The notes beneath the pieces are model-generated. The model searched no databases, was not told the origin of the DNA, and worked only from the letters and a program-made list of their open reading frames with translations. Source: Ruegeria atlantica (GTDB lineage Bacteria > Pseudomonadota > Alphaproteobacteria > Rhodobacterales > Rhodobacteraceae). From it: a stretch of 64,000 nucleotides of DNA. Positions 1 to 64,000 of this stretch are shown piece after piece. Location: positions 62,001-126,000 of the forward strand of contig NZ_WQFE01000003.1 of the NCBI RefSeq assembly GCF_013033965.1, given 5' to 3'. Within the stretch, counting starts at the first letter, position 1. Every line of letters begins with the position of its first letter. The translations under genes and the position numbers were made by a program.

Positions 1-1220
1 ACCAGTCCCAGACGCGCGATACCCTGCAGGAGTATCCGGAACCAACTGTTGTATTCGATGGTAAAGCAGCGTGAGCGCCAGTTGGTACGCGGGTTGTAGT
101 AATCCAACACGCCTTGCAGGCAGACAACGTCTTCGCCGACCCGCGCGAAATGCCGGACCACCCGTTCGATCTGATCCGGTTGCGGGGCATCCTCGGCATC
201 CCAAACGCCCAGAATGTCGCCGCGGCAGAAGTCCAGCGCGTAGTTCATCGCCCGGGGCTTGGTTGTCAGGCCGTTCAATTCCGGAACTTCCACGGTTCTG
301 ATCCAACTGGGTAGCTTCACACGGTCCACGGTGGTGCGCGTGACTTCATCGGATTCTTCCAGCACCAGAATGACGTCGAGCAACGCCTTTGGGTATGTCA
401 AGCGTTGCAGTCGCTTAATCAAAGCTCCTGCTATCTCTCTTTCCTTATACAGGGGCACCATCACCGAAACGCGCGGCAATCGGAGTGGGACAGGTTCAGG
501 GATCGGGCACCCTTGTTGACCTCTCATTAAGTAAGAGATCAAGCCAGCTACGCGCAAAGCCATGAAAAGAAGCAGTGAAACTACGGCAGCGGCCAATAGA
601 AGGGACAAGCCAATAGCAGGAAAGACCGCAAAAAAGAAAAGAGCCCCGGCAAGCGCCGCGATAGGACTCGCACGCGCCAATGGTGTCCAGGACCGACAAC
701 TCTGGTCCTCGTCTACCCGAGCTTCCGCACTCTTCGCCAATGTGTTCGCGAACGCATTGGCAATCGCTTGGTCAATCTGGCTTGCCGATGCAAGCACCGG
801 TGCCACCGTGTGTTCGGTGTGGGATAGGGCGGCGCGGACGGCGGCAAAACGGTTCGGGTTTGCGGTCGCGATCAGCAGAATGGGGCCTATGCGCTGCCAT
901 GGGAGAACATTGTGCTTCAGCCAAAACTCGGCGGGTTTGATGTCACGTAAGGTCTGTTCGGGTGGCGTGTTTTCCAGATCGATAAGTTGCAGGCTGGTTT
1001 GCTCGGACAGGGCTTCCATGACGTCCTGCCGACTGACCCAACCTTCACTGACAAGGATTTCGCCCAACGGAGCCTGTTGTCTGGATTGCAGATGCAGCGC
1101 CTTTTCCAACTGCGCAGGGGTGATGCATCCGCGTTCGACCAAATAGGTGCCAAGAGGTTTCCGCGCCCGAACAGAAATTGGCGCGGCGCGCGCGAAATTC
1201 TGCAGGTTAAGTTCGACCAT
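1..1220 (-). CDS. Glycosyltransferase family 2 with N-terminal GspE/MshE-type domain (3' end cut by window)
   Basis: Reading leftward from the ATG at 1220 gives about 406 residues with no stop before the window edge, so the gene is partial. Residues about 15-150 resemble the MshEN/GspE N-terminal domain (LGTYLVERGCITPAQLEKAL, then LGEILVSEGWVSRQDVMEAL). A hydrophobic membrane hairpin follows at about 185-225. A GT-A domain then starts (PRVSVMVPLYKE), with the acidic motif WDAEDAPQPDQ expected to hold the nucleotide-sugar metal site. The family usually makes or exports polysaccharide at the inner membrane, and the GspE-like domain may bind cyclic di-GMP, as MshEN domains do. The gene lies behind the carA terminator hairpin and below a perfect CtrA-type box. 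The substrate is unknown. Confidence 0.85.
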   Translation of the reverse strand, partial: MVELNLQNFARAAPISVRARKPLGTYLVERGCITPAQLEKALHLQSRQQAPLGEILVSEGWVSRQDVMEALSEQTSLQLIDLENTPPEQTLRDIKPAEFWLKHNVLPWQRIGPILLIATANPNRFAAVRAALSHTEHTVAPVLASASQIDQAIANAFANTLAKSAEARVDEDQSCRSWTPLARASPIAALAGALFFFAVFPAIGLSLLLAAAVVSLLLFMALRVAGLISYLMRGQQGCPIPEPVPLRLPRVSVMVPLYKEREIAGALIKRLQRLTYPKALLDVILVLEESDEVTRTTVDRVKLPSWIRTVEVPELNGLTTKPRAMNYALDFCRGDILGVWDAEDAPQPDQIERVVRHFARVGEDVVCLQGVLDYYNPRTNWRSRCFTIEYNSWFRILLQGIARLGL

Positions 1221-1221
1221 T

Positions 1222-1257
1222 AAAGAAACCCTGACACGGTAGTCCGGCGTCAGGGTT
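1222..1257 (-). terminator. Hairpin between carA and the glycosyltransferase gene
   Basis: AACCCTGAC (1227-1235) pairs with GTCAGGGTT (1249-1257), with an inner CGG/CCG pairing. On the minus strand the stem is followed by TCTTTAAT. It is likely the carA terminator, but it also lies just upstream of the next start codon and could act in that gene's leader. Confidence 0.6.
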
Positions 1258-1269
1258 GCGCAATCAAGG

Positions 1270-1285
1270 TTAACAGCGCGTTAAC
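1270..1285. promoter_or_regulatory. Putative CtrA binding site
   Basis: TTAACAGCGCGTTAAC matches the full alphaproteobacterial CtrA consensus TTAA-N7-TTAAC exactly. It lies in the 82-bp gap between the carA stop and the glycosyltransferase start, 50 bp upstream of that start. Binding is inferred from the motif only. Confidence 0.5.
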
Positions 1286-1302
1286 ACTAAACGATCAGAC
1301 GG

Positions 1303-2469
1303 TTAAGCCTGTGCTTTTTGACCCGCCATTGCCTCGGCAAAACGTTCGAACAGGTAAAAACTGTCCTGTGGGCCGGGCGAGGCTTCGGGGTGGTACTGAA
1401 CCGAATAGACCGGGCGATCACTCATCCGAATGCCGCAGTTCGATCCGTCAAACAGCGAGCGGTGGGTTTCGACCACACCCTCTGGCAAAGTTTGCGCATC
1501 GACGGCAAAACCATGGTTCATCGACGTGATCTCGACCTTGCCGGTATCCAGATCTTTGACAGGGTGGTTGGCACCGTGGTGGCCGTGGTTCATCTTGACG
1601 GTCTGACCGCCCAGAGCCAGAGCCAGCATCTGATGTCCCAGACAGATGCCAAAGACGGGCAGATCGGTTGTGTCCAGGACCTCTTTGATCATCGGAACGG
1701 CGTATTCACCGGTGGCCGCCGGGTCGCCGGGGCCGTTCGACAGGAAAACGCCGTCAGGGTTGTGGGCCAGCACTTCGGCAGCAGTGGCCGTGGCTGGCAG
1801 AACGGTCACATCACAACCGGCGGAGGCAAGGCAGCGTAGGATGTTGCGCTTTGCGCCGAAATCCACGGCCACTACCTTGTGGATCGGGGCGTTCTGGCGC
1901 GCGTAGCCATCGGGCCAAGCCCAACGCATTTCGTCCCACCGATAGCTTTGGACGCAGGTGACCTCTTTGGCCAGGTCCATACCTTCCAGTCCGGCAAAGC
2001 CACGCGCGGCTGCAACCAACGCCTCGATATCGAAATTGCCATCGGGATCATGCGCCAGCGCAACATGCGGCGCGCCTTGTTGGCGGATGGCGCGGGTCAG
2101 GCGACGTGTATCCACGCCACCGATGGCAATGCGACCGCGGCGGGCCAGCCAGTCCTTCAATTCCTCGGCCGAGCGCCAATTGGATGGTTCGGTCGGGTCC
2201 CATTTGACCACCATTCCGGCGGCTACGGGGTCGCTGGTCTCATCATCTTCGGGGTTCACGCCGACATTGCCGATATGAGGGAAGGTGAAGGTCACGATCT
2301 GCCCCGCATAAGAGGGGTCAGTCATGATTTCCTGATATCCGGTCATCGCAGTGTTAAAGCACAGTTCAGCCACCGTCTGACCGATGGCGCCGAAGCCCAT
2401 CCCGTAGAACAATGTACCGTCGGCCAATGCCAGACATGCGGTGGGCTTGGACGGGGCGTTCTGGGCCAT
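1303..2469 (-). CDS. carA: Carbamoyl-phosphate synthase small subunit (glutamine amidotransferase)
   Basis: This subunit hydrolyses glutamine and passes ammonia to CarB for carbamoyl phosphate, the precursor of arginine and pyrimidines. The 388-residue product has the CPSase small-chain domain (with GYQEIMTDPSYAGQIVTFT) followed by a class I amidotransferase domain. The nucleophile is Cys276 in GICLGHQ and the His-Glu pair is in QYHPEASPGP (about 360-362). I chose the ATG at 2469 because a GCAGGAGAG ribosome site precedes it; an in-frame upstream GTG or ATG would add 11 unconserved residues. The length is normal. carB is not in the window. A hairpin follows the stop. Confidence 0.97.
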   Translation of the reverse strand: MAQNAPSKPTACLALADGTLFYGMGFGAIGQTVAELCFNTAMTGYQEIMTDPSYAGQIVTFTFPHIGNVGVNPEDDETSDPVAAGMVVKWDPTEPSNWRSAEELKDWLARRGRIAIGGVDTRRLTRAIRQQGAPHVALAHDPDGNFDIEALVAAARGFAGLEGMDLAKEVTCVQSYRWDEMRWAWPDGYARQNAPIHKVVAVDFGAKRNILRCLASAGCDVTVLPATATAAEVLAHNPDGVFLSNGPGDPAATGEYAVPMIKEVLDTTDLPVFGICLGHQMLALALGGQTVKMNHGHHGANHPVKDLDTGKVEITSMNHGFAVDAQTLPEGVVETHRSLFDGSNCGIRMSDRPVYSVQYHPEASPGPQDSFYLFERFAEAMAGQKAQA

Positions 2470-2652
2470 GGCGCGACTCTCCTGCAGGGTAAATCGGCGC
2501 ATAACTAAGGGGGTTATGGCGCAGGGTCAAGTCTGTTCAATTTTTGGTCTATCGTTTTAAATCAATAGGTTAGATGTGTATGCCCCCTGTTGTGTCGCGC
2601 TTTTTGTTTCGATATGGTCGGGGTTCCTTTGCCATGGGGATGGACAGAACAT

Positions 2653-3138
2653 ATGGATATGCGATCAAGGGTGAACACGGCCCTTAAGCAAGCAATGAAA
2701 GACAAGGACGCTGAGCGCCTGTCGACGCTGCGTCTGATTAACGCTGCAATCAAGGACCGTGACATCGCCTCGCGTGCGTCTGACAACGAAGAGGCCAAAG
2801 GCTGCGGTGACGCAGAGGTGCTTGAAATTCTTGGAAAAATGACCAAGCAGCGCAAGGAAAGCGCCCGTGCCTATGAAGAGGGCAGCCGACTGGATCTGGC
2901 TGAGCGGGAACTGCGTGAGGTTGAAGTCATCGAGGAATTTCTGCCCAAGCAATTGGACGATGACGAGGTGAGCAAGGCCATTCAGACCGCGATCACGGCC
3001 ACCGGCGCCGGCTCGATCCGCGACATGGGCAAGGTGATGGGTGAGTTGAAAACCCGTTACACCGGCCAGATGGATTTCGGTAAAGTCGGCCCGATGGTCA
3101 AAGATCAGCTCTGTGCGTCGACAAACGGCGGTTGCTGA
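2653..3138 (+). CDS. GatB/YqeY domain-containing protein
   Basis: A 161-residue, largely helical, charged protein of the YqeY family, which resembles the C-terminal tail domain of GatB (the amidotransferase subunit that makes Gln-tRNA). Its own role is poorly known. Family features seen are the opening MRSRVNTALKQAMKDKD, LSTLRLINAAIKDRDI, the central VEVIEEFLPKQLDDDE and the C-terminal GKVMGELKTRY. The start was set at 2653 because the residues before it are not family-like; ATG 2659 is almost as good. It is divergent from carA and followed by a strong terminator. In many alphaproteobacteria yqeY and carA are neighbours, as here. Confidence 0.9.
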   Translation: MDMRSRVNTALKQAMKDKDAERLSTLRLINAAIKDRDIASRASDNEEAKGCGDAEVLEILGKMTKQRKESARAYEEGSRLDLAERELREVEVIEEFLPKQLDDDEVSKAIQTAITATGAGSIRDMGKVMGELKTRYTGQMDFGKVGPMVKDQLCASTNGGC

Positions 3139-3159
3139 GCCACTTGATCTCGGAAATTG

Positions 3160-3654
3160 CTAAGACTGCGCGACGGGTTCGCGCAGTTTTTTTGTGAGCT
3201 CATCATAAAGCGCAATCCGCTCTTTCTCAGACAGAAACGCACCGATTTCGACCTCGCGGCCCTCTCCGGTCAAGGTGACATAGTTCGGGACAGGTCCGCC
3301 GTGTTCATGCATTTCGGGTCGCGCCCAATAGCGGTTGCAAGACCACTCTTGCTGCCCTCTTCGCGGGTGATGTTGCACCAGTCGGGCCTGCGAGCCGGTC
3401 AAGGTCAGCACCTCGAACACGCTGCGTTCCCGGTAGTTGGACTGGATCGCGAACCACAGACCCAAAACGCTCAGCAGCATGAATGGCAACAAACCCCACA
3501 GCAGAACCGAGCCGAGCACAGCCATCAGTGGAATCAAGCCAAACAAAAAGACCGACAACACCACACGCATCGCCCAGCGTGGAGGCAAAGAGTTATGCGG
3601 CCACAGGCGCAACTCTTGCTCGGAGCTTGAGGTTTGATTCCATCGGTACGGCAT
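3160..3654 (-). CDS. DUF2244 domain-containing membrane protein
   Basis: A 164-residue protein with two adjacent transmembrane helices at about 28-75 (VVLSVFLFGLIPLMAV, LPFMLLSVLGLWFAI) and a cytoplasmic C-terminal beta-rich half containing EVLTLTG, NRYWARPEM and the closing LSEKERIALYDELTKKL. This layout is typical of DUF2244 proteins of Rhodobacterales, whose function is unknown. I used the ATG at 3654; a GTG seven codons upstream is possible and neither has a clear ribosome site. It converges on the YqeY-family gene, with the terminator lying inside its 3' end. Confidence 0.8.
   Translation of the reverse strand: MPYRWNQTSSSEQELRLWPHNSLPPRWAMRVVLSVFLFGLIPLMAVLGSVLLWGLLPFMLLSVLGLWFAIQSNYRERSVFEVLTLTGSQARLVQHHPRRGQQEWSCNRYWARPEMHEHGGPVPNYVTLTGEGREVEIGAFLSEKERIALYDELTKKLREPVAQS
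3166..3193 (+). terminator. Rho-independent terminator after the YqeY-family gene
   Basis: CTGCGCGA (3166-3173), loop CGGGT, TCGCGCAG (3179-3186), then seven T. It overlaps the 3' coding end of the convergent DUF2244 gene. Confidence 0.85.
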
Positions 3655-3698
3655 GGTGCGAAAATAGCGCAACACTTGTGGGTGTCTAACAGGAAAGC

Positions 3699-4298
3699 TT
3701 AGGTGACGTGACCGACCCTGGCCCAGGACAGCGCGTCGTCCAGCCTGTCGTCGCCCCAGAACACTTCGCCGCGCACGACCATGCTGGGAGCGCCGAAAAC
3801 ACCCAGCTTTGTTGCCTGTTCCGTTTCGGTCTCAAGGGCCGAAATCGTGTCTGGGCTGCGCGCGCGAGCAAGGGTCAGGCGCGGGTCTTGCTGGCACCGG
3901 TGCAAGGCTTCTGACAGAGCTGTTTCGCTGCCTGCTTCGATCCCTTCTTCGAACCAGATGCGGTACAGGTTTTGGGTAAAGGATTTGCCCCAACCGTCCG
4001 ACATGCCCAGCACGGCAACCTGATTGGCCAGCGCAAGGTCCGAGATCGGATAGGGCGCGGGAAGTGTGGCGTGCAGGTGATACTTGGCCGCTCGCCGTTC
4101 GATATCGCGCCACATATATGCGGATTTGACCGGCTTGCCTGCAAAGGGAATGTTCTGTTGTTCAGACATAACGGTGCGCACGTTGAACGGCCGCCAATTC
4201 ACGCTCGCGTCATGTTCATCGCACCAGTCATCCAGGCGCATGATCGTCAGGAAGCTGTATGTGCTGCCTATGGAAAACCAAAAGTCAATTTCGGGCAT
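3699..4298 (-). CDS. 2-hydroxychromene-2-carboxylate isomerase family protein (DsbA fold)
   Basis: A 199-residue thioredoxin-like protein of the HCCA isomerase/kappa-GST group. It opens with IDFWFSIGSTYSFL, where a serine replaces the DsbA active cysteine. The later FGAPSMVVRGEVFWGDDRLD matches the cis-proline region and the C-terminal family motif. Characterised relatives isomerise 2-hydroxychromene-2-carboxylate in naphthalene breakdown using glutathione. No naphthalene genes are nearby, so the real substrate is unknown and a general glutathione-dependent role is possible. It stands alone, between the DUF2244 gene and the bestrophin gene. Confidence 0.85.
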   Translation of the reverse strand: MPEIDFWFSIGSTYSFLTIMRLDDWCDEHDASVNWRPFNVRTVMSEQQNIPFAGKPVKSAYMWRDIERRAAKYHLHATLPAPYPISDLALANQVAVLGMSDGWGKSFTQNLYRIWFEEGIEAGSETALSEALHRCQQDPRLTLARARSPDTISALETETEQATKLGVFGAPSMVVRGEVFWGDDRLDDALSWARVGHVT

Positions 4299-4404
4299 CT
4301 GATGGCTCCGATCCCAGGGTTTCTGGATGTATGATACCCTAAATTGATCAGATTATCGAACGCGACCAGAAATTGGCGTGGCTGACCTGCAAAATAGGGC
4401 TGCC

Positions 4405-5433
4405 CTAGATCAGAGCTTTTTCGAAAGGTTTCACAGGTTGGGGCGCAACGCCGCAATCGGTCATCTGACGCAGGTCGATCTCGATGGCCCGGCACAGGGC
4501 CGAGATCGGAACATCGGTCACATCCCCTTCAAACGGATCCTCCATCGAGGCGCTGACGCGTTCGGTGACAAAGAAGATCCAGCAGACCAATGCCCCAACA
4601 GGCGCGAATGTCAGCCAGTCGAAGATCACAAGCTGCCAAACGGAGAAATCTATTTCGGCGGTGACCGATCGTTCGTCGTTGAATGCCAAAGGAAGCATGA
4701 AGATGAAGATCCAGCTGAAAACCCGCCCGACCTCGGCGACCTGTCTTGGGAATGGCGTGTTTTTGATGCGCTCACACTGCCCTTGTGTCGTCGTAAACCG
4801 GGCGAGGCGATCCATTAGGGCGACATGCCAAAACGGATCAATGCTCTGAGTACGCGCCAACTCAGCAAGCTTTTCTCCCTGAAGAAATATCAGATAAGCC
4901 GCCCGATTGCTTTTTTCTTCAAGCCTTGGGAGGTCGCTTTGCAGCTGGTGCTCACGCCAGCTTTCAGGGTTTTGATGCAGTTCGGAGTGGTTAGATATCG
5001 GTTTGTGTCCAAACATCCAGGGGCGTCGGCTGCGTCCTGTCGGAGAAGGTTGGCGCAGCTGAAATGCCAGCATATTGAGCCAAGCAATGTGACGTTCGAT
5101 CAGTTCGTTGCGCAGCGCGGGGTCAATTGGTGTGCCGTCGGGCAGTACCAAATTGCTGATGGTGTTGCCCCAGTCACGGCTGGCGTTGACGATCTCGCCC
5201 CAGATGCTGCGCGCCTCGGACCAACGCCCAAAGGCCGACGTATTCTTGAAGCCAAGAAAGAATGCTACAGCCAGTCCTAGCATGGTTACAGGTGGGCTGG
5301 GGTTCGAGATCAGCTCGATTGTGGTGAGTTCGTCTGCCAGTACAACCAGCAGTGTCCATGTCAGCACGATGCAGATAAAGCCGAATGAGCCCTTGACCAT
5401 CTGTCGTACAGTAATTCCGTCGTGAAGGATCAT
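4405..5433 (-). CDS. Bestrophin-family ion channel
   Basis: A 342-residue integral membrane protein of the bestrophin (UPF0187) family, whose bacterial members form pentameric channels (some cation-selective, unlike the chloride-selective animal forms). Seen are the N-terminal helix pair (FGFICIVLTWTLLVVLADEL), the family stretch FFLGFKNTSAFGRWSEARSIWGEIVNASRDW and later helices near 225-275 (FSWIFIFMLPLAF, LVIFDWLTFAPVGALVCWIF). The C-terminal region has ASMEDPFEG, like the acidic patch after the last helix in this family. The ATG at 5433 is preferred over an upstream start seven codons earlier. Confidence 0.9.
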   Translation of the reverse strand: MILHDGITVRQMVKGSFGFICIVLTWTLLVVLADELTTIELISNPSPPVTMLGLAVAFFLGFKNTSAFGRWSEARSIWGEIVNASRDWGNTISNLVLPDGTPIDPALRNELIERHIAWLNMLAFQLRQPSPTGRSRRPWMFGHKPISNHSELHQNPESWREHQLQSDLPRLEEKSNRAAYLIFLQGEKLAELARTQSIDPFWHVALMDRLARFTTTQGQCERIKNTPFPRQVAEVGRVFSWIFIFMLPLAFNDERSVTAEIDFSVWQLVIFDWLTFAPVGALVCWIFFVTERVSASMEDPFEGDVTDVPISALCRAIEIDLRQMTDCGVAPQPVKPFEKALI

Positions 5434-5532
5434 GACCGATCGGGTCCTGCGCAATTGGCGATTGCAAGTCAGTCTAACGGCTTATTCTTGGGCAAGTCTA
5501 TGCCAGCGCTGTTTAAATCTCGGGGGGCGAAA

Positions 5533-5562
5533 AAGGAAAAGCCCCGCAAATGCGGGGCTTTC
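5533..5562 (-). terminator. Rho-independent terminator of ctaD
   Basis: On the minus strand GCCCCGCA and TGCGGGGC form a near-perfect stem (5541-5558), followed by TTTTCCTTTTT. It lies 20 bp past the ctaD stop. Confidence 0.85.
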
Positions 5563-5582
5563 CGAAGAGTGCTTCGCAGGGA

Positions 5583-7241
5583 TTAGTGAGCGTGGCCCTT
5601 GTCCCAGTCTTCCTGCTTTGGCAGCTGCTCGAACGTGTGCTCGGGCGGCGGAGTGGGCAGGGTCCATTCCAGCGTATCCGCGTATTCGTTCCACGGGTTC
5701 GGACGGGTTTCTTTCGCGCCACGCAGAAGGGCGTAGATCACGATGCCGAAGAACAGCAGGAACGAAGCGAAGGAAATGAATGCACCGATCGACGACACGA
5801 AGTTCCACTGGGCGAACGCTTCGGGATAGTCGATGTAACGACGCGGCATGCCCTGACGGCCCAGGAAGTGCTGCGGGAAGAAGGTCAGGTTGGCGCCGAT
5901 GAAGAACAGCCAGAAGTGAACCTTGCCCCAGAACTCGGAATACTGACGGCCTGTCATTTTCGAGAAGTAGAAGTACACACCGGCGAAGATCGCGAAGACA
6001 GCGCCCAGCGACATCACGTAGTGGAAGTGCGCAACCACGTAGTAGGTGTCGTGATAGGCACGGTCCACACCGGCCTGCGACAGTACAACCCCGGTTACAC
6101 CGCCAACGGTGAACAGGAACAGGAAGCCGAAGGCGAACAGCATCGGTGTCTTGAACTCGATGGAACCGCCCCACATGGTCGCGATCCACGAGAAGACCTT
6201 AACGCCGGTCGGAACCGCGATGACCATCGTGGCCAGCATGAAGTAAGCCTGCTGACGCAGCGACATGCCAACGGTGTACATGTGGTGCGCCCACACGACA
6301 AAGCCCAGAACGCCGATCGCGATGATCGCCCAGACCATCGGCAGGTAACCGAAGATCGGCTTGCGTGCGAAGGTCGCAATCACATGGCTGATGATGCCGA
6401 AACCGGGCAGGATCACGATGTACACTTCCGGGTGGCCAAAGAACCACAGGATGTGCTGATACAGGATCGGGTCACCGCCACCGGCCGGATCAAAGAAGGT
6501 GAAGCCAAAGTTGCGATCCATCAGCAACATGGTGATTGCGCCCGCCAAAACCGGCAGGGACAGAAGAATCAGCCACGAGGTGACGAAGATCGACCAGCTG
6601 AACAGCGGCACCTTGAACAGGGTCATGCCCGGGGCACGCATGTTCAGGAAGGTGGTGATCATGTTGATCGCGCCGAGGATCGAGGAGGCGCCCGATACGT
6701 GCACGGCAAAGATCGCGAGGTCCATGGACATGCCGCCCTCGGTCGTCGACAGAGGCGGGTAGAGAACCCAGCCCACGCCCGAGCCGAGCTGATCGTTACC
6801 CCCCGGGCTCAGCAGCGATGCCACACCCAGTGAAGTACCAGCGACATACAGCCAGAAGGACAGGTTGTTCATCCGCGGGAACGCCATATCCGGCGCACCA
6901 ATCTGCAACGGCATGAAATAGTTGCCAAATCCGCCGAAGAGGGCGGGGATAACAACGAAGAACATCATCAGAACACCGTGGTAGGTGATCATAACGTTCC
7001 ACAGGTGTCCGTTGGGGGTACATGGGTCGGCCATGAAGCCTTCCAGGCACATGTACTGAACACCGGGGTGCATCAGTTCGAGCCGCATGTAGACGGTCAT
7101 CAGAACCGAGATCAGACCGGCAAGTGCCGAAACGACCAGGTAGAGAATCCCGATGTCCTTGTGGTTGGTCGACATGAACCAGCGCTGGAAAAAGCTGCGC
7201 TCGTCTTCATGCTCGTGACCATGAATGGCTGCGTCTGCCAT
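5583..7241 (-). CDS. ctaD: Cytochrome c oxidase subunit I (aa3 type)
   Basis: The catalytic subunit of the terminal oxidase, carrying heme a, heme a3 and CuB in the inner membrane. It reduces oxygen and pumps protons. The 552-residue protein shows twelve membrane segments, a D-channel region ([14 protein letters not shown]), the CuB/Tyr motif [17 protein letters not shown], the CuB histidine pair in [10 protein letters not shown], the K-channel [10 protein letters not shown] and the heme ligands in [10 protein letters not shown]. The ATG at 7241 follows a strong AGGAGG and matches the known N-terminus type. Subunits II and III are not adjacent, as is usual for ctaD in Rhodobacter relatives. 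A perfect FNR-type box lies 103 bp upstream. Confidence 0.98.
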
Positions 7242-7343
7242 TAGGTGCCTCCTGTTGCAACTACACCGCACAGTTGGACCTCTCCAACGCGCGGGATTCC
7301 TGCTGGTTTTAGATTGCGGGGGGGCGACCTTCAATGGTCGAGT

Positions 7344-7357
7344 TTGATCTGGATCAA
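7344..7357. promoter_or_regulatory. Putative FnrL/FNR binding site
   Basis: TTGATCTGGATCAA is a perfect match to TTGAT-N4-ATCAA. It lies in the divergent region 103 bp before ctaD and 172 bp before the HIT gene, so it could tie the aa3 oxidase to oxygen supply. Confidence 0.7.
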
Positions 7358-7528
7358 GAATAATTGTCGCGGGCAGGAGGGTACCCAGCGAAATTTTCTC
7401 CAAAATCTGCATTTATCTGGGCGTCAGTGCCCCGATTTCAAAGGCGCAGCCGTGAATTACGTTCCCCGCTTGACCCTGGAAAGCGCGCACCGCAGAACTG
7501 TCGTCAGCCTATCAATCGGAGAATTGAA

Positions 7529-7948
7529 ATGACCGCCTATGATCCCGAAAACATCTTTGCCAAGATTTTGCGCGGAGAGATCCCTTCGACCCGCGTCTAC
7601 GAAGATGACGATACAGTGGCCTTCATGGATATCATGCCGCGCGCAGATGGGCATCTGCTGGTGATCCCCAAAACCCCGTGCCGCAACATTCTGGATGCCT
7701 CGCCCGAGCAGTTGGGGGCTGTGACGGCAACAGTTCAGAAACTGGCCAAAGCCGTTGTCGCCGCGTTCGATGCAGACGGTGTCACTGTTCAGCAATTCAA
7801 CGAGGCCGCCGGAGGGCAGGAGGTGTTCCACCTGCATTTCCACGTTTTGCCGCGCCATGATGGCGTTGCCGTGCGTGCGCCCGGCACGATGGGCGATTTC
7901 GACCTGATCGCGCAGCATGCCGAAAAGATCAAAGCCGCGCTGAGCTGA
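7529..7948 (+). CDS. HIT family (Hint-type) nucleotide hydrolase/transferase
   Basis: A 139-residue histidine triad protein. The signature HLHFHVLPRH (101-110) holds the catalytic histidines, and the N-terminal FAKILRGEIPSTRVYEDDDTVAFMDI is typical of the Hint/HinT branch. Such proteins hydrolyse purine nucleoside phosphoramidates and acyl-adenylates in the cytoplasm. The start at 7529 is set by homology; an open frame extends upstream but its residues are not HIT-like. It is divergent from ctaD and converges with the MerR gene. Confidence 0.93.
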   Translation: MTAYDPENIFAKILRGEIPSTRVYEDDDTVAFMDIMPRADGHLLVIPKTPCRNILDASPEQLGAVTATVQKLAKAVVAAFDADGVTVQQFNEAAGGQEVFHLHFHVLPRHDGVAVRAPGTMGDFDLIAQHAEKIKAALS

Positions 7949-7959
7949 TCGAATAACAG

Positions 7960-8379
7960 TTAGTTCGAGTGCGACCCCTTGCACTCGCTATGATCGCCAA
8001 ACGCGTGAAGCACGGCACAGACATGGTCGTGCTTTCCGTCGCAAGCTTTGGAAATTCGGGTCAATTCCGTTTCAAGGCTTTGCAGGCGGGAAATCCGGTC
8101 TCGCAGATCAGCCAGTTGCTTCTCGGCAATTTCGTGCGCCCGGTCTAGGTCGGTGCCAGATGCGCCTTCCAGTGACAGCAAGCCCACGACATCGGCCAGT
8201 GGTAAGCCCAAGTCGCGGCAGTGGCGAATAAACAGCAGCCGTTTTAGGGCAGTTTCGTCGTACCGGCGTTGATTGCCGGCTGTTCGGTCCGGGCGCGGCA
8301 ACAGCCCTTTTTCTTCATAAAACCGGATTGTTGGAACCTTGACCCGGGTCCGGCGCGACAGATCACCAATTGAAAACAT
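7960..8379 (-). CDS. MerR-family metal-responsive regulator
   Basis: A 139-residue MerR protein: winged helix-turn-helix at 1-70 (FSIGDLSRRTRVKVPTIRFYE, then RRYDETALKRLLFIRHCRDLG), a dimerisation helix at about 75-110 and a C-terminal loop with cysteines and histidines (CDGKHDHVC). This loop resembles the ZntR/CadR metal loop. The position where ZntR carries its helix cysteine (Cys79) appears to have none, so the site may differ. It is divergent from a CDF exporter gene, with a MerR-type palindrome between them, so it probably senses Zn, Cd or Pb and activates export. The ATG at 8379 follows CGGAAC; a GTG six codons earlier is possible. Confidence 0.88.
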   Translation of the reverse strand: MFSIGDLSRRTRVKVPTIRFYEEKGLLPRPDRTAGNQRRYDETALKRLLFIRHCRDLGLPLADVVGLLSLEGASGTDLDRAHEIAEKQLADLRDRISRLQSLETELTRISKACDGKHDHVCAVLHAFGDHSECKGSHSN

Positions 8380-8397
8380 CTTTTTTGTTCCGAGCAC

Positions 8398-8428
8398 TTG
8401 AACCTCTAGTAACTAGAGGAATTACATG
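8398..8428 (+). promoter_or_regulatory. MerR-type promoter/operator of the CDF transporter
   Basis: A perfect palindrome CCTCTAGT-A-ACTAGAGG (8403-8419) sits between a -35 TTGAAC (8398-8403) and a -10-like TACATG (8423-8428). The spacer is 19 bp, the long spacing that MerR activators correct by twisting DNA. It is about 35 bp upstream of the transporter start. Confidence 0.85.
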
Positions 8429-8462
8429 CGGTGTGTAGCCGAAACAAGGGACACAAAACCAA

Positions 8463-9410
8463 ATGGCACATGATCATTCTCATAAGGGGCACAGCCACGC
8501 GCACCACCACATAGGCCCCGAGGCAGGGGACGCGCGGGTGATTTGGGCGATTGCCGTCAATATGTTCCTGACGCTGGCTCAGGTCGTCGGGGGCATATTC
8601 TCGGGCTCGCTGGCGCTGATTGCGGATGCGTTGCACAATTTCTCGGATGCCATCGCGCTGGTTATCGCCTTTTTCGCCCGCAAGATCGCCCGCCGCCCGG
8701 CAGATCCGCGGATGAGCTTTGGCTATGGCCGTGCCGAAGTGGTTGCAGCACTGGTCAATTACACGACGTTGATCGTGCTGTCGGTTTATCTGTTCTATGA
8801 AGGTGTGATGCGGTTTTTTGAGCCTGAGCCAGTCAATGGCTGGATGGTCGTCTGGATCGCTGCATTGGCCTTGATCGTGGACCTGATCACGGCTGCGCTG
8901 ACCTACACGATGGCAAAGGACAGCATGAACATCCGGGCGGCCTTTCTGCACAACGTGGCGGATGCGTTGGGATCGGTGGCTGTGATTGTCGCTGGCACTG
9001 CGGTGATCCTGTTCAACTGGACTTGGGTCGACCCCGCAGTCACCATCATGATCTCGGTCTACATCCTGTGGCACGTCAAATCCGAGATCGGCGAGACGAT
9101 CCGCGTTCTGATGATGGCAGCGCCGCCCGATTTGGACCCGGAAGAGGTCGCATCGGCCATCGAGGATGTACAGGGCGTGTCCGGGGTACACCATGTCCAC
9201 TTGTGGAGCATGCAGGAGCGAGAACCTGCGTTGACGGCCCATCTGGTTGTGAACGCGGCGGCTTGGGCGGATGCGGAAGGGGTAAGGGACAGCGTTAGGC
9301 AATCGCTCCGCGACCGGTTTGGCATCAGCCACGCCACGCTAGAGCTGGAACAGGCCGACCGCGCGTGTGTCGAACCGTCACGCTTTGGGCATACAGAGGG
9401 GAAGGCATAG
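8463..9410 (+). CDS. Cation diffusion facilitator (CDF) metal exporter
   Basis: A 315-residue proton-coupled exporter of divalent metal ions in the inner membrane. It begins with a His-rich tail (HDHSHKGHSHAHHH). Six transmembrane helices follow. The metal-site motifs are DALHNFSD in helix 2 (Asp55, His58, Asp62) and HNVAD in helix 5 (His163, Asp167), the HxxxD pattern of Zn/Cd-type CDFs. The cytoplasmic C-terminal domain (about 205-300) includes VSGVHHVHLWSMQ. The facing MerR gene and operator point to zinc, cadmium or lead as the inducer. Confidence 0.93.
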   Translation: MAHDHSHKGHSHAHHHIGPEAGDARVIWAIAVNMFLTLAQVVGGIFSGSLALIADALHNFSDAIALVIAFFARKIARRPADPRMSFGYGRAEVVAALVNYTTLIVLSVYLFYEGVMRFFEPEPVNGWMVVWIAALALIVDLITAALTYTMAKDSMNIRAAFLHNVADALGSVAVIVAGTAVILFNWTWVDPAVTIMISVYILWHVKSEIGETIRVLMMAAPPDLDPEEVASAIEDVQGVSGVHHVHLWSMQEREPALTAHLVVNAAAWADAEGVRDSVRQSLRDRFGISHATLELEQADRACVEPSRFGHTEGKA

Positions 9411-9714
9411 AGTGGGATGCGAATTGCCGCTCCGATTTGGGGTCGGAACGGCAGACTCGTTAACAAAAAATTTTCCGACTACTCAGGATGACCCAAGATC
9501 ACCGGTTAACACACCACTCACTCTAAGAACGGTAAATCCATATTACCCCTAAACGCGTGGAATGTATCTATTTGAGTGAGTTTTTCGTTAATTTGCACTA
9601 TTCGAACTGTAGCCATTGGGAAATTTTGGCTCAGTATGGAAACAGAGAGTTCGGGAATTGTGGGATTGTTAACGGTGACTTCACTCTGAACGATTCGCTG
9701 GCGCCGCTTCATGC
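9411..9714. other. Intergenic region with one hairpin
   Basis: This 304-bp AT-rich gap separates the convergent CDF and lipB genes. It has a hairpin: TGCCG-c-TCCGA (9425-9435), loop TTTGGGG, TCGGA-a-CGGCA (9443-9453), with no T-run directly behind it. It may end the CDF transcript. Beyond that I see only TTAAC-rich sequence and no convincing gene. Confidence 0.5.
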
Positions 9715-10365
9715 CTATTCAGAAGCGAATATCTCTGAGAACGTTTTCTGCAAAGCTGTGTCAACATCCACCAAGGTAACCGGCAAGCCCAGATCAACAA
9801 GCGACGTGACCCCATGTTCGGTGATGCCGCAGGGGACAATGCCCGAAAAATGTTCGAGGTCTGGTTCGACATTGATCGAGATGCCGTGGAAGCTGACCCA
9901 TTTGCGCAGACGCAACCCGATCGCGGCCACCTTGTCTTCGGCAGGTTGACCCAATGCGGTCAGCGGTTTGTCATCGCGCCGGACCCAAACGCCAACGCGA
10001 CCGGCGCGGATTTCGCCGTGCACGTTGAACTCGGCAAGCGCGGCGATCACCCATTCTTCCAGTTGCTTGACGAAGCGGCGAACATCCTTGCCGCGTTTGT
10101 TCAGGTCCAACATCACATAAGCAACGCGCTGGCCGGGGCCGTGATAGGTGTATTCACCGCCACGCTTGGCCTCGTAGACGGGAAAGCGATCCGGGTCGGT
10201 CAGGTCTTCGATCCGGGCCGAGGTGCCGGCTGTGTAAAGGGGCGGATGCTCCAGCAGCCAGACACACTCATCTGCCTCACCGGCCGCAATCGCGGCCACG
10301 CGCGCCTCCATGAAGGCGACGGCGTCGTTGTAATCGGTCAGCCCGTCAGTGATCTTCCATTCCAT
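9715..10365 (-). CDS. lipB: Lipoyl(octanoyl) transferase
   Basis: LipB moves octanoate from acyl carrier protein to the lipoyl domains of 2-oxoacid dehydrogenases and the glycine cleavage H protein, the first step of lipoate assembly. The 216-residue protein carries [12 protein letters not shown] (68-79), the catalytic Lys145 region ([18 protein letters not shown]) and the acyl-carrying Cys179 in SGIVPCGI. The length is normal. It lies downstream of a DsbA-like gene on the same strand with a 39-bp gap, so the two may be co-transcribed. lipA is not in the window. Confidence 0.97.
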
Positions 10366-10404
10366 GGGGGCTCCTTACCGGCAGGGCAGAGTGAAGGAAA
10401 GAGG

Positions 10405-11064
10405 TCACGCGGCCTCGGTCATGCACCGTTGCAAAACGTTGGAGTAGTTCTCGGCCCCCTGCGCGCCGGTCATCAAGTATTTGCCCGCGAACACCATCGA
10501 CGGAACACCCGAGATGCCACGGCTGGACCAGAACTGCTGTTTTTCGCGAACCGGCGCGATGTGATCGCCCGAGGTCAGAGCCGCGCGGGCGGCTTCCCGG
10601 TCCAGCCCGGCGTTTTGGACTGAATCAAGCAGGACCTCGGTTTGGGACACATCCTGCTGATTGGTAAAGTAGGCCTCGAACAGCGCCATCTTTAACGGAT
10701 GCTGGCGGCCTTGCGTTTCGGCCCAGTCCAGCAGCTGATGCGCCGCAAAAGTGTTTACCATCCGGCTGTCATCATTGAAGTTGAACGCAAAGCCAAGCTC
10801 AGCACCGATCTGGGTCAACCGTGCGCGGGCCTGCTGGCTCTGCTCGGCCGTTGAGCCGTATTTCTCCATAATATGTTCACGCAGGTTCTGGCCCTCGGGC
10901 GGCATGTTCGGGTTCAACTCAAAAGGATGCCATCTGAGATTGGCGAGCACGTTTTGCTCTTTCAACGCCAGATCCAACTGACGAAAGCCCACGATGCACC
11001 ACGGGCACACAACGTCAGAGACGATATCGATCTGGACAATTTGACGGGGATCTTGCGCGGTCAT
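10405..11064 (-). CDS. DsbA-family oxidoreductase (FrnE-like)
   Basis: A 219-residue thioredoxin-fold protein with the redox motif CPWC at about 20-23 (VSDVVCPWCIVGF), an inserted helical domain and the late GISGVPSMVFAGKYLMTGAQG holding the cis-proline loop. There is no signal peptide, so it is probably cytoplasmic, like FrnE relatives that act in thiol exchange or polyketide-type isomerisation. The physiological partner is unknown. It lies directly before lipB on the same strand. Confidence 0.88.
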   Translation of the reverse strand: MTAQDPRQIVQIDIVSDVVCPWCIVGFRQLDLALKEQNVLANLRWHPFELNPNMPPEGQNLREHIMEKYGSTAEQSQQARARLTQIGAELGFAFNFNDDSRMVNTFAAHQLLDWAETQGRQHPLKMALFEAYFTNQQDVSQTEVLLDSVQNAGLDREAARAALTSGDHIAPVREKQQFWSSRGISGVPSMVFAGKYLMTGAQGAENYSNVLQRCMTEAA

Positions 11065-11207
11065 GGTTGGGCTCCGGGGCAGGGTGAATTAGTCTGTGTC
11101 TGCGATACAGATATGGGGGGTAACGCGGAATTCAAACCGGCATGTTTTTTGCCTCTTCACATCCTGATCATCACCGTCTATACGCCCTCTACCAAGTCAT
11201 TGGCAGT

Positions 11208-11294
11208 GCGGTCGTGGCGGAATTGGTAGACGCGCAGCGTTGAGGTCGCTGTGGGGTAACTCCCGTGGAAGTTCGAGTCTTCTCGACCGCACCA
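11208..11294 (+). tRNA. tRNA-Leu (anticodon GAG)
   Basis: The acceptor stem GCGGTCG (11208-11214) pairs with CGACCGC (11284-11290), and the 3' ACCA is encoded. The anticodon arm CAGCG-TTGAGGT-CGCTG gives anticodon GAG, reading CUC and CUU leucine codons. It has the long variable arm of a class II tRNA (GTGGGGTAACTCCCGT) and the T arm GTTCGAGTC. Confidence 0.96.
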
Positions 11295-11441
11295 TTATCC
11301 AACCAAAACACTCGATTTGTCAGCGCCTCTGCCGTGTAGAGTTGCACCAGTTTGCGTTGGAATGACCACTTCACTATTTCCTGTCTCGCCGATGTGGATC
11401 GGGATGTGTATGAGTGGGCAAGACTATTTGGGAAGGGTAAT

Positions 11442-12425
11442 ATGTCTCAGTCCATCACCGTGTTCACAACGATGAAGAACGAAGGCCCGTATATGTTGGA
11501 ATGGGTTGCGTTCCATAAAGCGTTGGGAATCGACCATTTTGTGATTTTCACGAACGACTGTGACGACGGGACGGACAAGATTGCTGCCAGATTGCAAGAG
11601 CTTGGCCTGGCCACCCATGTCAGCAACGAAGTGAAAGAGGGGGGCAATCCTCAGCACCAGATGTTGCGCCGCGCGCGCCGCCAGCCCAAGGTCAAAGAGG
11701 CCGACTGGCTGCTGTGTCTGGACGTAGATGAGTTCTGGAATATCCGCTGTGGCGACAACGGTTTCCATGACTTAATTTCCGAAGTTGAGAACAGAGCAGG
11801 GCAACCGGTCGATGCGATATCTTTTGCGTGGAAGCTGTTTGGAAGCTCTGGAAACATCAGTTTCGAAGACCGGCCGGTGACTGACGCGTTCTTGATGAGT
11901 GATCAGGAGTTTCCCTATCATTCAAGCCGCGCTTCCGGTCTGAAAACTCTGTTTCGAAACAACGGCAAGTTCACGCGATTTGGTCCGCATCGCCCGAAGG
12001 GGTTTGACGACGAGGTAGCGCCAAATATCGCCTGGTCAGATGCCGGGGGCAAACTGTTTCCAGCTGATAAGGTGGGTTGGCGGGCGTGGCGCGGTTTCGA
12101 CCATTCGCTCGGGCGCATTCATCATTACTCGGTCCGGTCGATGGATGGATTTCTGGTCAAGCGCGACCGGGGGCGAACCAATCATATCAGGGTCGATCAG
12201 GGGCAATCTTACTGGCAGGATATGAACGTCAACAAAGAGGCTGACCAATCCATTCTGCCAGCGGCACGCCGCGCGGCACCTCTGCTGGCCGATTTGAAGG
12301 CTGATCCGGAGCTGAATGAACTGCACGCACAGGCCTGCGACTGGCATCGGGCCAAGGTGTCCGAAATCAAGATGCGCCCGGAATGGGTGGAGTTTCGCGT
12401 CTGGCTTGCCGATAACCTTATCTGA
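11442..12425 (+). CDS. Glycosyltransferase family 2 (first copy in glycan cassette)
   Basis: A 327-residue GT-A protein of the Glyco_tranf_2_4 type. It opens with ITVFTTMKNEGPYMLEWVAFHKALG and FTNDCDDGTD. The metal/nucleotide-sugar motif is DVDEF (94-98). The later RIHHYSVRSMDGFLVKRDRGR is typical of this group. There are no membrane helices, so it should act in the cytoplasm. It is clearly paralogous to the protein at 15,497 (shared MKNEGP..LEWVA.......GID and NDC.DGTD). The ATG at 11,442 follows GGAAGGG. The next gene starts 5 bp after its stop, suggesting an operon. Donor and acceptor are unknown. Confidence 0.88.
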   Translation: MSQSITVFTTMKNEGPYMLEWVAFHKALGIDHFVIFTNDCDDGTDKIAARLQELGLATHVSNEVKEGGNPQHQMLRRARRQPKVKEADWLLCLDVDEFWNIRCGDNGFHDLISEVENRAGQPVDAISFAWKLFGSSGNISFEDRPVTDAFLMSDQEFPYHSSRASGLKTLFRNNGKFTRFGPHRPKGFDDEVAPNIAWSDAGGKLFPADKVGWRAWRGFDHSLGRIHHYSVRSMDGFLVKRDRGRTNHIRVDQGQSYWQDMNVNKEADQSILPAARRAAPLLADLKADPELNELHAQACDWHRAKVSEIKMRPEWVEFRVWLADNLI

Positions 12426-12430
12426 TCATC

Positions 12431-13375
12431 ATGGCCGAAGACCTTTCGAAAGAGCAGCTGAAACCAGAACACCCTGATCGCAAGACAGGGTATGAGCGTA
12501 TCCTGACGGATCCCGCTCCGCCGTGGTTTGTCGAGCTGTATCCCGGTGGTGACGGCACCGGATTCCTTCAGAAGCTGGAACGCCACTCGATCCTGTTCCA
12601 CCAGCGATATGCCACGCGGCTGGTGGTCAGCTTTGACAACATCGCCAACGCCAATGACCTGTCCTTCGCGCGCGAACCATGGGGCTGGAAGTTCTTTCGC
12701 GACGAAGGGTGGTCCCACATGGGCGTCTTCGCGCGCACCAAGGCATGGTATCGCGACCCTGAGATCATTTCCTATTTTGAAAGCAAGGTCGCCGAAGGGT
12801 TCTTTGATCGGTTTGATCAGGTGGTTTTTGCGGGGGCGTCGATGGGTGGTTTTGGGGCTTTGACCTTTTCGTCACTTGTGCCCGGTGCGAATGTGATTGC
12901 CTTCAACCCCCAGACAACGTTGGATGAGCGGCTGGTCCCCTGGGAAACCCGCTACCGCTTTGGCCGCGTACAGGACTGGGATCTGCCGATGAGTGACGCG
13001 GCCCAGACCGTTCAGGCCGCCGGCAAGGCTTACGTTTTTTATGATCCGTTCTTTGATCTGGACAGGCAGCAGGTTCAGCGATTGCAAGGTGACAACGTGA
13101 TGTTGCTCAAGACCTGGTTCTCCAACCATTTCGCGGCCCCAATGCTGCGCAAGCTGGATATTCTCAAGCCCGTGATGCTTGGGGCGATGGATGGCTCGTT
13201 GGATTCGACCGGATTTTACAGGATGATGCGCGCCCGACGTCGTTTGCCTCTGTATATCCGTGGGATCGAAGCCGTCGGTGCCGAGCGTCACCCTGATTTG
13301 GTCCGACGCGCCCGGCAGCGGTTTCGCCGAGTGCGCCGACAGGCAATGGCCGAGAAGGAAAGGGATAACTCGTGA
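12431..13375 (+). CDS. Uncharacterised protein with hydrolase-like GxSxGG motif
   Basis: A 314-residue protein of a family I do not know to be characterised. VVFAGASMGGFGALTF (about 131-146) looks like an alpha/beta-hydrolase nucleophile elbow with Ser137, and a later FSNHFAAPMLRKL could supply a histidine. The N-terminal half has RLVVSFDNIANANDL and GWKFFRDEGWSHMGVFA. No signal peptide or membrane segment is seen. Homologues may be misnamed after sulfate assimilation enzymes, but no such motif is visible. It lies 5 bp after a glycosyltransferase and overlaps the next gene by 4 bp, so it is translated as part of the glycan cassette. It could be an esterase or acyltransferase acting on the glycan. 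Confidence 0.72.
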   Translation: MAEDLSKEQLKPEHPDRKTGYERILTDPAPPWFVELYPGGDGTGFLQKLERHSILFHQRYATRLVVSFDNIANANDLSFAREPWGWKFFRDEGWSHMGVFARTKAWYRDPEIISYFESKVAEGFFDRFDQVVFAGASMGGFGALTFSSLVPGANVIAFNPQTTLDERLVPWETRYRFGRVQDWDLPMSDAAQTVQAAGKAYVFYDPFFDLDRQQVQRLQGDNVMLLKTWFSNHFAAPMLRKLDILKPVMLGAMDGSLDSTGFYRMMRARRRLPLYIRGIEAVGAERHPDLVRRARQRFRRVRRQAMAEKERDNS

Positions 13376-15387
13376 CCCCTGCCAAAGGCGTGTTTGTCGG
13401 TCAGCGCAAGGATCGCATGGGCGCGCGGTTGCTGATGATGCTGACGTGCATCCGTCTGGCCGAAGATTTCGGCACCACCTACCGGGTGAACTGGTTTCCA
13501 CAAGGCGCTGATGCGCCCGAGCTCGACCACCCGCAAGAATTGTTCTCACAGGAATGGATGGATGAGCATTTCCTTACTCCAAAGGAGTTCGGAGCCCTGG
13601 CACAGAATGCCTTGCCGATCTGGTCCTTCCAAAGCGACACCTCGCCCGACCGCCTGATTGCGCATCTCAACGCGGGACGGTCGGTACTGGTCGAGGAAGG
13701 TTTCGAGGTGCTGGCCTTCCCGTGGGAAGATGTCGAGGCTATCCGACCTAGGTATCGCGACTTTATTCATAGGGTCGGGTTCACCGCAGAAATACGCGAA
13801 ATAATGGATTGCGCGGACGCCAAACTGTCGGGGCAGGGCGTATCAGCCTATCATATCCGCCGCGGCGATATTCTGAACGGGCTGCCGTGGAAGCACACAA
13901 CCTGGCCTGCAAAGATCGAGCCTGAAGAATTGTATGAGGCGCATCTTGAGAAAAATGCCGACAAAAAGGCTATTATGTTCTCAGACCAGCCCGAGCTGGT
14001 AGCACGATTTCAGACAAAATTCCCTAAGCTGATGCAAATGTCCGACGTTGCCGATGTGTTCGGGATGACGCGGGCCAAACGGGATTTCCTGGAACTCTAC
14101 ACAATGTCGCGCGCGGATCAGGTGATCGCGCCATTTATTTCAGCGTTTTCAATGGCCGCAGCTCGGATTTCGGGGCAGCAGCGCAAAGTTTTTCGCGAGG
14201 TTCTGACTGAGGAGGAAGTCAACAAAGCCAACGAAGATATGATAGATCGGCTTCGTGCCGGACCGGAAGGTTTTTTGAATCCATCCGAAGCAGCTCATAT
14301 TTATTCCAAGGCGTCTTTTGCTATGCACTCACTCGGAGCTGGAGATCGCGCCTCAGAGGCGAAGGAACTTGTGGAACCTATTTTGGAGATTGGTGCGGAC
14401 AACGCTTTTTTACCTCTTTTGCAGGCACTCAATTGCTTCTACTTGAAGCAAAGGTCAGAGGCACTTGAGTTAACTGAGCAGGCGTTGAAAAACCCTGGAA
14501 TTTGGCCAGAAGATCATGCCGTTGGAACGGCATTGCGCGCGGGCATACTGGGGGGGCAAAAAAAGCGTTGGGCCGCTGCTCTGACTTTTAGCCGCGCGTT
14601 TTGGGCCAAGCCCATGAGGCCAGATGTCATTATCTTCGGGTCGAGATTGATCTATCGAGATCAAATCGCTCATCGGGCACTTCCACCTATGGACTGGAGA
14701 GTGTTGAGGGCCATCAGGCGCCCTTGGTTCAACTACAATTCACATGTCGCACAAAGAAAAGTGTTAGGGCGTTTGCCATGCAATTTGGATCTTGTATTGC
14801 TGGACTGGCACTGCCTGGCAATTGATCAACGCGCGCGTCGACTTGCTTCGAACCATGAGCGTCTTTCCTTGTTGTTAGAAGGGCTTTCGAACTCGACCCA
14901 CCTTCCGCCGGAATCGCAACTTGCAACGGAAGAGCCCGGTTATCAGAGCCTGCTATCTCTTCTTGAATTCCGGTTGGGCGAAAGACCATTGCATAAGGCA
15001 ATTGATCGCGCGCGGAGGACATCGTCTTACTTCCCGGACAGCAGTTTCTATTTCAAGCGACTTGCTGAACTTTACGAGGCGGACGGGGATTACGCGAATG
15101 GCCGTTTGGCAATGGCAGACGCTCTTGCGTGCGACCCCGACAACCCGTTTCTGGTTTTCGCCATGGGGCAATTCCTTGAGAATACTGGCGCAGTTGAACA
15201 GGGCCAAAACCAGATTGTTCAGGCGGCCGACTTGGATGACAATACCGCCGCAATTCAGGGCGCTGCCGGGCAGGTACTGCTTAAACGAGGAGAAAAAGTC
15301 AAAGCGCGCAAGTATCTATCCCGGGCGCATGAGCTGTGCCCCAAGCTCAAACGGTTTTCCAACCAACTGAAACGGGCAGGTGGGTAA
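13372..15387 (+). CDS. Fucosyltransferase-like domain fused to TPR-like repeats
   Basis: A 671-residue protein starting at GTG, overlapping the previous stop (GTGA). Residues about 5-270 look like a GT-B fucosyltransferase of the GT11/GT23/GT65 type. The basic motif AYHIRRGD (159-166) matches the GDP-fucose motif HxRRGD, and MSRADQVIAPFISAFSMAAA (245-264) matches the following conserved S-x-F-S segment. Residues about 290-671 are helical with TPR-like units (DYANGRLAMADALACDPDNP near 585; AAGQVLLKRGEKVKARKYL near 635). The second half has visibly lower GC than the first. Transfer of fucose or a similar deoxyhexose to a glycan or protein is inferred. Confidence 0.75.
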   Translation: MTPAKGVFVGQRKDRMGARLLMMLTCIRLAEDFGTTYRVNWFPQGADAPELDHPQELFSQEWMDEHFLTPKEFGALAQNALPIWSFQSDTSPDRLIAHLNAGRSVLVEEGFEVLAFPWEDVEAIRPRYRDFIHRVGFTAEIREIMDCADAKLSGQGVSAYHIRRGDILNGLPWKHTTWPAKIEPEELYEAHLEKNADKKAIMFSDQPELVARFQTKFPKLMQMSDVADVFGMTRAKRDFLELYTMSRADQVIAPFISAFSMAAARISGQQRKVFREVLTEEEVNKANEDMIDRLRAGPEGFLNPSEAAHIYSKASFAMHSLGAGDRASEAKELVEPILEIGADNAFLPLLQALNCFYLKQRSEALELTEQALKNPGIWPEDHAVGTALRAGILGGQKKRWAAALTFSRAFWAKPMRPDVIIFGSRLIYRDQIAHRALPPMDWRVLRAIRRPWFNYNSHVAQRKVLGRLPCNLDLVLLDWHCLAIDQRARRLASNHERLSLLLEGLSNSTHLPPESQLATEEPGYQSLLSLLEFRLGERPLHKAIDRARRTSSYFPDSSFYFKRLAELYEADGDYANGRLAMADALACDPDNPFLVFAMGQFLENTGAVEQGQNQIVQAADLDDNTAAIQGAAGQVLLKRGEKVKARKYLSRAHELCPKLKRFSNQLKRAGG

Positions 15388-15496
15388 ATTGCGTGGATTT
15401 CCCCTTGGTAGTTCCATGAAATCAACGTAATTTGCGGGCAAATTCCGAATGATCCCGATACGTTCCGGGCAAGAACAACGAACAGGGCAGTCAAGC

Positions 15497-16495
15497 ATGG
15501 CCGATCAGGACCCTCGATATATCAGCGTCACCCCTATGAAGAATGAAGGCCCGTTTGTGCTGGAATGGGTGGCCCATAACCGTGCGATCGGAATCGATCA
15601 GATGGTCGTGATGACCAACGATTGCACGGACGGCACGGACGCTTTATTGCAGAGGTTGGACGAAATGGGCGTCCTGATCCACGTCGACAACAATTCACGC
15701 CGCAAGACCAGTCCCCAGAAACGTGCTTATAGGACATTTCTTAAGATGGAGGTCGCGCGTCCGCAGGATTGGGTCGTGGTGATCGACGCTGACGAACATA
15801 TCAACGTCAAGACCGGGGATCATACGCTGCGGGCTTTGACTGATGCCATCCCAGATGCCAAGACGATTTCTATGACCTGGCGGTTGTTCGGGAACGCCGG
15901 CGTCGTGCGGTATGAGGACAGGTTTTTGTCTGACCAATTCCGGCAGGCTGCTCCAGAAAAAATGTACCGCCCGCCGCAAGCATGGGGCTTTAAGACCATG
16001 TTCCAGCGCGAGGTTTGGGATGGGCTGGGCGTTCATCGTCCCAAAAAACCGACCGTAGAAACCATCGAAGAATGTCATTGGTACAACGGGTCAGGCCAAT
16101 TGATGCCTGAACGGTACTATGAAAAAAGCTGGCGTTCGGCACGGGACTCGGTCGGGTATGATTTTGTGCAGGTCAACCACTATGCGTTGAAGTCTTGCGA
16201 AAGCTATCTGGTCAAAAAGATGCGCGGTCGCGCGCACCATCTGGGTGAAAGCCTTGGCCTGGAATACTGGAACATGATGAACCAGAACGCCGAGACGAAT
16301 ACTACGATCGATGCTGTCCTGGACCGAAAGCGCGGGTTTTACTACGAAATGCTCTCTGACCCCGAGGTCGCACGTTTGCATCACGCATCTTGCGACTTGC
16401 ATCGTCAACAGATCACGCAATTGCGCGACATGCCGGAGATGCAAGACCTCATGCAGCAGATGACGGCGGGTTTCACGGCCAGCCAGCAGGCATGA
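15497..16495 (+). CDS. Glycosyltransferase family 2 (second copy in glycan cassette)
   Basis: A 332-residue paralogue of the protein at 11,442. It has YISVTPMKNEGPFVLEWVAHNRAIG, TNDCTDGTDAL and the GT-A metal motif DADEH (97-101). The later YDFVQVNHYALKSCESYLVKKMRGR matches the first copy's RIHHYSVRSMDGFLVKRDRGR. It starts 109 bp after the fucosyltransferase-like gene, and I chose the ATG at 15,497 because conservation with the paralogue begins there. It probably adds a second sugar in the same pathway, but neither donor nor acceptor can be read from the sequence. Confidence 0.88.
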   Translation: MADQDPRYISVTPMKNEGPFVLEWVAHNRAIGIDQMVVMTNDCTDGTDALLQRLDEMGVLIHVDNNSRRKTSPQKRAYRTFLKMEVARPQDWVVVIDADEHINVKTGDHTLRALTDAIPDAKTISMTWRLFGNAGVVRYEDRFLSDQFRQAAPEKMYRPPQAWGFKTMFQREVWDGLGVHRPKKPTVETIEECHWYNGSGQLMPERYYEKSWRSARDSVGYDFVQVNHYALKSCESYLVKKMRGRAHHLGESLGLEYWNMMNQNAETNTTIDAVLDRKRGFYYEMLSDPEVARLHHASCDLHRQQITQLRDMPEMQDLMQQMTAGFTASQQA

Positions 16496-16526
16496 CACGG
16501 GAAAATCCGAGGACAGGAGCTAGGTA

Positions 16527-17510
16527 ATGCTTTGGCTGCATATGGGAATGCCCAAAACCGGCACGACCGCCTTGCAGGGTTTTTTACGTCGAAACCATGC
16601 GGTTATGGATGAGATCGGCCTGCGGTACATGGAGACCGGCCGGCGCCGGCTGGATGGTGGCACCCGTCTGGCCATTAGTCACAACATTGTTGCCTTTCAT
16701 ATCAACCGAAGCCCTGATCCGATGGATCCGTTTCGGTCTGCCATGACCAGCGAATATGACGCGCATGCGGGTCAGACCTGTGTTGTCTCGTCCGAGATGT
16801 TCTATTTCTGCAATTTGAACCGTTTGGCTGAGGTTTTCGCTGATATCCCCTCTCGCGAACTGAAGATAACATTCTATTGCCGTCGGTATTCCGACTTCTT
16901 CGAGGCCGATTACAAGCAGCGGGCCAAAGCCGGGCGATTGCCCAACGGTGGGACCGATTACATCCGTCAACGGCTTGGCCAAATTCGCGAAAACCCGGAA
17001 CAGTTGAGCTTCTCAACCAAACTGGCCGAAATCCGAACGGCCTTTCCAGGCGTCACCGTTGTCCCGCTGCTGTATGAACGCTCGGGTATGGTAAGGGGGA
17101 ATGTCGTCGATGATTTCCTGTCTCGGATCGGTACGCCATTGGGGGAAGAGGTTGCGGCAGGAGCGGTGTCCAACCCCTCTCAGTCCCGCGCGGCCAGCGA
17201 AGCTTTTGGTGTTATTTCCCGTGCGCTGGGGCGAAAGAAAAGCCGCCAATTGCGCCGTGTTTTTGTCGATGACCCCGTCATGGTGCGACGGAACGACGTA
17301 CTGGAGCCTGACGAGCGCGTCTGGCTGGATGAATTCCTGGCTGCGCAGGACACGGCCTTCCACCAAGAGTTTTTTTCTGACAGGACCGAACTGTTCACGC
17401 CGACGCAGCTAAGCGATGAGGACAAGATGTTTCGCCGAGACACGGCCGAAGAGTATGAAGCCTTGCGCAAGGCCTCTGAGATCGTGTTCCGGCTGGCTTT
17501 GGACAGTTGA
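16527..17510 (+). CDS. Sulfotransferase-like protein
   Basis: A 327-residue protein beginning LWLHMGMPKTGTTALQGFL. The PKTGTT loop (9-14) is the 5'-phosphosulfate-binding signature of PAPS-dependent sulfotransferases. A second conserved region, ELKITFYCRRYSDFFEADYKQ (about 112-132), corresponds to the 3'-phosphate motif, where an Arg and a Ser are expected. No membrane helix is seen. It follows the second glycosyltransferase by 31 bp on the same strand and closes the cassette, so sulfation of the glycan made by the upstream enzymes is the natural inference. Confidence 0.82.
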   Translation: MLWLHMGMPKTGTTALQGFLRRNHAVMDEIGLRYMETGRRRLDGGTRLAISHNIVAFHINRSPDPMDPFRSAMTSEYDAHAGQTCVVSSEMFYFCNLNRLAEVFADIPSRELKITFYCRRYSDFFEADYKQRAKAGRLPNGGTDYIRQRLGQIRENPEQLSFSTKLAEIRTAFPGVTVVPLLYERSGMVRGNVVDDFLSRIGTPLGEEVAAGAVSNPSQSRAASEAFGVISRALGRKKSRQLRRVFVDDPVMVRRNDVLEPDERVWLDEFLAAQDTAFHQEFFSDRTELFTPTQLSDEDKMFRRDTAEEYEALRKASEIVFRLALDS

Positions 17511-17513
17511 TCT

Positions 17514-17819
17514 CTATTCCTGCACGACGATTTCCTGGCGCTGTTTTCCGGTCGTCTTGTCAAAAATCAGGATGCGGTTGTCATCGGTCACAACGGCGTA
17601 CCAGTTGCTGCCGATCGTTAGGGCCTGCGCCTTGGCACCGTCCGGCAGTTCGATCTGATCGGGCAGAGTAGGGGTTCTGTCCGATAGTCGGATGACAATC
17701 AGTGCGAATGTCAATAGAACCCCGCCAATCATCACCGCGGTCAGCAGCATGACCATGCGCCGCAGCAGGCGAAGCTGCGGTGTTTCCTGCGGTTCTTGGG
17801 GTTCGGAAGGGACAGTCAT
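17514..17819 (-). CDS. Small single-pass membrane protein (roseobacter family, unknown function)
   Basis: A 101-residue protein: a proline/glutamine-rich N-terminus, one transmembrane helix at about 27-47 (MLLTAVMIGGVLLTFALIV) and a small periplasmic beta domain (GSNWYAVVTDDNRILIFDKTTG). I recall similar short proteins (DUF6476 type) next to rluD in roseobacters; no function is known. Its ATG (17,819) and the ATG of the divergent pseudouridine synthase (17,818) share the tetranucleotide CATG, so the two coding regions touch at their starts. Confidence 0.75.
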   Translation of the reverse strand: MTVPSEPQEPQETPQLRLLRRMVMLLTAVMIGGVLLTFALIVIRLSDRTPTLPDQIELPDGAKAQALTIGSNWYAVVTDDNRILIFDKTTGKQRQEIVVQE

Positions 17820-18852
17820 GGGCACCCGTCAGATTGAATTTCAGATCGCGGCCGATCCGCCGCCCCGCCTTGATAAGGCGCTTTCACGCGATGTGCCAGC
17901 GGATGAAAACCTGTCGCGCACCCGCCTGACTCGTTTGATCGAGAACGGCGAGGTGACAATCGGCGGCGTCGTAATTCGTGACCCCAAAGCCAAGGTGGCC
18001 GAAGGTGCATCGGTGTCGATCACGGTCGCCGAGGCCGAGGAAAGCCATATAGGGCCTGAAGACATCCCACTTGAGATTGTTTTTGAGGATGCGGATCTGA
18101 TCGTCATCAACAAACCTGCGGGCATGGTCGTGCACCCTGCACCGGGCTCGCCCAGCGGAACGCTGGTAAACGCGTTGCTCCATCATTGTGGCGAAGATCT
18201 TTCCGGAGTTGGGGGCATTAAACGCCCGGGCATTGTGCACCGTATCGACAAGGAAACCAGTGGCTTGCTGGTCGTTGCTAAATCAGACGCAGCACATCAC
18301 GGCCTTGCGGCTCAGTTTGAGGCGCATAGCGTAGAACGCTATTACCGTGCGATTTGTTACGGCGTGCCGGATGCAAATGATCCGCGCTTGCGTGGCGTAA
18401 AGGGCGTCAGCTTTGAGCCTGGCAATATCATGCGTCTGACCACGCAGTTGGCACGCCACAAAACCGATCGGCAGAAACAAGCGGTTCTGTTTCACGGCGG
18501 TCGGCATGCGGTAACTCGGGCGCGGTTGATCGAGACATTTGGCAACCCACCCGGAATCGCGCTGATCGAATGTTGGCTGGAAACCGGCCGCACACATCAA
18601 ATCCGGGTGCATATGGCCCATGCAGGGCATGGTTTGGTAGGTGATCCGGTTTATGGAGGCAAGCGTAAGCTCGCGGCAAAGGCCTTCAGCGCGGCAACAG
18701 CCGAGGCTGTGCGCAGTTTTCCACGACAAGCGCTGCATGCTGCAGTTTTAGGCTTTGAGCATCCCGTGACGGGCGAAACACTTAGGTTTGAGGCCGATTT
18801 GCCGAAAGATATGGAAATTCTGATTGAACAATTGCGCGCGCGGCTGACATAA
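17818..18852 (+). CDS. RluD-type 23S rRNA pseudouridine synthase
   Basis: A 344-residue RNA pseudouridine synthase. The N-terminal S4 RNA-binding domain (about 15-75: PPRLDKALSRDVP, LIENGEVTIGG) is followed by the RluA/RluD catalytic domain with the active-site Asp144 in HRIDKETSGLLVVAK. Later motifs ETGRTHQIRVHMAHAGHGLVGDPVYG are typical of this family. Family members modify helix 69 uridines (RluD) or other rRNA/tRNA sites (RluA, RluC), and the exact target is not certain. The ATG at 17,818 follows GGAAGGGA located inside the coding start of the opposing gene. Confidence 0.93.
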   Translation: MGTRQIEFQIAADPPPRLDKALSRDVPADENLSRTRLTRLIENGEVTIGGVVIRDPKAKVAEGASVSITVAEAEESHIGPEDIPLEIVFEDADLIVINKPAGMVVHPAPGSPSGTLVNALLHHCGEDLSGVGGIKRPGIVHRIDKETSGLLVVAKSDAAHHGLAAQFEAHSVERYYRAICYGVPDANDPRLRGVKGVSFEPGNIMRLTTQLARHKTDRQKQAVLFHGGRHAVTRARLIETFGNPPGIALIECWLETGRTHQIRVHMAHAGHGLVGDPVYGGKRKLAAKAFSAATAEAVRSFPRQALHAAVLGFEHPVTGETLRFEADLPKDMEILIEQLRARLT

Positions 18853-18927
18853 TACGCAAACATATGTGAGTAACGCGTTCTTAGCTTTCCTTTATCAATC
18901 GTTAATTTCAAACTGTTAACGGTACCT

Positions 18928-18956
18928 CTTGAATGGATCGGGACCTGTTCCCATAT
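18928..18956 (+). promoter_or_regulatory. Putative heat-shock (sigma-32) promoter of rpoH
   Basis: CTTGAA (18928-18933), 16 bp, then CCCATAT (18950-18956). Both elements match the sigma-32 pattern. It lies 43 bp before the rpoH start, suggesting positive autoregulation. Confidence 0.65.
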
Positions 18957-18998
18957 CCCATGTTAACGAAGTAAACATTTGTCGGAGGGACATGAATC

Positions 18999-19895
18999 AT
19001 GGCAAATTACGCAAATCTCCCCGCGCCGACGCCCGAGGGCGGCCTGAACCGCTATATGCAGGAAATTCGCAAGTTCCCGCTGCTTGAGCCGGAAGAAGAG
19101 TATATGCTCGCTAAGCGCTGGGTCGAAGAGCAAGACACTGAAGCCGCACATAAAATGGTCACGTCGCACCTGCGTCTGGCGGCCAAGATCGCCATGGGCT
19201 ATCGCGGCTATGGTCTGCCGCAGGCTGAGATGATTTCCGAGGCCAATGTGGGTCTGATGCAAGCGGTCAAGAAATTCGATCCGGAAAAAGGTTTCCGGCT
19301 GGCGACCTATGCTATGTGGTGGATTCGTGCCTCGATTCAGGAATATGTCCTGCGGTCGTGGTCGATGGTCAAACTGGGCACCACATCGGCGCAGAAAAAG
19401 CTGTTCTTTAACCTGCGCAAGGCCAAGGCCCGTATTGGCGCGCTTGAGGAGGGCGACCTGCGGCCGGAAAACGTCAAACAGATCGCAACTGATCTTGGCG
19501 TGACCGAAGAGGAAGTCATCAGCATGAATCGCCGAATGTCCGGTGGCGATGCCTCGCTGAACGCGACCGTTGGGTCCGAGGGCGAGGGCACCATGCAATG
19601 GCAGGACTGGCTTGAGGACGAAGATGCCGATCAGGCGGGCGATTACGAAGCCCGCGACGAGTTGGACGCCCGGCGCGAGCTTCTGGCCGCTGCGCTGGAT
19701 GTCCTGAATGATCGGGAAAAGGACATCCTGACTCAGCGCCGTTTGATGGATCAGCCCGTCACGCTGGAAGAGCTCAGCACGCAGTACAATGTCAGCCGCG
19801 AGCGTATTCGGCAGATCGAGGTACGTGCCTTTGAAAAGCTGCAGAAAAAGATGCGCGAACTTGCCCGTGAAAAGGGTATGCTGGGTACTGTCTGA
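18999..19895 (+). CDS. rpoH: RNA polymerase heat-shock sigma factor RpoH
   Basis: A 298-residue sigma-70 family factor that directs transcription of chaperone and protease genes. Region 2 is at about 50-120 (AKIAMGYRGYGLPQAEMISEA, RLATYAMWWIRASIQEYVL). The diagnostic RpoH box QKKLFFNLR is at 132-140. The region 4 helix-turn-helix is LEELSTQYNVSRERIRQIE (about 257-275). GGAGGGA precedes the ATG; an ATG 7 bp upstream is out of frame. Alphaproteobacteria often have two rpoH copies, and which one this is cannot be told here. A strong terminator follows. Confidence 0.97.
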   Translation: MANYANLPAPTPEGGLNRYMQEIRKFPLLEPEEEYMLAKRWVEEQDTEAAHKMVTSHLRLAAKIAMGYRGYGLPQAEMISEANVGLMQAVKKFDPEKGFRLATYAMWWIRASIQEYVLRSWSMVKLGTTSAQKKLFFNLRKAKARIGALEEGDLRPENVKQIATDLGVTEEEVISMNRRMSGGDASLNATVGSEGEGTMQWQDWLEDEDADQAGDYEARDELDARRELLAAALDVLNDREKDILTQRRLMDQPVTLEELSTQYNVSRERIRQIEVRAFEKLQKKMRELAREKGMLGTV

Positions 19896-19906
19896 CCCAC
19901 TTGGTT

Positions 19907-19939
19907 CAGCCCGCCAATATCGGCGGGCTGATATTCTTT
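19907..19939 (+). terminator. Terminator after rpoH
   Basis: CAGCCCGCC (19907-19915), loop AATATC, GGCGGGCTG (19922-19930), then ATATTCTTT. It lies between convergent rpoH and the FAS1-RTX gene and may serve both. Confidence 0.8.
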
Positions 19940-21008
19940 AAGCGAAGATAAAGCTGTCTTCCGTCAGGTGTCCGACGCCAACGCCTGTCAGAACAATACT
20001 GTCACCGTCCCCTAGCTCGATCGTGGTTCGGAAGAAGCCACCAGAGATATCGTCTTCAATGTCCTCAAAGCCGGTTATCCCGTCATAGCCAGACAGGTCG
20101 ATCTTGTCTTTGCCGACCTTGAAATCGACGATCCAATCGTCGCCATCGCCGTTTTCAATGACAAACATGTCTTTGCCGCGTCCGCCGAACATGATGTCAT
20201 TATCGGCCCCACCGTCGATCACATCGGCCCCGCGGCCGCCAAAGATCGTATCTTCGCCTTCGTCACCGCGCAGGGTGTCCTTGCCACGACCGCCAAAGAT
20301 CACGTCGTTCCCGGCGCCGCCCAGGGCAACGTCGTGTCCTCTGCCGGTATTGATGACATCATTTCCGCCGCCGCCATGCACAAAGTCCTGGCCGCGCCCG
20401 GTGAAATAGAACTCGTCCGAATCGTCGCCAAGGATGAAATCGGTGTTTTTCTGGCCCAGAATGTCTGTAACCGAAACGGGCAGTAGCACGCCGTTTAGGG
20501 CGTGAATGATCCCGTTTGTTGCACCAATATCGGTTTGGATGATGCCCGGATCGGCGATGCCGTCATCCGCATCACCAAGGCTTGGCGGGTCGCTTTGAAG
20601 GTTCAATTCTACCGACGAACCCTGCAGCGTTGTAATCTGCGCGCCGTCGCCCAGGTCCGCGACAGCGGCTAGATCGAATTCTCCGTTCACCACGTGATAC
20701 TTCAGAACTTCTGTCAGCAATGGGATGGGGTCGCCTCCGCCCAGCAGGGTCAGCGCCTTGACGATATGTCCCAGTGCGCCGGCTTCGTCCGATCCGGCAT
20801 AGCCCAGAGCCTGAGCAAGCCCGATAAAGGCGGCGTCGGTTGGCGCGAAAACCGTGAGGCTGGCCTCGGGGTCATCCAATACCCCGGCGAGACCGGCGGC
20901 AACAACTGCTTCTCGCAGGATGTCAAAATCTCCGCTGTTGTCATCGAACGAGCCGACGGCTCCGCTCAACAATACGGTTCCTGTTATTGTCTCTGTCGGT
21001 GTTGGCAT
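19938..21008 (-). CDS. Secreted fasciclin (FAS1)-RTX calcium-binding protein
   Basis: A 356-residue acidic protein. Residues about 10-180 form a FAS1 (beta-Ig-H3/fasciclin) adhesion domain: LTVFAPTDAAFIGLAQALG and VLKYHVVNGEFDL are the H1 and H2-like motifs, and IIHALNGVLLPV closes the domain. Residues about 210-300 are RTX nonapeptide repeats (GGGGNDVI, GGAGNDVI, GGRGKDTL, GGRGADVI, GGRGKDMF) that bind calcium. The end DFKVGKDKIDLSGYD..DSIVLTGV resembles the C-terminal part of type I secreted RTX proteins. There is no Sec signal. No type I exporter is nearby. It probably acts outside the cell in adhesion or biofilm. Confidence 0.87.
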   Translation of the reverse strand: MPTPTETITGTVLLSGAVGSFDDNSGDFDILREAVVAAGLAGVLDDPEASLTVFAPTDAAFIGLAQALGYAGSDEAGALGHIVKALTLLGGGDPIPLLTEVLKYHVVNGEFDLAAVADLGDGAQITTLQGSSVELNLQSDPPSLGDADDGIADPGIIQTDIGATNGIIHALNGVLLPVSVTDILGQKNTDFILGDDSDEFYFTGRGQDFVHGGGGNDVINTGRGHDVALGGAGNDVIFGGRGKDTLRGDEGEDTIFGGRGADVIDGGADNDIMFGGRGKDMFVIENGDGDDWIVDFKVGKDKIDLSGYDGITGFEDIEDDISGGFFRTTIELGDGDSIVLTGVGVGHLTEDSFIFA

Positions 21009-21232
21009 GTCTGGTAATCTCCCACCCAGTTGGTCACAACATCAATCCCGGGTGTTTTGATTGGACAATGCCGATTACCCGGTGACATAGTTGCTACGGT
21101 GCAAACAATGAAACGGATCAAGAAATTCTTAGGTTTGCTTACGTTTCAGCATGGCGATCACCACGAACCCCCTGACTTTAAAGCGGTTCCCTGTTAGAGA
21201 CAGCACAAGCCAGTAAAGGATGAGAGGGCGGT

Positions 21233-22207
21233 ATGCAGCAACCGGTTCAATGGGGCGTTTTGGGCGCCGCGAAATTCGCACGACAGTTTATGGCGCCCGC
21301 AATTCACGCGGCCGAAGGTGCCCGGTTGGCTGGTCTTGCCACGTCGGACGCTGCCAAGGCCGAGCCGTTTCAGCAGTATTGTCCTGATCTGACGGTATAT
21401 GGCAGCTATGACGCGCTTTTGGCAGACCCCAAGATCGATGCGGTCTACATCCCGCTGCCCAACCATCTGCACGTCGAATGGAGCCTCAAGGCGCTCGAGG
21501 CGGGTAAGCACGTTCTGTGTGAAAAACCTATGACGATGTCCGCGACCGAGTTTGATTTGCTCATCGAGAAACGGGATCAGACCGGCCTGCTAGCGGCCGA
21601 GGCGTACATGATCGTGCATCACCCGCAGTGGCAGTTCGTACGGCAGCTGATCGCGGATGGGGCCATCGGAAAGCTCGTGCATGTGACTGGCGCGTTCAGT
21701 TTCGACAACCGCGCAGACACTGGAAACATCCGTAACCGGGCGGAAACCGGCGGGGGTGGGTTGCGCGATATCGGTGTCTACGTGATTGGCAGCGCCCGCT
21801 TCGCCACAGGGCAAGAACCAGTTTCGGTGCAGTCGGCAATCCGGTGGGAAGACGGCATTGATGCCTTCACCGAGATCCGCGCGCAGTTCCCGGACTTTAC
21901 CTATTCCAGCTATGTCTCGATCCGGATGCATCCGCATCAGGAGATGGTGTTCCACGGTGAAGGTGGCGTTATCCGTCTGACAGCCCCGTTCAATGCACGG
22001 GTATTTGGTGAGGCGCGGGTGGAACTGCATCGACCGGGGTTGGAGGTTCAGGTTACCCGTTTTCCCGGCGACGATCACTACAAGCTGCAGGTCGAAGCCT
22101 TCGGGCGATCTGTGCGAGAGGGGGCAGAGTATCCGTGTCCGCTGGAGTTTTCGCGCGGCACCCAAGTGATGATTGATCAGGTGTTTGAAGGGGCCGTATC
22201 GCTCTGA
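21233..22207 (+). CDS. Gfo/Idh/MocA-family oxidoreductase
   Basis: A 324-residue NAD(P)-dependent dehydrogenase. The N-terminal Rossmann fold opens with WGVLGAAKFARQFMAPAI and later has the family signature LCEKPMTM (about 95-102). The C-terminal alpha/beta domain holds GGGGLRDIGVYVI. The family oxidises or reduces sugars, inositols, biliverdin or trans-dihydrodiols. Nothing around it fixes the substrate. It starts after a 224-bp gap and is followed by a small zinc-finger gene 58 bp on. Confidence 0.9.
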   Translation: MQQPVQWGVLGAAKFARQFMAPAIHAAEGARLAGLATSDAAKAEPFQQYCPDLTVYGSYDALLADPKIDAVYIPLPNHLHVEWSLKALEAGKHVLCEKPMTMSATEFDLLIEKRDQTGLLAAEAYMIVHHPQWQFVRQLIADGAIGKLVHVTGAFSFDNRADTGNIRNRAETGGGGLRDIGVYVIGSARFATGQEPVSVQSAIRWEDGIDAFTEIRAQFPDFTYSSYVSIRMHPHQEMVFHGEGGVIRLTAPFNARVFGEARVELHRPGLEVQVTRFPGDDHYKLQVEAFGRSVREGAEYPCPLEFSRGTQVMIDQVFEGAVSL

Positions 22208-22265
22208 CTTGCCACGCGGCTCTTGGCTCGGGTAATCTGGTCGCCACCTGATCAGGAGGGAAACC

Positions 22266-22535
22266 ATGGCAGGCGGATGGGCGCGTGATGGCGCAGTGAG
22301 TGAACAGATTGAGGCCTCCATTTCGGACGAACTGGCCCGGATGCAGTCGCAAAAACGGCCTGTTGGCGAAAGCCTGACCCATTGCGCCGAGTGCGAAGAG
22401 CCGATCCCCGAAAAGCGCCGACTTGCCTTGCCCGGAGTGAAACTGTGCCTCGATTGCCAACAAGAAAGGGACGGGGCCTTCAAAGCCCGTTCCGGCATCA
22501 ATCGGCGTGGTTCAAAAGACAGTCAGTTGAAGTAA
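22266..22535 (+). CDS. DksA/TraR C4-type zinc finger protein
   Basis: An 89-residue protein with one C4 zinc finger, CAECEEPIP..........KLCLDCQ (about 40-64), preceded by a short helix (ISDELARMQSQ). Full-length DksA has a long coiled coil; this is the short YbiI/TraR-like form, which may bind RNA polymerase through the secondary channel. It may be co-transcribed with the next gene, whose start is 13 bp downstream. The role is inferred from family only. Confidence 0.88.
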   Translation: MAGGWARDGAVSEQIEASISDELARMQSQKRPVGESLTHCAECEEPIPEKRRLALPGVKLCLDCQQERDGAFKARSGINRRGSKDSQLK

Positions 22536-22548
22536 GCGGGGCAGAGGG

Positions 22549-23436
22549 ATGCCCGATGCCAAAGAGAAACAGCCACTCTTGCAAAACGGGCTGGTTCTTG
22601 GATTTCTGGCGGCTTTCCTATGGGGCACACACAGCGTCATTGTCCGGTATCTGACCAGCGATCTGGGCGGATTGCAGATCGCGGTTTCGCGCCTCTTCAT
22701 TGCAGCACTGGCCATCTATTGCATGTTGCGCGTGATGCGGGTTTCGGTCTCAATCCAACTGGGTGACTGGAACTTTCGCCTTGCCGTTCTGTCGACCGTC
22801 GTGAACTATATTCTGTTTCATATCGGGCTGGAACACACTGGTGCAGCGAATGCCATGGTGCTTGAAAATACGGCACCGTTCTTTGTGCTGGTGTTCTTGT
22901 TCTTTTTTGCCGACACACCGGTTACACGTACAGATTTTCTTGCCACCGGCCTGGCGATTTTGGGCGTGTTTTTAACCGTCTATCAGGACTTTCAAGGGGG
23001 CGGGGAACCTCTGTTCGGGGACCTGCTTGAAATTGGTGCGGGTCTAAGCTGGGCCGTATTCCTGATCTCAAGCAGCCGTGCCATGCGGACCTCGGAATCG
23101 ACCGGAGAACGTCTGAACTTCCTCTTTGGAATATTCATTTGCTCGGGCGTGCTTTTGTTGCCGCTTGCCGCGTTTGCATTGCAGGTCCCGACGGTCAACG
23201 ACGTGGTCTTCCTGATCCTGCTTGGGGTGCTGCCTACTGCCCTTGCTTACTACCTGTGGTATGAGGCTGCGGCGCGGGTCTCGACCCTGACAGCGACGTT
23301 GATGTTTGCCGCATCCGTGGTGTTCACGTTCATCAACTCGGCCTTATTCCTAGGGGCCGCAATCACACCGATTACGGCCCTTGGGGCAGTTCTTATCGTG
23401 GCCGCCGTCTTCCTGACGACCAAAAGCCAAAAGTGA
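22549..23436 (+). CDS. EamA-type DMT superfamily transporter
   Basis: A 295-residue membrane protein with ten predicted helices in two EamA repeats. The first repeat begins LVLGFLAAFLWGTHSVIVRYL and includes HTGAANAMVLENTAPFFVLVFLFFF; the second begins LLEIGAGLSWAVFLISSSRAM. Family members export metabolites or amino acids. The substrate is unknown. It abuts the convergent pepF gene, with the two stops next to each other and no room for a separate terminator. Confidence 0.9.
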   Translation: MPDAKEKQPLLQNGLVLGFLAAFLWGTHSVIVRYLTSDLGGLQIAVSRLFIAALAIYCMLRVMRVSVSIQLGDWNFRLAVLSTVVNYILFHIGLEHTGAANAMVLENTAPFFVLVFLFFFADTPVTRTDFLATGLAILGVFLTVYQDFQGGGEPLFGDLLEIGAGLSWAVFLISSSRAMRTSESTGERLNFLFGIFICSGVLLLPLAAFALQVPTVNDVVFLILLGVLPTALAYYLWYEAAARVSTLTATLMFAASVVFTFINSALFLGAAITPITALGAVLIVAAVFLTTKSQK

Positions 23437-25257
23437 TTAGTTTTCCATAGCTTCCAGCTCGTCGATGAAGCCGGAAATCATCGACAGGCCTTTGTCCCAG
23501 AACTTCGGATCACTTGCGTCCAGTCCAAACGGGGCCAGAAGTTCTTTGTGGTGCTTCGACCCACCGGCGCGCAACATCTCAAAATACTTGTCTTCGAACC
23601 CGTCCGAGCCGCTTGCGTAAACGGAATAGAGCGCGTTCACCAAACCGTCGCCGAACGCATAGGCGTAGACGTAGAAGGGAGAGTGGACGAAGTGCGGGAT
23701 ATAGGCCCAGAAGGTCTCGTATCCATCCATGAATTCGAATGCAGGTCCAAGGCTTTCGGCCTGAACGCTCATCCACAGGGCGTTGATGTCGTCCGGTGTC
23801 AGCTCGCCTTCGCGACGGGCGGCGTGCAGTTTGCATTCGAAGTCATAGAAGGCGATCTGGCGGACAACCGTATTGATCATGTCCTCGACCTTACCGGCCA
23901 GCAGGACCTTGCGCTGTTCGGGCGTTTCGGCCTTATCCAGCATCGTGCGGAAGGTCAGCATTTCGCCGAACACCGAGGCAGTCTCGGCAAGCGTAAGCGG
24001 GGTCGATGACAGCATCTCGCCCTGGTTGGCAGCCAGGACCTGATGCACGCCGTGGCCCAGCTCATGCGCCAGGGTCATCACATCGCGCGGCTTGCCCAGA
24101 TAATTGAGCATCACATAGGGGTGTACCTCGGTGACGGTCGGGTGCGCAAATGCACCCGGCGCTTTACCCGGTTTCACCGCTGCATCAATCCAGCCTTTGT
24201 TGAAGAACGGCGCTGCGATTTCCCCCATGCGCGGGTCGAACGCATTATAGGCATCCATCACCGTTTTCTCGGCCTCGTCCCAACCAACGATGCGGGTGTC
24301 TTCCATCGGCAGCGGAGCGTTACGATCCCAGACCTGCATGACATCCAGCCCCAGCCATTTGCGTTTCAGCTCGTAGTAGCGATGGCTGAGCTTGGGATAG
24401 GCGGCCACGACGGCTTCGCGCAGGGCTTCGACAACTTCGGGTTCCACGTCATTAGACAGGTGACGACCGGTCTGAGCGGTCGGCATGTTGCGCCAGCGGT
24501 CGACGATTTCCTTTTCCTTGGCCTGCGTGTTGTGGACGCGGGCAAAGGTTTTGATGTTGTCCTGAAACACATTGGCCAACTCGCGCGAGGCGGCTTCGCG
24601 TTTGGCGCGATCCTGTTCCGTCAGCAGGTTCAGGGTGCCTTCGATATTCAGCTCTTCGCCATCAACTGTGAAGGTCAGGCCAGCAATGGTTTCGTCGAAC
24701 AACCGTTCCCACGCGTCGCCCACAACGCCGAGATCGTGTAGGAATTTCTCAAGCTCGTCAGACAGTTGGTAGGGTTTCATCGCGCGGATGCGGCGGAAAA
24801 CCGGCTCGTAACGCGCCAGATCGGCGTTTGCCTCGAAATGAGCCTTCAACACGTCATCGTCGATGCGGTTGATTTCCAGCGTGAAGAATACCAGCGGGGT
24901 GGTGAAGATGGTGATCTTTTCCTGCATATCTGACAGGAATTTGGCGCGCTCGGCATCTGTGGTCAGCTGATAGTAGCGCAAACCTGCAAACGACATGATG
25001 CGTCCGGCGATGGCGTTGATTTTCTCATTCCGCTGGACGCAGTTCAGCAGGCCCGCAGCATCCAGATCAGCCAGCTTGCCTTCGTAATCGGCGGCAAATG
25101 AGGCACATTCCTTTTCCAGCCAATCCAGATCGCGGGAAAGTTCCGGCGCGTCTTCCGATGCATATAGATCGGTCAGATCCCATTCCGGTAGATTGCCCAG
25201 ATTGTCGGCACCTCCGACTGCGTTTGCGTCACGGACGGGAAAGGGAAGGTCGCGCAT
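23437..25257 (-). CDS. pepF: Oligoendopeptidase F (M3 family metallopeptidase)
   Basis: A 606-residue zinc endopeptidase that cuts short peptides in the cytoplasm. The zinc motif HELGH is at 398-402 (TLAHELGHGVHQVL) and the third ligand is probably Glu425 in LTLAETASVFGEM. The N-terminal helical domain and PHFVHSPFYVYAYAFGDGLV near 535-555 are typical of the PepF/M3B branch. The length matches the family. It is monocistronic, and its stop touches that of the convergent DMT gene. Confidence 0.96.
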   Translation of the reverse strand: MRDLPFPVRDANAVGGADNLGNLPEWDLTDLYASEDAPELSRDLDWLEKECASFAADYEGKLADLDAAGLLNCVQRNEKINAIAGRIMSFAGLRYYQLTTDAERAKFLSDMQEKITIFTTPLVFFTLEINRIDDDVLKAHFEANADLARYEPVFRRIRAMKPYQLSDELEKFLHDLGVVGDAWERLFDETIAGLTFTVDGEELNIEGTLNLLTEQDRAKREAASRELANVFQDNIKTFARVHNTQAKEKEIVDRWRNMPTAQTGRHLSNDVEPEVVEALREAVVAAYPKLSHRYYELKRKWLGLDVMQVWDRNAPLPMEDTRIVGWDEAEKTVMDAYNAFDPRMGEIAAPFFNKGWIDAAVKPGKAPGAFAHPTVTEVHPYVMLNYLGKPRDVMTLAHELGHGVHQVLAANQGEMLSSTPLTLAETASVFGEMLTFRTMLDKAETPEQRKVLLAGKVEDMINTVVRQIAFYDFECKLHAARREGELTPDDINALWMSVQAESLGPAFEFMDGYETFWAYIPHFVHSPFYVYAYAFGDGLVNALYSVYASGSDGFEDKYFEMLRAGGSKHHKELLAPFGLDASDPKFWDKGLSMISGFIDELEAMEN

Positions 25258-25331
25258 GGATCACCTCGATAATAGCTTTCGCCAACATCTAGGCGCGCCG
25301 GGCGGGGATCACAAGCGGTGCTTGGTTTCGT

Positions 25332-26309
25332 TCACGAAGACAGAGCCGGTTCCGGCACCGCATCAGACGATGCGGCCTTGAAATGTGCGGCCAACTGCTC
25401 AAAGACCGGCCCGCGCACATCGGGGGCTTCCATCAGCACTTCGTGTTCACCGTCCGGGATTTCGACCAAAGTGCCACTGGGCCAGTTCGCCATGCGGGCA
25501 CGAATAGCCTTGCGGTCGACGATCTGTTCATGGCTGCCAAGGAAGGTCAAACACGGCGTATCGGGTGCAGTCTGGTCCATCAACCACGCGCATTCATCCA
25601 ATGCCTCGCGCAGCCAGATTGTCGATGGCGCACCCAGCGCCAGCTCGGGATGTGCGGCCAATTGATCCTTCATCATCTGGAACATGTCCGGATCGCGGGT
25701 CAGCACATTCCCTTCGAACCCCTGAGACGCGACATAGCTTTCCAGCGACGTGGTCGGAGGCGTTCTTTCACCCAATCCGATCCGCGGCCCCCAATAGGCT
25801 GTCAATCGGCTGAGCGGTTTCATGATCGGAGTAAAGAAAATGCCCCACATCGGCCCGGTAAAGGCGCAGGCGGTAAAGCAGTTCTTTTCCAATGCCGCGC
25901 GCATGCCGATGGCCCCGCCCATGGAATGACCGATCACATACCACGGCTTTGGAAGGTTCAGTTCGGTTGCCAGATCAAGCGTCGCTTGAACGTCTTCTTG
26001 ATAATCAGTGAACTGCTCGACATGGCCCACGCGTGGATCATCCAGCAGCCGGTCAGCCAAACCCTGGCCGCGCCAGTCGACGGCCAGAAAGGCAAATCCG
26101 CGATCCGTGAACTCGGCCGCGCAATCGCCGTATTTTTCGATGTATTCAGTGCGACCGGGAAACATCATCACCGTGCCGCATGCGTCGCCTTCGGGCAGCC
26201 AGTGGCCGACCCGAATGCGCGTATTGTCCGCTGTGTTCAGCCAATGAGCCTGACCACCGGCGGGGACGCCGGCCATGTCATCCAAGAAAGGGGCCGGCGA
26301 CAGATCCAT
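25332..26309 (-). CDS. Alpha/beta hydrolase (lysophospholipase-like)
   Basis: A 325-residue serine hydrolase of the PldB/monoglyceride lipase type. The nucleophile elbow is GHSMGG (about 138-143, YVIGHSMGGAIGMRA). FPGRTEYIEKYGDCAAEF and FLAVDWRGQGLADRLL are the usual strand/loop motifs of the group, and ACTIC residues Asp/His are expected in LVEIPDGEHEVLMEAP. No signal peptide is visible. It overlaps the upstream SCP2 gene by 1 bp (TGATG), so the two are co-translated. A role in lipid turnover is inferred. Confidence 0.9.
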   Translation of the reverse strand: MDLSPAPFLDDMAGVPAGGQAHWLNTADNTRIRVGHWLPEGDACGTVMMFPGRTEYIEKYGDCAAEFTDRGFAFLAVDWRGQGLADRLLDDPRVGHVEQFTDYQEDVQATLDLATELNLPKPWYVIGHSMGGAIGMRAALEKNCFTACAFTGPMWGIFFTPIMKPLSRLTAYWGPRIGLGERTPPTTSLESYVASQGFEGNVLTRDPDMFQMMKDQLAAHPELALGAPSTIWLREALDECAWLMDQTAPDTPCLTFLGSHEQIVDRKAIRARMANWPSGTLVEIPDGEHEVLMEAPDVRGPVFEQLAAHFKAASSDAVPEPALSS

Positions 26310-26599
26310 CAGGCCAGCGCCGATGCCAGTTGCATGGCAACGCCCATGTCGCCATCCACGGTCAACTTGCCGGACATGAATGCACCGGTCGGGTTCAGCT
26401 CACCGCTGAGGATTTGTTCGAATGTGTCTGCATCCGCGCTCATGGTGACGTCGGTTTCTTCGTCGCTGACGCGCGCGCCGCTTGCGTCCAGAACGATCGA
26501 TCCCAGATCGGCGATGGCAAATTTTGCCGACGCGCTAAAATCGCCACCCGACAGTTTTTCGTTCAGCGCGGCTGCGGCTTTTTCCAGAGTGTCGCTCAT
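26309..26599 (-). CDS. SCP2 sterol-binding domain protein
   Basis: A 96-residue protein made of one SCP2-like lipid-binding domain: GGDFSASAKFAIADLGSIVLDASG, VTMSADADTFEQILSGELNPTGAFMSGKLTVDGDM. Such small proteins bind acyl chains or sterol-like lipids in a hydrophobic cleft. The ATG at 26,599 follows GAGGAG. It is coupled to the lysophospholipase-like gene through overlapping stop and start codons, so it may carry or present that enzyme's lipid. It is divergent from a TPR gene 69 bp away. Confidence 0.9.
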   Translation of the reverse strand: MSDTLEKAAAALNEKLSGGDFSASAKFAIADLGSIVLDASGARVSDEETDVTMSADADTFEQILSGELNPTGAFMSGKLTVDGDMGVAMQLASALA

Positions 26600-26668
26600 G
26601 ATTCTCCTCACTATGTTTGTGCGCCGGGAATGGACTTCCTCGGGCGCTGCGCTACACTGAACGTTGTT

Positions 26669-27238
26669 ATGAGCATTGCAAGCACCAATCTCAAAGGTAT
26701 CGTCGCGGCAACAGCGATTCTAGTCACGTTTTCCATCCCTTCTTTCGCTCAAACGGCGGATTCCCGGGATGAGGAACAGTTATTGCTGCAACTGTCGCAG
26801 GCAACCCCCGAACAGGCGGCCAACATAGATCGTCAGCTTAAGGCACTGTGGGCACAGTCGGGGTCGGCCTCGGCGGATCTATTGCTGGAACGCGGGCGAG
26901 AGGCACTGGAAGACGGCGACTCGCTGGCCGCGATTGAGCACCTTACCGCGCTTACGGATCACGCGCCGCAATTCGCCGAAGCCTGGCACGTGCGGGCATC
27001 GGCGTTCTTTGGGATCGAACGTTTCGGTATGGCTGCTGCCGATCTGGAATATGCCCTGACCCTGAACCCGAATAATTACGAGGCCATCTACGGATTGGGA
27101 CTGATTTTTGAGATCGTCGATCGACCCGACAAAGCTCTGGACGCATATGAGCGTGCTTTGGCTATACATCCCCACCACGAGGAAGTAACCAATGCCGTGA
27201 ATCGACTGAAGCCCCGGGTCGAGGGCTCAGCCCTCTAA
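26669..27238 (+). CDS. Exported TPR-repeat protein
   Basis: A 189-residue protein with a signal peptide (about 1-28, IVAATAILVTFSIPSFAQ) and three TPR units at about 70-175 (ADLLLERGREALEDGDSLAAIEHL, AEAWHVRASAFFGIERFGMAA, YEAIYGLGLIFEIVDRPDKAL). It is probably periplasmic and acts as a protein-binding scaffold; partners are unknown. An open frame extends far upstream but is antisense to the SCP2 and hydrolase genes, so I start at the ATG that begins the signal peptide. The helicase gene begins 22 bp after the stop. Confidence 0.85.
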   Translation: MSIASTNLKGIVAATAILVTFSIPSFAQTADSRDEEQLLLQLSQATPEQAANIDRQLKALWAQSGSASADLLLERGREALEDGDSLAAIEHLTALTDHAPQFAEAWHVRASAFFGIERFGMAAADLEYALTLNPNNYEAIYGLGLIFEIVDRPDKALDAYERALAIHPHHEEVTNAVNRLKPRVEGSAL

Positions 27239-27260
27239 CAAGCCGGGGCAGGGGGCAAAG

Positions 27261-30074
27261 GTGAGCGGGTCATCCCGAATCGTGGCCGTACTCGGCCCGA
27301 CAAACACAGGAAAAACCCATTACGCGATTGAGCGGATGCTGGGCCACCGAACCGGTGTGATCGGCCTACCGCTGCGTCTGCTTGCGCGTGAGGTCTATGA
27401 CAAGATCGTCGCGATACGTGGACCGTCGGTGGTTGCTCTGGTCACGGGCGAAGAGCGGATCGTTCCGCCACGCGCGCAGTATTGGGTCTGTACAGTCGAG
27501 GCGATGCCCGAAGGCATGGGTGCGGATTTCGTGGCGATCGACGAAATACAGCTGTGCGCGGATCCTGAGCGTGGTCACGTGTTTACCGACCGGCTGCTGC
27601 GCTCGCGTGGAACGAATGAGACGTTGTTCCTAGGTTCTGACACCATGCGCGGGCCTATCGCGGCTCTGGTGCCCGAAGCACAGTTCATCCGACGCGAGCG
27701 GATGTCTCAGTTGGTCTATTCCGGGTCCAAGAAGATCAGCCGCATGCCCGCGCGCAGTGCCATCGTCGGGTTCTCTGTCGATAGTGTATATGCCATTGCC
27801 GAGCTGCTGCGCCGTCAAAAGGGCGGGGCAGCCGTGGTCATGGGTGCACTCAGCCCGCGAACACGGAACGCGCAGGTGGACCTGTATCAGAACGGTGAGG
27901 TTGATTACCTCGTTGCGACTGACGCTATCGGTATGGGTTTGAACCTTGATGTAAACCACGTCGCGTTTTCGTCGCTGACCAAATTCGATGGTCGAAGGAT
28001 GCGTCCGCTTGCGCCAAACGAGCTGGCGCAGATCGCGGGCCGGGCAGGGCGCGGGATGTCGGATGGCACCTTCGGAGTGACTGGCGAAGCCCCACCGCTG
28101 GACGACGGGGTTGCGCAGGCGATCATGGACAGCCGGTTCACGCCGATGAAAAAGCTGAATTGGCGAAATGCCGCTTTGCGGTTTGGCTCGGTTGAGGCCC
28201 TTATCGACTCGCTTGAGGTCAGTCCCGACAGCGAACATCTGATCAAGGCGCGACCCGCAGACGACCTGAACGCACTGAAATCGCTGTCTCAGGACGCAGT
28301 GGTTATCGCCCGCGCCAGTGATGGCCCGTCCGTTCAATTGTTGTGGGATGTGTGCCGAATCCCCGATTTTCGCGGTATCAGCCACGGCGAGCACGCCAGT
28401 TTGCTTGAGGTGATCTATGGACATCTGCACGAACGCGGATCGATCCCTGACGAATTCATGGCGCGGCAAATCCGCCGTATCGACAAAACGGATGGGGATA
28501 TTGATGCGCTCTCCAAAAGGTTGGCATATATTCGCACCTGGACATATGTTGCGCAACGAAACGGATGGGTGCGTGACGAATCACATTGGCGTGCGGAAAC
28601 GCGCATTGTAGAAGACAGACTGTCGGACGCTCTGCATGATCGTTTGACACAGAGATTTGTGGACCGGCGCACGTCAGTGTTGCTGCGCCGGCTCAAGCAG
28701 AAGGAGGCCCTTTTGGCCGAAGTAAATGACAAGGGTGAAGTGACCGTCGAAGGAGAATTCGTCGGTCGTCTGGAAGGGTTCCGGTTCATTCCGGACAAAG
28801 CTGCGCAAGGAACCGAAGCGAAAGCTCTGAAATCGGCTTCCTTGCAGGCACTCGCGCCGCAATTCCATCTGCGTGCCGATCGCTTCTACAATGCGCCCGA
28901 TACCGAAATTGATTTTACCGATCAGGGTGGCCTGATGTGGGGCGAATATGCCGTTGGCAAACTGGTTGCCGGGGCCGAGCCTCTCAAGCCCGTGGTCGAG
29001 GTTTTTGTCGATGAGGCCGCAGGCCCGGACGTCGAACAGAAAGTGCAGCGCCGTCTGCAGCATTTCATCGACCGCAAGGTGGCTGCATTGTTCGAGCCGC
29101 TGCTGAACCTGTCGCGCGATGAAGAGCTGTCCGGCTTGGCCAAGGGGTTTGCCTTCCGCATGGTCGAAGCGCTGGGAGTATTGCCCCGCGCCGGCGTTGC
29201 GCAAGAGGTCAAGGATCTGGACCAAGACGCCCGCGGCGCACTGCGCAAGCATGGCATCCGGTTCGGTCAGTTCACTATCTTCATGCCGCTTCTGCTGAAA
29301 CCCGCACCGACGCGTCTGCGTCTGGTTCTGTGGGCGTTGGCCGGCGGATTGCAGGAGTTCCCTGACGCGCCGCCTCCGGGGTTGGTTACGGTTCCAGTCG
29401 CGAAAGGCGCGCCCGAGGGCTACGACACGATGTGCGGCTACCGTGACGCGGGCGAACGCTCGATCCGGATTGACATGCTGGAGCGTCTGGCAGACATGCT
29501 GCGCGCCGAAGACAGCCGGGGTGGCTTTGAGGCCAAGCCTGACATGCTGTCGATCACCGGTATGACGCTGGAACAGTTTGCGGATCTGATGCAGGGGCTG
29601 GGCTATAAGGCCGAGCGCGGTGAGCGTGAAAAGGTCAAAGCCGCGTCGGTTGAAGTTGAAAAACCTGCGACTGAAGCGACAAAACAGCCTGTCGTAGAAG
29701 AAGCTCCGGCGCCTGAGGCTGTGGCTGCCGAAGTCGAAACAACCGCCGAGGCGCCTGCCGAGGCCACCGAAAGCACCGAGGCGGCAGCTGAGGCTCCCAC
29801 TTCTGATGAGACCGAGGTTGAGGTGTTTTATACCTTCACCTGGGGTCGTCAGCGCCCGGCAAACCGTGCTCCGCGCCGTGAACAGCGGCAGGGGCAGGGC
29901 AAAGGCAAGCCGCGCGGCAAACCTCAGGACGGCCGCGGCAAGCCGCAGGGCAAGAAGGGTGGCAAACCGCAAGGTGGTAAGACCTTCTCATCCCGTTCGC
30001 CCCGGAAGGAAAAGGCAATCGATCCGGATAACCCGTTTGCAGCAGCGCTAATGGGTTTGAAAGACGGTAACTGA
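27261..30074 (+). CDS. SUV3-like RNA/DNA helicase with low-complexity tail
   Basis: A 937-residue superfamily 2 helicase starting at GTG. Walker A is GPTNTGKT (12-19), the DExH box is DEIQ (94-97) and motif VI is QIAGRAGRGMSDG (about 255-267). This short helicase core with RKGG/TDAIGMGLNLDVNHVAFSS resembles mitochondrial SUV3, which feeds RNA to a degradosome. A long helical domain (about 300-790) follows, then an Ala/Glu-rich linker (about 800-860) and a basic Gly/Lys/Gln/Arg tail (about 870-925) that may bind nucleic acid. The S4 protein gene follows after 6 bp, which supports an RNA-related role. Confidence 0.9.
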   Translation: MSGSSRIVAVLGPTNTGKTHYAIERMLGHRTGVIGLPLRLLAREVYDKIVAIRGPSVVALVTGEERIVPPRAQYWVCTVEAMPEGMGADFVAIDEIQLCADPERGHVFTDRLLRSRGTNETLFLGSDTMRGPIAALVPEAQFIRRERMSQLVYSGSKKISRMPARSAIVGFSVDSVYAIAELLRRQKGGAAVVMGALSPRTRNAQVDLYQNGEVDYLVATDAIGMGLNLDVNHVAFSSLTKFDGRRMRPLAPNELAQIAGRAGRGMSDGTFGVTGEAPPLDDGVAQAIMDSRFTPMKKLNWRNAALRFGSVEALIDSLEVSPDSEHLIKARPADDLNALKSLSQDAVVIARASDGPSVQLLWDVCRIPDFRGISHGEHASLLEVIYGHLHERGSIPDEFMARQIRRIDKTDGDIDALSKRLAYIRTWTYVAQRNGWVRDESHWRAETRIVEDRLSDALHDRLTQRFVDRRTSVLLRRLKQKEALLAEVNDKGEVTVEGEFVGRLEGFRFIPDKAAQGTEAKALKSASLQALAPQFHLRADRFYNAPDTEIDFTDQGGLMWGEYAVGKLVAGAEPLKPVVEVFVDEAAGPDVEQKVQRRLQHFIDRKVAALFEPLLNLSRDEELSGLAKGFAFRMVEALGVLPRAGVAQEVKDLDQDARGALRKHGIRFGQFTIFMPLLLKPAPTRLRLVLWALAGGLQEFPDAPPPGLVTVPVAKGAPEGYDTMCGYRDAGERSIRIDMLERLADMLRAEDSRGGFEAKPDMLSITGMTLEQFADLMQGLGYKAERGEREKVKAASVEVEKPATEATKQPVVEEAPAPEAVAAEVETTAEAPAEATESTEAAAEAPTSDETEVEVFYTFTWGRQRPANRAPRREQRQGQGKGKPRGKPQDGRGKPQGKKGGKPQGGKTFSSRSPRKEKAIDPDNPFAAALMGLKDGN

Positions 30075-30080
30075 TCAGCC

Positions 30081-30446
30081 ATGGCCGAGGCCAAGCTGCG
30101 GATTGACAAATGGTTGTGGCAGGCGCGGTTCTTCAAGACCCGCAGCCTGGCCGCCAAACAGGTCAGCGGCGGCCATGTCCGGCTGAACGGAAACCGGGTT
30201 CTGAAACCGGCGCAATCCGTCGGACCCGGTGACGTTCTGACCTTCCCCCAAGGCCGTATCGTGCGCGTCGTGCGGATCGAGGCGCTGGGGGAACGGCGCG
30301 GCCCGGCACCCGAGGCGCAAACGTTGTACTTCGATATGACGGAAAAGAAGGACGTGCCTCCTAAGAATCCGGGATTTGAGGGAAAGGGTCGTCCTACAAA
30401 GAAAGATAGGCGCGCGCTTGATCTTTCTCGCCCCCGGGATGGTTGA
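30081..30446 (+). CDS. S4 domain RNA-binding protein (Hsp15-like)
   Basis: A 121-residue protein with an N-terminal S4 domain (LRIDKWLWQARFFKTRSLAAKQV...GHVRLNGNRVLKPAQSVGPGD, about 4-50) and a basic C-terminal tail. It resembles Hsp15, which binds stalled 50S subunits carrying nascent chains. It starts 6 bp after the SUV3-like helicase, so the two are likely co-expressed in RNA or ribosome quality control. Confidence 0.9.
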   Translation: MAEAKLRIDKWLWQARFFKTRSLAAKQVSGGHVRLNGNRVLKPAQSVGPGDVLTFPQGRIVRVVRIEALGERRGPAPEAQTLYFDMTEKKDVPPKNPGFEGKGRPTKKDRRALDLSRPRDG

Positions 30447-30512
30447 TCCTATCTTGAAGAGAAGGCCAGACTGAATTAGCTAGACGCCCAAACCGAGAAT
30501 GGGAATCCCACA

Positions 30513-30851
30513 ATGACCTATGTCGTCACCGAAAACTGCATTGGCTGCAAATACACCGACTGCGTCGAAGTTTGTCCGGTGGATTGTTTTTACGAAGGTG
30601 AGAACACACTGGTCATTCATCCCGATGAGTGCATCGATTGCGGCGTGTGCGAACCCGAGTGCCCTGCGGATGCCATTCGTCCCGACACTGAGCCTGGCAT
30701 GGAACAGTGGGTTGAGTTCAACCGGAAATACTCTGAACAGTGGCCGGTTATCGTGACCAAGAAAGACCCCTTGCCCGAAGCCGAAGAGCGCGACGGCGAA
30801 GAGGGCAAGATGGAGAAGTATTTCTCCGAAGCACCCGGCGAGGGCGGCTAA
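30513..30851 (+). CDS. fdxA: Seven-iron ferredoxin ([3Fe-4S][4Fe-4S])
   Basis: A 112-residue soluble electron carrier. Cysteines at 9, 12, 17, 21 and 25 and at 40, 43, 46 and 50 follow the FdxA pattern of Azotobacter ferredoxin I. One cluster is 3Fe-4S and the other 4Fe-4S. The C-terminal extension ([18 protein letters not shown]-like region near 68-88) is also typical of this type. The redox partner is unknown. It starts 66 bp after the S4 gene stop and may share its transcript; a longer 285-bp gap follows. Confidence 0.95.
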
Positions 30852-30966
30852 GCGATTCGGTAACTAAACCGTGTGGTTTGAATAGCGTTCTTCTGTTGTA
30901 TCACTCTGAAAAGTTTAGGGTTTCTTCGCTTTAGAGGAGGCCGGACTTTCGGGCGTCGCAATTTTG

Positions 30967-30975
30967 TGATATAAT
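30967..30975 (+). promoter_or_regulatory. Extended -10 element upstream of carD
   Basis: TGATATAAT is a perfect extended -10 (TG-N-TATAAT) about 160 bp before the carD start. No good -35 is visible 17 bp upstream, which fits an extended -10 promoter and a long leader. Confidence 0.45.
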
Positions 30976-31136
30976 CGGAAACTGAATAATGAATGAGATG
31001 GGGATAACTCCGTAAGTATGCACGCTTTGGAGTTCTGATTTTTTGACAAAATTGACGCCTGACCGGGCCTGATGTTGGCACGGTTTGGGGTGTTTTGTTG
31101 TCTGTGCCTCTCTCACGTAACCAAGGATGAACCTGT

Positions 31137-31652
31137 ATGTCTAAGTCGAAAAAGCTTGAGTTCCGCCCGAACGATTATGTTGTCTACCCCGCCCATGGTG
31201 TGGGCCAGATCATCTCGATCGAAGAGCAGGAAGTCGCGGGGTATTCGCTCGAGCTGTTCGTCATTTCCTTTGAAAAAGACAAGATGACTCTTCGGGTACC
31301 GACCAACAAGGTCACCGAATCCGGTTTGCGCTCGCTCAGCTCGCCTGATGTCATCAGCCAAGCGATGAAGACGCTGAAGGGCAAAGCCAAGGTCAAACGC
31401 GCCATGTGGTCGCGCCGGGCGCAGGAATACGAGCAAAAGATCAACTCGGGTGATCTGATCTCGATCGCCGAAGTTGTTCGCGACCTGCACCGCACCGATG
31501 ACCAGCGTGAACAAAGCTATTCCGAGCGTCAGCTGTATGAAGCTGCTCTGGAACGCCTGACCCGCGAAGTTGCTGCTGTTTCCGGTGCGGGCGAGGTCTC
31601 GGCTGCCAAGCAGGTTGATGAGGTCCTGACCTCGCGCGCTGCCGCCGCTTGA
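31137..31652 (+). CDS. carD: CarD/CdnL-family transcription factor
   Basis: A 171-residue protein that binds RNA polymerase beta and stabilises open complexes, often at rRNA promoters. The N-terminal Tudor-like RNA polymerase interaction domain is at about 8-65 (FRPNDYVVYPAHGVGQIISIEEQEV, FVISFEKDKMTLRVPTNKV). The helical DNA-binding C-terminal domain follows (about 70-155, KVKRAMWSRRAQEYEQKINSGDL). Many alphaproteobacteria carry one such gene near fdxA, as here. A strong terminator follows. Confidence 0.95.
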   Translation: MSKSKKLEFRPNDYVVYPAHGVGQIISIEEQEVAGYSLELFVISFEKDKMTLRVPTNKVTESGLRSLSSPDVISQAMKTLKGKAKVKRAMWSRRAQEYEQKINSGDLISIAEVVRDLHRTDDQREQSYSERQLYEAALERLTREVAAVSGAGEVSAAKQVDEVLTSRAAAA

Positions 31653-31673
31653 TAGCAAGAGTTCCTGAATTCC

Positions 31674-31705
31674 AAGCCGCTCCTGAAAGGGGCGGCTTTT
31701 TCGTT
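31674..31705 (+). terminator. Rho-independent terminator after carD
   Basis: AAGCCGCTCC (31674-31683), loop TGAAA, GGGGCGGCTT (31689-31698) with one G-U pair, then TTTCGTTTT. Confidence 0.88.
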
Positions 31706-31764
31706 TTGGCGTCTTGGTGAAAACTCCGTTTGCGGCTAATTTCTCAACAGGAAGAGGCACGTAG

Positions 31765-32535
31765 ATGGCAGACGTAAAGCAGGCTGTTAAATTTCTCTAT
31801 ATCGGGCACGACCCCATTTCCGTCTGGTTTCGCTATGGTCTGATCCTGTTTGATGCGGTCACCATCGTGTTTTTTGTCGCCACGGCAAATGGCGAACACG
31901 GTCCTCGGTTTATTGTTGCCAGCCTGATTATCGGGTTTTTTATCATTCTGGATTTTTCGGCTCGGATGTGGATCTCGAAGGATCGATGGAAGCTGCTGCG
32001 CCAAGTCTACACGCTGGCCGATATTGTTGTGATCGTCTCGCTGTTTCTTGATCTGTTCCTGCCTTGGAATCTGGCGTTTCTGCGCATCTTGCGGGGGTTG
32101 CGTCTTATCCATTCCTATCACCTGCTGAGGGATCTGCGACGGGACAGCGATTTCTTTCGCACGCACGAGGACGCAGTGATAGCGGCGATCAACCTGTTGG
32201 TGTTCGTGTTCGCCACGTCCACTGCAGTTCTGGTGTTCTTCATCCCGGAAAACAGCCCGCACGCCTATGTCGACGCGCTTTACTTTACGATGGCGACGCT
32301 GACCACGACCGGGTTCGGAGACATCACTCTGGCAACCCCGGGGGGTAAGCTGTTTTCGGTCTTCATTATGATCGTCGGCGTGGCTTTGTTTGTCCGGTTG
32401 GCTCAGGCGATTTTCATGCCTCAGAAAGTGCGTCACAAATGTTCGAACTGCGGCCTGTACCGGCATGATCCCGATGCAATCCATTGCAAGCATTGTGGTG
32501 AAACGCTGAGGATCGAAACTGGCGGAACCACTTAG
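31765..32535 (+). CDS. Voltage-gated-type potassium channel with C-terminal zinc ribbon
   Basis: A 256-residue six-helix ion channel. S1-S4 span about 20-125; the S4 segment FLRILRGLRLIHSYHLLRDLRR carries the positive charges of a voltage sensor. The pore holds the selectivity filter TTTGFGD (180-186), close to the K+ filter TVGYG but with Phe for Tyr. After S6 there is a short cytoplasmic zinc ribbon with CSNC (226-229) and CKHC (241-244). The ribbon is an unusual addition and may sense metal or redox state. The gene converges with cobS; the two coding regions overlap by 4 bp. Confidence 0.85.
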   Translation: MADVKQAVKFLYIGHDPISVWFRYGLILFDAVTIVFFVATANGEHGPRFIVASLIIGFFIILDFSARMWISKDRWKLLRQVYTLADIVVIVSLFLDLFLPWNLAFLRILRGLRLIHSYHLLRDLRRDSDFFRTHEDAVIAAINLLVFVFATSTAVLVFFIPENSPHAYVDALYFTMATLTTTGFGDITLATPGGKLFSVFIMIVGVALFVRLAQAIFMPQKVRHKCSNCGLYRHDPDAIHCKHCGETLRIETGGTT

Positions 32536-33296
32536 ATCGCTGCGACCAGCGCTGTTAGGAATGCAAGCTCTGCCAGTTGCTGTGTCGCGCCAAGAACGTC
32601 ACCGGTCTGGCCTTTGATCTTTGCTTTGGCCGTCAGGGCCAGGGCAAAGGAGATCAGCGCGGCGAAGAGAGTGGGGATCACTGTGCCAGGTCCTATCAAC
32701 AGCCAGGACAAAACCACTGCTACGCCAAAACCCATGGCTGCCGTCTTGGCTTTTGGGTCGCCGACTGAGTGGCTCAGGCCGCTATTTCTGGCGTTTGGTA
32801 ATGCCGACATAAGAACAGGCATGAACGCACGCGAAACGATGCAGGCGGCGAGAATACCCGTGAACCCGTTGACCGTCAGCAGCGTTGCGATCAGTGCGAC
32901 GCGCAACAGCTGCGTGAAGATCAGCGTAAGAACGCCGTACGCGCCGATATGGCTGTCCTTCATGATTTCCAGCCGGCGCTCGGTCGTGTACCCGCCCCAA
33001 AACCCGTCCGCCGTGTCCGCCAGCCCGTCTTCGTGCATTGCGCCGGTCGCGATGACCAAGACCGCAACAAGGATCGCCGCGCTGGCGAAAGCAGGCAGGT
33101 TGCTAGCGACGGCAAGCCAGCCGAAAGCGCAGGCCAACAGCCCGACAACCACCCCAACCAGCGGAAATGCCCAGGCCGCATCTGCCTGCCGCGAAAACAC
33201 TTTTTCCGGCAGGCGCGGTATCGGCAGGCGTGTCAACAACACCAGAGACAGCGGAAAATCCCACGCAGAAATGAGTTTGGTGTCGTTTTTGTTCAC
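32532..33296 (-). CDS. cobS: Adenosylcobinamide-GDP ribazoletransferase (cobalamin synthase)
   Basis: The 254-residue membrane enzyme joins adenosylcobinamide-GDP and alpha-ribazole, the last assembly step of cobalamin. Motifs seen are TRLPIP, the metal-binding [18 protein letters not shown] (about 83-100) and the IGAYGVL stretch, with several transmembrane helices. I use the GTG at 33,296, where conservation begins; the frame runs open further upstream, antisense to cobT, but that part is not conserved. It is divergent from cobT (79-bp gap), giving a compact B12-tail assembly pair. Confidence 0.92.
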
Positions 33297-33375
33297 TCCC
33301 GCGCCTTTCGGGGTCTTGTTGGATCGGACGCTTCGGTTAAACACACAGGACCACTCTGATGCAACGAGGCTTTCG

Positions 33376-34389
33376 ATGCTGCCCGAACTAAAAGACCTGA
33401 AGACTCTCCGTGACGCGCTAAGAAACGCTCCGGGACCGGAAGACTTGGCCCTGCAAGGTGCCGCCGAGCGAAACGGACAACTGACCAAACCTCCCGGCGC
33501 TTTGGGCCGGCTTGAGGATCTGGCGATTTGGTATGCAGGCTGGCGTGGGGATGCCCGGCCGCAGATCTCAGCCCCTCAGGTCATCGTATTCGCGGGCAAT
33601 CATGGCGTCACTGCGCAAGGCGTGTCCGCCTTTCCGCCAGAGGTGACCGTTCAGATGGTCATGAATTTTGAACATGGCGGCGCGGCGATCAATCAATTGG
33701 CCAAAGCGGCTGGCGCGTCCATGAACGTGCACGCGTTGGAGTTGGACAGGCCCACGGCGGATTTCACCACCGGTCCGGCGATGTCGGAAGACGAACTGCT
33801 TGACGCCTTGCGTGTGGGTTGGACCGCCGTTGATCCCAGCGCCGATTTGCTGGTCGTGGGAGAGATGGGCATCGGCAATACGACCCCGGCAGCGGCCATA
33901 GCCTGCGCTTTATTCGGGGGTGAGGCGGCTGATTGGACCGGGCGTGGCACAGGTGTTGACGATGCAGGTCTGGCCAACAAAACCCGTGTTGTGGCCGAAG
34001 GCGTCGCCTTGCATGCCGGTTCCGGTGACGGGCTGGAAATCTTGGGCCGTTTGGGTGGACGAGAAATCGCTGCTATGGCCGGGGGCATCGCCGCAGCGCG
34101 GGTGTTGCGTATTCCGGTCATTTTGGATGGCTTTATCTGTTCGGCGGCCGCGGCCTGTTTGGCAAACGCATCCGAAGGGGCCCTGGATCACACGGTCGCT
34201 GGCCACCAGAGCGCCGAAGGTGCACACGGCGCCGTATTGGCCAAGCTGGGCAAAGAGCCATTGTTGAGCCTTGGATTGCGCCTCGGCGAAGGCTCGGGCG
34301 GGGCGTTGGCGATCAATATCGTCAAAAGCGCTGTCGCGTGCCATTCCGGGATGGCGACATTTGCCGAAGCGGGTGTTTCGGACGGTTGA
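33376..34389 (+). CDS. cobT: Nicotinate-nucleotide-dimethylbenzimidazole phosphoribosyltransferase
   Basis: CobT transfers phosphoribose from nicotinate mononucleotide to dimethylbenzimidazole, making alpha-ribazole phosphate, the lower ligand of cobalamin. The 337-residue protein has [51 protein letters not shown] and the catalytic Glu region [13 protein letters not shown]. The ATG at 33,376 is chosen from conservation; upstream in-frame sequence lies opposite cobS. It faces cobS across a 79-bp gap and converges with the antiporter gene. Confidence 0.95.
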
Positions 34390-34396
34390 TCAAACC

Positions 34397-34423
34397 GCCT
34401 GATCCGGCAAGACCGGGTCAGGC
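34397..34423. terminator. Bidirectional terminator hairpin between cobT and the antiporter gene
   Basis: GCCTGATCCGG (34397-34407), loop CAAGA, CCGGGTCAGGC (34413-34423) with one G-U pair. It covers the stop of the CPA2 gene and lies 8 bp after cobT. Confidence 0.75.
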
Positions 34424-36298
34424 TGATTTCTTTGCGTGTTTCTCGGCCAGTTCCAACAGCTCGGTTTCCAGGTCTTTCTCAAGCTGTCGGGCCCTTTCAA
34501 TGTACTTCTTGTTGTCGGCTGTTGGCATTCCGGGGATCCACAGTTCTGCCAGATCACGTACAGAGGCGCGGTCATGGTGATAGAATGTCTGCTCGGCCTG
34601 CGCCGCTTCGTATTCGCTCAGACCTACGTTTTCTAAAACATAGCGGCCCGCTCGCAGCGATCCGTCGAACATCTCGCGGACAATGTCATCCGCCCCGGCC
34701 TGGTACAATTGGTAGACATGGGTGCGATCACGTGCGCGGGCCACGATATGCAAGTCCGGGCGTTGACGACGGGCAAAGCCTACCAGGCGGGTGACCTGCT
34801 TGGGGTCGTCCATTGCAGCCACTAGCACAGAAGCTTTTTCAAGCCCGGCGGCACGCAGCAATTCTGGCCGCGTGGGGTCACCCAAAAACCCTTTGACGCC
34901 GAACCGGCGCATCAACTGGATTGTCTCGATGTCATGGTCCAGAACGACGGTTTTGAAGCCGCTGGCGCGAACAAGCCGGTTAACGATCTGACCAAAACGA
35001 CCAATCCCAGCGATGATGACAGGGCCTTTCTCGTCGATCTCATCGGGTTCGACCTCGGCAGCACCATCGCCCATACGGCGCGACAGCAGATCGTAGATGA
35101 TGAACAGCAGCGGCGTAATTAGCATCGTTAGGGCGATGATCATCAGCAGTTTTTGAGACAAATCCGGTGGGATGACGTTTTGCTGCGTCGAAAATGCCAG
35201 CAGGACAAAGCCGAATTCACCCGCTTGCGCCAGACCCAATGTGAACAACCAGTGGTCCCGACCACGCAGCCGGAACGCGCGGCCGACCAGAAACAGGATG
35301 ATACCCTTCGCCAGAATGACCAGCAAAGCCAAACCAATCAGATCAAGCGGATCGTTGAAGAAGTAACCGACATCAATCCCAGCACCGACCGTGATGAAGA
35401 ACAGGCCCAGGAAGAGGCCCTTGAAGGGCTCAAGGTCGCTTTCCATTTCATGCCGGAATTCCGAGCTGGCCAGAACAACACCCGCCAGAAACGCGCCCAA
35501 AGCAGGAGAGAGCCCGACAAGGGTCATGAGGAAGGAAATGCCCACAACGATCATCAGCGCCAGTGCTGTATACATCTCGCGCAGACGCGTTGCGTGGATG
35601 AACCTGAACAGCGGGCGGGTCAGGTAGATGCCGGCCAGAATGACAAAGGCAACAGCGCCGATGGTGACCAGCGTAACAGCCCAGCCTGGCAAACCTTCGA
35701 CCAGTGACAAGCTGTGATGGCCCGCGTCATGGAGTGCGTCCGCGCCGCGATCGATTGATCCGTCGCTTTCGATATGAGGCATGGCAGGCAGCGCCAATAG
35801 CGGCAGCATCGCCAGAATAGGGATGACTGCGATGTCCTGTGTCAACAGGACCGAAAACGTCGCCCGCCCTCCATTTGTCTGCATCAACCCTTTTTCCGAC
35901 AACGTCTGCAACACAATCGCTGTCGATGACAGAGATAAGGTTAACCCTACGGCTAGGGCGACCGACCATGGGTGGTTTGCATAAATGGCCACGGCGGCGA
36001 TGACGGCGGTGGACAGCAACACCTGCAGACCGCCCAGCCCAAGAAGTCGGTCTCGCATGTCCCAAAGGGCGCGCGGCTCAAGCTCTAGTCCGATCAGGAA
36101 CAGCATCATGACCACGCCGAATTCGGCCACGTGCTGCAGGCTTTCGGTCTCGGCCCCCACAAGACCGAAGACAGGGCCGATAACGATGCCAGCGGCCAGA
36201 TAACCCAGAACAGAACCTAACCCCAGACGTGCCGATAGGGGCACAGCGATCACGGCGGCAGCCAGATAGATCGAAGCCTGGTAAAGGAAATCGTCCAT
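34418..36298 (-). CDS. CPA2 monovalent cation:proton antiporter (KefB/KefC-like)
   Basis: A 626-residue protein. The first 390 residues or so are a CPA2 exchanger with about 12 helices (GSVLGYLAAGIVIGPVFGLV, FLIGLELEPRALWDMR, and LGAFLAGVVLASSEFRHEME of the core). A TrkA-N regulatory domain begins near 415 (VIIAGIGRFGQIVNRLVRASGFKTVVLDHD), a Rossmann NAD-type fold. The tail is coiled and charged. KefB/KefC relatives export K+ in exchange for protons under glutathione control, but no ancillary kefF/kefG subunit is seen nearby. Confidence 0.93.
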   Translation of the reverse strand: MDDFLYQASIYLAAAVIAVPLSARLGLGSVLGYLAAGIVIGPVFGLVGAETESLQHVAEFGVVMMLFLIGLELEPRALWDMRDRLLGLGGLQVLLSTAVIAAVAIYANHPWSVALAVGLTLSLSSTAIVLQTLSEKGLMQTNGGRATFSVLLTQDIAVIPILAMLPLLALPAMPHIESDGSIDRGADALHDAGHHSLSLVEGLPGWAVTLVTIGAVAFVILAGIYLTRPLFRFIHATRLREMYTALALMIVVGISFLMTLVGLSPALGAFLAGVVLASSEFRHEMESDLEPFKGLFLGLFFITVGAGIDVGYFFNDPLDLIGLALLVILAKGIILFLVGRAFRLRGRDHWLFTLGLAQAGEFGFVLLAFSTQQNVIPPDLSQKLLMIIALTMLITPLLFIIYDLLSRRMGDGAAEVEPDEIDEKGPVIIAGIGRFGQIVNRLVRASGFKTVVLDHDIETIQLMRRFGVKGFLGDPTRPELLRAAGLEKASVLVAAMDDPKQVTRLVGFARRQRPDLHIVARARDRTHVYQLYQAGADDIVREMFDGSLRAGRYVLENVGLSEYEAAQAEQTFYHHDRASVRDLAELWIPGMPTADNKKYIERARQLEKDLETELLELAEKHAKKSA

Positions 36299-36317
36299 GT
36301 TTGTCCTCTCGGTCCGG

Positions 36318-36773
36318 TCAGGTGGGCAACGGCGCGTCGCGTTTAAGTTGGTCCATCACGATCTGGCTGTGCACCCGTGCCACTGCAGGATGCGGCAGTA
36401 TCACCTGGTGAAGCAAGCGATTGAGCGCAGAAAGATCGTCGCAATAGACGTGCAGCAGATAATCTGCCTCTCCGGTCATCGTCCAGGCGCTGGTGATTTC
36501 GGGGCGGGTGTCTACCATGCGGGCAAAGCTCTCGGATTGTTCCGGGCCATGGGTGCCCAAATGCACCTGTATGAAGCCTTGAACCTGCAGGCCCAGCATT
36601 AGGGGATCCAGCCGCGCTGCATAGCCGGTGATATAACCTTCGGCCTCAAGCCGTTGACGGCGACGTCCTGCCTGGCTTGGTGACAGGTTCAGCATTTCCC
36701 CCAATTGATGCGCGGTCAGATGTGCGTCCTTTTGCAAGGCAGACAGCAGACGCGTATCGGTGGAATCCAGCAT
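36318..36773 (-). CDS. Lrp/AsnC-family regulator
   Basis: A 151-residue protein: N-terminal helix-turn-helix (LDSTDTRLLSALQKDAHLTAHQLGEMLNLSPSQAGRRRQRLEAEG, about 1-48) and a C-terminal RAM ligand-binding domain (VQGFIQVHLGTHG, SAWTMTGEADYLLHVYCDDL). It is divergent from hppD with a 147-bp AT-rich gap, so it probably controls tyrosine breakdown and senses tyrosine or a product, as Lrp proteins beside hppD often do. It begins 19 bp from the antiporter gene start region and ends upstream of it on the same strand. The upstream extension of the frame is not Lrp-like. Confidence 0.92.
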   Translation of the reverse strand: MLDSTDTRLLSALQKDAHLTAHQLGEMLNLSPSQAGRRRQRLEAEGYITGYAARLDPLMLGLQVQGFIQVHLGTHGPEQSESFARMVDTRPEITSAWTMTGEADYLLHVYCDDLSALNRLLHQVILPHPAVARVHSQIVMDQLKRDAPLPT

Positions 36774-36920
36774 ATGCGGACTTTCTCCATATTTCTTAAC
36801 AATCGTGCGTGATTTGCGCGCGTGATCATATTTTACACAAAAACTATGCGCAGAAACAGCGCTTGGTAAGGCGTATTTTGGAATCAGCAAAGAAATTCCT
36901 GTTTTTAACGGAGACGCGCC

Positions 36921-38018
36921 ATGGGTCCTTTCCCGCACAACGCCCCGAAATCTGTCATCAGCCCTGAAAACCCTGCCGGAACCGACGGGTTCGAGTTTGT
37001 GGAATTTGCCCATCCCGAGCCGCAAGAGCTGCGCGACCTGTTCTCGAAAATGGGTTTCGAAATGGTTGGACACCACACGGACCAGCCACTTGTCGAACTG
37101 TGGCAGCAGGGCGATGTGACCTACATCCTGAATGCCGATCCAGAAAGCTTTGCCGCTAAGTTCGTAGCAGAGCATGGCCCTTGCGCACCCGCAATGGGTT
37201 GGCGGGTTGTGAACGCGCAGAAGGCCTTTGAACACGCGGTCTCCAAGGGTGCCGAGCCTTATGACGCAGCGGACAAGACAATGGATGTTCCGGCAATCAA
37301 GGGTATTGGTGGGTCGCTGATCTATTTCATCGATCAGTATTATGAAACATCACCTTACAATCAGGAATTCACCTGGACCACTCAGTCAAAGCCGCGCGGC
37401 GACGGGTTCTATTACCTCGATCACCTGACCCACAACGTCTACAAGGGCAACATGGACAAGTGGTTCAAGTTCTATGAGGACCTGTTCAACTTCCGTGAAA
37501 TCCGCTTTTTTGACATTCAGGGCAAATTCACTGGCCTCTATAGCCGCGCACTGACGTCGCCATGCGGCCGTATCCGTATTCCGATCAACGAAGACCGGGG
37601 CGAAACCGGGCAGATCGTGTCTTACCTCAAGAAATACAAAGGTGAGGGTATTCAACACATCGCGGTCGGTAGTGAGGACATCTATGCCTCGACCGATGCG
37701 ATTGCGGAAAAAGGTCTGAAGTTCATGCCGGGACCGAACCAGGCGTATTATGACATGTCCAAGGATCGGGTCGTGGATCACGATGAACCGCTGGACCGGA
37801 TGATCAAGCACGGCATCCTGATTGACGGCGAAGGCGTTCTTGACGGAGGCGAGACCCGGATCTTGCTTCAGATCTTCTCAAAAACCGTAATTGGTCCGAT
37901 CTTCTTTGAATTCATCCAACGCAAAGGCGATGATGGGTTCGGTGAAGGGAACTTCCAGGCCCTGTTCGAATCCATCGAGCGTGAACAGATCGAAAGTGGA
38001 GAAATTTCCGCAGCTTAA
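36921..38018 (+). CDS. hppD: 4-hydroxyphenylpyruvate dioxygenase
   Basis: This Fe(II) enzyme converts 4-hydroxyphenylpyruvate to homogentisate in tyrosine breakdown. The 365-residue protein has the vicinal oxygen chelate fold twice, with iron ligands His168 (LDHLTHNV), His246 (GIQHIAVGS) and Glu330 (IFFEFIQRKG), all matching the family. GGAG precedes the ATG. The divergent Lrp gene is its likely regulator. A hairpin follows the stop. Homogentisate dioxygenase is not in the window. Confidence 0.97.
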   Translation: MGPFPHNAPKSVISPENPAGTDGFEFVEFAHPEPQELRDLFSKMGFEMVGHHTDQPLVELWQQGDVTYILNADPESFAAKFVAEHGPCAPAMGWRVVNAQKAFEHAVSKGAEPYDAADKTMDVPAIKGIGGSLIYFIDQYYETSPYNQEFTWTTQSKPRGDGFYYLDHLTHNVYKGNMDKWFKFYEDLFNFREIRFFDIQGKFTGLYSRALTSPCGRIRIPINEDRGETGQIVSYLKKYKGEGIQHIAVGSEDIYASTDAIAEKGLKFMPGPNQAYYDMSKDRVVDHDEPLDRMIKHGILIDGEGVLDGGETRILLQIFSKTVIGPIFFEFIQRKGDDGFGEGNFQALFESIEREQIESGEISAA

Positions 38019-38038
38019 CCTTATGAGTTAAGGTAAGG

Positions 38039-38072
38039 AAGGCGGCTTGGGACATCCCTTGGCCGCCTTTGA
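38039..38072 (+). terminator. Terminator hairpin after hppD
   Basis: AAGGCGGC (38039-38046) pairs with GCCGCCTT (38062-38069), enclosing an inner GGGACATCCC, followed by TGATCTTT. Confidence 0.65.
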
Positions 38073-38083
38073 TCTTTGAATCA

Positions 38084-40240
38084 TCAGCCCCGCGGCATTT
38101 TCAGCGTTACGTTTCTGCCGCGCTTTTGGTATCGCAACTCACTGTCGCCAATGGCGATGACATTACCGCCGTCCAATCTGTCACCGACCTTCAGTTTTTT
38201 GTAGCGACCGCTAGGCAGCCGGACTAAGGCGCGTCGGTTGGCAGGCGTACCATAAACCCCGATCAGGTTCAGTTTGCGCAGACTGATTGCGTTGTCGATG
38301 GTTGCCTGGCGCGCCACGGATGCCGTCGAGGGGATTTTCGGGGCCACAGCCTTTGGTTGGAAAGAACCAGCCTCGTCCGAGCTTTGATTGACCGCCGCAG
38401 TTGACCCCAGATTGGCAGTGTTCGTATTTGTGCTGGCCGCGCGGGCCAGCCCGGCTGGCCGTGTTTTGGGTCGGGGTACGCGGACGACTGCCAATGCTGT
38501 CGGCGTGTCATCAATCTTGGGGCTGCTTTGCAGGGACTCGGGGCGCAATTTCGGACGCAGAACCGCCAGTTCTTCGCGCGTGCGTCCGCCAAGCTGTTGG
38601 CGTTCAAAGCTTTCCAGCAAATTGGCCGGGCGGGGTTTTGGGCGATGGCGGGCGAGCCGATCGGTTGGCTCCTCTTCAATCGGCTCCTGTTCGAACCGAA
38701 CCGGAACGGCCGGCGGAACCTTGGCAGGGCGGCCAAGATAAACAACCACGCCTTCGGGGTTCAAGGTCCCTTCTGCTGTTGGCGTGACGAGGCCACGATC
38801 ATCCAAATCGTATTGGCCGCCGTCCGACGCGGGCAGGGCGGCTTGTTCAAATGGCAGGTCAGTTTCAAAGCTGTTGACGGGCGGCAATGCCACCGCGTCT
38901 CGCGACAAATCTGTGCTGTCCAGGGATGCCAGATACAGGTCCTCAGCGGGCTCCGGAACGGGATCGGGCAAAGTTCCGGGGGCAACAATCTCGATACCCG
39001 CTTGCGACGGAGAATCTATGGTCTCTGACTCTTGTCCCACGGGTTCGACAAGGGTCGGTGCCACGTTCAGCGCTTCGAGGATTGCGGCATCGGTCGCGCT
39101 AAGATCAGCGGGCGGTTCCTCAGTGGGTTCGGGCTGTGACTCTTCAACCGGCGTAGTTGTGGCCACCTCTGGTTCGAATTCAAGTTCGGGATCGCCTTCG
39201 CCCTTCTGAGCTTCGGCGATCTGCTCGTTTGATGCGAGGTTTGGCGGACTTTCTTCAATCGCAACCGCCTCGGCCACTGTGGGCTCAGAATCGTCAGATC
39301 CAGTCAACGACCACACGGTCAGGGAAATACCGGCGACCAGAGCGGCCGCCGCGGCCGGAACGGCGTAGCGGCTGATCGGGGTTTTGGGTTTCGTTTCAGC
39401 TGCACTGTTCGCGATGGGCGCTGAACGAAACTCTGTCGGGGTCTCGGTATCAGCGATCGCGTGAATGGCAGGGCCATCGTCTTCCTTGGCAGGTTCTTTA
39501 GCCTCAACCGGCTCCACAGCTGCGGCCGCATCGGGCGCTGAAGTCAATTCTGCCGGGACCTCGGTATCAGCGACCGGGTGAATGGCAGCGCCTTCATCTT
39601 CTTTGGTAGGTTCCTTAGCCTCAACCCGCTCCACTTCTGCTGTCGCATTGGAGGCTGAAGGCAACTCTTTCGGAACCTCGGCATCAGGGATCGTGTGAAT
39701 GGCAAGGTCTTCATCTTCACTGCCGAGTTCTTCCGCCTCTACCGGTTTCACTTTGGCGGTCGTGTTGGGGGGAACTATTTCGAACTGCGGTTCGGACGGA
39801 AACTCTTGACCTTCGATCGGGGTAGAATACTGGACGGGAACAAACCCATGTTCTGCGGCGAATGCCCGCGCCTCATCCAGAGTTTGCCTAGCGACGGCGA
39901 CGACATGGGTCATCGCGCCAACGGTTGCTGTGTCAAAGGCAAGTTCGTCCAGCGCATAAGGCGTGGAACTGGCCAGTTCCGCTTGTGCTTTTTCGGTGGC
40001 TTCCTCGGGGCTTAACCCATCCGTTGGGATTGCCATAAACCGCACTTGGTCCGCCGGAATCACCAGTTTGCAGTTCAGGTCGTTTTCAAGGGCAAAACCT
40101 TGGTCCCGCAATGCGATGACCTGCGCATTCAGGTCGGGCGCATCCAGGGAAACCTCGCCAATGCAGTACCAGTCGCCATCCGAATGGTGGCGCAAGGATA
40201 TTCCGGTCGAAGAAAAAGACAGCGCAAAGGCGGGTTTCAT
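38084..40240 (-). CDS. Large single-pass membrane protein with PilP/GspC-like C-terminus
   Basis: A 718-residue protein, not clearly named. Residues 1-140 are compact and resemble the actin-like front of GspL/PilM proteins (FALSFSSTGISLRHHSDGDWYCIGEV, LVIPADQVRFMAIPTDGLSPEEA). Three 39-residue acidic repeats follow (164-280). One transmembrane helix sits near 300-320 (VPAAAAALVAGISLTVWSL). A long Pro/Glu-rich region follows, then KPRPxxLxE-type motifs (KPRPANLLE, KLRPESLQ, KTRPAGLAR). The C-terminal 65 residues (LNLIGVYGTPANRRALVRL..KVGDRLDGGNVIAIGD) look like a PilP/GspC HR domain. A role bridging the cell wall or in a secretion-like complex is inferred. Confidence 0.72.
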   Translation of the reverse strand: MKPAFALSFSSTGISLRHHSDGDWYCIGEVSLDAPDLNAQVIALRDQGFALENDLNCKLVIPADQVRFMAIPTDGLSPEEATEKAQAELASSTPYALDELAFDTATVGAMTHVVAVARQTLDEARAFAAEHGFVPVQYSTPIEGQEFPSEPQFEIVPPNTTAKVKPVEAEELGSEDEDLAIHTIPDAEVPKELPSASNATAEVERVEAKEPTKEDEGAAIHPVADTEVPAELTSAPDAAAAVEPVEAKEPAKEDDGPAIHAIADTETPTEFRSAPIANSAAETKPKTPISRYAVPAAAAALVAGISLTVWSLTGSDDSEPTVAEAVAIEESPPNLASNEQIAEAQKGEGDPELEFEPEVATTTPVEESQPEPTEEPPADLSATDAAILEALNVAPTLVEPVGQESETIDSPSQAGIEIVAPGTLPDPVPEPAEDLYLASLDSTDLSRDAVALPPVNSFETDLPFEQAALPASDGGQYDLDDRGLVTPTAEGTLNPEGVVVYLGRPAKVPPAVPVRFEQEPIEEEPTDRLARHRPKPRPANLLESFERQQLGGRTREELAVLRPKLRPESLQSSPKIDDTPTALAVVRVPRPKTRPAGLARAASTNTNTANLGSTAAVNQSSDEAGSFQPKAVAPKIPSTASVARQATIDNAISLRKLNLIGVYGTPANRRALVRLPSGRYKKLKVGDRLDGGNVIAIGDSELRYQKRGRNVTLKMPRG
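39401..39751 (-). repeat. Three tandem 117-bp (39-residue) coding repeats
   Basis: Residues 164-202, 203-241 and 242-280 of the 718-residue protein follow one pattern: V-x-P/R-VEAxE, then E-D/E, AIH-x-I/V-x-D, E-x-P-x-E-L/F, SA. All are rich in Glu, Ala and Pro. Copies 2 and 3 are most alike. Confidence 0.8.
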
Positions 40241-40404
40241 AATCCGGAAAAACCATAGTTGTCAGCATCTGTGCAAACGATCATTCGTCCGCAAAGTGAC
40301 ATTAAAGCAGGATCCCGCCGAGGGAAAGAAAAAGCCGGGCTTTCCCCTTGTTAGGCAGACCCTCGCCACCCCATGTTGTGAGAAAGTAAATCGGAGGGAA
40401 GACC

Positions 40405-41100
40405 TTGAATAAAATCGCTTTTCTGGCCGCAGTCCTATCGATGTCGGTAGCAAGTATGGCCCATGCGGAAGAACGTCGCATCACCGTAGACGCGGCGGGA
40501 ACTGTGCAGGCCTCACCTGACATGGCAACCATTACACTGGGCGTGACCAATGAGGATGCGCAGGCCTCGAACGCCATGAAAGCCACCTCGGACGCGGTGA
40601 CGCAGGTCCTGAGCCGCCTGCAGGAACTTGGTATCGAAACGCGCGATGTTCAGACGCGCGACGTGTCGCTGTCACCAGTTTGGAACAACCGCAACAGCGC
40701 AAGCGGTGAGCGGCCTGAAATTTCCGGGTTTGTCGCCTCGAACCGGGTCGTTGTACGTGTACGTGACCTGACACAGCTTGGCACGATCATGGATGCGGTT
40801 ATCCAGGACGGGGCCAATGATTTTGGTGGCCTGAGCTTTGGCGTGCAGGATCCGAAACCATTGCAAGCACAGGCGCGTGCGAACGCCGTGGCTGAGGCAA
40901 CCGCCAAGGCCGAACAGCTTGCACAGGCCGCAAATGTGACGCTCGGAGCAGTTCAGCAGATTAGCGAACAGGTCGGTGGTGCGCAGCCCGTCGCGATGAT
41001 GCGTGAATTCAGCATGGCTGATGCAGGCGGTGTTCCGGTCGCGGGTGGCGAGGTGTCCGTTTCAGTCACCGTAACCATGGAATTCGAAATTTCTGAGTAA
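40405..41100 (+). CDS. SIMPL-domain periplasmic protein
   Basis: A 231-residue exported protein with a signal peptide (about 1-21, AFLAAVLSMSVASMAHA) and a SIMPL/DUF541 domain (ITVDAAGTVQASPDMATITLGV, ISGFVASNRVVVRVRDL, FGVQDPKPLQAQARANAV). Family members form oligomeric rings in the envelope and some relate to oxidative stress; the role here is unknown. The start appears to be TTG at 40,405, because GGAGG sits 10 bp upstream and the signal peptide begins there; no ATG in frame would keep it. Confidence 0.9.
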   Translation: MNKIAFLAAVLSMSVASMAHAEERRITVDAAGTVQASPDMATITLGVTNEDAQASNAMKATSDAVTQVLSRLQELGIETRDVQTRDVSLSPVWNNRNSASGERPEISGFVASNRVVVRVRDLTQLGTIMDAVIQDGANDFGGLSFGVQDPKPLQAQARANAVAEATAKAEQLAQAANVTLGAVQQISEQVGGAQPVAMMREFSMADAGGVPVAGGEVSVSVTVTMEFEISE

Positions 41101-41102
41101 CC

Positions 41103-41813
41103 TCAGGATGTCGCCCGGGCCATCAGCGGTTGTCGTTGTTGGCCCGTCTGATCGAAATTGTCTGGCGACAGCCAAGCCTCAAAGGCGCTGCGAATCCGAG
41201 GCCATTCGCTGTCGATAATCGAATACCACGCCGTATCCCGATTGCGGCCTTTGTAGTGGGTGGCCTGCCGGAAAATACCTTCGAACGTAAAGCCCAACCG
41301 TTCCGCTGCGCGACAGGACGGCGCGTTCAACGCATCACATTTCCATTCATAGCGTCGATATCCCAACTCGTCGAAAACGCGACGCATCATCAGGAACATG
41401 GTTTCCGTCGATTGCGGACTGCGCTGCAGCAACGGCGAAAAGTGGATGTGCCCCACCTCGATCGCACCTGCCGCCGGATCGATCCGTAAATATGAAGCCA
41501 TGCCCACGGGTGTGTCGTTGCTGTCCAGGACGGTGTGGAACATCGGGTCTGCATCCATGCAGGTCGCACGCGCCCAATCCTCAAACTCGGGTTCGTTGTC
41601 GAATGGTCCGTAGGGCAGGTAGGTCCAGTTGTGACCATCCGTGTCGTTTGCAAACGCCCGGAACAATCCGGGCGCATGTCTGTTAACGTCAAGCGGCACG
41701 ACCGAACAATAGCGGCCTTCCATCGGTGTGTAAGGCGGTGTAGGGCGAGGGAACTCGCCCGGAACCGGCAGACCAATGGGTTGACCCAGTTCGTTTGTGT
41801 CGTGCGCGCTCAT
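41103..41813 (-). CDS. GNAT-family N-acetyltransferase
   Basis: A 236-residue acetyltransferase of the RimJ/RimL group. The acetyl-CoA fold is at about 35-200: GMASYLRIDPAAGAIEVGHIHFSPLLQRSP, MRRVFDELGYRRYEWKCDALNAPSCRAAERLGFTFEG. Relatives acetylate ribosomal proteins, antibiotics or small metabolites; the target is unknown. Its start is 3 bp after the metY stop on the same strand, so it is probably co-transcribed with metY. Confidence 0.88.
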   Translation of the reverse strand: MSAHDTNELGQPIGLPVPGEFPRPTPPYTPMEGRYCSVVPLDVNRHAPGLFRAFANDTDGHNWTYLPYGPFDNEPEFEDWARATCMDADPMFHTVLDSNDTPVGMASYLRIDPAAGAIEVGHIHFSPLLQRSPQSTETMFLMMRRVFDELGYRRYEWKCDALNAPSCRAAERLGFTFEGIFRQATHYKGRNRDTAWYSIIDSEWPRIRSAFEAWLSPDNFDQTGQQRQPLMARATS

Positions 41814-41816
41814 CCC

Positions 41817-43109
41817 TCAGGCACTCGCTTTGGCCAGCGCCTGATCAAGATCGGCGATCAGGTCATCCGCGTCCTCGATGCCAATGGACACACGCACAAC
41901 GCCGGGGCCAGCGCCTGCGGCTTCTTGCTGTTCTGGGGTCAATTGCCGGTGCGTGGTCGAGGCCGAGTGAATGATCAGCGAGCGCGCGTCACCCAAGTTG
42001 GCCACGTGGCTGAAGATCTCCAGCGCGTTGACCAGTTTGATACAGGCGTCATAGCCGCCTTTCACCGCGAAGGTGAACAGCGCGCCGGCGCCCTTCTTAT
42101 AGTGTTCCTTAACCCGGTCGTGGTAGGGGGAAGAGGGCAGCCCCGCGTATGTCACGTAGTCCACCCGGTCATCCGCTTCGAGCCACGCGGCGATCTTTTG
42201 CGCGTTTTCGACGTGCCGCTCCATCCTCAGGGACAGGGTCTCGATCCCCATCAGCGTATAGTGTGCCGCCTGCGGGTTCATGGTCATGCCCAGATCGCGC
42301 AGGCCAATGGCAATCCCGTGGAAAGTGAAGGCCAGCGGGCCGAAGGTCTCATGGAATTTAAGCCCGTGATATGCCTGCTCCGGTTCGCTGAGCGAGGGGA
42401 ACTTGTCATTCGCCGACCAGTCGAACTTGCCCGAATCCACGATGCAGCCGCCAGTGACGGTGCCGTTGCCGGTCAGGTACTTGGTGGTCGAATGCACGAC
42501 CAGTGTCGCGCCGTGCTCGATCGGGCGGCACAGGTACGGCGTGGCCGAGGTGTTGTCGACGATCAGCGGAATACCTGCCGCGTCGGCCACATCCGCCAAG
42601 GCGCGGATATCAGTGACATAGCCGCCGGGGTTGGCGATAGATTCACAGAACACCGCACGGGTGTTGTCGTCGATGGCGTCCTTTACAGCGTCTAGATCAT
42701 CGGTATCAACGAACTTTGCCGACCAGCCAAAGCGCTTGATGGTCTGGCTGAACTGCGTGACGGTACCGCCATACAGACGGGTCGAGGCGACGACATTGCA
42801 GCCCGGGCCCATCAGCGGGAACAGCGCCATAATTTGCGCCGCGTGACCTGACGAGCAGCAAACTGCGCCAACGCCGCCCTCCAGCGTGGCGACACGTTCC
42901 TGCAGAACCGCCACGGTCGGGTTAGTCAGGCGGGAATAGATGAAGCCGACCTCTTGCAGGTTGAACAGGGCTGCTGCGTGATCCGCATCGCGGAACACAT
43001 AGGCTGTCGTCTGATAGATAGGTGTCTGACGCGCGCCAGTTGCGGGATCGGGCCGTGCGCCCGCGTGAATTTGAAGCGTGTCAAAACCGTAGGTAGGGCC
43101 GTCAGACAT
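41817..43109 (-). CDS. metY: O-acetylhomoserine sulfhydrylase (PLP-dependent)
   Basis: This enzyme makes homocysteine from O-acetylhomoserine and sulfide in direct sulfhydrylation. The 430-residue protein is a Cys/Met metabolism PLP enzyme: FIYSRLTNPT, the PLP ring stack SSGHAAQ (86-92), the Asp in VDNTSATPYLCRPI and the Schiff-base Lys210 in VVHSTTKYLTGNG. The length fits MetY rather than MetB. The upstream gap is only 72 bp, too short for a full SAM-type riboswitch, and no such motif is seen. The GNAT gene follows. Confidence 0.93.
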   Translation of the reverse strand: MSDGPTYGFDTLQIHAGARPDPATGARQTPIYQTTAYVFRDADHAAALFNLQEVGFIYSRLTNPTVAVLQERVATLEGGVGAVCCSSGHAAQIMALFPLMGPGCNVVASTRLYGGTVTQFSQTIKRFGWSAKFVDTDDLDAVKDAIDDNTRAVFCESIANPGGYVTDIRALADVADAAGIPLIVDNTSATPYLCRPIEHGATLVVHSTTKYLTGNGTVTGGCIVDSGKFDWSANDKFPSLSEPEQAYHGLKFHETFGPLAFTFHGIAIGLRDLGMTMNPQAAHYTLMGIETLSLRMERHVENAQKIAAWLEADDRVDYVTYAGLPSSPYHDRVKEHYKKGAGALFTFAVKGGYDACIKLVNALEIFSHVANLGDARSLIIHSASTTHRQLTPEQQEAAGAGPGVVRVSIGIEDADDLIADLDQALAKASA

Positions 43110-43181
43110 CTTGGAAATCTCCTGTTGGAATGTGTGTTGCAGAATCTCTAGGCGATTGGGCGCGTGCAGACAACATTCCTG

Positions 43182-44177
43182 TCAGCGCATCCAAAGACCA
43201 TTTTTGCGTATCGTATTGCGAATGACCTGCTCGCGTTTGGGCAGGTTTTCGCGGTCGAACATGTCCCGGATTTTGTGACCCTTGCGCTGCAACACCAGCT
43301 TCTTGATCGGATCATATCCCTTGAGCACCTTCTTGACCCGGTTTGGCGCTGCCACGGTTTCCAGCACCTCGACAACATGGTCGCTTTCGCGGGCGTAGAG
43401 CAGGGGGAACAGGCGATAGTGACAGCTGACAGACCCGTCCAGCAGGCCGCCGGGCAGGGCATCTCGACCGCCGCCGAACGAGTGGATAACCGGCGGCAAT
43501 GCAGCCTGATCCAGCCACGGGTCCAAATTCTGACCTGCCATTTCTGGGATCTCGCCGTCGCGGATCGTACGGGCGTAATCCAGAAAGCGATTTCCAAAGG
43601 TATGCGGGCAGGAATAAAAGAAATATCCGGCATTGAAATAAAGGTAGCGCCGCCAGTAATCCACCGGTTGGCTGGTATCCAGTGAGCTGTCGAAATCCAG
43701 TTCGAACCTGCGATAAAGCGCCTTCCAGATTCCGTCCAGCCCGGGACCGTACAGGGTTGGCTTGGGCCAGGTTCCCTCGACCCTTAGCGACGCGCCAGGG
43801 CGGTCAAAATCGAAGGGCACGCTGTTCAGATCACCGGTGATCAGCGTATCACTGTCGAAAAACACAAACGGCTCACCCTCGGGAAGGGCCGCCAGTGCCT
43901 CGATCTTGTTGCCATAAGGATAAACGTTGCCGAAGACCTTGCTTTCGAACGGTAGGATCTCGGCATCCAACTGGCGGAGTGCTTTCAGCAGATCCTCGTC
44001 CTGAATGCTGGGGTCTTGTGGCCAACGCGGTCCGAGCTGTGGAACAGCCACGAACAACCGACCCGAAAAACTCGGGCTGGTGTGCCGTAGCGAGGCGGCA
44101 AACAAAAGGGCTTCGTATTGCAGCCGGTTGTTTTGCCCGATGATAACGATGTTGAATTTCGGGGCGCTGGCCTGCAT
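43182..44177 (-). CDS. GT-A fold glycosyltransferase-like protein
   Basis: A 331-residue protein with a nucleotide-sugar transferase look: FNIVIIGQNNRLQYEALLFAASLR at the start, and FVFFDSDTLITGDL with a DSD metal motif (108-110), as in GT8-type enzymes. YLYFNAGYFFYSCPHTFGNRFLDYA and LDPWLDQAALPPVI are conserved-looking acceptor-side segments. There is no membrane helix. The ATG at 44,177 is chosen because the fold begins there. It lies 72 bp upstream of metY on the same strand but has no clear functional link to it. The substrate is unknown. Confidence 0.78.
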   Translation of the reverse strand: MQASAPKFNIVIIGQNNRLQYEALLFAASLRHTSPSFSGRLFVAVPQLGPRWPQDPSIQDEDLLKALRQLDAEILPFESKVFGNVYPYGNKIEALAALPEGEPFVFFDSDTLITGDLNSVPFDFDRPGASLRVEGTWPKPTLYGPGLDGIWKALYRRFELDFDSSLDTSQPVDYWRRYLYFNAGYFFYSCPHTFGNRFLDYARTIRDGEIPEMAGQNLDPWLDQAALPPVIHSFGGGRDALPGGLLDGSVSCHYRLFPLLYARESDHVVEVLETVAAPNRVKKVLKGYDPIKKLVLQRKGHKIRDMFDRENLPKREQVIRNTIRKNGLWMR

Positions 44178-44342
44178 CCGGTGACTTTCAGTTTTGTGGG
44201 TGCCGTGGTCCGGCGCTGCTCGGGTTTCTTTTCGGACGTACAGTACGCAGGCGCGCCCGTCAAAACCAGATGCGATGCGCGTAAATTGAAAACTGTCGGC
44301 GCAACACCATTTAAGTGACACGTCCCGATCAGGAGTGCCCTC

Positions 44343-44975
44343 ATGAGGATCAACGCAGATTTCACCAAACGTGTTGCGGTTCATTTCGACCAGACTGAAT
44401 GGGTCGCGTCTCCCGCGGCCGGTGTCGAACGCAAGATGCTGGACCGCATTGGCGAAGAAGTGGCCCGCGCAACGACAATCGTCCGCTTTGCCCCGGGTAG
44501 CGCATTTTCGGCCCACACCCATGACGGGGGTGAAGAGTATCTGGTGCTGGATGGCGTTTTTCAGGACGAGACCGGAGATTTTCCGGTCGGCAGCTATGTG
44601 CGAAACCCCCCGACCTCGTCGCACACACCTTCGGCCAAAGAGGGCGCGACGATTTTGGTCAAGCTTCACCAGTTTGACCCAGACGACCGGACTAAGGTGC
44701 GCCGCTCGGTCAATGGTCAGGCGAATACTCAACTGTTCAAAGACACGCGCGAAGATGTCCGTGTTTTGAATCTTGGGGCGGGTGAGGCGTTGGATCTGGA
44801 CGCATCGCAGGGGCTCGAGTTGTTTGTGATCGAAGGTTCACTGACGGAATCTGACGAGGATTTCACCACCTGGGATTGGCTGAGATTGCCGCCGGGCACG
44901 CGGTCGACTGCGGTTGCAGGACCGTCCGGTGCTCGTATTTGGACGAAAACCGGACATCTGGCCCAAATGATCTGA
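44343..44975 (+). CDS. ChrR-like double cupin protein
   Basis: A 210-residue protein with two cupin halves. The first has ATTIVRFAPGSAFSAHTHDGGEEYLVLDGVF, with the His-x-His and Glu metal ligands (HTHDGGEE). The second (about 120-205) lacks most ligands. It resembles the cupin domain of ChrR, the anti-sigma factor for singlet oxygen stress, but has no zinc anti-sigma domain and no sigma factor next to it. So it is probably a stand-alone metal-binding cupin of unknown role. A strong terminator follows. Confidence 0.85.
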   Translation: MRINADFTKRVAVHFDQTEWVASPAAGVERKMLDRIGEEVARATTIVRFAPGSAFSAHTHDGGEEYLVLDGVFQDETGDFPVGSYVRNPPTSSHTPSAKEGATILVKLHQFDPDDRTKVRRSVNGQANTQLFKDTREDVRVLNLGAGEALDLDASQGLELFVIEGSLTESDEDFTTWDWLRLPPGTRSTAVAGPSGARIWTKTGHLAQMI

Positions 44976-45009
44976 TAGGTCATTTGCAAGAAAAACAGGC
45001 AATTTTTGT

Positions 45010-45047
45010 GAAAAACCGGGCCGATTTGCCTGGTTTTTCTTTTTTTG
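45010..45047 (+). terminator. Terminator after the cupin gene
   Basis: AAAAACC (45011-45017) and GGTTTTT (45032-45038) with inner GGC/GCC form a stem with loop CGATTT, followed by CTTTTTTT. Its T-run runs into the RutR-like box of preT. Confidence 0.85.
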
Positions 45048-45077
45048 ACCATTTGGCAAATTTTACCATTTGATAAA
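45045..45077. promoter_or_regulatory. Tandem degenerate RutR-like boxes before preT
   Basis: Against TTGACCA-N2-TGGTCAA, the first box (45045-45060) has two mismatches (TGGCAAA end) and the second (45062-45077) three (TTTACCA, TGATAAA). Their centres are 17 bp apart, about 57-81 bp upstream of preT. Confidence 0.55.
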
Positions 45078-45133
45078 AAATCAGATTGTGGCAAGCTGAG
45101 GTCACAACGAACATATCTACAGGGAGTAGAGTG

Positions 45134-46468
45134 ATGGCACAGGGCCAGATTGCCCCCGGCATTGTCTCCGGGCGGCTGTCCAGCGATGAGCTGACCTCGA
45201 ATTTCACGGATCTGCATCCGCCACTGGCCTCTCATGAGGCCGCTGTGGCAGCGGATCGGTGCTATTTTTGTTACGACGCGCCATGCGTCACAGCCTGTCC
45301 GACAGACATCGACATTCCGCTGTTCATGCGCCAAATCCAGGCCGGTCAGCCCGAAGCTGCGGGTGAAACCATTCTGGCGCAGAACATTCTGGGTGGAATG
45401 TGCGCCCGTGTTTGTCCCACCGAGACATTGTGCGAAGAGGCCTGTGTGCGCGAAACCGCCGAAGGTCAACCGGTTGAGATCGGTCGCTTGCAGCGCTACG
45501 CAACAGACAGTGTCATGGTTGGTGGCGATCATCCGTTTGAGCGGTCTGCACCCACGGGTAAAACCGTTGCTGTGATCGGGGCGGGGCCTGCCGGCCTGGC
45601 CTGTGCGCACAGATTGGCGATGCTGGGCCATGACGTTGTGATCCACGAAAGTCGCCCCAAGCCCGGCGGGCTGAACGAATACGGGATCGCCGCGTACAAA
45701 TCGACGAACGATTTTGCGCAGGCCGAGGTCGATTGGCTACTGAAAATCGGTGGCATCTCTATTGAGACCGGATCAGTTTTGGGTGAAGGTATCTCGCTTG
45801 AAGGTCTGGTCGAGAGTTACGATGCTGTATTCCTGTCCATCGGTCTGGCCGGGGTGAACGCCCTGCGCTCGCAAGGGGCGGACCTGGACGGCGTCCGCCA
45901 CGCGGTCGATTTCATCTCGGACGTTCGGCAAGCCTCTGACCTGTCGAACCTGCCGGTCGGTCGCAATGTTGTGGTGATTGGCGGCGGCATGACTGCCGTG
46001 GATGCTGCGGTGAAGTCGAAATTGCTGGGCGCCGAACATGTCACCATCGCTTACCGCCGTGGCCGTGATGCAATGGGTGCCAGCCGGTACGAGCAAGACC
46101 TAGCGTCTTCGCATGGCGTCAAGATCATGACCAACGTGCAGCCCGTGGCCGTGCATGGAAACGGGGCAGCGGTAGAGATCGAACTGGAGTACACGTCCAG
46201 CCACGACGGGCAGCTTTCGGGCACCGGAGAGATGATCCGCGTCCCAGCTGATCAGGTCCTAAAGGCGATCGGTCAAAAGCTGGATGGCGCCCCCGAGGCG
46301 CTGAAGCTGGACGGCAACAAGATCGCCGTGACCGGGGCCGGGCGCACATCGATGGATGGTGTCTGGGCCGGAGGCGACTGTGCAGCGGGTGGCGAAGACC
46401 TGACCGTGACCGCAGTGGCCGAGGGCCGGGATGCGGCGATGGACATCCACGCAACGCTCGTTTCGTGA
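45134..46468 (+). CDS. preT: Dihydropyrimidine dehydrogenase, NAD-linked FAD/Fe-S subunit
   Basis: PreT passes electrons from NAD(P)H to PreA for the reduction of uracil and thymine, the first step of reductive pyrimidine breakdown. The 444-residue protein starts with a GltD-like Fe-S domain (Cys43, 46, 51 and 55 in DRCYFCYDAPCVTACP, then GGMCARVCPTETLCEEAC), followed by the FAD motif VIGAGPAGLACAHR and the NAD motif VIGGGMTAVDAA. The end VWAGGDCAAGGEDL closes the FAD site. The ATG at 45,134 follows AGGGAG. A methyltransferase gene separates it from preA. Confidence 0.95.
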   Translation: MAQGQIAPGIVSGRLSSDELTSNFTDLHPPLASHEAAVAADRCYFCYDAPCVTACPTDIDIPLFMRQIQAGQPEAAGETILAQNILGGMCARVCPTETLCEEACVRETAEGQPVEIGRLQRYATDSVMVGGDHPFERSAPTGKTVAVIGAGPAGLACAHRLAMLGHDVVIHESRPKPGGLNEYGIAAYKSTNDFAQAEVDWLLKIGGISIETGSVLGEGISLEGLVESYDAVFLSIGLAGVNALRSQGADLDGVRHAVDFISDVRQASDLSNLPVGRNVVVIGGGMTAVDAAVKSKLLGAEHVTIAYRRGRDAMGASRYEQDLASSHGVKIMTNVQPVAVHGNGAAVEIELEYTSSHDGQLSGTGEMIRVPADQVLKAIGQKLDGAPEALKLDGNKIAVTGAGRTSMDGVWAGGDCAAGGEDLTVTAVAEGRDAAMDIHATLVS

Positions 46469-46514
46469 TAGGATGGGGCATTCACCCCATCCCATTCGCT
46501 GCTGAGGTATCCTC

Positions 46515-47351
46515 ATGTCCCAGATCGAACAAGCTGTTGCGCAACACTATACAACTGGTGCTCTTACGGAACGCATGCGTGAGGCGCTCAAAGCCAGTGG
46601 CATTGATCCAAATGCGGCGACAGTTGCCGACCTCAAGGCAGGTGATGAGTTCCATACCGGCGGTGTTCTTGCGACGGACAACCTGTTTGCCCAGCTTTCG
46701 CCGACCCACGCGACCCGTGTGCTGGATGTCGGCAGCGGCATTGGTGGGACGTCGCGGTACATCGTGGATCGTTATGACTCGACAGTCACCGGGGTCGACC
46801 TGACGCCTGAATTTGTCGAAACGGCTACTGCTTTAAGTGAACTTGTCGGGCATTCCGAAAAGACGAGTTTTCTGGTTGGCAGCGCACTGGACATGCCTGT
46901 TCCGGATGCAGGCTTCGATCTTGCCGTCATGATGCATGTTGGGATGAACATCGAAAACAAGGCTGGCCTTTTCGCGGAAGTCTCGCGCGCGCTGGCCTGG
47001 GATGGGACCTTTGCCCTGTTTGATGTGATGGGTGGGGAAATTGCCGAGCCACTGGCCTATCCTTTGCCATGGTCAACTGTTGCCGAGACATCCTTTGTCG
47101 ATGCGCCAGAGGTTTACAAAGAAGCCGCCGCTGCGGCGGGCCTCGAATTGGTCTCTGAGACAGACCGGACCGAATTCGCGCTTACCTTTTTCGAAGAGGT
47201 GTTTGCGCGCATCGCCGAAAGCGGCCCGCCGCCCTTGGGCATCCACCTGATGATGGGCGAGACGGCGCCTGAAAAGTTCCAAAACTACGTCACGAACCTG
47301 AAGGCCGGGCGCATTCGTCCGACCGAAATGATATTCAAGAAAACCGGCTGA
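46515..47351 (+). CDS. Class I SAM-dependent methyltransferase (between preT and preA)
   Basis: A 278-residue methyltransferase with SAM motifs VLDVGSGIGGTSRYI (about 76-90), VTGVDLTPEFVETA and VMMHVGMNIENKAGLFAEVSRAL. It resembles UbiE/sarcosine-type small-molecule methylases. It sits 46 bp after preT and 18 bp before preA, on the same strand, so it is part of the pyrimidine operon. A substrate among pyrimidines or their products, such as a methylated base, is only a guess. Confidence 0.85.
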   Translation: MSQIEQAVAQHYTTGALTERMREALKASGIDPNAATVADLKAGDEFHTGGVLATDNLFAQLSPTHATRVLDVGSGIGGTSRYIVDRYDSTVTGVDLTPEFVETATALSELVGHSEKTSFLVGSALDMPVPDAGFDLAVMMHVGMNIENKAGLFAEVSRALAWDGTFALFDVMGGEIAEPLAYPLPWSTVAETSFVDAPEVYKEAAAAAGLELVSETDRTEFALTFFEEVFARIAESGPPPLGIHLMMGETAPEKFQNYVTNLKAGRIRPTEMIFKKTG

Positions 47352-47369
47352 GCCGGGAAGGGAGAAGCC

Positions 47370-48674
47370 ATGGCCGATCTGACAACAAACTTTCTGGGTA
47401 TTTCCAGCCCCAATCCTTACTGGCTTGCCTCGGCACCACCGACGGACAAGGAATACAACGTCCGCCGCGCGTTCGAGGCCGGGTGGGGCGGCGTAGTCTG
47501 GAAAACGCTGGGGTCCGAGGGGCCGCCGGTCGTAAACGTGAACGGGCCGCGCTACGGCGCGATCTATGGCGCGGACCGGCGGTTGTTGGGGCTGAACAAC
47601 ATCGAGCTGATCACAGACCGGCCGCTTGAAGTGAACCTGGAAGAAATGGCGCGGGTCAAAGCCGACTATCCGGATCGCGCGCTGATCGCTTCGATCATGG
47701 TGCCGTGTGAGGAAGAGGCGTGGAAAGCCATCCTGCCGCGCGTCGAAGAAACCGGTGCAGACGGGATCGAACTGAACTTTGGCTGCCCGCACGGGATGAG
47801 CGAACGCGGCATGGGATCTGCCGTGGGGCAGGTGCCGGAGTATATCGAGATGGTGACCCGCTGGTGCAAGCAGTATTATGGCCGCCCGGTTATCGTGAAG
47901 CTGACGCCGAACATCACCGATATCCGCAAGCCCGCCGAGGCGGCGCGAAACGGTGGTGCGGATGCGGTCTCGCTGATCAATACGATCAACTCGATCACCA
48001 GCGTCAATCTGGACACGTTCAGCCCCGAGCCTTCGATTGACGGCAAAGGCAGCCACGGTGGTTATTGCGGCCCGGCTGTTAAGCCGATCGCTCTGTCCAT
48101 GGTATCCGAGATTTCGCGTGCGGAAGCGACGCATGGTCTGCCGATTTCAGGTATCGGTGGCGTGACCACATGGCGTGATGCGGCAGAGTTCATGGCGCTG
48201 GGATGTGGGACCGTTCAGGTCTGCACCGCGGCAATGACCTATGGGTTCAAGATCATTGATGAGCTGACTGCCGGTCTGTCCAAGTGGATGGACGAAAAAG
48301 GCTACAAAGACGTCTCGGAAATCGTTGGTCTGGCTGTTCCCAACGTTACGGACTGGCAGTATCTGAACCTGAACTATGTGGCCAAGGCCAAGATCGATCA
48401 GGACCAGTGCATCAAATGCGGGCGCTGCTATGCCGCGTGCGAAGATACCAGCCACCAGGCGATTTCCATGTCCGACGATCGCGTTTTTGAAGTCATGGAC
48501 GACGAATGCGTCGCCTGTAACTTGTGCGTGGATGTCTGCCCGGTCGACGGCTGCATCTCGATGGTGCCTATGGCTGCCGGAGAGGTAGATCCGCGCACCG
48601 GACGGGAAGTTCAGCCGGAATATGCGAACTGGACGACCCATCCAAACAACCCGATGGCGAAAGCGGCCGAGTAA
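47370..48674 (+). CDS. preA: Dihydropyrimidine dehydrogenase, catalytic FMN/Fe-S subunit
   Basis: PreA reduces uracil and thymine to dihydropyrimidines. The 434-residue protein has a dihydroorotate dehydrogenase-like FMN barrel (ISSPNPYWLASAPPTDKEYNV at the start, ELNFGCPHGMSERGMGSAVG with the active-site Cys, IGGVTTWRDA), then a two-cluster ferredoxin domain (CIKCGRCYAACE and CVACNLCVDVCPVDGC). GGGAAGGGAG precedes the ATG. It closes the preT operon, and a strong terminator follows. Confidence 0.96.
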   Translation: MADLTTNFLGISSPNPYWLASAPPTDKEYNVRRAFEAGWGGVVWKTLGSEGPPVVNVNGPRYGAIYGADRRLLGLNNIELITDRPLEVNLEEMARVKADYPDRALIASIMVPCEEEAWKAILPRVEETGADGIELNFGCPHGMSERGMGSAVGQVPEYIEMVTRWCKQYYGRPVIVKLTPNITDIRKPAEAARNGGADAVSLINTINSITSVNLDTFSPEPSIDGKGSHGGYCGPAVKPIALSMVSEISRAEATHGLPISGIGGVTTWRDAAEFMALGCGTVQVCTAAMTYGFKIIDELTAGLSKWMDEKGYKDVSEIVGLAVPNVTDWQYLNLNYVAKAKIDQDQCIKCGRCYAACEDTSHQAISMSDDRVFEVMDDECVACNLCVDVCPVDGCISMVPMAAGEVDPRTGREVQPEYANWTTHPNNPMAKAAE

Positions 48675-48693
48675 GGTCGATTGGCGAAACGAT

Positions 48694-48716
48694 AAGGGGC
48701 CGCAGAGCGGCCCTTT
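48694..48716 (+). terminator. Terminator after preA
   Basis: AAGGGGCCGC and GCGGCCCTTT form a 10-bp stem (one G-U) with loop AGA. Confidence 0.8.
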
Positions 48717-48793
48717 ACCAGAGCAGCCGCTGATGACGGAATGCGATCAGATCCACAGCGCCTCTAAAGACCTGCGCTGGCGTTTTGGACTCC

Positions 48794-50053
48794 CTAGATC
48801 AAATAGGTGGACAAGATCGGCGCATAGCTGAGCAGAATTAACACGGCTGCCACGGCAATCAGGAAAGGCCAAAGCGATTTCAGGATCGCTCCGGGTGTCG
48901 TGCCGCTCATGGATGAGGCGATATAGAGGCCAATTCCTACAGGTGGCGTCAGCAGGCCAAGAACCAGGTTCAGGCAGGCGACCACGCCGAATTGATAGGG
49001 GCTGATGTCGTAGGACCCAATTGCAATCGGCAACAAAATGGGTGTGATCAGAATGATAGCCGCGATCCCGTCGATCACCATCCCCACCAACAGCAAGGCG
49101 GCATTTACGATCAGCAGAAATATGAACGGATCGGATGTGATGGATGTGATCAACCCCGCCAACTGCTGAGGTATCTCCTCGTAGATAATGACCCAGCCAA
49201 ATACGCTGGCCGCGGCGATCATGAACAGGATCATCGACGCATTTGCGGCTGTTCGCTTGAACATCTCGCCCAGATTCTGCGGCTTCAGATCTCCGTAAAT
49301 CAGCCACCCGACCAGAAATGCGATTAGCGAGGCGATGGCGGCGGATTCCGTTGGTGTTGCAATGCCGAACAGAATGCCGCCGATGATCGAAACCGGGATC
49401 AGCATGGCGGGCAGCGCGGCGATCAAGGCTTGTACGGCGTCTTTTCGGGACATCCAGACACCCTTGGGGAATTGCTGAACCCAACCAATTAACGTGATTA
49501 CCAGCGCAAATGCGCCAGCCATAAGAAGTCCAGGAATGATCCCGGCAATAAACATGTCGCCGATAGGAATCTGAGCCAGAACGCCAAAGATGACAAACAT
49601 CATCGACGGTGGAATGACCGGGGCCAATAGGCCCCCGGCCGCTGTCGTGGCGGCAGCGAAGCCCTTGCTATAGCCCTCTTCCTCCATCGCGGGGACCATC
49701 GCGCGGGACATCACAGCGATCTGTGCGGTGGCCGAGCCGATGATGGCAGCCATGAACATATTCGCCAGCAGGTTGATATAGGCCAGCCCACCCCGAAACC
49801 CGCCCACGAACACGCGTGCCAAAGCGACCAGACGGCGCGTCATGCCGCCTTCATTCATCAATTCTCCGGTCAGCATGAACAGTGGGATGGCCAACAGGCC
49901 GTAGTTTTCCAGTCCGCCAAACATCTTCTGGGCGAAACTGTCATAGAGAACCGTGTTCCCGCTTTCCCAGATGTACCAGATTGCCGTTATCGCCAGCACG
50001 ATGGCGACGGGCACCGACAGCAGCAGGGTGGCCAGAAAGACAATCGGGCTCAT
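48794..50053 (-). CDS. TRAP transporter large membrane subunit (DctM type)
   Basis: A 419-residue permease with about 12 helices, the ion-coupled transport channel of a TRAP system (SPIVFLATLLLSVPVAIVLAI, FMLTGELMNEGGMTRRLVALA, AAGGLLAPVIPPSMMFVIF, LVGMVIDGIAAIILITPILLPI, GLLTPPVGIGLYIASS). Its ATG overlaps the small-subunit stop by 4 bp. With the small subunit and solute-binding protein it forms a sodium-driven importer for an organic acid. Because the dioxygenase gene is directly upstream of the operon, an aromatic or amino-aromatic acid is a likely substrate. Confidence 0.93.
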   Translation of the reverse strand: MSPIVFLATLLLSVPVAIVLAITAIWYIWESGNTVLYDSFAQKMFGGLENYGLLAIPLFMLTGELMNEGGMTRRLVALARVFVGGFRGGLAYINLLANMFMAAIIGSATAQIAVMSRAMVPAMEEEGYSKGFAAATTAAGGLLAPVIPPSMMFVIFGVLAQIPIGDMFIAGIIPGLLMAGAFALVITLIGWVQQFPKGVWMSRKDAVQALIAALPAMLIPVSIIGGILFGIATPTESAAIASLIAFLVGWLIYGDLKPQNLGEMFKRTAANASMILFMIAAASVFGWVIIYEEIPQQLAGLITSITSDPFIFLLIVNAALLLVGMVIDGIAAIILITPILLPIAIGSYDISPYQFGVVACLNLVLGLLTPPVGIGLYIASSMSGTTPGAILKSLWPFLIAVAAVLILLSYAPILSTYLI

Positions 50054-50583
50054 GCGGGTGACCCTCGTCCGGGACGCGTCAGAAGATGCATCGTGGAGTG
50101 CAGAGTGGCCCCCAAGGCAAATAGCCACATCACGAGCCAAAACAGAAACTTTGGCAGCCCAAGAGTCGAAGTCGGCTCGGCATAGATGAAGTTGAACGTA
50201 TTGCCCTGAAACTCCATGGCATCGAACCCGGCACGGGCGATGTCCAATGGCAGAAACCAGCGCCAGCAGAACCACAGCATCGCGACGGCAAAAATGAAGA
50301 CAACAATGTCGACCGCCTTCTGGATGATTGCCCGGGCCTTAGAAGGAACCACATCAACAAGGATCGTGATCGAGACTGAGTTTCGGTGATGCAGCGCGGC
50401 GGACGCACCAAGGAATGTCATCCACACCATCGCATAGATCGCCAGCTCATCCACCCAGAACAGCGCGTTACCAGCGGTGCGGGTGACGACATTCAGCAAG
50501 ATCAGCAAGGTGACGCAAACCGCAAGTGCTGCGGCACACCACAATTCAACCCGCGCCCAAGTAGCTGACAGCCGGTACAACAT
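50050..50583 (-). CDS. TRAP transporter small membrane subunit (DctQ type)
   Basis: A 177-residue four-helix protein typical of DctQ: LWCAAALAVCVTLLILLNVVTR, FWVDELAIYAMVWMTFLGASAALHHR with the conserved Asp-Glu pair, VVFIFAVAMLWFCW and a final helix. It begins at the ATG 50,583; a few residues upstream are not conserved. It is coupled to the large subunit by an ATGA overlap. A hairpin lies between it and the upstream binding-protein gene. Confidence 0.9.
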   Translation of the reverse strand: MLYRLSATWARVELWCAAALAVCVTLLILLNVVTRTAGNALFWVDELAIYAMVWMTFLGASAALHHRNSVSITILVDVVPSKARAIIQKAVDIVVFIFAVAMLWFCWRWFLPLDIARAGFDAMEFQGNTFNFIYAEPTSTLGLPKFLFWLVMWLFALGATLHSTMHLLTRPGRGSPA

Positions 50584-50600
50584 CCCCGATCCCCTATGCA

Positions 50601-50629
50601 AAAGGGCGCAGGATCGACCCGCGCCCTTT
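50601..50629 (-). terminator. Partial terminator/attenuator between the TRAP binding protein and permease genes
   Basis: On the minus strand AAAGGGCGC and GCGCCCTTT form a 9-bp stem around an 11-base loop, 17 bp past the binding-protein stop. It probably makes the binding protein more abundant than the permeases. Confidence 0.65.
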
Positions 50630-50646
50630 CCCTGAAACGTTCAACT

Positions 50647-52243
<1,597 letters not shown>

Positions 52244-52256
52244 TTATCCGCATCTA

Positions 52257-52277
52257 GATATCCGATTTGCTTATATC
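52257..52277. promoter_or_regulatory. LysR-type operator before nbaC
   Basis: GATAT-N11-ATATC, a perfect T-N11-A palindrome, centred 78 bp upstream of the nbaC start. The same motif occurs at two other promoters of the block. Confidence 0.7.
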
Positions 52278-52284
52278 GATGCGG

Positions 52285-53238
52285 TTAGGGCTTTAAGCCG
52301 CATTCCTCGAACCCTTTGCGAATGATCTCTTTTTCCGCATCCGTTAGTTCCAGCATGGGCGCGCGCACGCGCCCTCCGGTCTGACCCAGAAGCTCTTGCC
52401 AGTACTTGCCAAACGCGGTGGGTTTGTCCGCAGGTTTGGTCCGCTTCATCGCGTCGCGCACCGGGTTCAGGCTGTCAAACACCCTGCGCGCCTCGTCCGC
52501 TTTGCCCGCAAAAGCCAGTCGCGTGTATTCGTTCATGCGCTGATCGTTCTTGGTCTGGATCTGATAGGGTGGCGACGAACACAGGTACAGTTTCCAGTCC
52601 AGTTCCAGAATATTGTCCAACCATTCATGTTCGGCCGAGGTCGAGACATGGATTCTGTCGCCCACCATATGGGTCAGTTTCACGTACATCTCGCGCGGGA
52701 CAGAGTATTTGATGGCCACGATGTTCGGCAGATCGGCAATCCGAGCACATTCCTCGGGCTGCATCAGGTAACCGCTGTCCGGGTGGCTCCACATCGCAAT
52801 CCCGATATCGAGCTCATCGCAGAACCGTTTGTAGTACTGGTACAAAACCTCCCCACGATCCTGAACAAAGCTAAGAACAGGGGCGTGCAGGACGATGTAA
52901 TCGGCCCCGCAATTTTGCGCATGTCGTGCCAGTTCCAGCGCCGTGTCCATGTTCTGGTCCGAGACCGAGACGATCACACCGGCCTTGCCCGCGCATTCAT
53001 CGACCGCAATTTCAAAGTTGCGCTTGCGCTCATCAAGGCTCATCGAAAAAAACTCGCCCTGTTTCCCCGCCACGAACAGGCCCTGAATATCCAGATCGTC
53101 GATCCAGTGACGAATGTTTGACCTCAGGCCTGCCTCATCCAGTGACAAATCATCGTTGAACGGGTTCAGGGCCGCCGCCCAGATTCCGGTCATGTGCTCG
53201 CGCGCATAGGCTTTTGCATCGTGTTTAGAGTAATTCAT
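52285..53238 (-). CDS. DapA-family aldolase/lyase with atypical active site
   Basis: A 317-residue (beta/alpha)8 protein of the dihydrodipicolinate synthase/N-acetylneuraminate lyase family. The Schiff-base lysine is Lys177 in VAIKYSVP. The usual GTTGE pyruvate loop reads GKQGE (58-62), and the usual tyrosine near 120 is replaced in HAPVLS. So it probably does not use pyruvate in the ordinary way. It may be a hydratase-aldolase or decarboxylase in the 3-hydroxyanthranilate-linked pathway. It is divergent from the aspartate dehydrogenase-like gene with a GATAT palindrome between them; its stop lies 95 bp upstream of the nbaC start on the same strand. Confidence 0.85.
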   Translation of the reverse strand: MNYSKHDAKAYAREHMTGIWAAALNPFNDDLSLDEAGLRSNIRHWIDDLDIQGLFVAGKQGEFFSMSLDERKRNFEIAVDECAGKAGVIVSVSDQNMDTALELARHAQNCGADYIVLHAPVLSFVQDRGEVLYQYYKRFCDELDIGIAMWSHPDSGYLMQPEECARIADLPNIVAIKYSVPREMYVKLTHMVGDRIHVSTSAEHEWLDNILELDWKLYLCSSPPYQIQTKNDQRMNEYTRLAFAGKADEARRVFDSLNPVRDAMKRTKPADKPTAFGKYWQELLGQTGGRVRAPMLELTDAEKEIIRKGFEECGLKP

Positions 53239-53313
53239 ATCAGGCGGACCTTTTAGTTATCATGCTAAGAAAGCCCGATCATATCGTCTGATCCAATGCG
53301 AAAGCTGGGAATT

Positions 53314-53336
53314 GGATATCAGAAATTAGAATATCC
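53314..53336. promoter_or_regulatory. LysR-type operator between the aldolase and aspartate dehydrogenase-like genes
   Basis: GGATAT-N11-ATATCC, a perfect palindrome, centred 59 bp before the dehydrogenase-like start and 87 bp before the aldolase start. An extra ATATC follows at 53342-53346. Confidence 0.75.
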
Positions 53337-53383
53337 ATAGAATATCAATTTAGGAATCTTTGGCGCTGGGTTAAGTTTGCCGC

Positions 53384-54157
53384 ATGAAGATTGGATTGAT
53401 TGGAAAAGGCGCGATCGCGCAGCATGTCTTGGATGCCATTCAGGCGCGAGGGCATCAGGTTCATGCGGTTCTGGTTCGCGCAAGCAGCGTTTCGCAGGAT
53501 CCGGATTTATTTGTGGGTTCTGTAAAAGATCTCACTTCCAGAGCAAATCTGGTGATCGACTGCGCGGGCCATCAGGCGTTGGCGGAGTACGGTCCTCAGG
53601 TTTTGTCCCGTGGCATTGATATGATCACTGTATCCATTGGCGCATTGGCGGATCGGCAAGTCGCGGATGCGTTGGAAGCCTCTGCTCGCGGCTCGGGGGC
53701 CAAGCTGTATCTGGCCAGTGGCGCCATCGGGGCGCTGGATTGTCTTGGTGCAGCTGCGACCGGCAAGTTGGACAAGGTTATCTATGTCGGGCGCAAGTCA
53801 CCGCAAGGCTGGAAGGGTTCAATGGCTGAGGACAAGTTAGACCTCGAAAATCTCATCAAGGCGGAAGCGCATTTCAATGGCACCGCTCGTGAGGCCGCGT
53901 TGAATTACCCCAAAAACGCAAACGTGGCGGCGGCAGTCGCTTTGGCTGGGTTAGGATTCGACGACACACAGGTTCAACTGATCGCGGACCCTTCAGCCAC
54001 CGGCAACACTCACGAGATCGAGGCCCAAGGCGAATTCGGGCGGTTTCATTTCCAGATCAGCGGGAAGTCCCTGCCGGACAATCCACGTAGTTCTGCCCTG
54101 GCGGCCATGAGCGTGGTGGCCAAGGTCGAACAGCTTCTGGACCCAATTGTGATCTGA
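53384..54157 (+). CDS. Aspartate dehydrogenase-like NAD(P) enzyme
   Basis: A 257-residue protein of the L-aspartate dehydrogenase (DUF108/NadX) family: Rossmann start MKIGLIGKGAIAQHVLDAI, then YPKNANVAAAVALAGLGFDDTQVQLIADP and the catalytic His210 in SATGNTHEIEA. The end SLPDNPRSSALAAMSVVAKVEQLL is family-typical. Family enzymes interconvert aspartate and iminoaspartate/oxaloacetate and can feed quinolinate. Here it may act on an amino or imino product of the ring-cleavage path. It is followed by the LysR gene after 2 bp, forming one operon. Confidence 0.88.
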   Translation: MKIGLIGKGAIAQHVLDAIQARGHQVHAVLVRASSVSQDPDLFVGSVKDLTSRANLVIDCAGHQALAEYGPQVLSRGIDMITVSIGALADRQVADALEASARGSGAKLYLASGAIGALDCLGAAATGKLDKVIYVGRKSPQGWKGSMAEDKLDLENLIKAEAHFNGTAREAALNYPKNANVAAAVALAGLGFDDTQVQLIADPSATGNTHEIEAQGEFGRFHFQISGKSLPDNPRSSALAAMSVVAKVEQLLDPIVI

Positions 54158-54159
54158 CC

Positions 54160-55104
54160 ATGGTGGGACGTCACTCACGCATCGTCGATCGCGCCCTGAC
54201 CCGGTTGAAACTGCGCCAACTGCGCCTGCTGGTTGCGGTGGGTGCGCATGGCAACATCCAGAACGCAGCACGTGAACTAGGCATTTCACAACCCGCAGCA
54301 ACCAAGATGATTCAGGATCTTGAACTGGATTTTGAGGTCAAGCTGTTTAGCCGAACCAATCGAGGCGTGATCCCGACTGTGTTTGGAGAAACCCTGATCC
54401 GTCATGGCAAACTGATCTTTGCGCAGGTCTCGAACGCCGCGCAGGAACTGGACGACCTGAACGAAGGAAATGCAGGCCGCGTTGTGGTAGGCACTTTGCT
54501 GGCAGCGTCGACCAGCCTTCTGCCAACGGCTATTGAAATCCTGCTCGCTGACCGTCCGAACGTGGCCATCAAGATTAATGAAGGCACGAACGAAGTCCTG
54601 ATGCCACGGTTGCTTTCGGGCGAGATCGATATGGTGGTCGGGCGCCTGCCATCCCATCGGCATCGCGACAAGATCAGGCAGGAAAAGCTGTTTGAGGACC
54701 GCATACTGGCGATTGTCGGCAATCAGCACCCCTTGGCCGAACGTCAGAACATCTCATTCGCGCAAACCAAACCTTTTGGCTGGATTGTGCCACCGCTTGA
54801 AACCACGCTGAGGCGTCAGCTTGACCATTTCTTTGTTGGCCAGCAGCAATACGTCCCGCCCGTGATGATCGAATCCGTATCCTACCTGACCAACCGGGCC
54901 CTTCTGCAGTCGCGCGATCTGATCGGGCTTATGCCGGCCGAGGTCGTTTCGCAGGACATTGCCCACGGCTACTTGTCGCCGCTGGATTGGGACGTCCCAT
55001 TTGGGCAGGGGCCGATTGGTGTCTCGTTCCGGGCGGATGCCGATCTTTCCCCAGCGGGTCGGGCCTTCAAGGCAGCGCTGCATCAGGCGGTGAAACAGAA
55101 ATGA
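54160..55104 (+). CDS. LysR-family regulator of the aromatic block
   Basis: A 314-residue LysR regulator: N-terminal winged helix (LKLRQLRLLVAVGAHGNIQNAARELGISQPAATKMIQDLE, about 16-55) and a type 2 periplasmic-binding-like effector domain (about 90-305). Its gene starts 2 bp after the dehydrogenase-like gene. Three T-N11-A palindromes at the block promoters are likely its sites, so it is taken as the shared regulator. The inducer is unknown but may be 3-hydroxyanthranilate or a product. Confidence 0.92.
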   Translation: MVGRHSRIVDRALTRLKLRQLRLLVAVGAHGNIQNAARELGISQPAATKMIQDLELDFEVKLFSRTNRGVIPTVFGETLIRHGKLIFAQVSNAAQELDDLNEGNAGRVVVGTLLAASTSLLPTAIEILLADRPNVAIKINEGTNEVLMPRLLSGEIDMVVGRLPSHRHRDKIRQEKLFEDRILAIVGNQHPLAERQNISFAQTKPFGWIVPPLETTLRRQLDHFFVGQQQYVPPVMIESVSYLTNRALLQSRDLIGLMPAEVVSQDIAHGYLSPLDWDVPFGQGPIGVSFRADADLSPAGRAFKAALHQAVKQK

Positions 55105-55109
55105 AGTCA

Positions 55110-55130
55110 GGTATTCGCCAAATTGATATC
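55110..55130. promoter_or_regulatory. LysR-type operator before the aldehyde dehydrogenase gene
   Basis: GGTAT-N11-ATATC, one mismatch from GATAT-N11-ATATC, centred 88 bp before the start codon. It shares its right half with the two perfect copies upstream. Confidence 0.6.
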
Positions 55131-55207
55131 AGTATTCCCCCAATTCACTTGAAGTAATGCCAGCCATTGCGTGATTTGAAATGGTCAAAATCGGAGGCGT
55201 CGGTTTC

Positions 55208-56638
55208 ATGTATCCTGAGCTTAAGCTGTTCATCGCTGGAAAATGGCGGACAACAAGCCGGGATATTCCCGTTGTGAACCCGGCAACAGAAGAGGAAATC
55301 GGACGCCTTCCTTGCGCGTCGATGCAGGATTTGGACGACGCACTGGAAGCGGCTGTCAAAGGGTTCCGTGTATGGAGAAGCACCTCACCGCGCGAACGTT
55401 CTGACACTATCCTCCGGGCCGCCGCGCTGATGCGCGAACGTCAGGAAGTAATCGCCCATGCCATCACACTGGAACACGGTAAACCTTTGAAACAGGCTCG
55501 GCTCGAAGTGATCAGGGGGGCCGAGTTCTTTGAGTGGGACGCGGGCGAGGCGATGCGGACTTATGGGCGGGTCATCCCTGCGGCTCCGGGCCACAAGTTC
55601 TCCGTTCAACACCAGCCTATCGGTGTCGTCGCGGCCTTCTCACCCTGGAACTTCCCGATGAGTCAGCCAGCGCGCAAAATCGCTGGGGCGCTGGCCTCGG
55701 GCTGCTCGATCATCCTGAAAGCGGCGGAAGAAACACCCGCAGGCGCAATACATATTGCAAAAGCCTTTGAGGATGCCGGTCTTCCTGCGGGCGTTTTGAA
55801 CCTGGTGTTCGGGAAGCCGGCAGAAATCTCAGGCCATCTCATTCCGCAGGAGCCGGTCAGGCTAGTGGCTTTCACCGGTTCAACCGCTGTGGGGCGGCAT
55901 CTGACCACCTTGGCCTCGGAACACATGACATCGGTTCTGATGGAACTGGGCGGCCACGCCCCTGTCATTGTCTGCGAAGATACAGATGTGCAAACGGCGG
56001 GGGTCTCTAGCGCCGTTCGAAAAATGCGCAACGCCGGGCAGGTCTGCACATCGCCCACAAGGTTCTTTGCGCATGAGAGCATCTTTGAAGATTATGCGAC
56101 AACTTTCGTTGAACGCGCTGCGGCAACTGTTGTCGGAAACGGTATGGACCCAAATGTCGAAATGGGTCCTCTGGCCAATAACCGCCGGGTGCCTGCGCTG
56201 ACCGAATTGGTGGAAGACGCCCGTGAAAAGGGCGCGGAGGTTGCCACGGGCGGGGCCAAACATGGTGATAAAGGGTTTTTCTTTCAGCCCACTGTCTTGC
56301 TGAACGTGCCCGACAACGCCCGGATCATGCAGGAGGAACCCTTTGGTCCGGTCGCTGTGATCAATCCCGTGTCCTCGCTGGATGACGCAATCGGTAAAGC
56401 AAACTCGGTGCCCTATGGGCTGGCTGGCTATGCGTTTACAAATCGTGCGGACTACATCGACCGGTTGATCGATGAGGTTGAGGTTGGCAACCTGTCGATC
56501 AACACGCTGGAGGCATCCATGCCGGAAACCCCCTTTGGTGGAGTGAAATCAAGTGGTTACGGTCGCGAAGGCGGTACCGAGGGGCTGGACAATTACATGA
56601 TCGTCAAAAACGTATGGCATTCAGCGAAAATTAGTTGA
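55208..56638 (+). CDS. NAD-dependent aldehyde dehydrogenase (semialdehyde type)
   Basis: A 476-residue aldehyde dehydrogenase: Asn148 in FSPWNFP, catalytic Glu246 in LMELGGHAP, nucleophile Cys280 in GQVCTSPTRF, and the NAD loop FTGSTAVGRHL. It resembles succinate-semialdehyde dehydrogenases, but 2-aminomuconate-semialdehyde-type activity is equally possible in this context. The ATG at 55,208 follows GGAGG at 9 bp; an upstream in-frame ATG lies before that site. It is a single gene under its own LysR-type palindrome. Confidence 0.9.
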   Translation: MYPELKLFIAGKWRTTSRDIPVVNPATEEEIGRLPCASMQDLDDALEAAVKGFRVWRSTSPRERSDTILRAAALMRERQEVIAHAITLEHGKPLKQARLEVIRGAEFFEWDAGEAMRTYGRVIPAAPGHKFSVQHQPIGVVAAFSPWNFPMSQPARKIAGALASGCSIILKAAEETPAGAIHIAKAFEDAGLPAGVLNLVFGKPAEISGHLIPQEPVRLVAFTGSTAVGRHLTTLASEHMTSVLMELGGHAPVIVCEDTDVQTAGVSSAVRKMRNAGQVCTSPTRFFAHESIFEDYATTFVERAAATVVGNGMDPNVEMGPLANNRRVPALTELVEDAREKGAEVATGGAKHGDKGFFFQPTVLLNVPDNARIMQEEPFGPVAVINPVSSLDDAIGKANSVPYGLAGYAFTNRADYIDRLIDEVEVGNLSINTLEASMPETPFGGVKSSGYGREGGTEGLDNYMIVKNVWHSAKIS

Positions 56639-56657
56639 GAACCGGGCGACGATCCCG

Positions 56658-57266
56658 CTATGGCGTCAAAAGTTTCCGGTAGAGGGTGTCGATAAACGGC
56701 TCGGCCCCCTCAAAGGGGTCCTCGTCGCCTAGGATCGCGCGAACCTGAACGTCAAAATCCGCGTAGTGCTGGGTCAGCGCCCAGATTGAGAAAATCAGGT
56801 GATGGGGATGCAGGCGCGCGATTTTACCCTCGTCCATCCATTGCGTGAGTATTGCCGTTTTTTCATCCACCAGTGTTTTAAGGTCGTTCGACAACGACGC
56901 GTGAATGCGCGGTGCGCCCTGAACCAGCTCGTTCGCGAACAAGCGGCTTTCGCGGGGTAAATCCCGGCTCATTTCCAGCTTGCGACGGATATAGGCGAGG
57001 ATTTCCTCCATCGGATCCCCATCCGCATCCAGATCATGCAGAGGCGCCAGCCACGTCTCGAGCAGGCCCGACAGCAGGGCGGTGTGGATCGCCTCTTTCG
57101 ACGGGAAGTAATACAGCAGGTTCGGCTTGCTCAGCCCAGCCTCGGTCGCGATCTGATCTACAGTCGCACCTCGGAAACCATGCGCCGAGAACACATTCAG
57201 TGCGGCTTCGAGAATCGCGGCGCGGTTCTTTTTCTGAATTCGGGTTGGGGCGCGGTCTTTGGGCAT
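56658..57266 (-). CDS. RutR-like TetR-family regulator
   Basis: A 202-residue TetR regulator. The N-terminal helix-turn-helix is about 15-60 (ILEAALNVFSAHGFRGATVDQIATEAGLSKPNLLYYFPSKEAIH). The C-terminal part (ANELVQGAPRIHASLSNDLKTLVDEKTAILTQWMDEGKIA, HLIFSIWALTQHYADF) matches the RutR/YcdC ligand domain, which binds uracil and thymine. It faces the hydrolase gene across 171 bp containing a perfect RutR-type palindrome. It is likely the repressor of the pyrimidine genes and of itself. Confidence 0.92.
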   Translation of the reverse strand: MPKDRAPTRIQKKNRAAILEAALNVFSAHGFRGATVDQIATEAGLSKPNLLYYFPSKEAIHTALLSGLLETWLAPLHDLDADGDPMEEILAYIRRKLEMSRDLPRESRLFANELVQGAPRIHASLSNDLKTLVDEKTAILTQWMDEGKIARLHPHHLIFSIWALTQHYADFDVQVRAILGDEDPFEGAEPFIDTLYRKLLTP

Positions 57267-57371
57267 GTTTCCTGACTGTCTCTTTTTCCGTCAAGCGAGG
57301 GCGATCTAAGCCGTTTTTTGCAGCGGCACCATGCAATTTCTTGACTGATGTCGAACCCGTGATAGCGTGAG

Positions 57372-57389
57372 TTTGACCAGATGGTCAAA
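57372..57389. promoter_or_regulatory. RutR-type operator
   Basis: TTTGACCAGATGGTCAAA is an 18-bp perfect palindrome (except the central two bases) and matches the E. coli RutR consensus TTGACCA-N2-TGGTCAA exactly. It is centred 57 bp upstream of the hydrolase start. Confidence 0.88.
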
Positions 57390-57437
57390 TCAAGACACCA
57401 AAAGCGAGCCAAATCGCAAGCAACAGGGAAGAACAAG

Positions 57438-58688
57438 ATGGCAGCTCCGGCGCAAAACCTCAGGATCAATGGCGACAGACTTTGGGACAGCCTGATGGAG
57501 ATGGCCAAGATCGGCCCCGGCGTTGCGGGCGGCAACAACCGCCAGACCCTAACGGATGAGGATGCGGAAGGGCGCGCCTTGTTCCAGAGCTGGTGTGAGG
57601 ATGCGGGCTGCACCATGGGGTTGGACCAGATGGGCAACATGTTTGCCCGCCGCGAAGGGACCGATCCCGAAGCGCTTCCGGTCTATGTCGGCTCGCACCT
57701 GGATACGCAACCAACCGGCGGCAAGTATGACGGCGTGCTCGGCGTGCTTGGTGGGCTTGAGATCATCCGCACTCTCAACGATCTGGGGATTAAGACGAGA
57801 CACCCGATCGTGGCGACCAACTGGACCAATGAAGAGGGCACCCGATACGCTCCGGCGATGCTGTCCTCGGGCGTGTTTGCTGGAATGCACACTCAGGATT
57901 GGGCTTATGATCGCGAGGATGCCGAGGGCAAGAAGTTCGGTGACGAACTGAGCCGCATCGGCTGGCGTGGTGATGAAGAGGTCGGTGCCCGCAAAATGCA
58001 CGCTTTCTTCGAGTTGCATATCGAACAGGGGCCAATCCTTGAGGCCGAGGGCAAGGATATCGGCGTCGTCACGCACGGGCAGGGGCTGAGTTGGACTCAG
58101 GTCACTGTGACCGGCAAGGACGCTCATACCGGCTCGACTCCGATGCCAATGCGCAAGAATGCCGGGCTGGCGATGGCGCGCATTCTGGAGAAGGTAGACG
58201 AGATAGCGTGGTCCCACGCACCTCACGCTGTTGGCGCAGCTGGGCATATCGATGTTTACCCAAACTCTCGTAACGTGATCCCCGGCAAGGCTGTGTTCAC
58301 GGTTGATTTCCGCTCGCCCGAACTGGACGTCATCACTGATATGGAAAACCGTCTGCGCGTGGCGGCAGAAGATATCGTCGATGAGATGGGCCTGCAGATC
58401 GAATTTGAAAAGGTTGGCGGGTTTGATCCGGTGAAGTTTGACCAAGGCTGCGTTGCAGCGGTTCGCGATGCGGCAGAGCGGCTGGGATACTCGCACACCA
58501 ATATCATCTCGGGCGCAGGGCATGATGCCTGCTGGATCAACCGTGTCGCGCCGACCGCGATGGTCATGTGTCCGTGTGTCGACGGATTGAGCCACAACGA
58601 AGCCGAAGAGATCAGCAAGGAATGGGCCGCAGCAGGTGCGGATGTCTTGCTTCACGCCGTCGTCGAAACCGCAGAAATCGTTGAATAA
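57438..58688 (+). CDS. N-carbamoyl-beta-alanine/allantoate-type amidohydrolase (M20 family)
   Basis: A 416-residue zinc hydrolase. Metal ligands His87 (VGSHLDTQPTGG), Asp98 (KYDGVLG) and Glu132 (TNEEGTRY) follow the HyuC/AllC/PydC pattern. In this operon it should cut N-carbamoyl-beta-alanine to beta-alanine, CO2 and ammonia, the last step of reductive pyrimidine breakdown. The ATG at 57,438 follows AGGGAAGAA; an earlier ATG in the operator is unlikely. The dihydropyrimidinase gene follows 74 bp on. Confidence 0.93.
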   Translation: MAAPAQNLRINGDRLWDSLMEMAKIGPGVAGGNNRQTLTDEDAEGRALFQSWCEDAGCTMGLDQMGNMFARREGTDPEALPVYVGSHLDTQPTGGKYDGVLGVLGGLEIIRTLNDLGIKTRHPIVATNWTNEEGTRYAPAMLSSGVFAGMHTQDWAYDREDAEGKKFGDELSRIGWRGDEEVGARKMHAFFELHIEQGPILEAEGKDIGVVTHGQGLSWTQVTVTGKDAHTGSTPMPMRKNAGLAMARILEKVDEIAWSHAPHAVGAAGHIDVYPNSRNVIPGKAVFTVDFRSPELDVITDMENRLRVAAEDIVDEMGLQIEFEKVGGFDPVKFDQGCVAAVRDAAERLGYSHTNIISGAGHDACWINRVAPTAMVMCPCVDGLSHNEAEEISKEWAAAGADVLLHAVVETAEIVE

Positions 58689-58762
58689 AAGGGAATCGGC
58701 CTGACCGCCGGGTTCTCACGTCAAAACAACATGAGGCGCAAAGCGCCCGCAGGGAGAAGAAC

Positions 58763-60217
58763 ATGTCTACTGTGATCAAGAACGGAACTGTCGTTACCGC
58801 CGATCTGTCCTACAAAGCAGATGTCAAAGTCGAGGACGGCATTATCACTGAAATCGGTCTGGGTTTGAAGGGCGACAAGGAATTGGATGCCACAGGCTGC
58901 TACGTCATGCCCGGCGGGATTGACCCGCATACACATCTTGAGATGCCCTTTATGGGTACCTATTCCAGTGACGATTTCGAAAGCGGAACACGAGCTGCTT
59001 TGGCGGGCGGCACCACGATGGTCGTCGATTTCGCGCTGCCAAACCCCGGCGAAAGTCTGTTAGACGCGCTGAAGCGCTGGGACAACAAATCCACCCGCGC
59101 GAACTGTGACTATTCCTTCCATATGGCCGTGACCTGGTGGGGGGAGCAGGTGTTCGATGACATCAAGACGGTGATCGAGACGCGCGGCATCAACACGTTC
59201 AAGCACTTCATGGCCTACAAAGGCGCGTTGATGGTGAATGATGACGAGCTGTTCGCCTCGTTCAAGCGCCTATCCGAACTGGGCGGTATTGCGATGGTCC
59301 ATGCCGAGAACGGCGATGTGGTGGCGGAACTCAGTGCCAAGCTACTTGCTGAGGGGAACAACGGCCCCGAGGCGCATGCCTATTCCCGCCCGCCGCAGGT
59401 TGAGGGCGAGGCGACAAACCGCGCCATCATGATCGCCGATATGGCAGGGGTGCCACTTTATGTGGTGCATACGTCCTGTGAGGATGCGCATGAGGCGATC
59501 CGGCGGGCCAAATTGCAGGGCAAGCGGGTCTGGGGTGAACCTCTGATCCAACACCTGACGTTGGATGAGAGCGAATACTTCAACCAGGATTGGGATCATG
59601 CGGCACGTCGGGTCATGAGCCCTCCGTTCCGGAACAAGCAACATCAGGACAGTCTGTGGAATGGCCTGCAATCGGGATCGCTGAGTGTTGTGGCCACGGA
59701 TCACTGCGCCTTTACGACGGAACAGAAACGGTATGGAGTAGGCGACTTTACCAAGATCCCCAACGGCACCGGCGGACTTGAAGACCGGATGCCCATGCTG
59801 TGGACACATGGCGTAAACACCGGACGGTTGACGCCGAACGAATTTGTGGCAGTGACTTCAACTAACATCGCTAAGATTTTGAATTGCTATCCGAAAAAAG
59901 GAGCCGTTCTTATCGGCGCTGATGCGGATTTGGTGGTTTGGGATCCCGAAAAGAGCAAGACGATCAGCTCTGATACACAGCAATCCTCGATCGACTACAA
60001 CGTGTTCGAGGGCAAAGAGGTCAAAGGCCTGCCGCGCTTTACCCTGTCGCGGGGACAGGTGGCCGTGCATGACGGCGAAATTCGCACGCAGGAAGGTCAC
60101 GGTGACTTTGTGGCGCGTGAGGCCAATACAACCGTGAACAAGGCGCTGAGCACCTGGAAAGAGCTGACCGCGCCGCGGCCGGTTGAAAGGTCGGGCATCC
60201 CGGCGACGGGCGTATGA
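58763..60217 (+). CDS. hydA: Dihydropyrimidinase
   Basis: Opens the ring of dihydrouracil or dihydrothymine to the N-carbamoyl-beta-amino acid. The 484-residue amidohydrolase has the zinc site HTHLEMPF (His56, His58), the carboxylated Lys153 in FKHFMAYKGA, later metal histidines in VHAENGD and VVHTSCEDAHE, and the metal Asp in VATDHCAFT. Length and the end region are typical of D-hydantoinase/dihydropyrimidinase. It is in the same direction as the hydrolase. Confidence 0.97.
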   Translation: MSTVIKNGTVVTADLSYKADVKVEDGIITEIGLGLKGDKELDATGCYVMPGGIDPHTHLEMPFMGTYSSDDFESGTRAALAGGTTMVVDFALPNPGESLLDALKRWDNKSTRANCDYSFHMAVTWWGEQVFDDIKTVIETRGINTFKHFMAYKGALMVNDDELFASFKRLSELGGIAMVHAENGDVVAELSAKLLAEGNNGPEAHAYSRPPQVEGEATNRAIMIADMAGVPLYVVHTSCEDAHEAIRRAKLQGKRVWGEPLIQHLTLDESEYFNQDWDHAARRVMSPPFRNKQHQDSLWNGLQSGSLSVVATDHCAFTTEQKRYGVGDFTKIPNGTGGLEDRMPMLWTHGVNTGRLTPNEFVAVTSTNIAKILNCYPKKGAVLIGADADLVVWDPEKSKTISSDTQQSSIDYNVFEGKEVKGLPRFTLSRGQVAVHDGEIRTQEGHGDFVAREANTTVNKALSTWKELTAPRPVERSGIPATGV

Positions 60218-60296
60218 TGGGTGTCCGACAAGAGATAAATGGCCTACCAATCGACAAAGGTACGCAAGAATTGCCAGGTTGGTTTGAACAAGCATC

Positions 60297-61343
60297 ATGA
60301 AATACCACAAACAAGGTGATATCAGATTTAAGCGCTTTTTTGTCTTTGTACTGGCGTCCGTCTTCCTGGCGTTTCAGTTCGCTCTTGCGCTTCCATTTGT
60401 CTGGCCAATCGTTGGTTGGGAACGTGTTCCATTTGTTCAGCTTGGTTCTTGGGTGCGGCTGCAGCAATTTTACGCCACTGTTGTGTGGTTGCCGATCGCC
60501 TTGGCAGCTGTATTGCCTGGGTTCTTCGTTCAAAAAGCTTTGCATGTGCTTTGCCGTAGATTTGGGCTTAAACCGGGTCCCTCCAATTTGATTGTCTCAG
60601 GGACACTGGGGATTTTGGGGTGGGTTCTTTTCGTTTTGGCTATCTACCTGGCCAATCCGGAGGGCAATATCTGGCTGCAGTTTCTTTATGACAGTGTGTA
60701 CTTACTGGCGATGGTTCCGGCCGCTGTGCTTGCGGGATTTTTTGTAATCGTACGGGGAAATGCAGACGAAGAGACAGATGCTCGACCAGACAACGCAATT
60801 GTGTCTGAGACAGAAGGCCCTGAGGAAAAGCTGGTCGAATTGCGAGGGTACTGGCGCCCCGGCGTTTTTCGTTTTGCCTTCTTTTTGGTCGTGTCGGGCA
60901 TCGCGGCAATCCTTGGGGCTATAGTCCTGGCTTTCGCCCAGATATTTGTTGGCGGTGCATCAATCAGTTTCGACAATGGCGTCGCGCTTGCTGCAGGGGT
61001 TGCGCTACTTTTTCCGATAGCGTGGCTGAGTTATGTGCTTGTGGGGCTGTTTCCAAGTTTTGTTGCGTATCTTGGCGTCCGGGGCTTTTTACACCAGATC
61101 GATCGCGCGAGTTCTGCCTCCGTTGTGGCGGCCTCAGGATGCGCAATTCTGGTCTGCTGGCTAACTGGCGCACTTGTGCATGGCGAGTTCTCAGAAAACA
61201 ATCTCCTCCATACGCCAGGCTGGGAAAGCAGTATCTGGTTTCTACTACCATCGTCGATGCTGATTGGATTGTTGATCCTGAGGCGACAGGAAACGCGTCG
61301 CGTTTCCGAAGTAATGAAATACCAACAGAATGAATGTGCATGA
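60297..61343 (+). CDS. Uncharacterised multi-pass membrane protein in the pyrimidine operon
   Basis: A 348-residue protein with about seven to eight transmembrane helices (for example FFVFVLASVFLAFQFALALPF, LIVSGTLGILGWVLFVLAIYL, LLAMVPAAVLAGFFVIV, AFFLVVSGIAAILGAIVLAFA, IWFLLPSSMLIGLLIL). I do not recognise the family. GC looks lower and T-rich codons commoner than in the genes around it. No clear ribosome site precedes the ATG. Its stop overlaps the ABC ATPase start (ATGA), so it is translated with the importer. Confidence 0.65.
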   Translation: MKYHKQGDIRFKRFFVFVLASVFLAFQFALALPFVWPIVGWERVPFVQLGSWVRLQQFYATVVWLPIALAAVLPGFFVQKALHVLCRRFGLKPGPSNLIVSGTLGILGWVLFVLAIYLANPEGNIWLQFLYDSVYLLAMVPAAVLAGFFVIVRGNADEETDARPDNAIVSETEGPEEKLVELRGYWRPGVFRFAFFLVVSGIAAILGAIVLAFAQIFVGGASISFDNGVALAAGVALLFPIAWLSYVLVGLFPSFVAYLGVRGFLHQIDRASSASVVAASGCAILVCWLTGALVHGEFSENNLLHTPGWESSIWFLLPSSMLIGLLILRRQETRRVSEVMKYQQNECA

Positions 61344-62134
61344 GTGAAGCAGCCTCCAATCAAGCAGTGGTACAGGCGCAAGGCCTTGACCTGACCTTCC
61401 AGACCAATGACGGGCCAATTCACGCGCTAAAGGATGTGAACCTGACCGTTGATAAGGGCGAATTCGTCAGTTTCATCGGCCCGTCGGGCTGCGGCAAAAC
61501 CACCTTTCTGCGCTGTATCGCGGCGCTTGAAACACCGACCGGGGGTACCCTGACGGTCAATGGTATGACTCCGGACGAGGCGCGGCGGAACCGGGCTTAT
61601 GGGTACGTGTTTCAGGCAGCGGGGCTATACCCGTGGCGGACCATCGCCAAGAACATCAAGCTACCGCTTGAGATCATGGGGTATTCCGCTGCCGAGCAGG
61701 ATGAGCGTGTAAAGAACGTTCTGGAACTTGTTGATCTTGAAGGGTTTGGAGGGAAATTCCCGTGGCAGCTATCGGGCGGCATGCAACAACGTGCCAGCAT
61801 CGCTCGGGCGCTGGCATTTGATGCGGATATCCTTCTGATGGACGAACCGTTTGGGGCGTTGGACGAGATCGTGCGCGATCATCTGAACGAACAGCTTCTG
61901 GCGCTTTGGGCGCGGACGGAAAAGACCATCGGCTTCGTCACGCACTCGATCCCTGAGGCCGTGTATCTCAGCACCAAGATCGTGGTGATGAGCCCCCGTC
62001 CAGGGCGGATAACGGATGTGATCGACAGCCCTCTGCCGAAAGAGCGGCCGTTAGATATTCGCGACACGCCTGAGTTCATAGAAGTCGCTCATCGCGTGCG
62101 CGAAGGCCTGCGGGCGGGGCATACAGATGACTAG
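61340..62134 (+). CDS. ABC transporter ATPase (nitrate/sulfonate/pyrimidine type)
   Basis: A 264-residue ATPase: Walker A GPSGCGKTTF, Q-loop FQAAGLYPW, signature LSGGMQQRASIARAL, Walker B and D-loop LLMDEPFGALDE, H-loop FVTHSIPEAV. It belongs to the SsuB/TauB/RiboX-like group. The start at 61,340 overlaps the upstream stop by 4 bp. With two permeases and a binding protein it forms an importer, probably for uracil, thymine or a related pyrimidine given the operon. Confidence 0.95.
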   Translation: MSEAASNQAVVQAQGLDLTFQTNDGPIHALKDVNLTVDKGEFVSFIGPSGCGKTTFLRCIAALETPTGGTLTVNGMTPDEARRNRAYGYVFQAAGLYPWRTIAKNIKLPLEIMGYSAAEQDERVKNVLELVDLEGFGGKFPWQLSGGMQQRASIARALAFDADILLMDEPFGALDEIVRDHLNEQLLALWARTEKTIGFVTHSIPEAVYLSTKIVVMSPRPGRITDVIDSPLPKERPLDIRDTPEFIEVAHRVREGLRAGHTDD

Positions 62135-63059
62135 TGCGGGGATCAGAGCTGTCTGGGCTGTCCTTACTGTCGTGGGCGTCATTATCCTGTTTTGGTACGC
62201 CGCTAGCGTGCCAATGAACATCAAGGGCGTCCTGACGGAATTTGAACGGGCAGGAGAGCAGGTCGATCCGCCCAAGGCGGTTGATCGGCGCGATATGAGC
62301 GAGTTTGAACTGGTATTCGACAATCCTTACGCCATCGATGAGACTTGGGACCAAGACCGACCACGCTTGCCCGCTCCGCATCAGGTGGCTGAAGAGTTGT
62401 GGGAAACAACAGTCGAGAAGAAAATCACCTCGAAAAGATCATTGATCTATCATGCCTGGGTGACACTCAGTGCCACTATGCTGGGCTTTGCGATTGGCAC
62501 GGGGTTGGGCATTCTGCTGGCCGTGGGGATTGTGCATAGCCGTGTGATGGACCTATCCGTGATGCCTTGGGCCATCGTCAGCCAGACCATCCCCATCATC
62601 GCGCTGGCACCGATGATCATCGTGGTGTTGTACTCGATCGGCATTCAGGGGATCATCCCCAAAGCAATCATCTCGGCCTATCTGAGCTTTTTTCCTGTCG
62701 TGGTCGGTATGGTGAAAGGGCTGCGCAGCCCCGACGCAATGCAACTGGATCTGCTGCGCACCTATAATGCCAGCCGGTCTCAGGGGTTTTGGAAACTGCG
62801 TTTGCCGGCCTCGATGCCGTATCTGTTTACCTCATTGAAGATTGGTATCGCAGCATCATTAGTGGGGGCTATCGTGGGTGAGTTGCCGACGGGTGCCGTC
62901 GCCGGGCTGGGTGCGCGCTTGCTGGCAGGCAGCTACTATGGCCAGACGGTTCAAATCTGGTCCGCATTGTTTGCAGCAGCTATTCTGGCGGCCTGTCTGG
63001 TCGGGTTGCTTGGGGTTCTTGAACGCTTGGTGCTAAAGCGGATGGGGATGTCGCAATGA
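62127..63059 (+). CDS. ABC transporter permease 1
   Basis: A 310-residue inner-membrane permease of the SsuC/TauC type. One N-terminal helix (VWAVLTVVGVIILFWYAA) is followed by a periplasmic stretch of about 80 residues, then the transport core with the EAA-like loop NASRSQGFWKLRLPASMPYLF. It overlaps the ATPase by 8 bp and the next permease by 4 bp. Confidence 0.94.
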   Translation: MTSAGIRAVWAVLTVVGVIILFWYAASVPMNIKGVLTEFERAGEQVDPPKAVDRRDMSEFELVFDNPYAIDETWDQDRPRLPAPHQVAEELWETTVEKKITSKRSLIYHAWVTLSATMLGFAIGTGLGILLAVGIVHSRVMDLSVMPWAIVSQTIPIIALAPMIIVVLYSIGIQGIIPKAIISAYLSFFPVVVGMVKGLRSPDAMQLDLLRTYNASRSQGFWKLRLPASMPYLFTSLKIGIAASLVGAIVGELPTGAVAGLGARLLAGSYYGQTVQIWSALFAAAILAACLVGLLGVLERLVLKRMGMSQ

Positions 63060-63901
63060 TCCTTGTTCTCTTTGCAGTTTTCCTGTGGCTATTTGGTTGG
63101 TGGTTGAACAGCCGTCTCGCCAGCGGACCTCAGGCTGATAGCCGCGCGGTTCGTTTTTTGGCACCGATGATATTTGGCCTGACCATCATCGCTATGTGGG
63201 AGCTGGTGGTCCGAGGGCTCGATGTTCCCTTGGTCATTCTGCCAGCGCCGTCCGTTATTGCGGTGCGTTTTGCCGACAGCCTTCCGATCCTTTGGGCCGA
63301 CTTTGTGCAAACCATCATCAAGGGGGCACTCAGCGGCTATCTAATCGGCTGCAGTGCAGCATTTCTGATGGCTATCGCTGTGGATCGCTGGGATTTCTTG
63401 CGCTTGGGGCTGCTGCCTGTTGGGAACTTTGTCGCCGCGCTGCCCATTGTCGGTACGGCGCCCATTCTGGTGATGTGGTTTGGGTTTGACTGGCATTCCA
63501 AGGCAGCTGTTGTTGTGGTGATGGTGTTCTTCCCGATGCTTGTGAATACCGTGGCGGGTCTGCGCGAGGCTACGGCCATGCAACGTGACCTGATGGAGAC
63601 CTATGCGGCGACATATTGGCAGAGCTTCCTCAAACTAAGGTTACCTGCCGCGATGCCCTTTATCTTCAACGGCTTAAAGATTTCTACCACCCTGGCGTTG
63701 ATCGGCGCTATCGTGGCAGAGTTCTTTGGCTCACCCACGCTTGGCATGGGCTTTCGGATTTCAACCAGTGTCGGACAATTGTCGCTGGATATGGTCTGGG
63801 CCGAGATTGTGGTGGCCGCATTGGCCGGGACCGCGTTTTATGGGCTGGTCGCAATGATAGAGAAGGCGGTGACATTCTGGCACCCGTCCCAACGCGGATA
63901 A
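63056..63901 (+). CDS. ABC transporter permease 2
   Basis: A 281-residue permease of the same family, with the EAA-like loop AATYWQSFLKLRLPAAMPFIF and helices such as IIAMWELVVRGLDVPLVILPAPS. Having two different permeases suggests a heterodimeric channel, as in riboflavin- and pyrimidine-type importers. Its ATG overlaps the first permease stop (ATGA). Confidence 0.94.
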   Translation: MILVLFAVFLWLFGWWLNSRLASGPQADSRAVRFLAPMIFGLTIIAMWELVVRGLDVPLVILPAPSVIAVRFADSLPILWADFVQTIIKGALSGYLIGCSAAFLMAIAVDRWDFLRLGLLPVGNFVAALPIVGTAPILVMWFGFDWHSKAAVVVVMVFFPMLVNTVAGLREATAMQRDLMETYAATYWQSFLKLRLPAAMPFIFNGLKISTTLALIGAIVAEFFGSPTLGMGFRISTSVGQLSLDMVWAEIVVAALAGTAFYGLVAMIEKAVTFWHPSQRG

Positions 63902-63959
63902 CAAAAGGAATTCAACAGACCCCAATAAGGGGCGCCAACAGCAACTAGGAGAGATGAAG

Positions 63960-64000
63960 ATGAATAAGCTACTCAGCGGGGCAATTGCTGCCTTTAGCCT
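63960..64000 (+). CDS. Start of a probable ABC substrate-binding protein (cut by window)
   Basis: Only 41 bp are visible, giving MNKLLSGAIAAFS, which looks like the beginning of a signal peptide. AGGAGA lies 7 bp before the ATG at 63,960; another in-frame ATG at 63,954 is less well spaced. Position after two permeases suggests the importer's binding protein. Confidence 0.6.
   Translation, partial: MNKLLSGAIAAFS

Follow-up and report, generated by a model that had tools for sequence, protein, structure and literature searches.

The gene block at positions 48794..56638 of the window, i.e., the whole 64,000-nucleotide stretch of Ruegeria atlantica DNA that was analysed, probably constitutes a regulated module through which 3-hydroxyanthranilate (3HAA) is taken up and degraded without 2-amino-3-carboxymuconate 6-semialdehyde (ACMS) decarboxylase. 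3HAA is a product of tryptophan breakdown, and the textbook route for its opened ring starts with a decarboxylase. The block joins a ring-opening dioxygenase to a TRAP transporter, a DapA-superfamily enzyme, an aspartate dehydrogenase and an aldehyde dehydrogenase, and it is widespread and conserved across genomes beyond chance.

Gene content and regulation

Re-analysis reproduced the gene positions given in the first-pass annotation, and profile matches bore out the gene content. The reverse strand carries a TRAP transporter, composed of the large permease DctM (48794..50053; TIGR00786, 366.7 bits against a cut-off of 268.45; PF06808), the small permease DctQ (50050..50601; PF04290, 8e-22; start codon uncertain) and the solute-binding protein DctP (50647..51621; NF037995, 160 bits against a cut-off of 50), which has a signal-peptide-like start. 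On the same strand lie the genes for 3-hydroxyanthranilate 3,4-dioxygenase (HAO; 51647..52189) and for a class-I-aldolase-like enzyme of the DapA superfamily (52285..53238; PF00701, 2e-32). The forward strand encodes aspartate dehydrogenase (AspDH; 53384..54157), a PcaQ-like LysR regulator (54160..55104) and an NAD-type aldehyde dehydrogenase (ALDH; 55208..56638; PF00171, 3e-154). The ALDH gene most likely starts at 55208, not 55181; the start of DctM lies near 50053 and that of DctP at 51621. Recent acquisition of the block was considered and rejected: its GC fraction, 0.562 against 0.570 for the window, in which 7.8-kb segments range from 0.552 to 0.588, gives no signal of it.

The LysR-type dyad GRTAT-N11-ATAYC has just three exact matches in the 64 kb, with 0.06 expected, and all of them lie in the three promoter regions of the block: upstream of HAO (GATAT-N11-ATATC, 52257..52277), between the divergent genes of the aldolase-like enzyme and AspDH (GATAT-N11-ATATC, 53315..53335) and upstream of ALDH (GGTAT-N11-ATATC, 55110..55130). 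The earlier proposal of shared operators is thus upheld. An alignment of 53 intergenic regions, that of the window among them, shows conservation of the dyad core at 53315..53335. Across the organism's own genome the pattern has 30 sites, against 5 for a reversed control; with 27 sites outside the block, it was set aside as a marker of a genome-wide regulon. These further sites being left aside, only the clustering of the operators is used here.

The best NCBIfam match of the regulator is PcaQ (TIGR02424), at 205 bits and therefore below the cut-off of 303.8. PcaQ is a LysR activator of protocatechuate genes; the regulator of the block resembles it in this best match and differs from it in the sub-threshold score and in its target genes. 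The inducer of PcaQ, carboxymuconate, is a close structural analogue of ACMS.

Ring opening and the missing decarboxylase

Sequence strongly supports assignment of the dioxygenase to the HAO family, in which ACMS would be its product. The protein exceeds both NCBIfam equivalog cut-offs (NF009763, 282.8 against 220; TIGR03037, 279.3 against 145.95). In agreement with the claim that all known catalytic residues are in place, each of the ten residues checked is retained (R46, H50, E56, H94, R98, E109, C124, C127, C161, and C164); these correspond to the iron ligands, arginines and two C-x2-C pairs of 1yfu.

According to passages of PMC10143591, the canonical meta-cleavage of 3HAA, which proceeds through HAO, ACMS decarboxylase (ACMSD) and 2-aminomuconate-semialdehyde dehydrogenase (AMSDH), is common to 2-nitrobenzoate degradation and the kynurenine pathway. 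The block shares with this route the first step, the HAO family and an aldehyde dehydrogenase after ring opening; it differs in having the DapA-like enzyme and AspDH instead of an ACMSD-like gene, and an ALDH of another branch. Queries for ACMSD were PF04909 proteins from HAO loci, named by Pfam family and by their place next to HAO; of the four candidates, two were compared with NCBIfam, where no model matched them. With one such query, there are no candidates at E<=1e-20 in the organism's own genome. Of the 15 HAO loci of the phylum that lack a DapA-like gene, 7 have an ACMSD-like gene in the vicinity of HAO; none of 110 DapA-like loci has one. The absence of the usual semialdehyde decarboxylase, first noted in the window, therefore holds for the genome under this search and for all 110 loci, and with it the gene that defines the canonical pathway is missing from both. 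Matches at E<=1e-20 to the ACMSD queries do occur in 36 of the 198 family genomes, three of which (G092, G139, and G162) carry the DapA-like gene; those listed are at most 37% identical and were taken as other amidohydrolases.

The genome encodes tryptophan dioxygenase and kynureninase. No clear kynurenine monooxygenase (KMO) was found in it with a presumed KMO from locus L219 as query, the best match being 27% identical (E 6e-12); the best NCBIfam match of the query itself, VioC, is below cut-off. Synthesis of 3HAA by the cell itself is thus not evident, and its endogenous formation from tryptophan was discarded despite the other two enzymes.

The aldolase-like enzyme

The protein had been described as an aldolase-family member with altered pyruvate-site residues, and closer inspection agrees. 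The Schiff-base lysine, K177, is present and aligns with that of NAL and DHDPS, while GKQGE occupies the position of the usual GSTGE or GTTGE, and the tyrosine of the TPYY/TPFYY site is absent. With a TIM barrel (predicted structure, pLDDT 90.2) and this lysine, the protein belongs to the DapA/NAL class-I aldolase superfamily. It is not a DHDPS or NAL proper, since both the tyrosine and G-[ST]-T-G-E are missing and its scores fall far below the cut-offs (dapA, 80.4 against 206.15; nanA, 76.9 against 382). Its best PDB match (1.3e-20) leaves it distant from any characterised aldolase.

NahE was not among the matches listed in the structure searches; a direct comparison was therefore made, which gave a profile alignment probability of 96% and 20% identity over 275 columns. 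The trans-o-hydroxybenzylidenepyruvate hydratase-aldolases NahE and PhdJ, like the enzyme of the block, belong to the DapA superfamily and have an aligned lysine (K177; K183 in NahE, presumably with the same role), and their substrate is the ring-cleavage product of an aromatic. NahE likewise lacks the NAL/DHDPS tyrosine. Apart from the low identity, the difference lies in the product: NahE releases pyruvate, whereas a C4 imino diacid is proposed here.

Aspartate dehydrogenase and the aldehyde step

The first-pass annotation was right about the family of the aspartate dehydrogenase-like enzyme and too cautious in its "-like", because the protein passes three NCBIfam AspDH models (NF009828, 335.3 against 177; the equivalog NF009827, 234 against 226; NF009829, 186.2 against 184), while remaining below the cut-off of five others. 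It matches 2dc1 at 1.3e-33. It shares with L-aspartate dehydrogenases (NadX/AspDH; 2dc1, 1j5p) the family and the N-x-H motif of the C-terminal domain, of which N208 and H210 are conserved in at least 97% of 86 aligned homologues; it differs in being genetically tied to ring cleavage, not to NAD synthesis.

The PDB sequences closest to the ALDH are 9zh8 and 5x5t, and the nearest ones with a named function are alpha-ketoglutarate- and succinate-semialdehyde dehydrogenases, not a malondialdehyde enzyme. Passages of PMC4286809 describe Arg120 and Arg464 of AMSDH as a substrate clamp, Arg464 helping to bind 2-aminomuconate semialdehyde. In our alignment, the ALDH retains the equivalent of Arg120 and lacks Arg464, and thus does not carry the AMSDH pair.

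Among 81 well-flanked DapA-like loci, 59 have an ALDH, 18 a molybdenum aldehyde-oxidase subunit, none both and 4 neither; the two genes replace each other. In all 18 cases the dapA-like gene directly follows the molybdenum gene on the same strand, with a match gap of at most 57 bp. The best family of this subunit, determined for one protein, is glyceraldehyde dehydrogenase alpha (605 bits against a cut-off of 790), which is a C3-aldehyde enzyme. No FeS or FAD partner gene was seen beside it in two annotated loci, for which the PLSDB gene tables are incomplete.

Conservation of the module

Comparison of sequences across genomes identifies these genes as a module. The 20 of 198 family genomes with HAO over cut-off are also the 20 that carry the DapA-like protein at 62% identity or more; in three of them the two lie on different contigs. 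AspDH over cut-off is found in all 20, against 17 of the 178 other family genomes (Fisher 1.2e-17, with kinship ignored). In the phylum, 10 of 398 genomes carry the DapA-like gene, and all ten also have HAO and AspDH over cut-off. A survey of Rhodobacterales genomes had been suggested as a check, with homologues occurring mostly apart as the adverse result; they do not.

Within 9 kb of the DapA-like gene, HAO is present in 68 and AspDH in 71 of the 81 well-flanked loci. In five of the 13 loci without HAO at this distance (L023, L031, L032, L037, and L047), the gene is more distant or sits on a separate contig; for the other eight, HAO was checked within 9 kb alone. Eight of the genomes behind the ten well-flanked loci without AspDH have it elsewhere, and it is absent genome-wide from G590 and G592. 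In six well-flanked loci that seemingly lack AspDH, none was found in the locus, and four of the six genomes have one elsewhere. This co-occurrence lends support to the original reading of the block, in which an amino-aromatic acid is imported and its ring-cleavage product is handled by a route matched to none described.

Proposed pathway and alternatives

The chemistry we infer for the module is as follows. The TRAP transporter would import 3HAA or a near relative, and HAO would open the ring to ACMS. The DapA-like enzyme, forming a Schiff base through Lys177, would add water onto C4 and cleave the C3-C4 bond, yielding iminosuccinate, a C4 imino diacid (or oxaloacetate and ammonia), plus the C3 compound malondialdehyde. 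AspDH, in the direction proposed, would convert iminosuccinate to L-aspartate. Malondialdehyde would be oxidised to malonate semialdehyde by the ALDH or, in other genomes, by the molybdenum aldehyde oxidase, and then converted to acetyl-CoA by methylmalonate/malonate-semialdehyde dehydrogenase (MMSDH), for which the genome has two genes over cut-off. The order may also be reversed, with the ALDH acting first to give aminocarboxymuconate, the cleavage of which would release iminosuccinate and malonate semialdehyde. The ligand sensed by the PcaQ-like LysR at the three operators is probably ACMS or 3HAA. The carbon arithmetic fits, 7 being the sum of 4 (the AspDH substrate) and 3 (the aldehyde).

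A different role for the DapA-like enzyme, as an unrelated ACMS decarboxylase/deaminase replacing ACMSD, with the ALDH acting as AMSDH and AspDH reducing or deaminating 2-aminomuconate, is in our opinion unlikely. Dehydratase-decarboxylases do exist in the DapA superfamily, the best NCBIfam match of the protein is KdgD (96.8 bits, cut-off 373.95), and ACMSD-like genes are missing where it occurs. Such a route, however, needs no AspDH, which is over cut-off in none of the 15 HAO genomes of the phylum without the DapA-like gene; moreover, the ALDH lacks Arg464 and reaches only 289.6 bits, against a cut-off of 693.25, on the hydroxymuconic semialdehyde dehydrogenase model (TIGR03216), which the ALDH of an ACMSD locus (L228) passes at 761.1. 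It is also improbable, to about the same degree, that the substrate of the module is a substituted 3HAA or a different ortho-aminophenol carboxylate of marine secondary metabolism, cleaved at the same bonds to other products. This would suit the lack of a clear KMO and the variation of the transporter between loci (TRAP or ABC), but HAO is clearly over both 3HAA equivalog cut-offs, and kynureninase is found in 23 of the 81 loci. It should be noted that kynureninase cannot serve to mark the module, because 160 of the 198 family genomes pass its cut-off.

Less probable still is a role of HAO in NAD synthesis, with ACMS closing spontaneously to quinolinate, AspDH supplying iminoaspartate, and the remaining genes being mere neighbours. 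Both enzymes do figure in NAD synthesis as drawn in PMC3833962 (seen in its legend). In addition, six of the 15 HAO loci (L218, L219, L220, L226, L229, and L230) have kynureninase but show no ACMSD-like and no DapA-like gene, although an ALDH is present in L229. On this reading, the TRAP uptake system, the aldehyde-oxidising gene, the DapA-like protein and the three shared operators would be left unexplained. The gene set, moreover, is scattered among genomes (20 of 198) and found on plasmids as well (47 records at 60% identity or more), unlike a NAD pathway.

Biological significance

In the passages of literature consulted, ACMS is either decarboxylated or closes spontaneously, and no other fate is described. 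No published degradation pathway that combines HAO and AspDH, or HAO and an enzyme of the DapA family, was found among the titles and abstract openings of the open-licence papers listed as matches; those that contain both "3-hydroxyanthranilate" and "aspartate dehydrogenase" offer the NAD-synthesis legend mentioned above and a mouse-liver protein table, and no degradation pathway.

We lean slightly toward the view that ACMS has a third enzymatic fate, in which it is hydrated and split by retro-aldol cleavage with no CO2 lost; the aromatic nitrogen would be kept as aspartate and a C3 aldehyde delivered. The DapA superfamily would thereby gain a new activity, NAD-dependent and molybdenum enzymes would be exchangeable in the oxidation of the aldehyde, and the whole would be a meta-cleavage pathway yielding an amino acid and malonate semialdehyde. 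At ACMS, NAD precursor synthesis, formation of neuroactive quinolinate and degradation diverge, and an enzyme removing this compound would be a useful tool for quinolinate control. A decarboxylase-free route, if true, would give a function to the common "dihydrodipicolinate synthase family protein", relatives of which were found in 538 stretches in one genome scan (tblastn E<=1e-3), and would explain the presence of AspDH beside the dioxygenase in roseobacters. Marine bacteria could then recycle tryptophan-derived nitrogen straight into aspartate.

Arrangement and genomic setting of the module

The module occupies positions 48794–56638 of the 64-kb window in the 4.67-Mb genome of R. atlantica (G000) and consists of two divergent arms. 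The minus strand carries the dapA-like gene (52285–53238), which encodes a class-I-aldolase-like enzyme of the DapA superfamily, followed by the genes for 3-hydroxyanthranilate 3,4-dioxygenase (HAO) and a TRAP transporter (DctP, DctQ, DctM). The plus strand carries the genes for aspartate dehydrogenase (AspDH), a PcaQ-like LysR regulator and an aldehyde dehydrogenase (ALDH). The DapA-like protein is 97–98% identical to those of other Ruegeria atlantica loci, its nearest named matches. The module is flanked on both sides (45086–48674 and 56658–60217) by a reductive pyrimidine degradation cluster. PreA (722.5 bits vs. a cut-off of 335) and dihydropyrimidinase (598.6 vs. 393.25 bits) both exceed their cut-offs in this cluster, which also encodes a PreT-like protein, a Zn-dependent amidohydrolase and a RutR-like TetR regulator that falls short of its own. 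An ORF between the PreT-like and PreA genes (46515–47351), judged by eye, resembles SAM-dependent methyltransferases. Because the pyrimidine setting recurs in just 3 of 106 other loci compared (L048–L050), the module is a unit independent of the genes that surround it.

Linkage of DapA-like protein, HAO and AspDH

In a family sample of 198 genomes from 197 genera, a DapA-like protein of at least 62% identity and an HAO over the cut-off were each found in 20 genomes, and the two sets are identical, even with the two genes on separate contigs in three of them (G073, G038, G031). One genome without the DapA-like protein, G128, has a partial HAO match (126 bits, under the cut-off), and 31 more have just weaker cupin-type matches, also under the cut-off. 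No DapA-like protein, HAO or AspDH was found in G043, the one other sampled genome from the genus of G000. AspDH exceeds its cut-off in 37 of the 198 genomes, namely in all 20 module genomes and in 17 of the 178 others; in module genomes G062, G092, G138 and G162 it lies outside the module neighbourhood. Among 398 genomes of the phylum sample, which is not fully independent, sharing at least module genomes G000, G055 and G075 with the family sample, all 10 carriers of a DapA-like protein (E ≤ 1e-40) fall within the 25 that have HAO. AspDH is over the cut-off in each of these 10 and in none of the 15 HAO genomes without the DapA-like protein, one of which (G406) has a match below it (151.8 bits).

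Of 106 loci compared (six from plasmids, 20 from family genomes, 80 from genome contigs), 103 were kept once two duplicate loci and a relative of 27% identity had been dropped, and 81 of these have at least 5 kb on each side. Within 9 kb of the dapA-like gene, these 81 encode HAO in 68 cases, AspDH in 71, LysR (two types searched) in 67, a TRAP transporter in 36, a branched-chain-type ABC transporter in 11 and kynureninase in 23. Among the 13 of 81 loci that lack HAO in this range, five have it farther off: L031, L032, L037 and L047 elsewhere in the genome, and L023 at the locus end. Eight of the 10 loci without a nearby AspDH have it elsewhere in the genome; it was not found anywhere in the genomes of the other two, G590 and G592. 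After HAO, AspDH is the most tightly linked gene. Two HAO groups, 53–63% (L023, L034–L036, L042, L089, L095, L098, L099, L110, L123) and 74–98% identical to the HAO of the window, are paired with a single DapA-like family. The dropped relative (L021/L046, G153:C20:46088-47050), a DapA-family protein of 27–28% identity and the one further match in the family sample, is taken to represent a different group; no other module genes were found in the 20 kb taken around it.

The DapA-like protein also matches 53 plasmid records, of which 47 reach at least 60% identity and 23 come from Phaeobacter. Most of these records annotate the gene as "dihydrodipicolinate synthase family protein", and some leave it unannotated. 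Kynureninase and an additional transporter belong to the module on P. gallaeciensis pP11_c. Two Woeseiaceae metagenome bins have two dapA-like contigs each (L080 and L088; L078 and L097), perhaps paralogues or mixed strains.

Absence of the usual decarboxylase route

Four proteins adjoining HAO in genomes without the DapA-like protein are amidohydrolases of PF04909, the family that includes the decarboxylase (ACMSD) of 2-amino-3-carboxymuconate 6-semialdehyde (ACMS); the two run on NCBIfam matched no model. With these four as queries and 14 kb taken per HAO locus, an ACMSD-like gene was found in 7 of 15 DapA-negative HAO loci and in none of 110 DapA-like loci (two of them duplicates). Of the remaining eight HAO loci, six have kynureninase (L218–L220, L226, L229, L230), L217 has a DmpG-type aldolase, and the eighth is L222. 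No ACMSD candidate was found in the R. atlantica genome with one query protein at E ≤ 1e-20. In 2-aminomuconate-semialdehyde dehydrogenase (AMSDH), Arg464 is described as holding the substrate together with Arg120 (PMC4286809). In the alignment, the ALDH of the module keeps the equivalent of Arg120 but lacks Arg464, and for this reason it does not look like the AMSDH of the usual route.

Alternation of two aldehyde-oxidising enzymes

ALDH (at least 60% identity) is present within 9 kb in 59 of the 81 loci, while 18 encode a molybdenum-cofactor subunit that belongs to the aldehyde-oxidase/xanthine-dehydrogenase family; the two never occur together (0/81), and four loci have neither (Fisher 1.6e-14, relatedness ignored). 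Among these four, L023 has ALDH about 10.3 kb off, past the 9-kb limit; in the related Phaeobacter-type L047 the sequence taken ends before the corresponding place; L061 has ALDH in broken pieces; and none was found at L064, from a metagenome bin. All 18 loci (L024:9719-12004, L025:9725-12004 and 16 more) have the molybdenum gene immediately upstream of, and in the same orientation as, the dapA-like gene. The best NCBIfam model for the one protein run is glyceraldehyde dehydrogenase alpha (605 vs. a cut-off of 790), and neither an FeS nor an FAD partner gene is listed beside the subunit in two annotated loci. This local replacement of one aldehyde-oxidising enzyme by an unrelated one is, in our opinion, the strongest hint that the route involves an aldehyde that is released, or oxidised.

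Shared operators

Alignment of 53 intergenic regions that separate dapA-like from divergently transcribed aspDH genes, that of the window included, identifies a core conserved in at least 90% of them, G.TAT...ATA.C, a dyad of the LysR type (T-N11-A). The pattern GRTAT-N11-ATAYC, fixed after this alignment and the ALDH promoter had been viewed, has three matches in the 64 kb (0.06 expected; 0/100 shuffles reach three): in the divergent promoter, in the ALDH promoter and upstream of HAO, the last first noticed in the pattern scan, though its sequence was already in view earlier. A scan of 105 loci, two of them duplicates, with 1.93 Mb in total gave 110 matches, and 102 of these are situated at most 400 bp upstream of module genes. 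A strict match within 300 bp upstream is found for 35/81 ALDH, 36/83 AspDH, 38/103 dapA-like and 22/85 HAO genes, against a background of 1.5% of random 310-bp stretches. Matches are rare at molybdenum-subunit (3/18), DctP (2/40) and kynureninase (0/28) genes, which indicates that the exact site is confined to part of the family. The R. atlantica genome has 30 such sites, so the pattern by itself defines no regulon. The inducer of PcaQ is carboxymuconate; by analogy, a PcaQ-like regulator would be fitting as a sensor of ACMS.

Proposed route and its novelty

The genes, their linkage, the lack of ACMSD-like genes, the alternation and the operators are observations; each reaction is an inference, especially beyond the HAO step, and so is the sequence in which cleavage and oxidation would occur. 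The DapA-like enzyme would hydrate the seven-carbon ACMS at C4 and then cleave C3–C4, yielding iminosuccinate (C1, C2 and C3 with the 3-carboxyl) and malondialdehyde (C4–C6). Iminosuccinate would be the exact substrate of AspDH. Malondialdehyde would require aldehyde oxidation, presumably the step at which ALDH and the molybdenum enzyme alternate, and the resulting malonate semialdehyde could pass to methylmalonate/malonate-semialdehyde dehydrogenase, for which the R. atlantica genome has two genes over the cut-off. The pyrimidine pathway likewise reaches malonate semialdehyde, via beta-alanine. Tryptophan dioxygenase and kynureninase are encoded in this genome, in which no clear candidate for kynurenine monooxygenase was found with a presumed one as query; therefore, 3-hydroxyanthranilate may come from outside, as the putative substrate of the TRAP transporter.

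PMC10143591 describes two fates for ACMS, loss of its carboxyl group through ACMSD and ring closure to quinolinate, and PMC4539516 describes a deaminase route for 4-amino-3-hydroxybenzoate. Among the matches listed from the open-licence literature (titles and abstract openings), none joins HAO with a DapA-family enzyme or an aspartate dehydrogenase in a degradation pathway. Since no such description was found, we call the module, as far as the open-licence literature shows, a new variant of 3-hydroxyanthranilate catabolism, one that, within the same literature, probably includes a new enzyme activity: that of the DapA-like protein as the proposed ACMS hydratase-aldolase.
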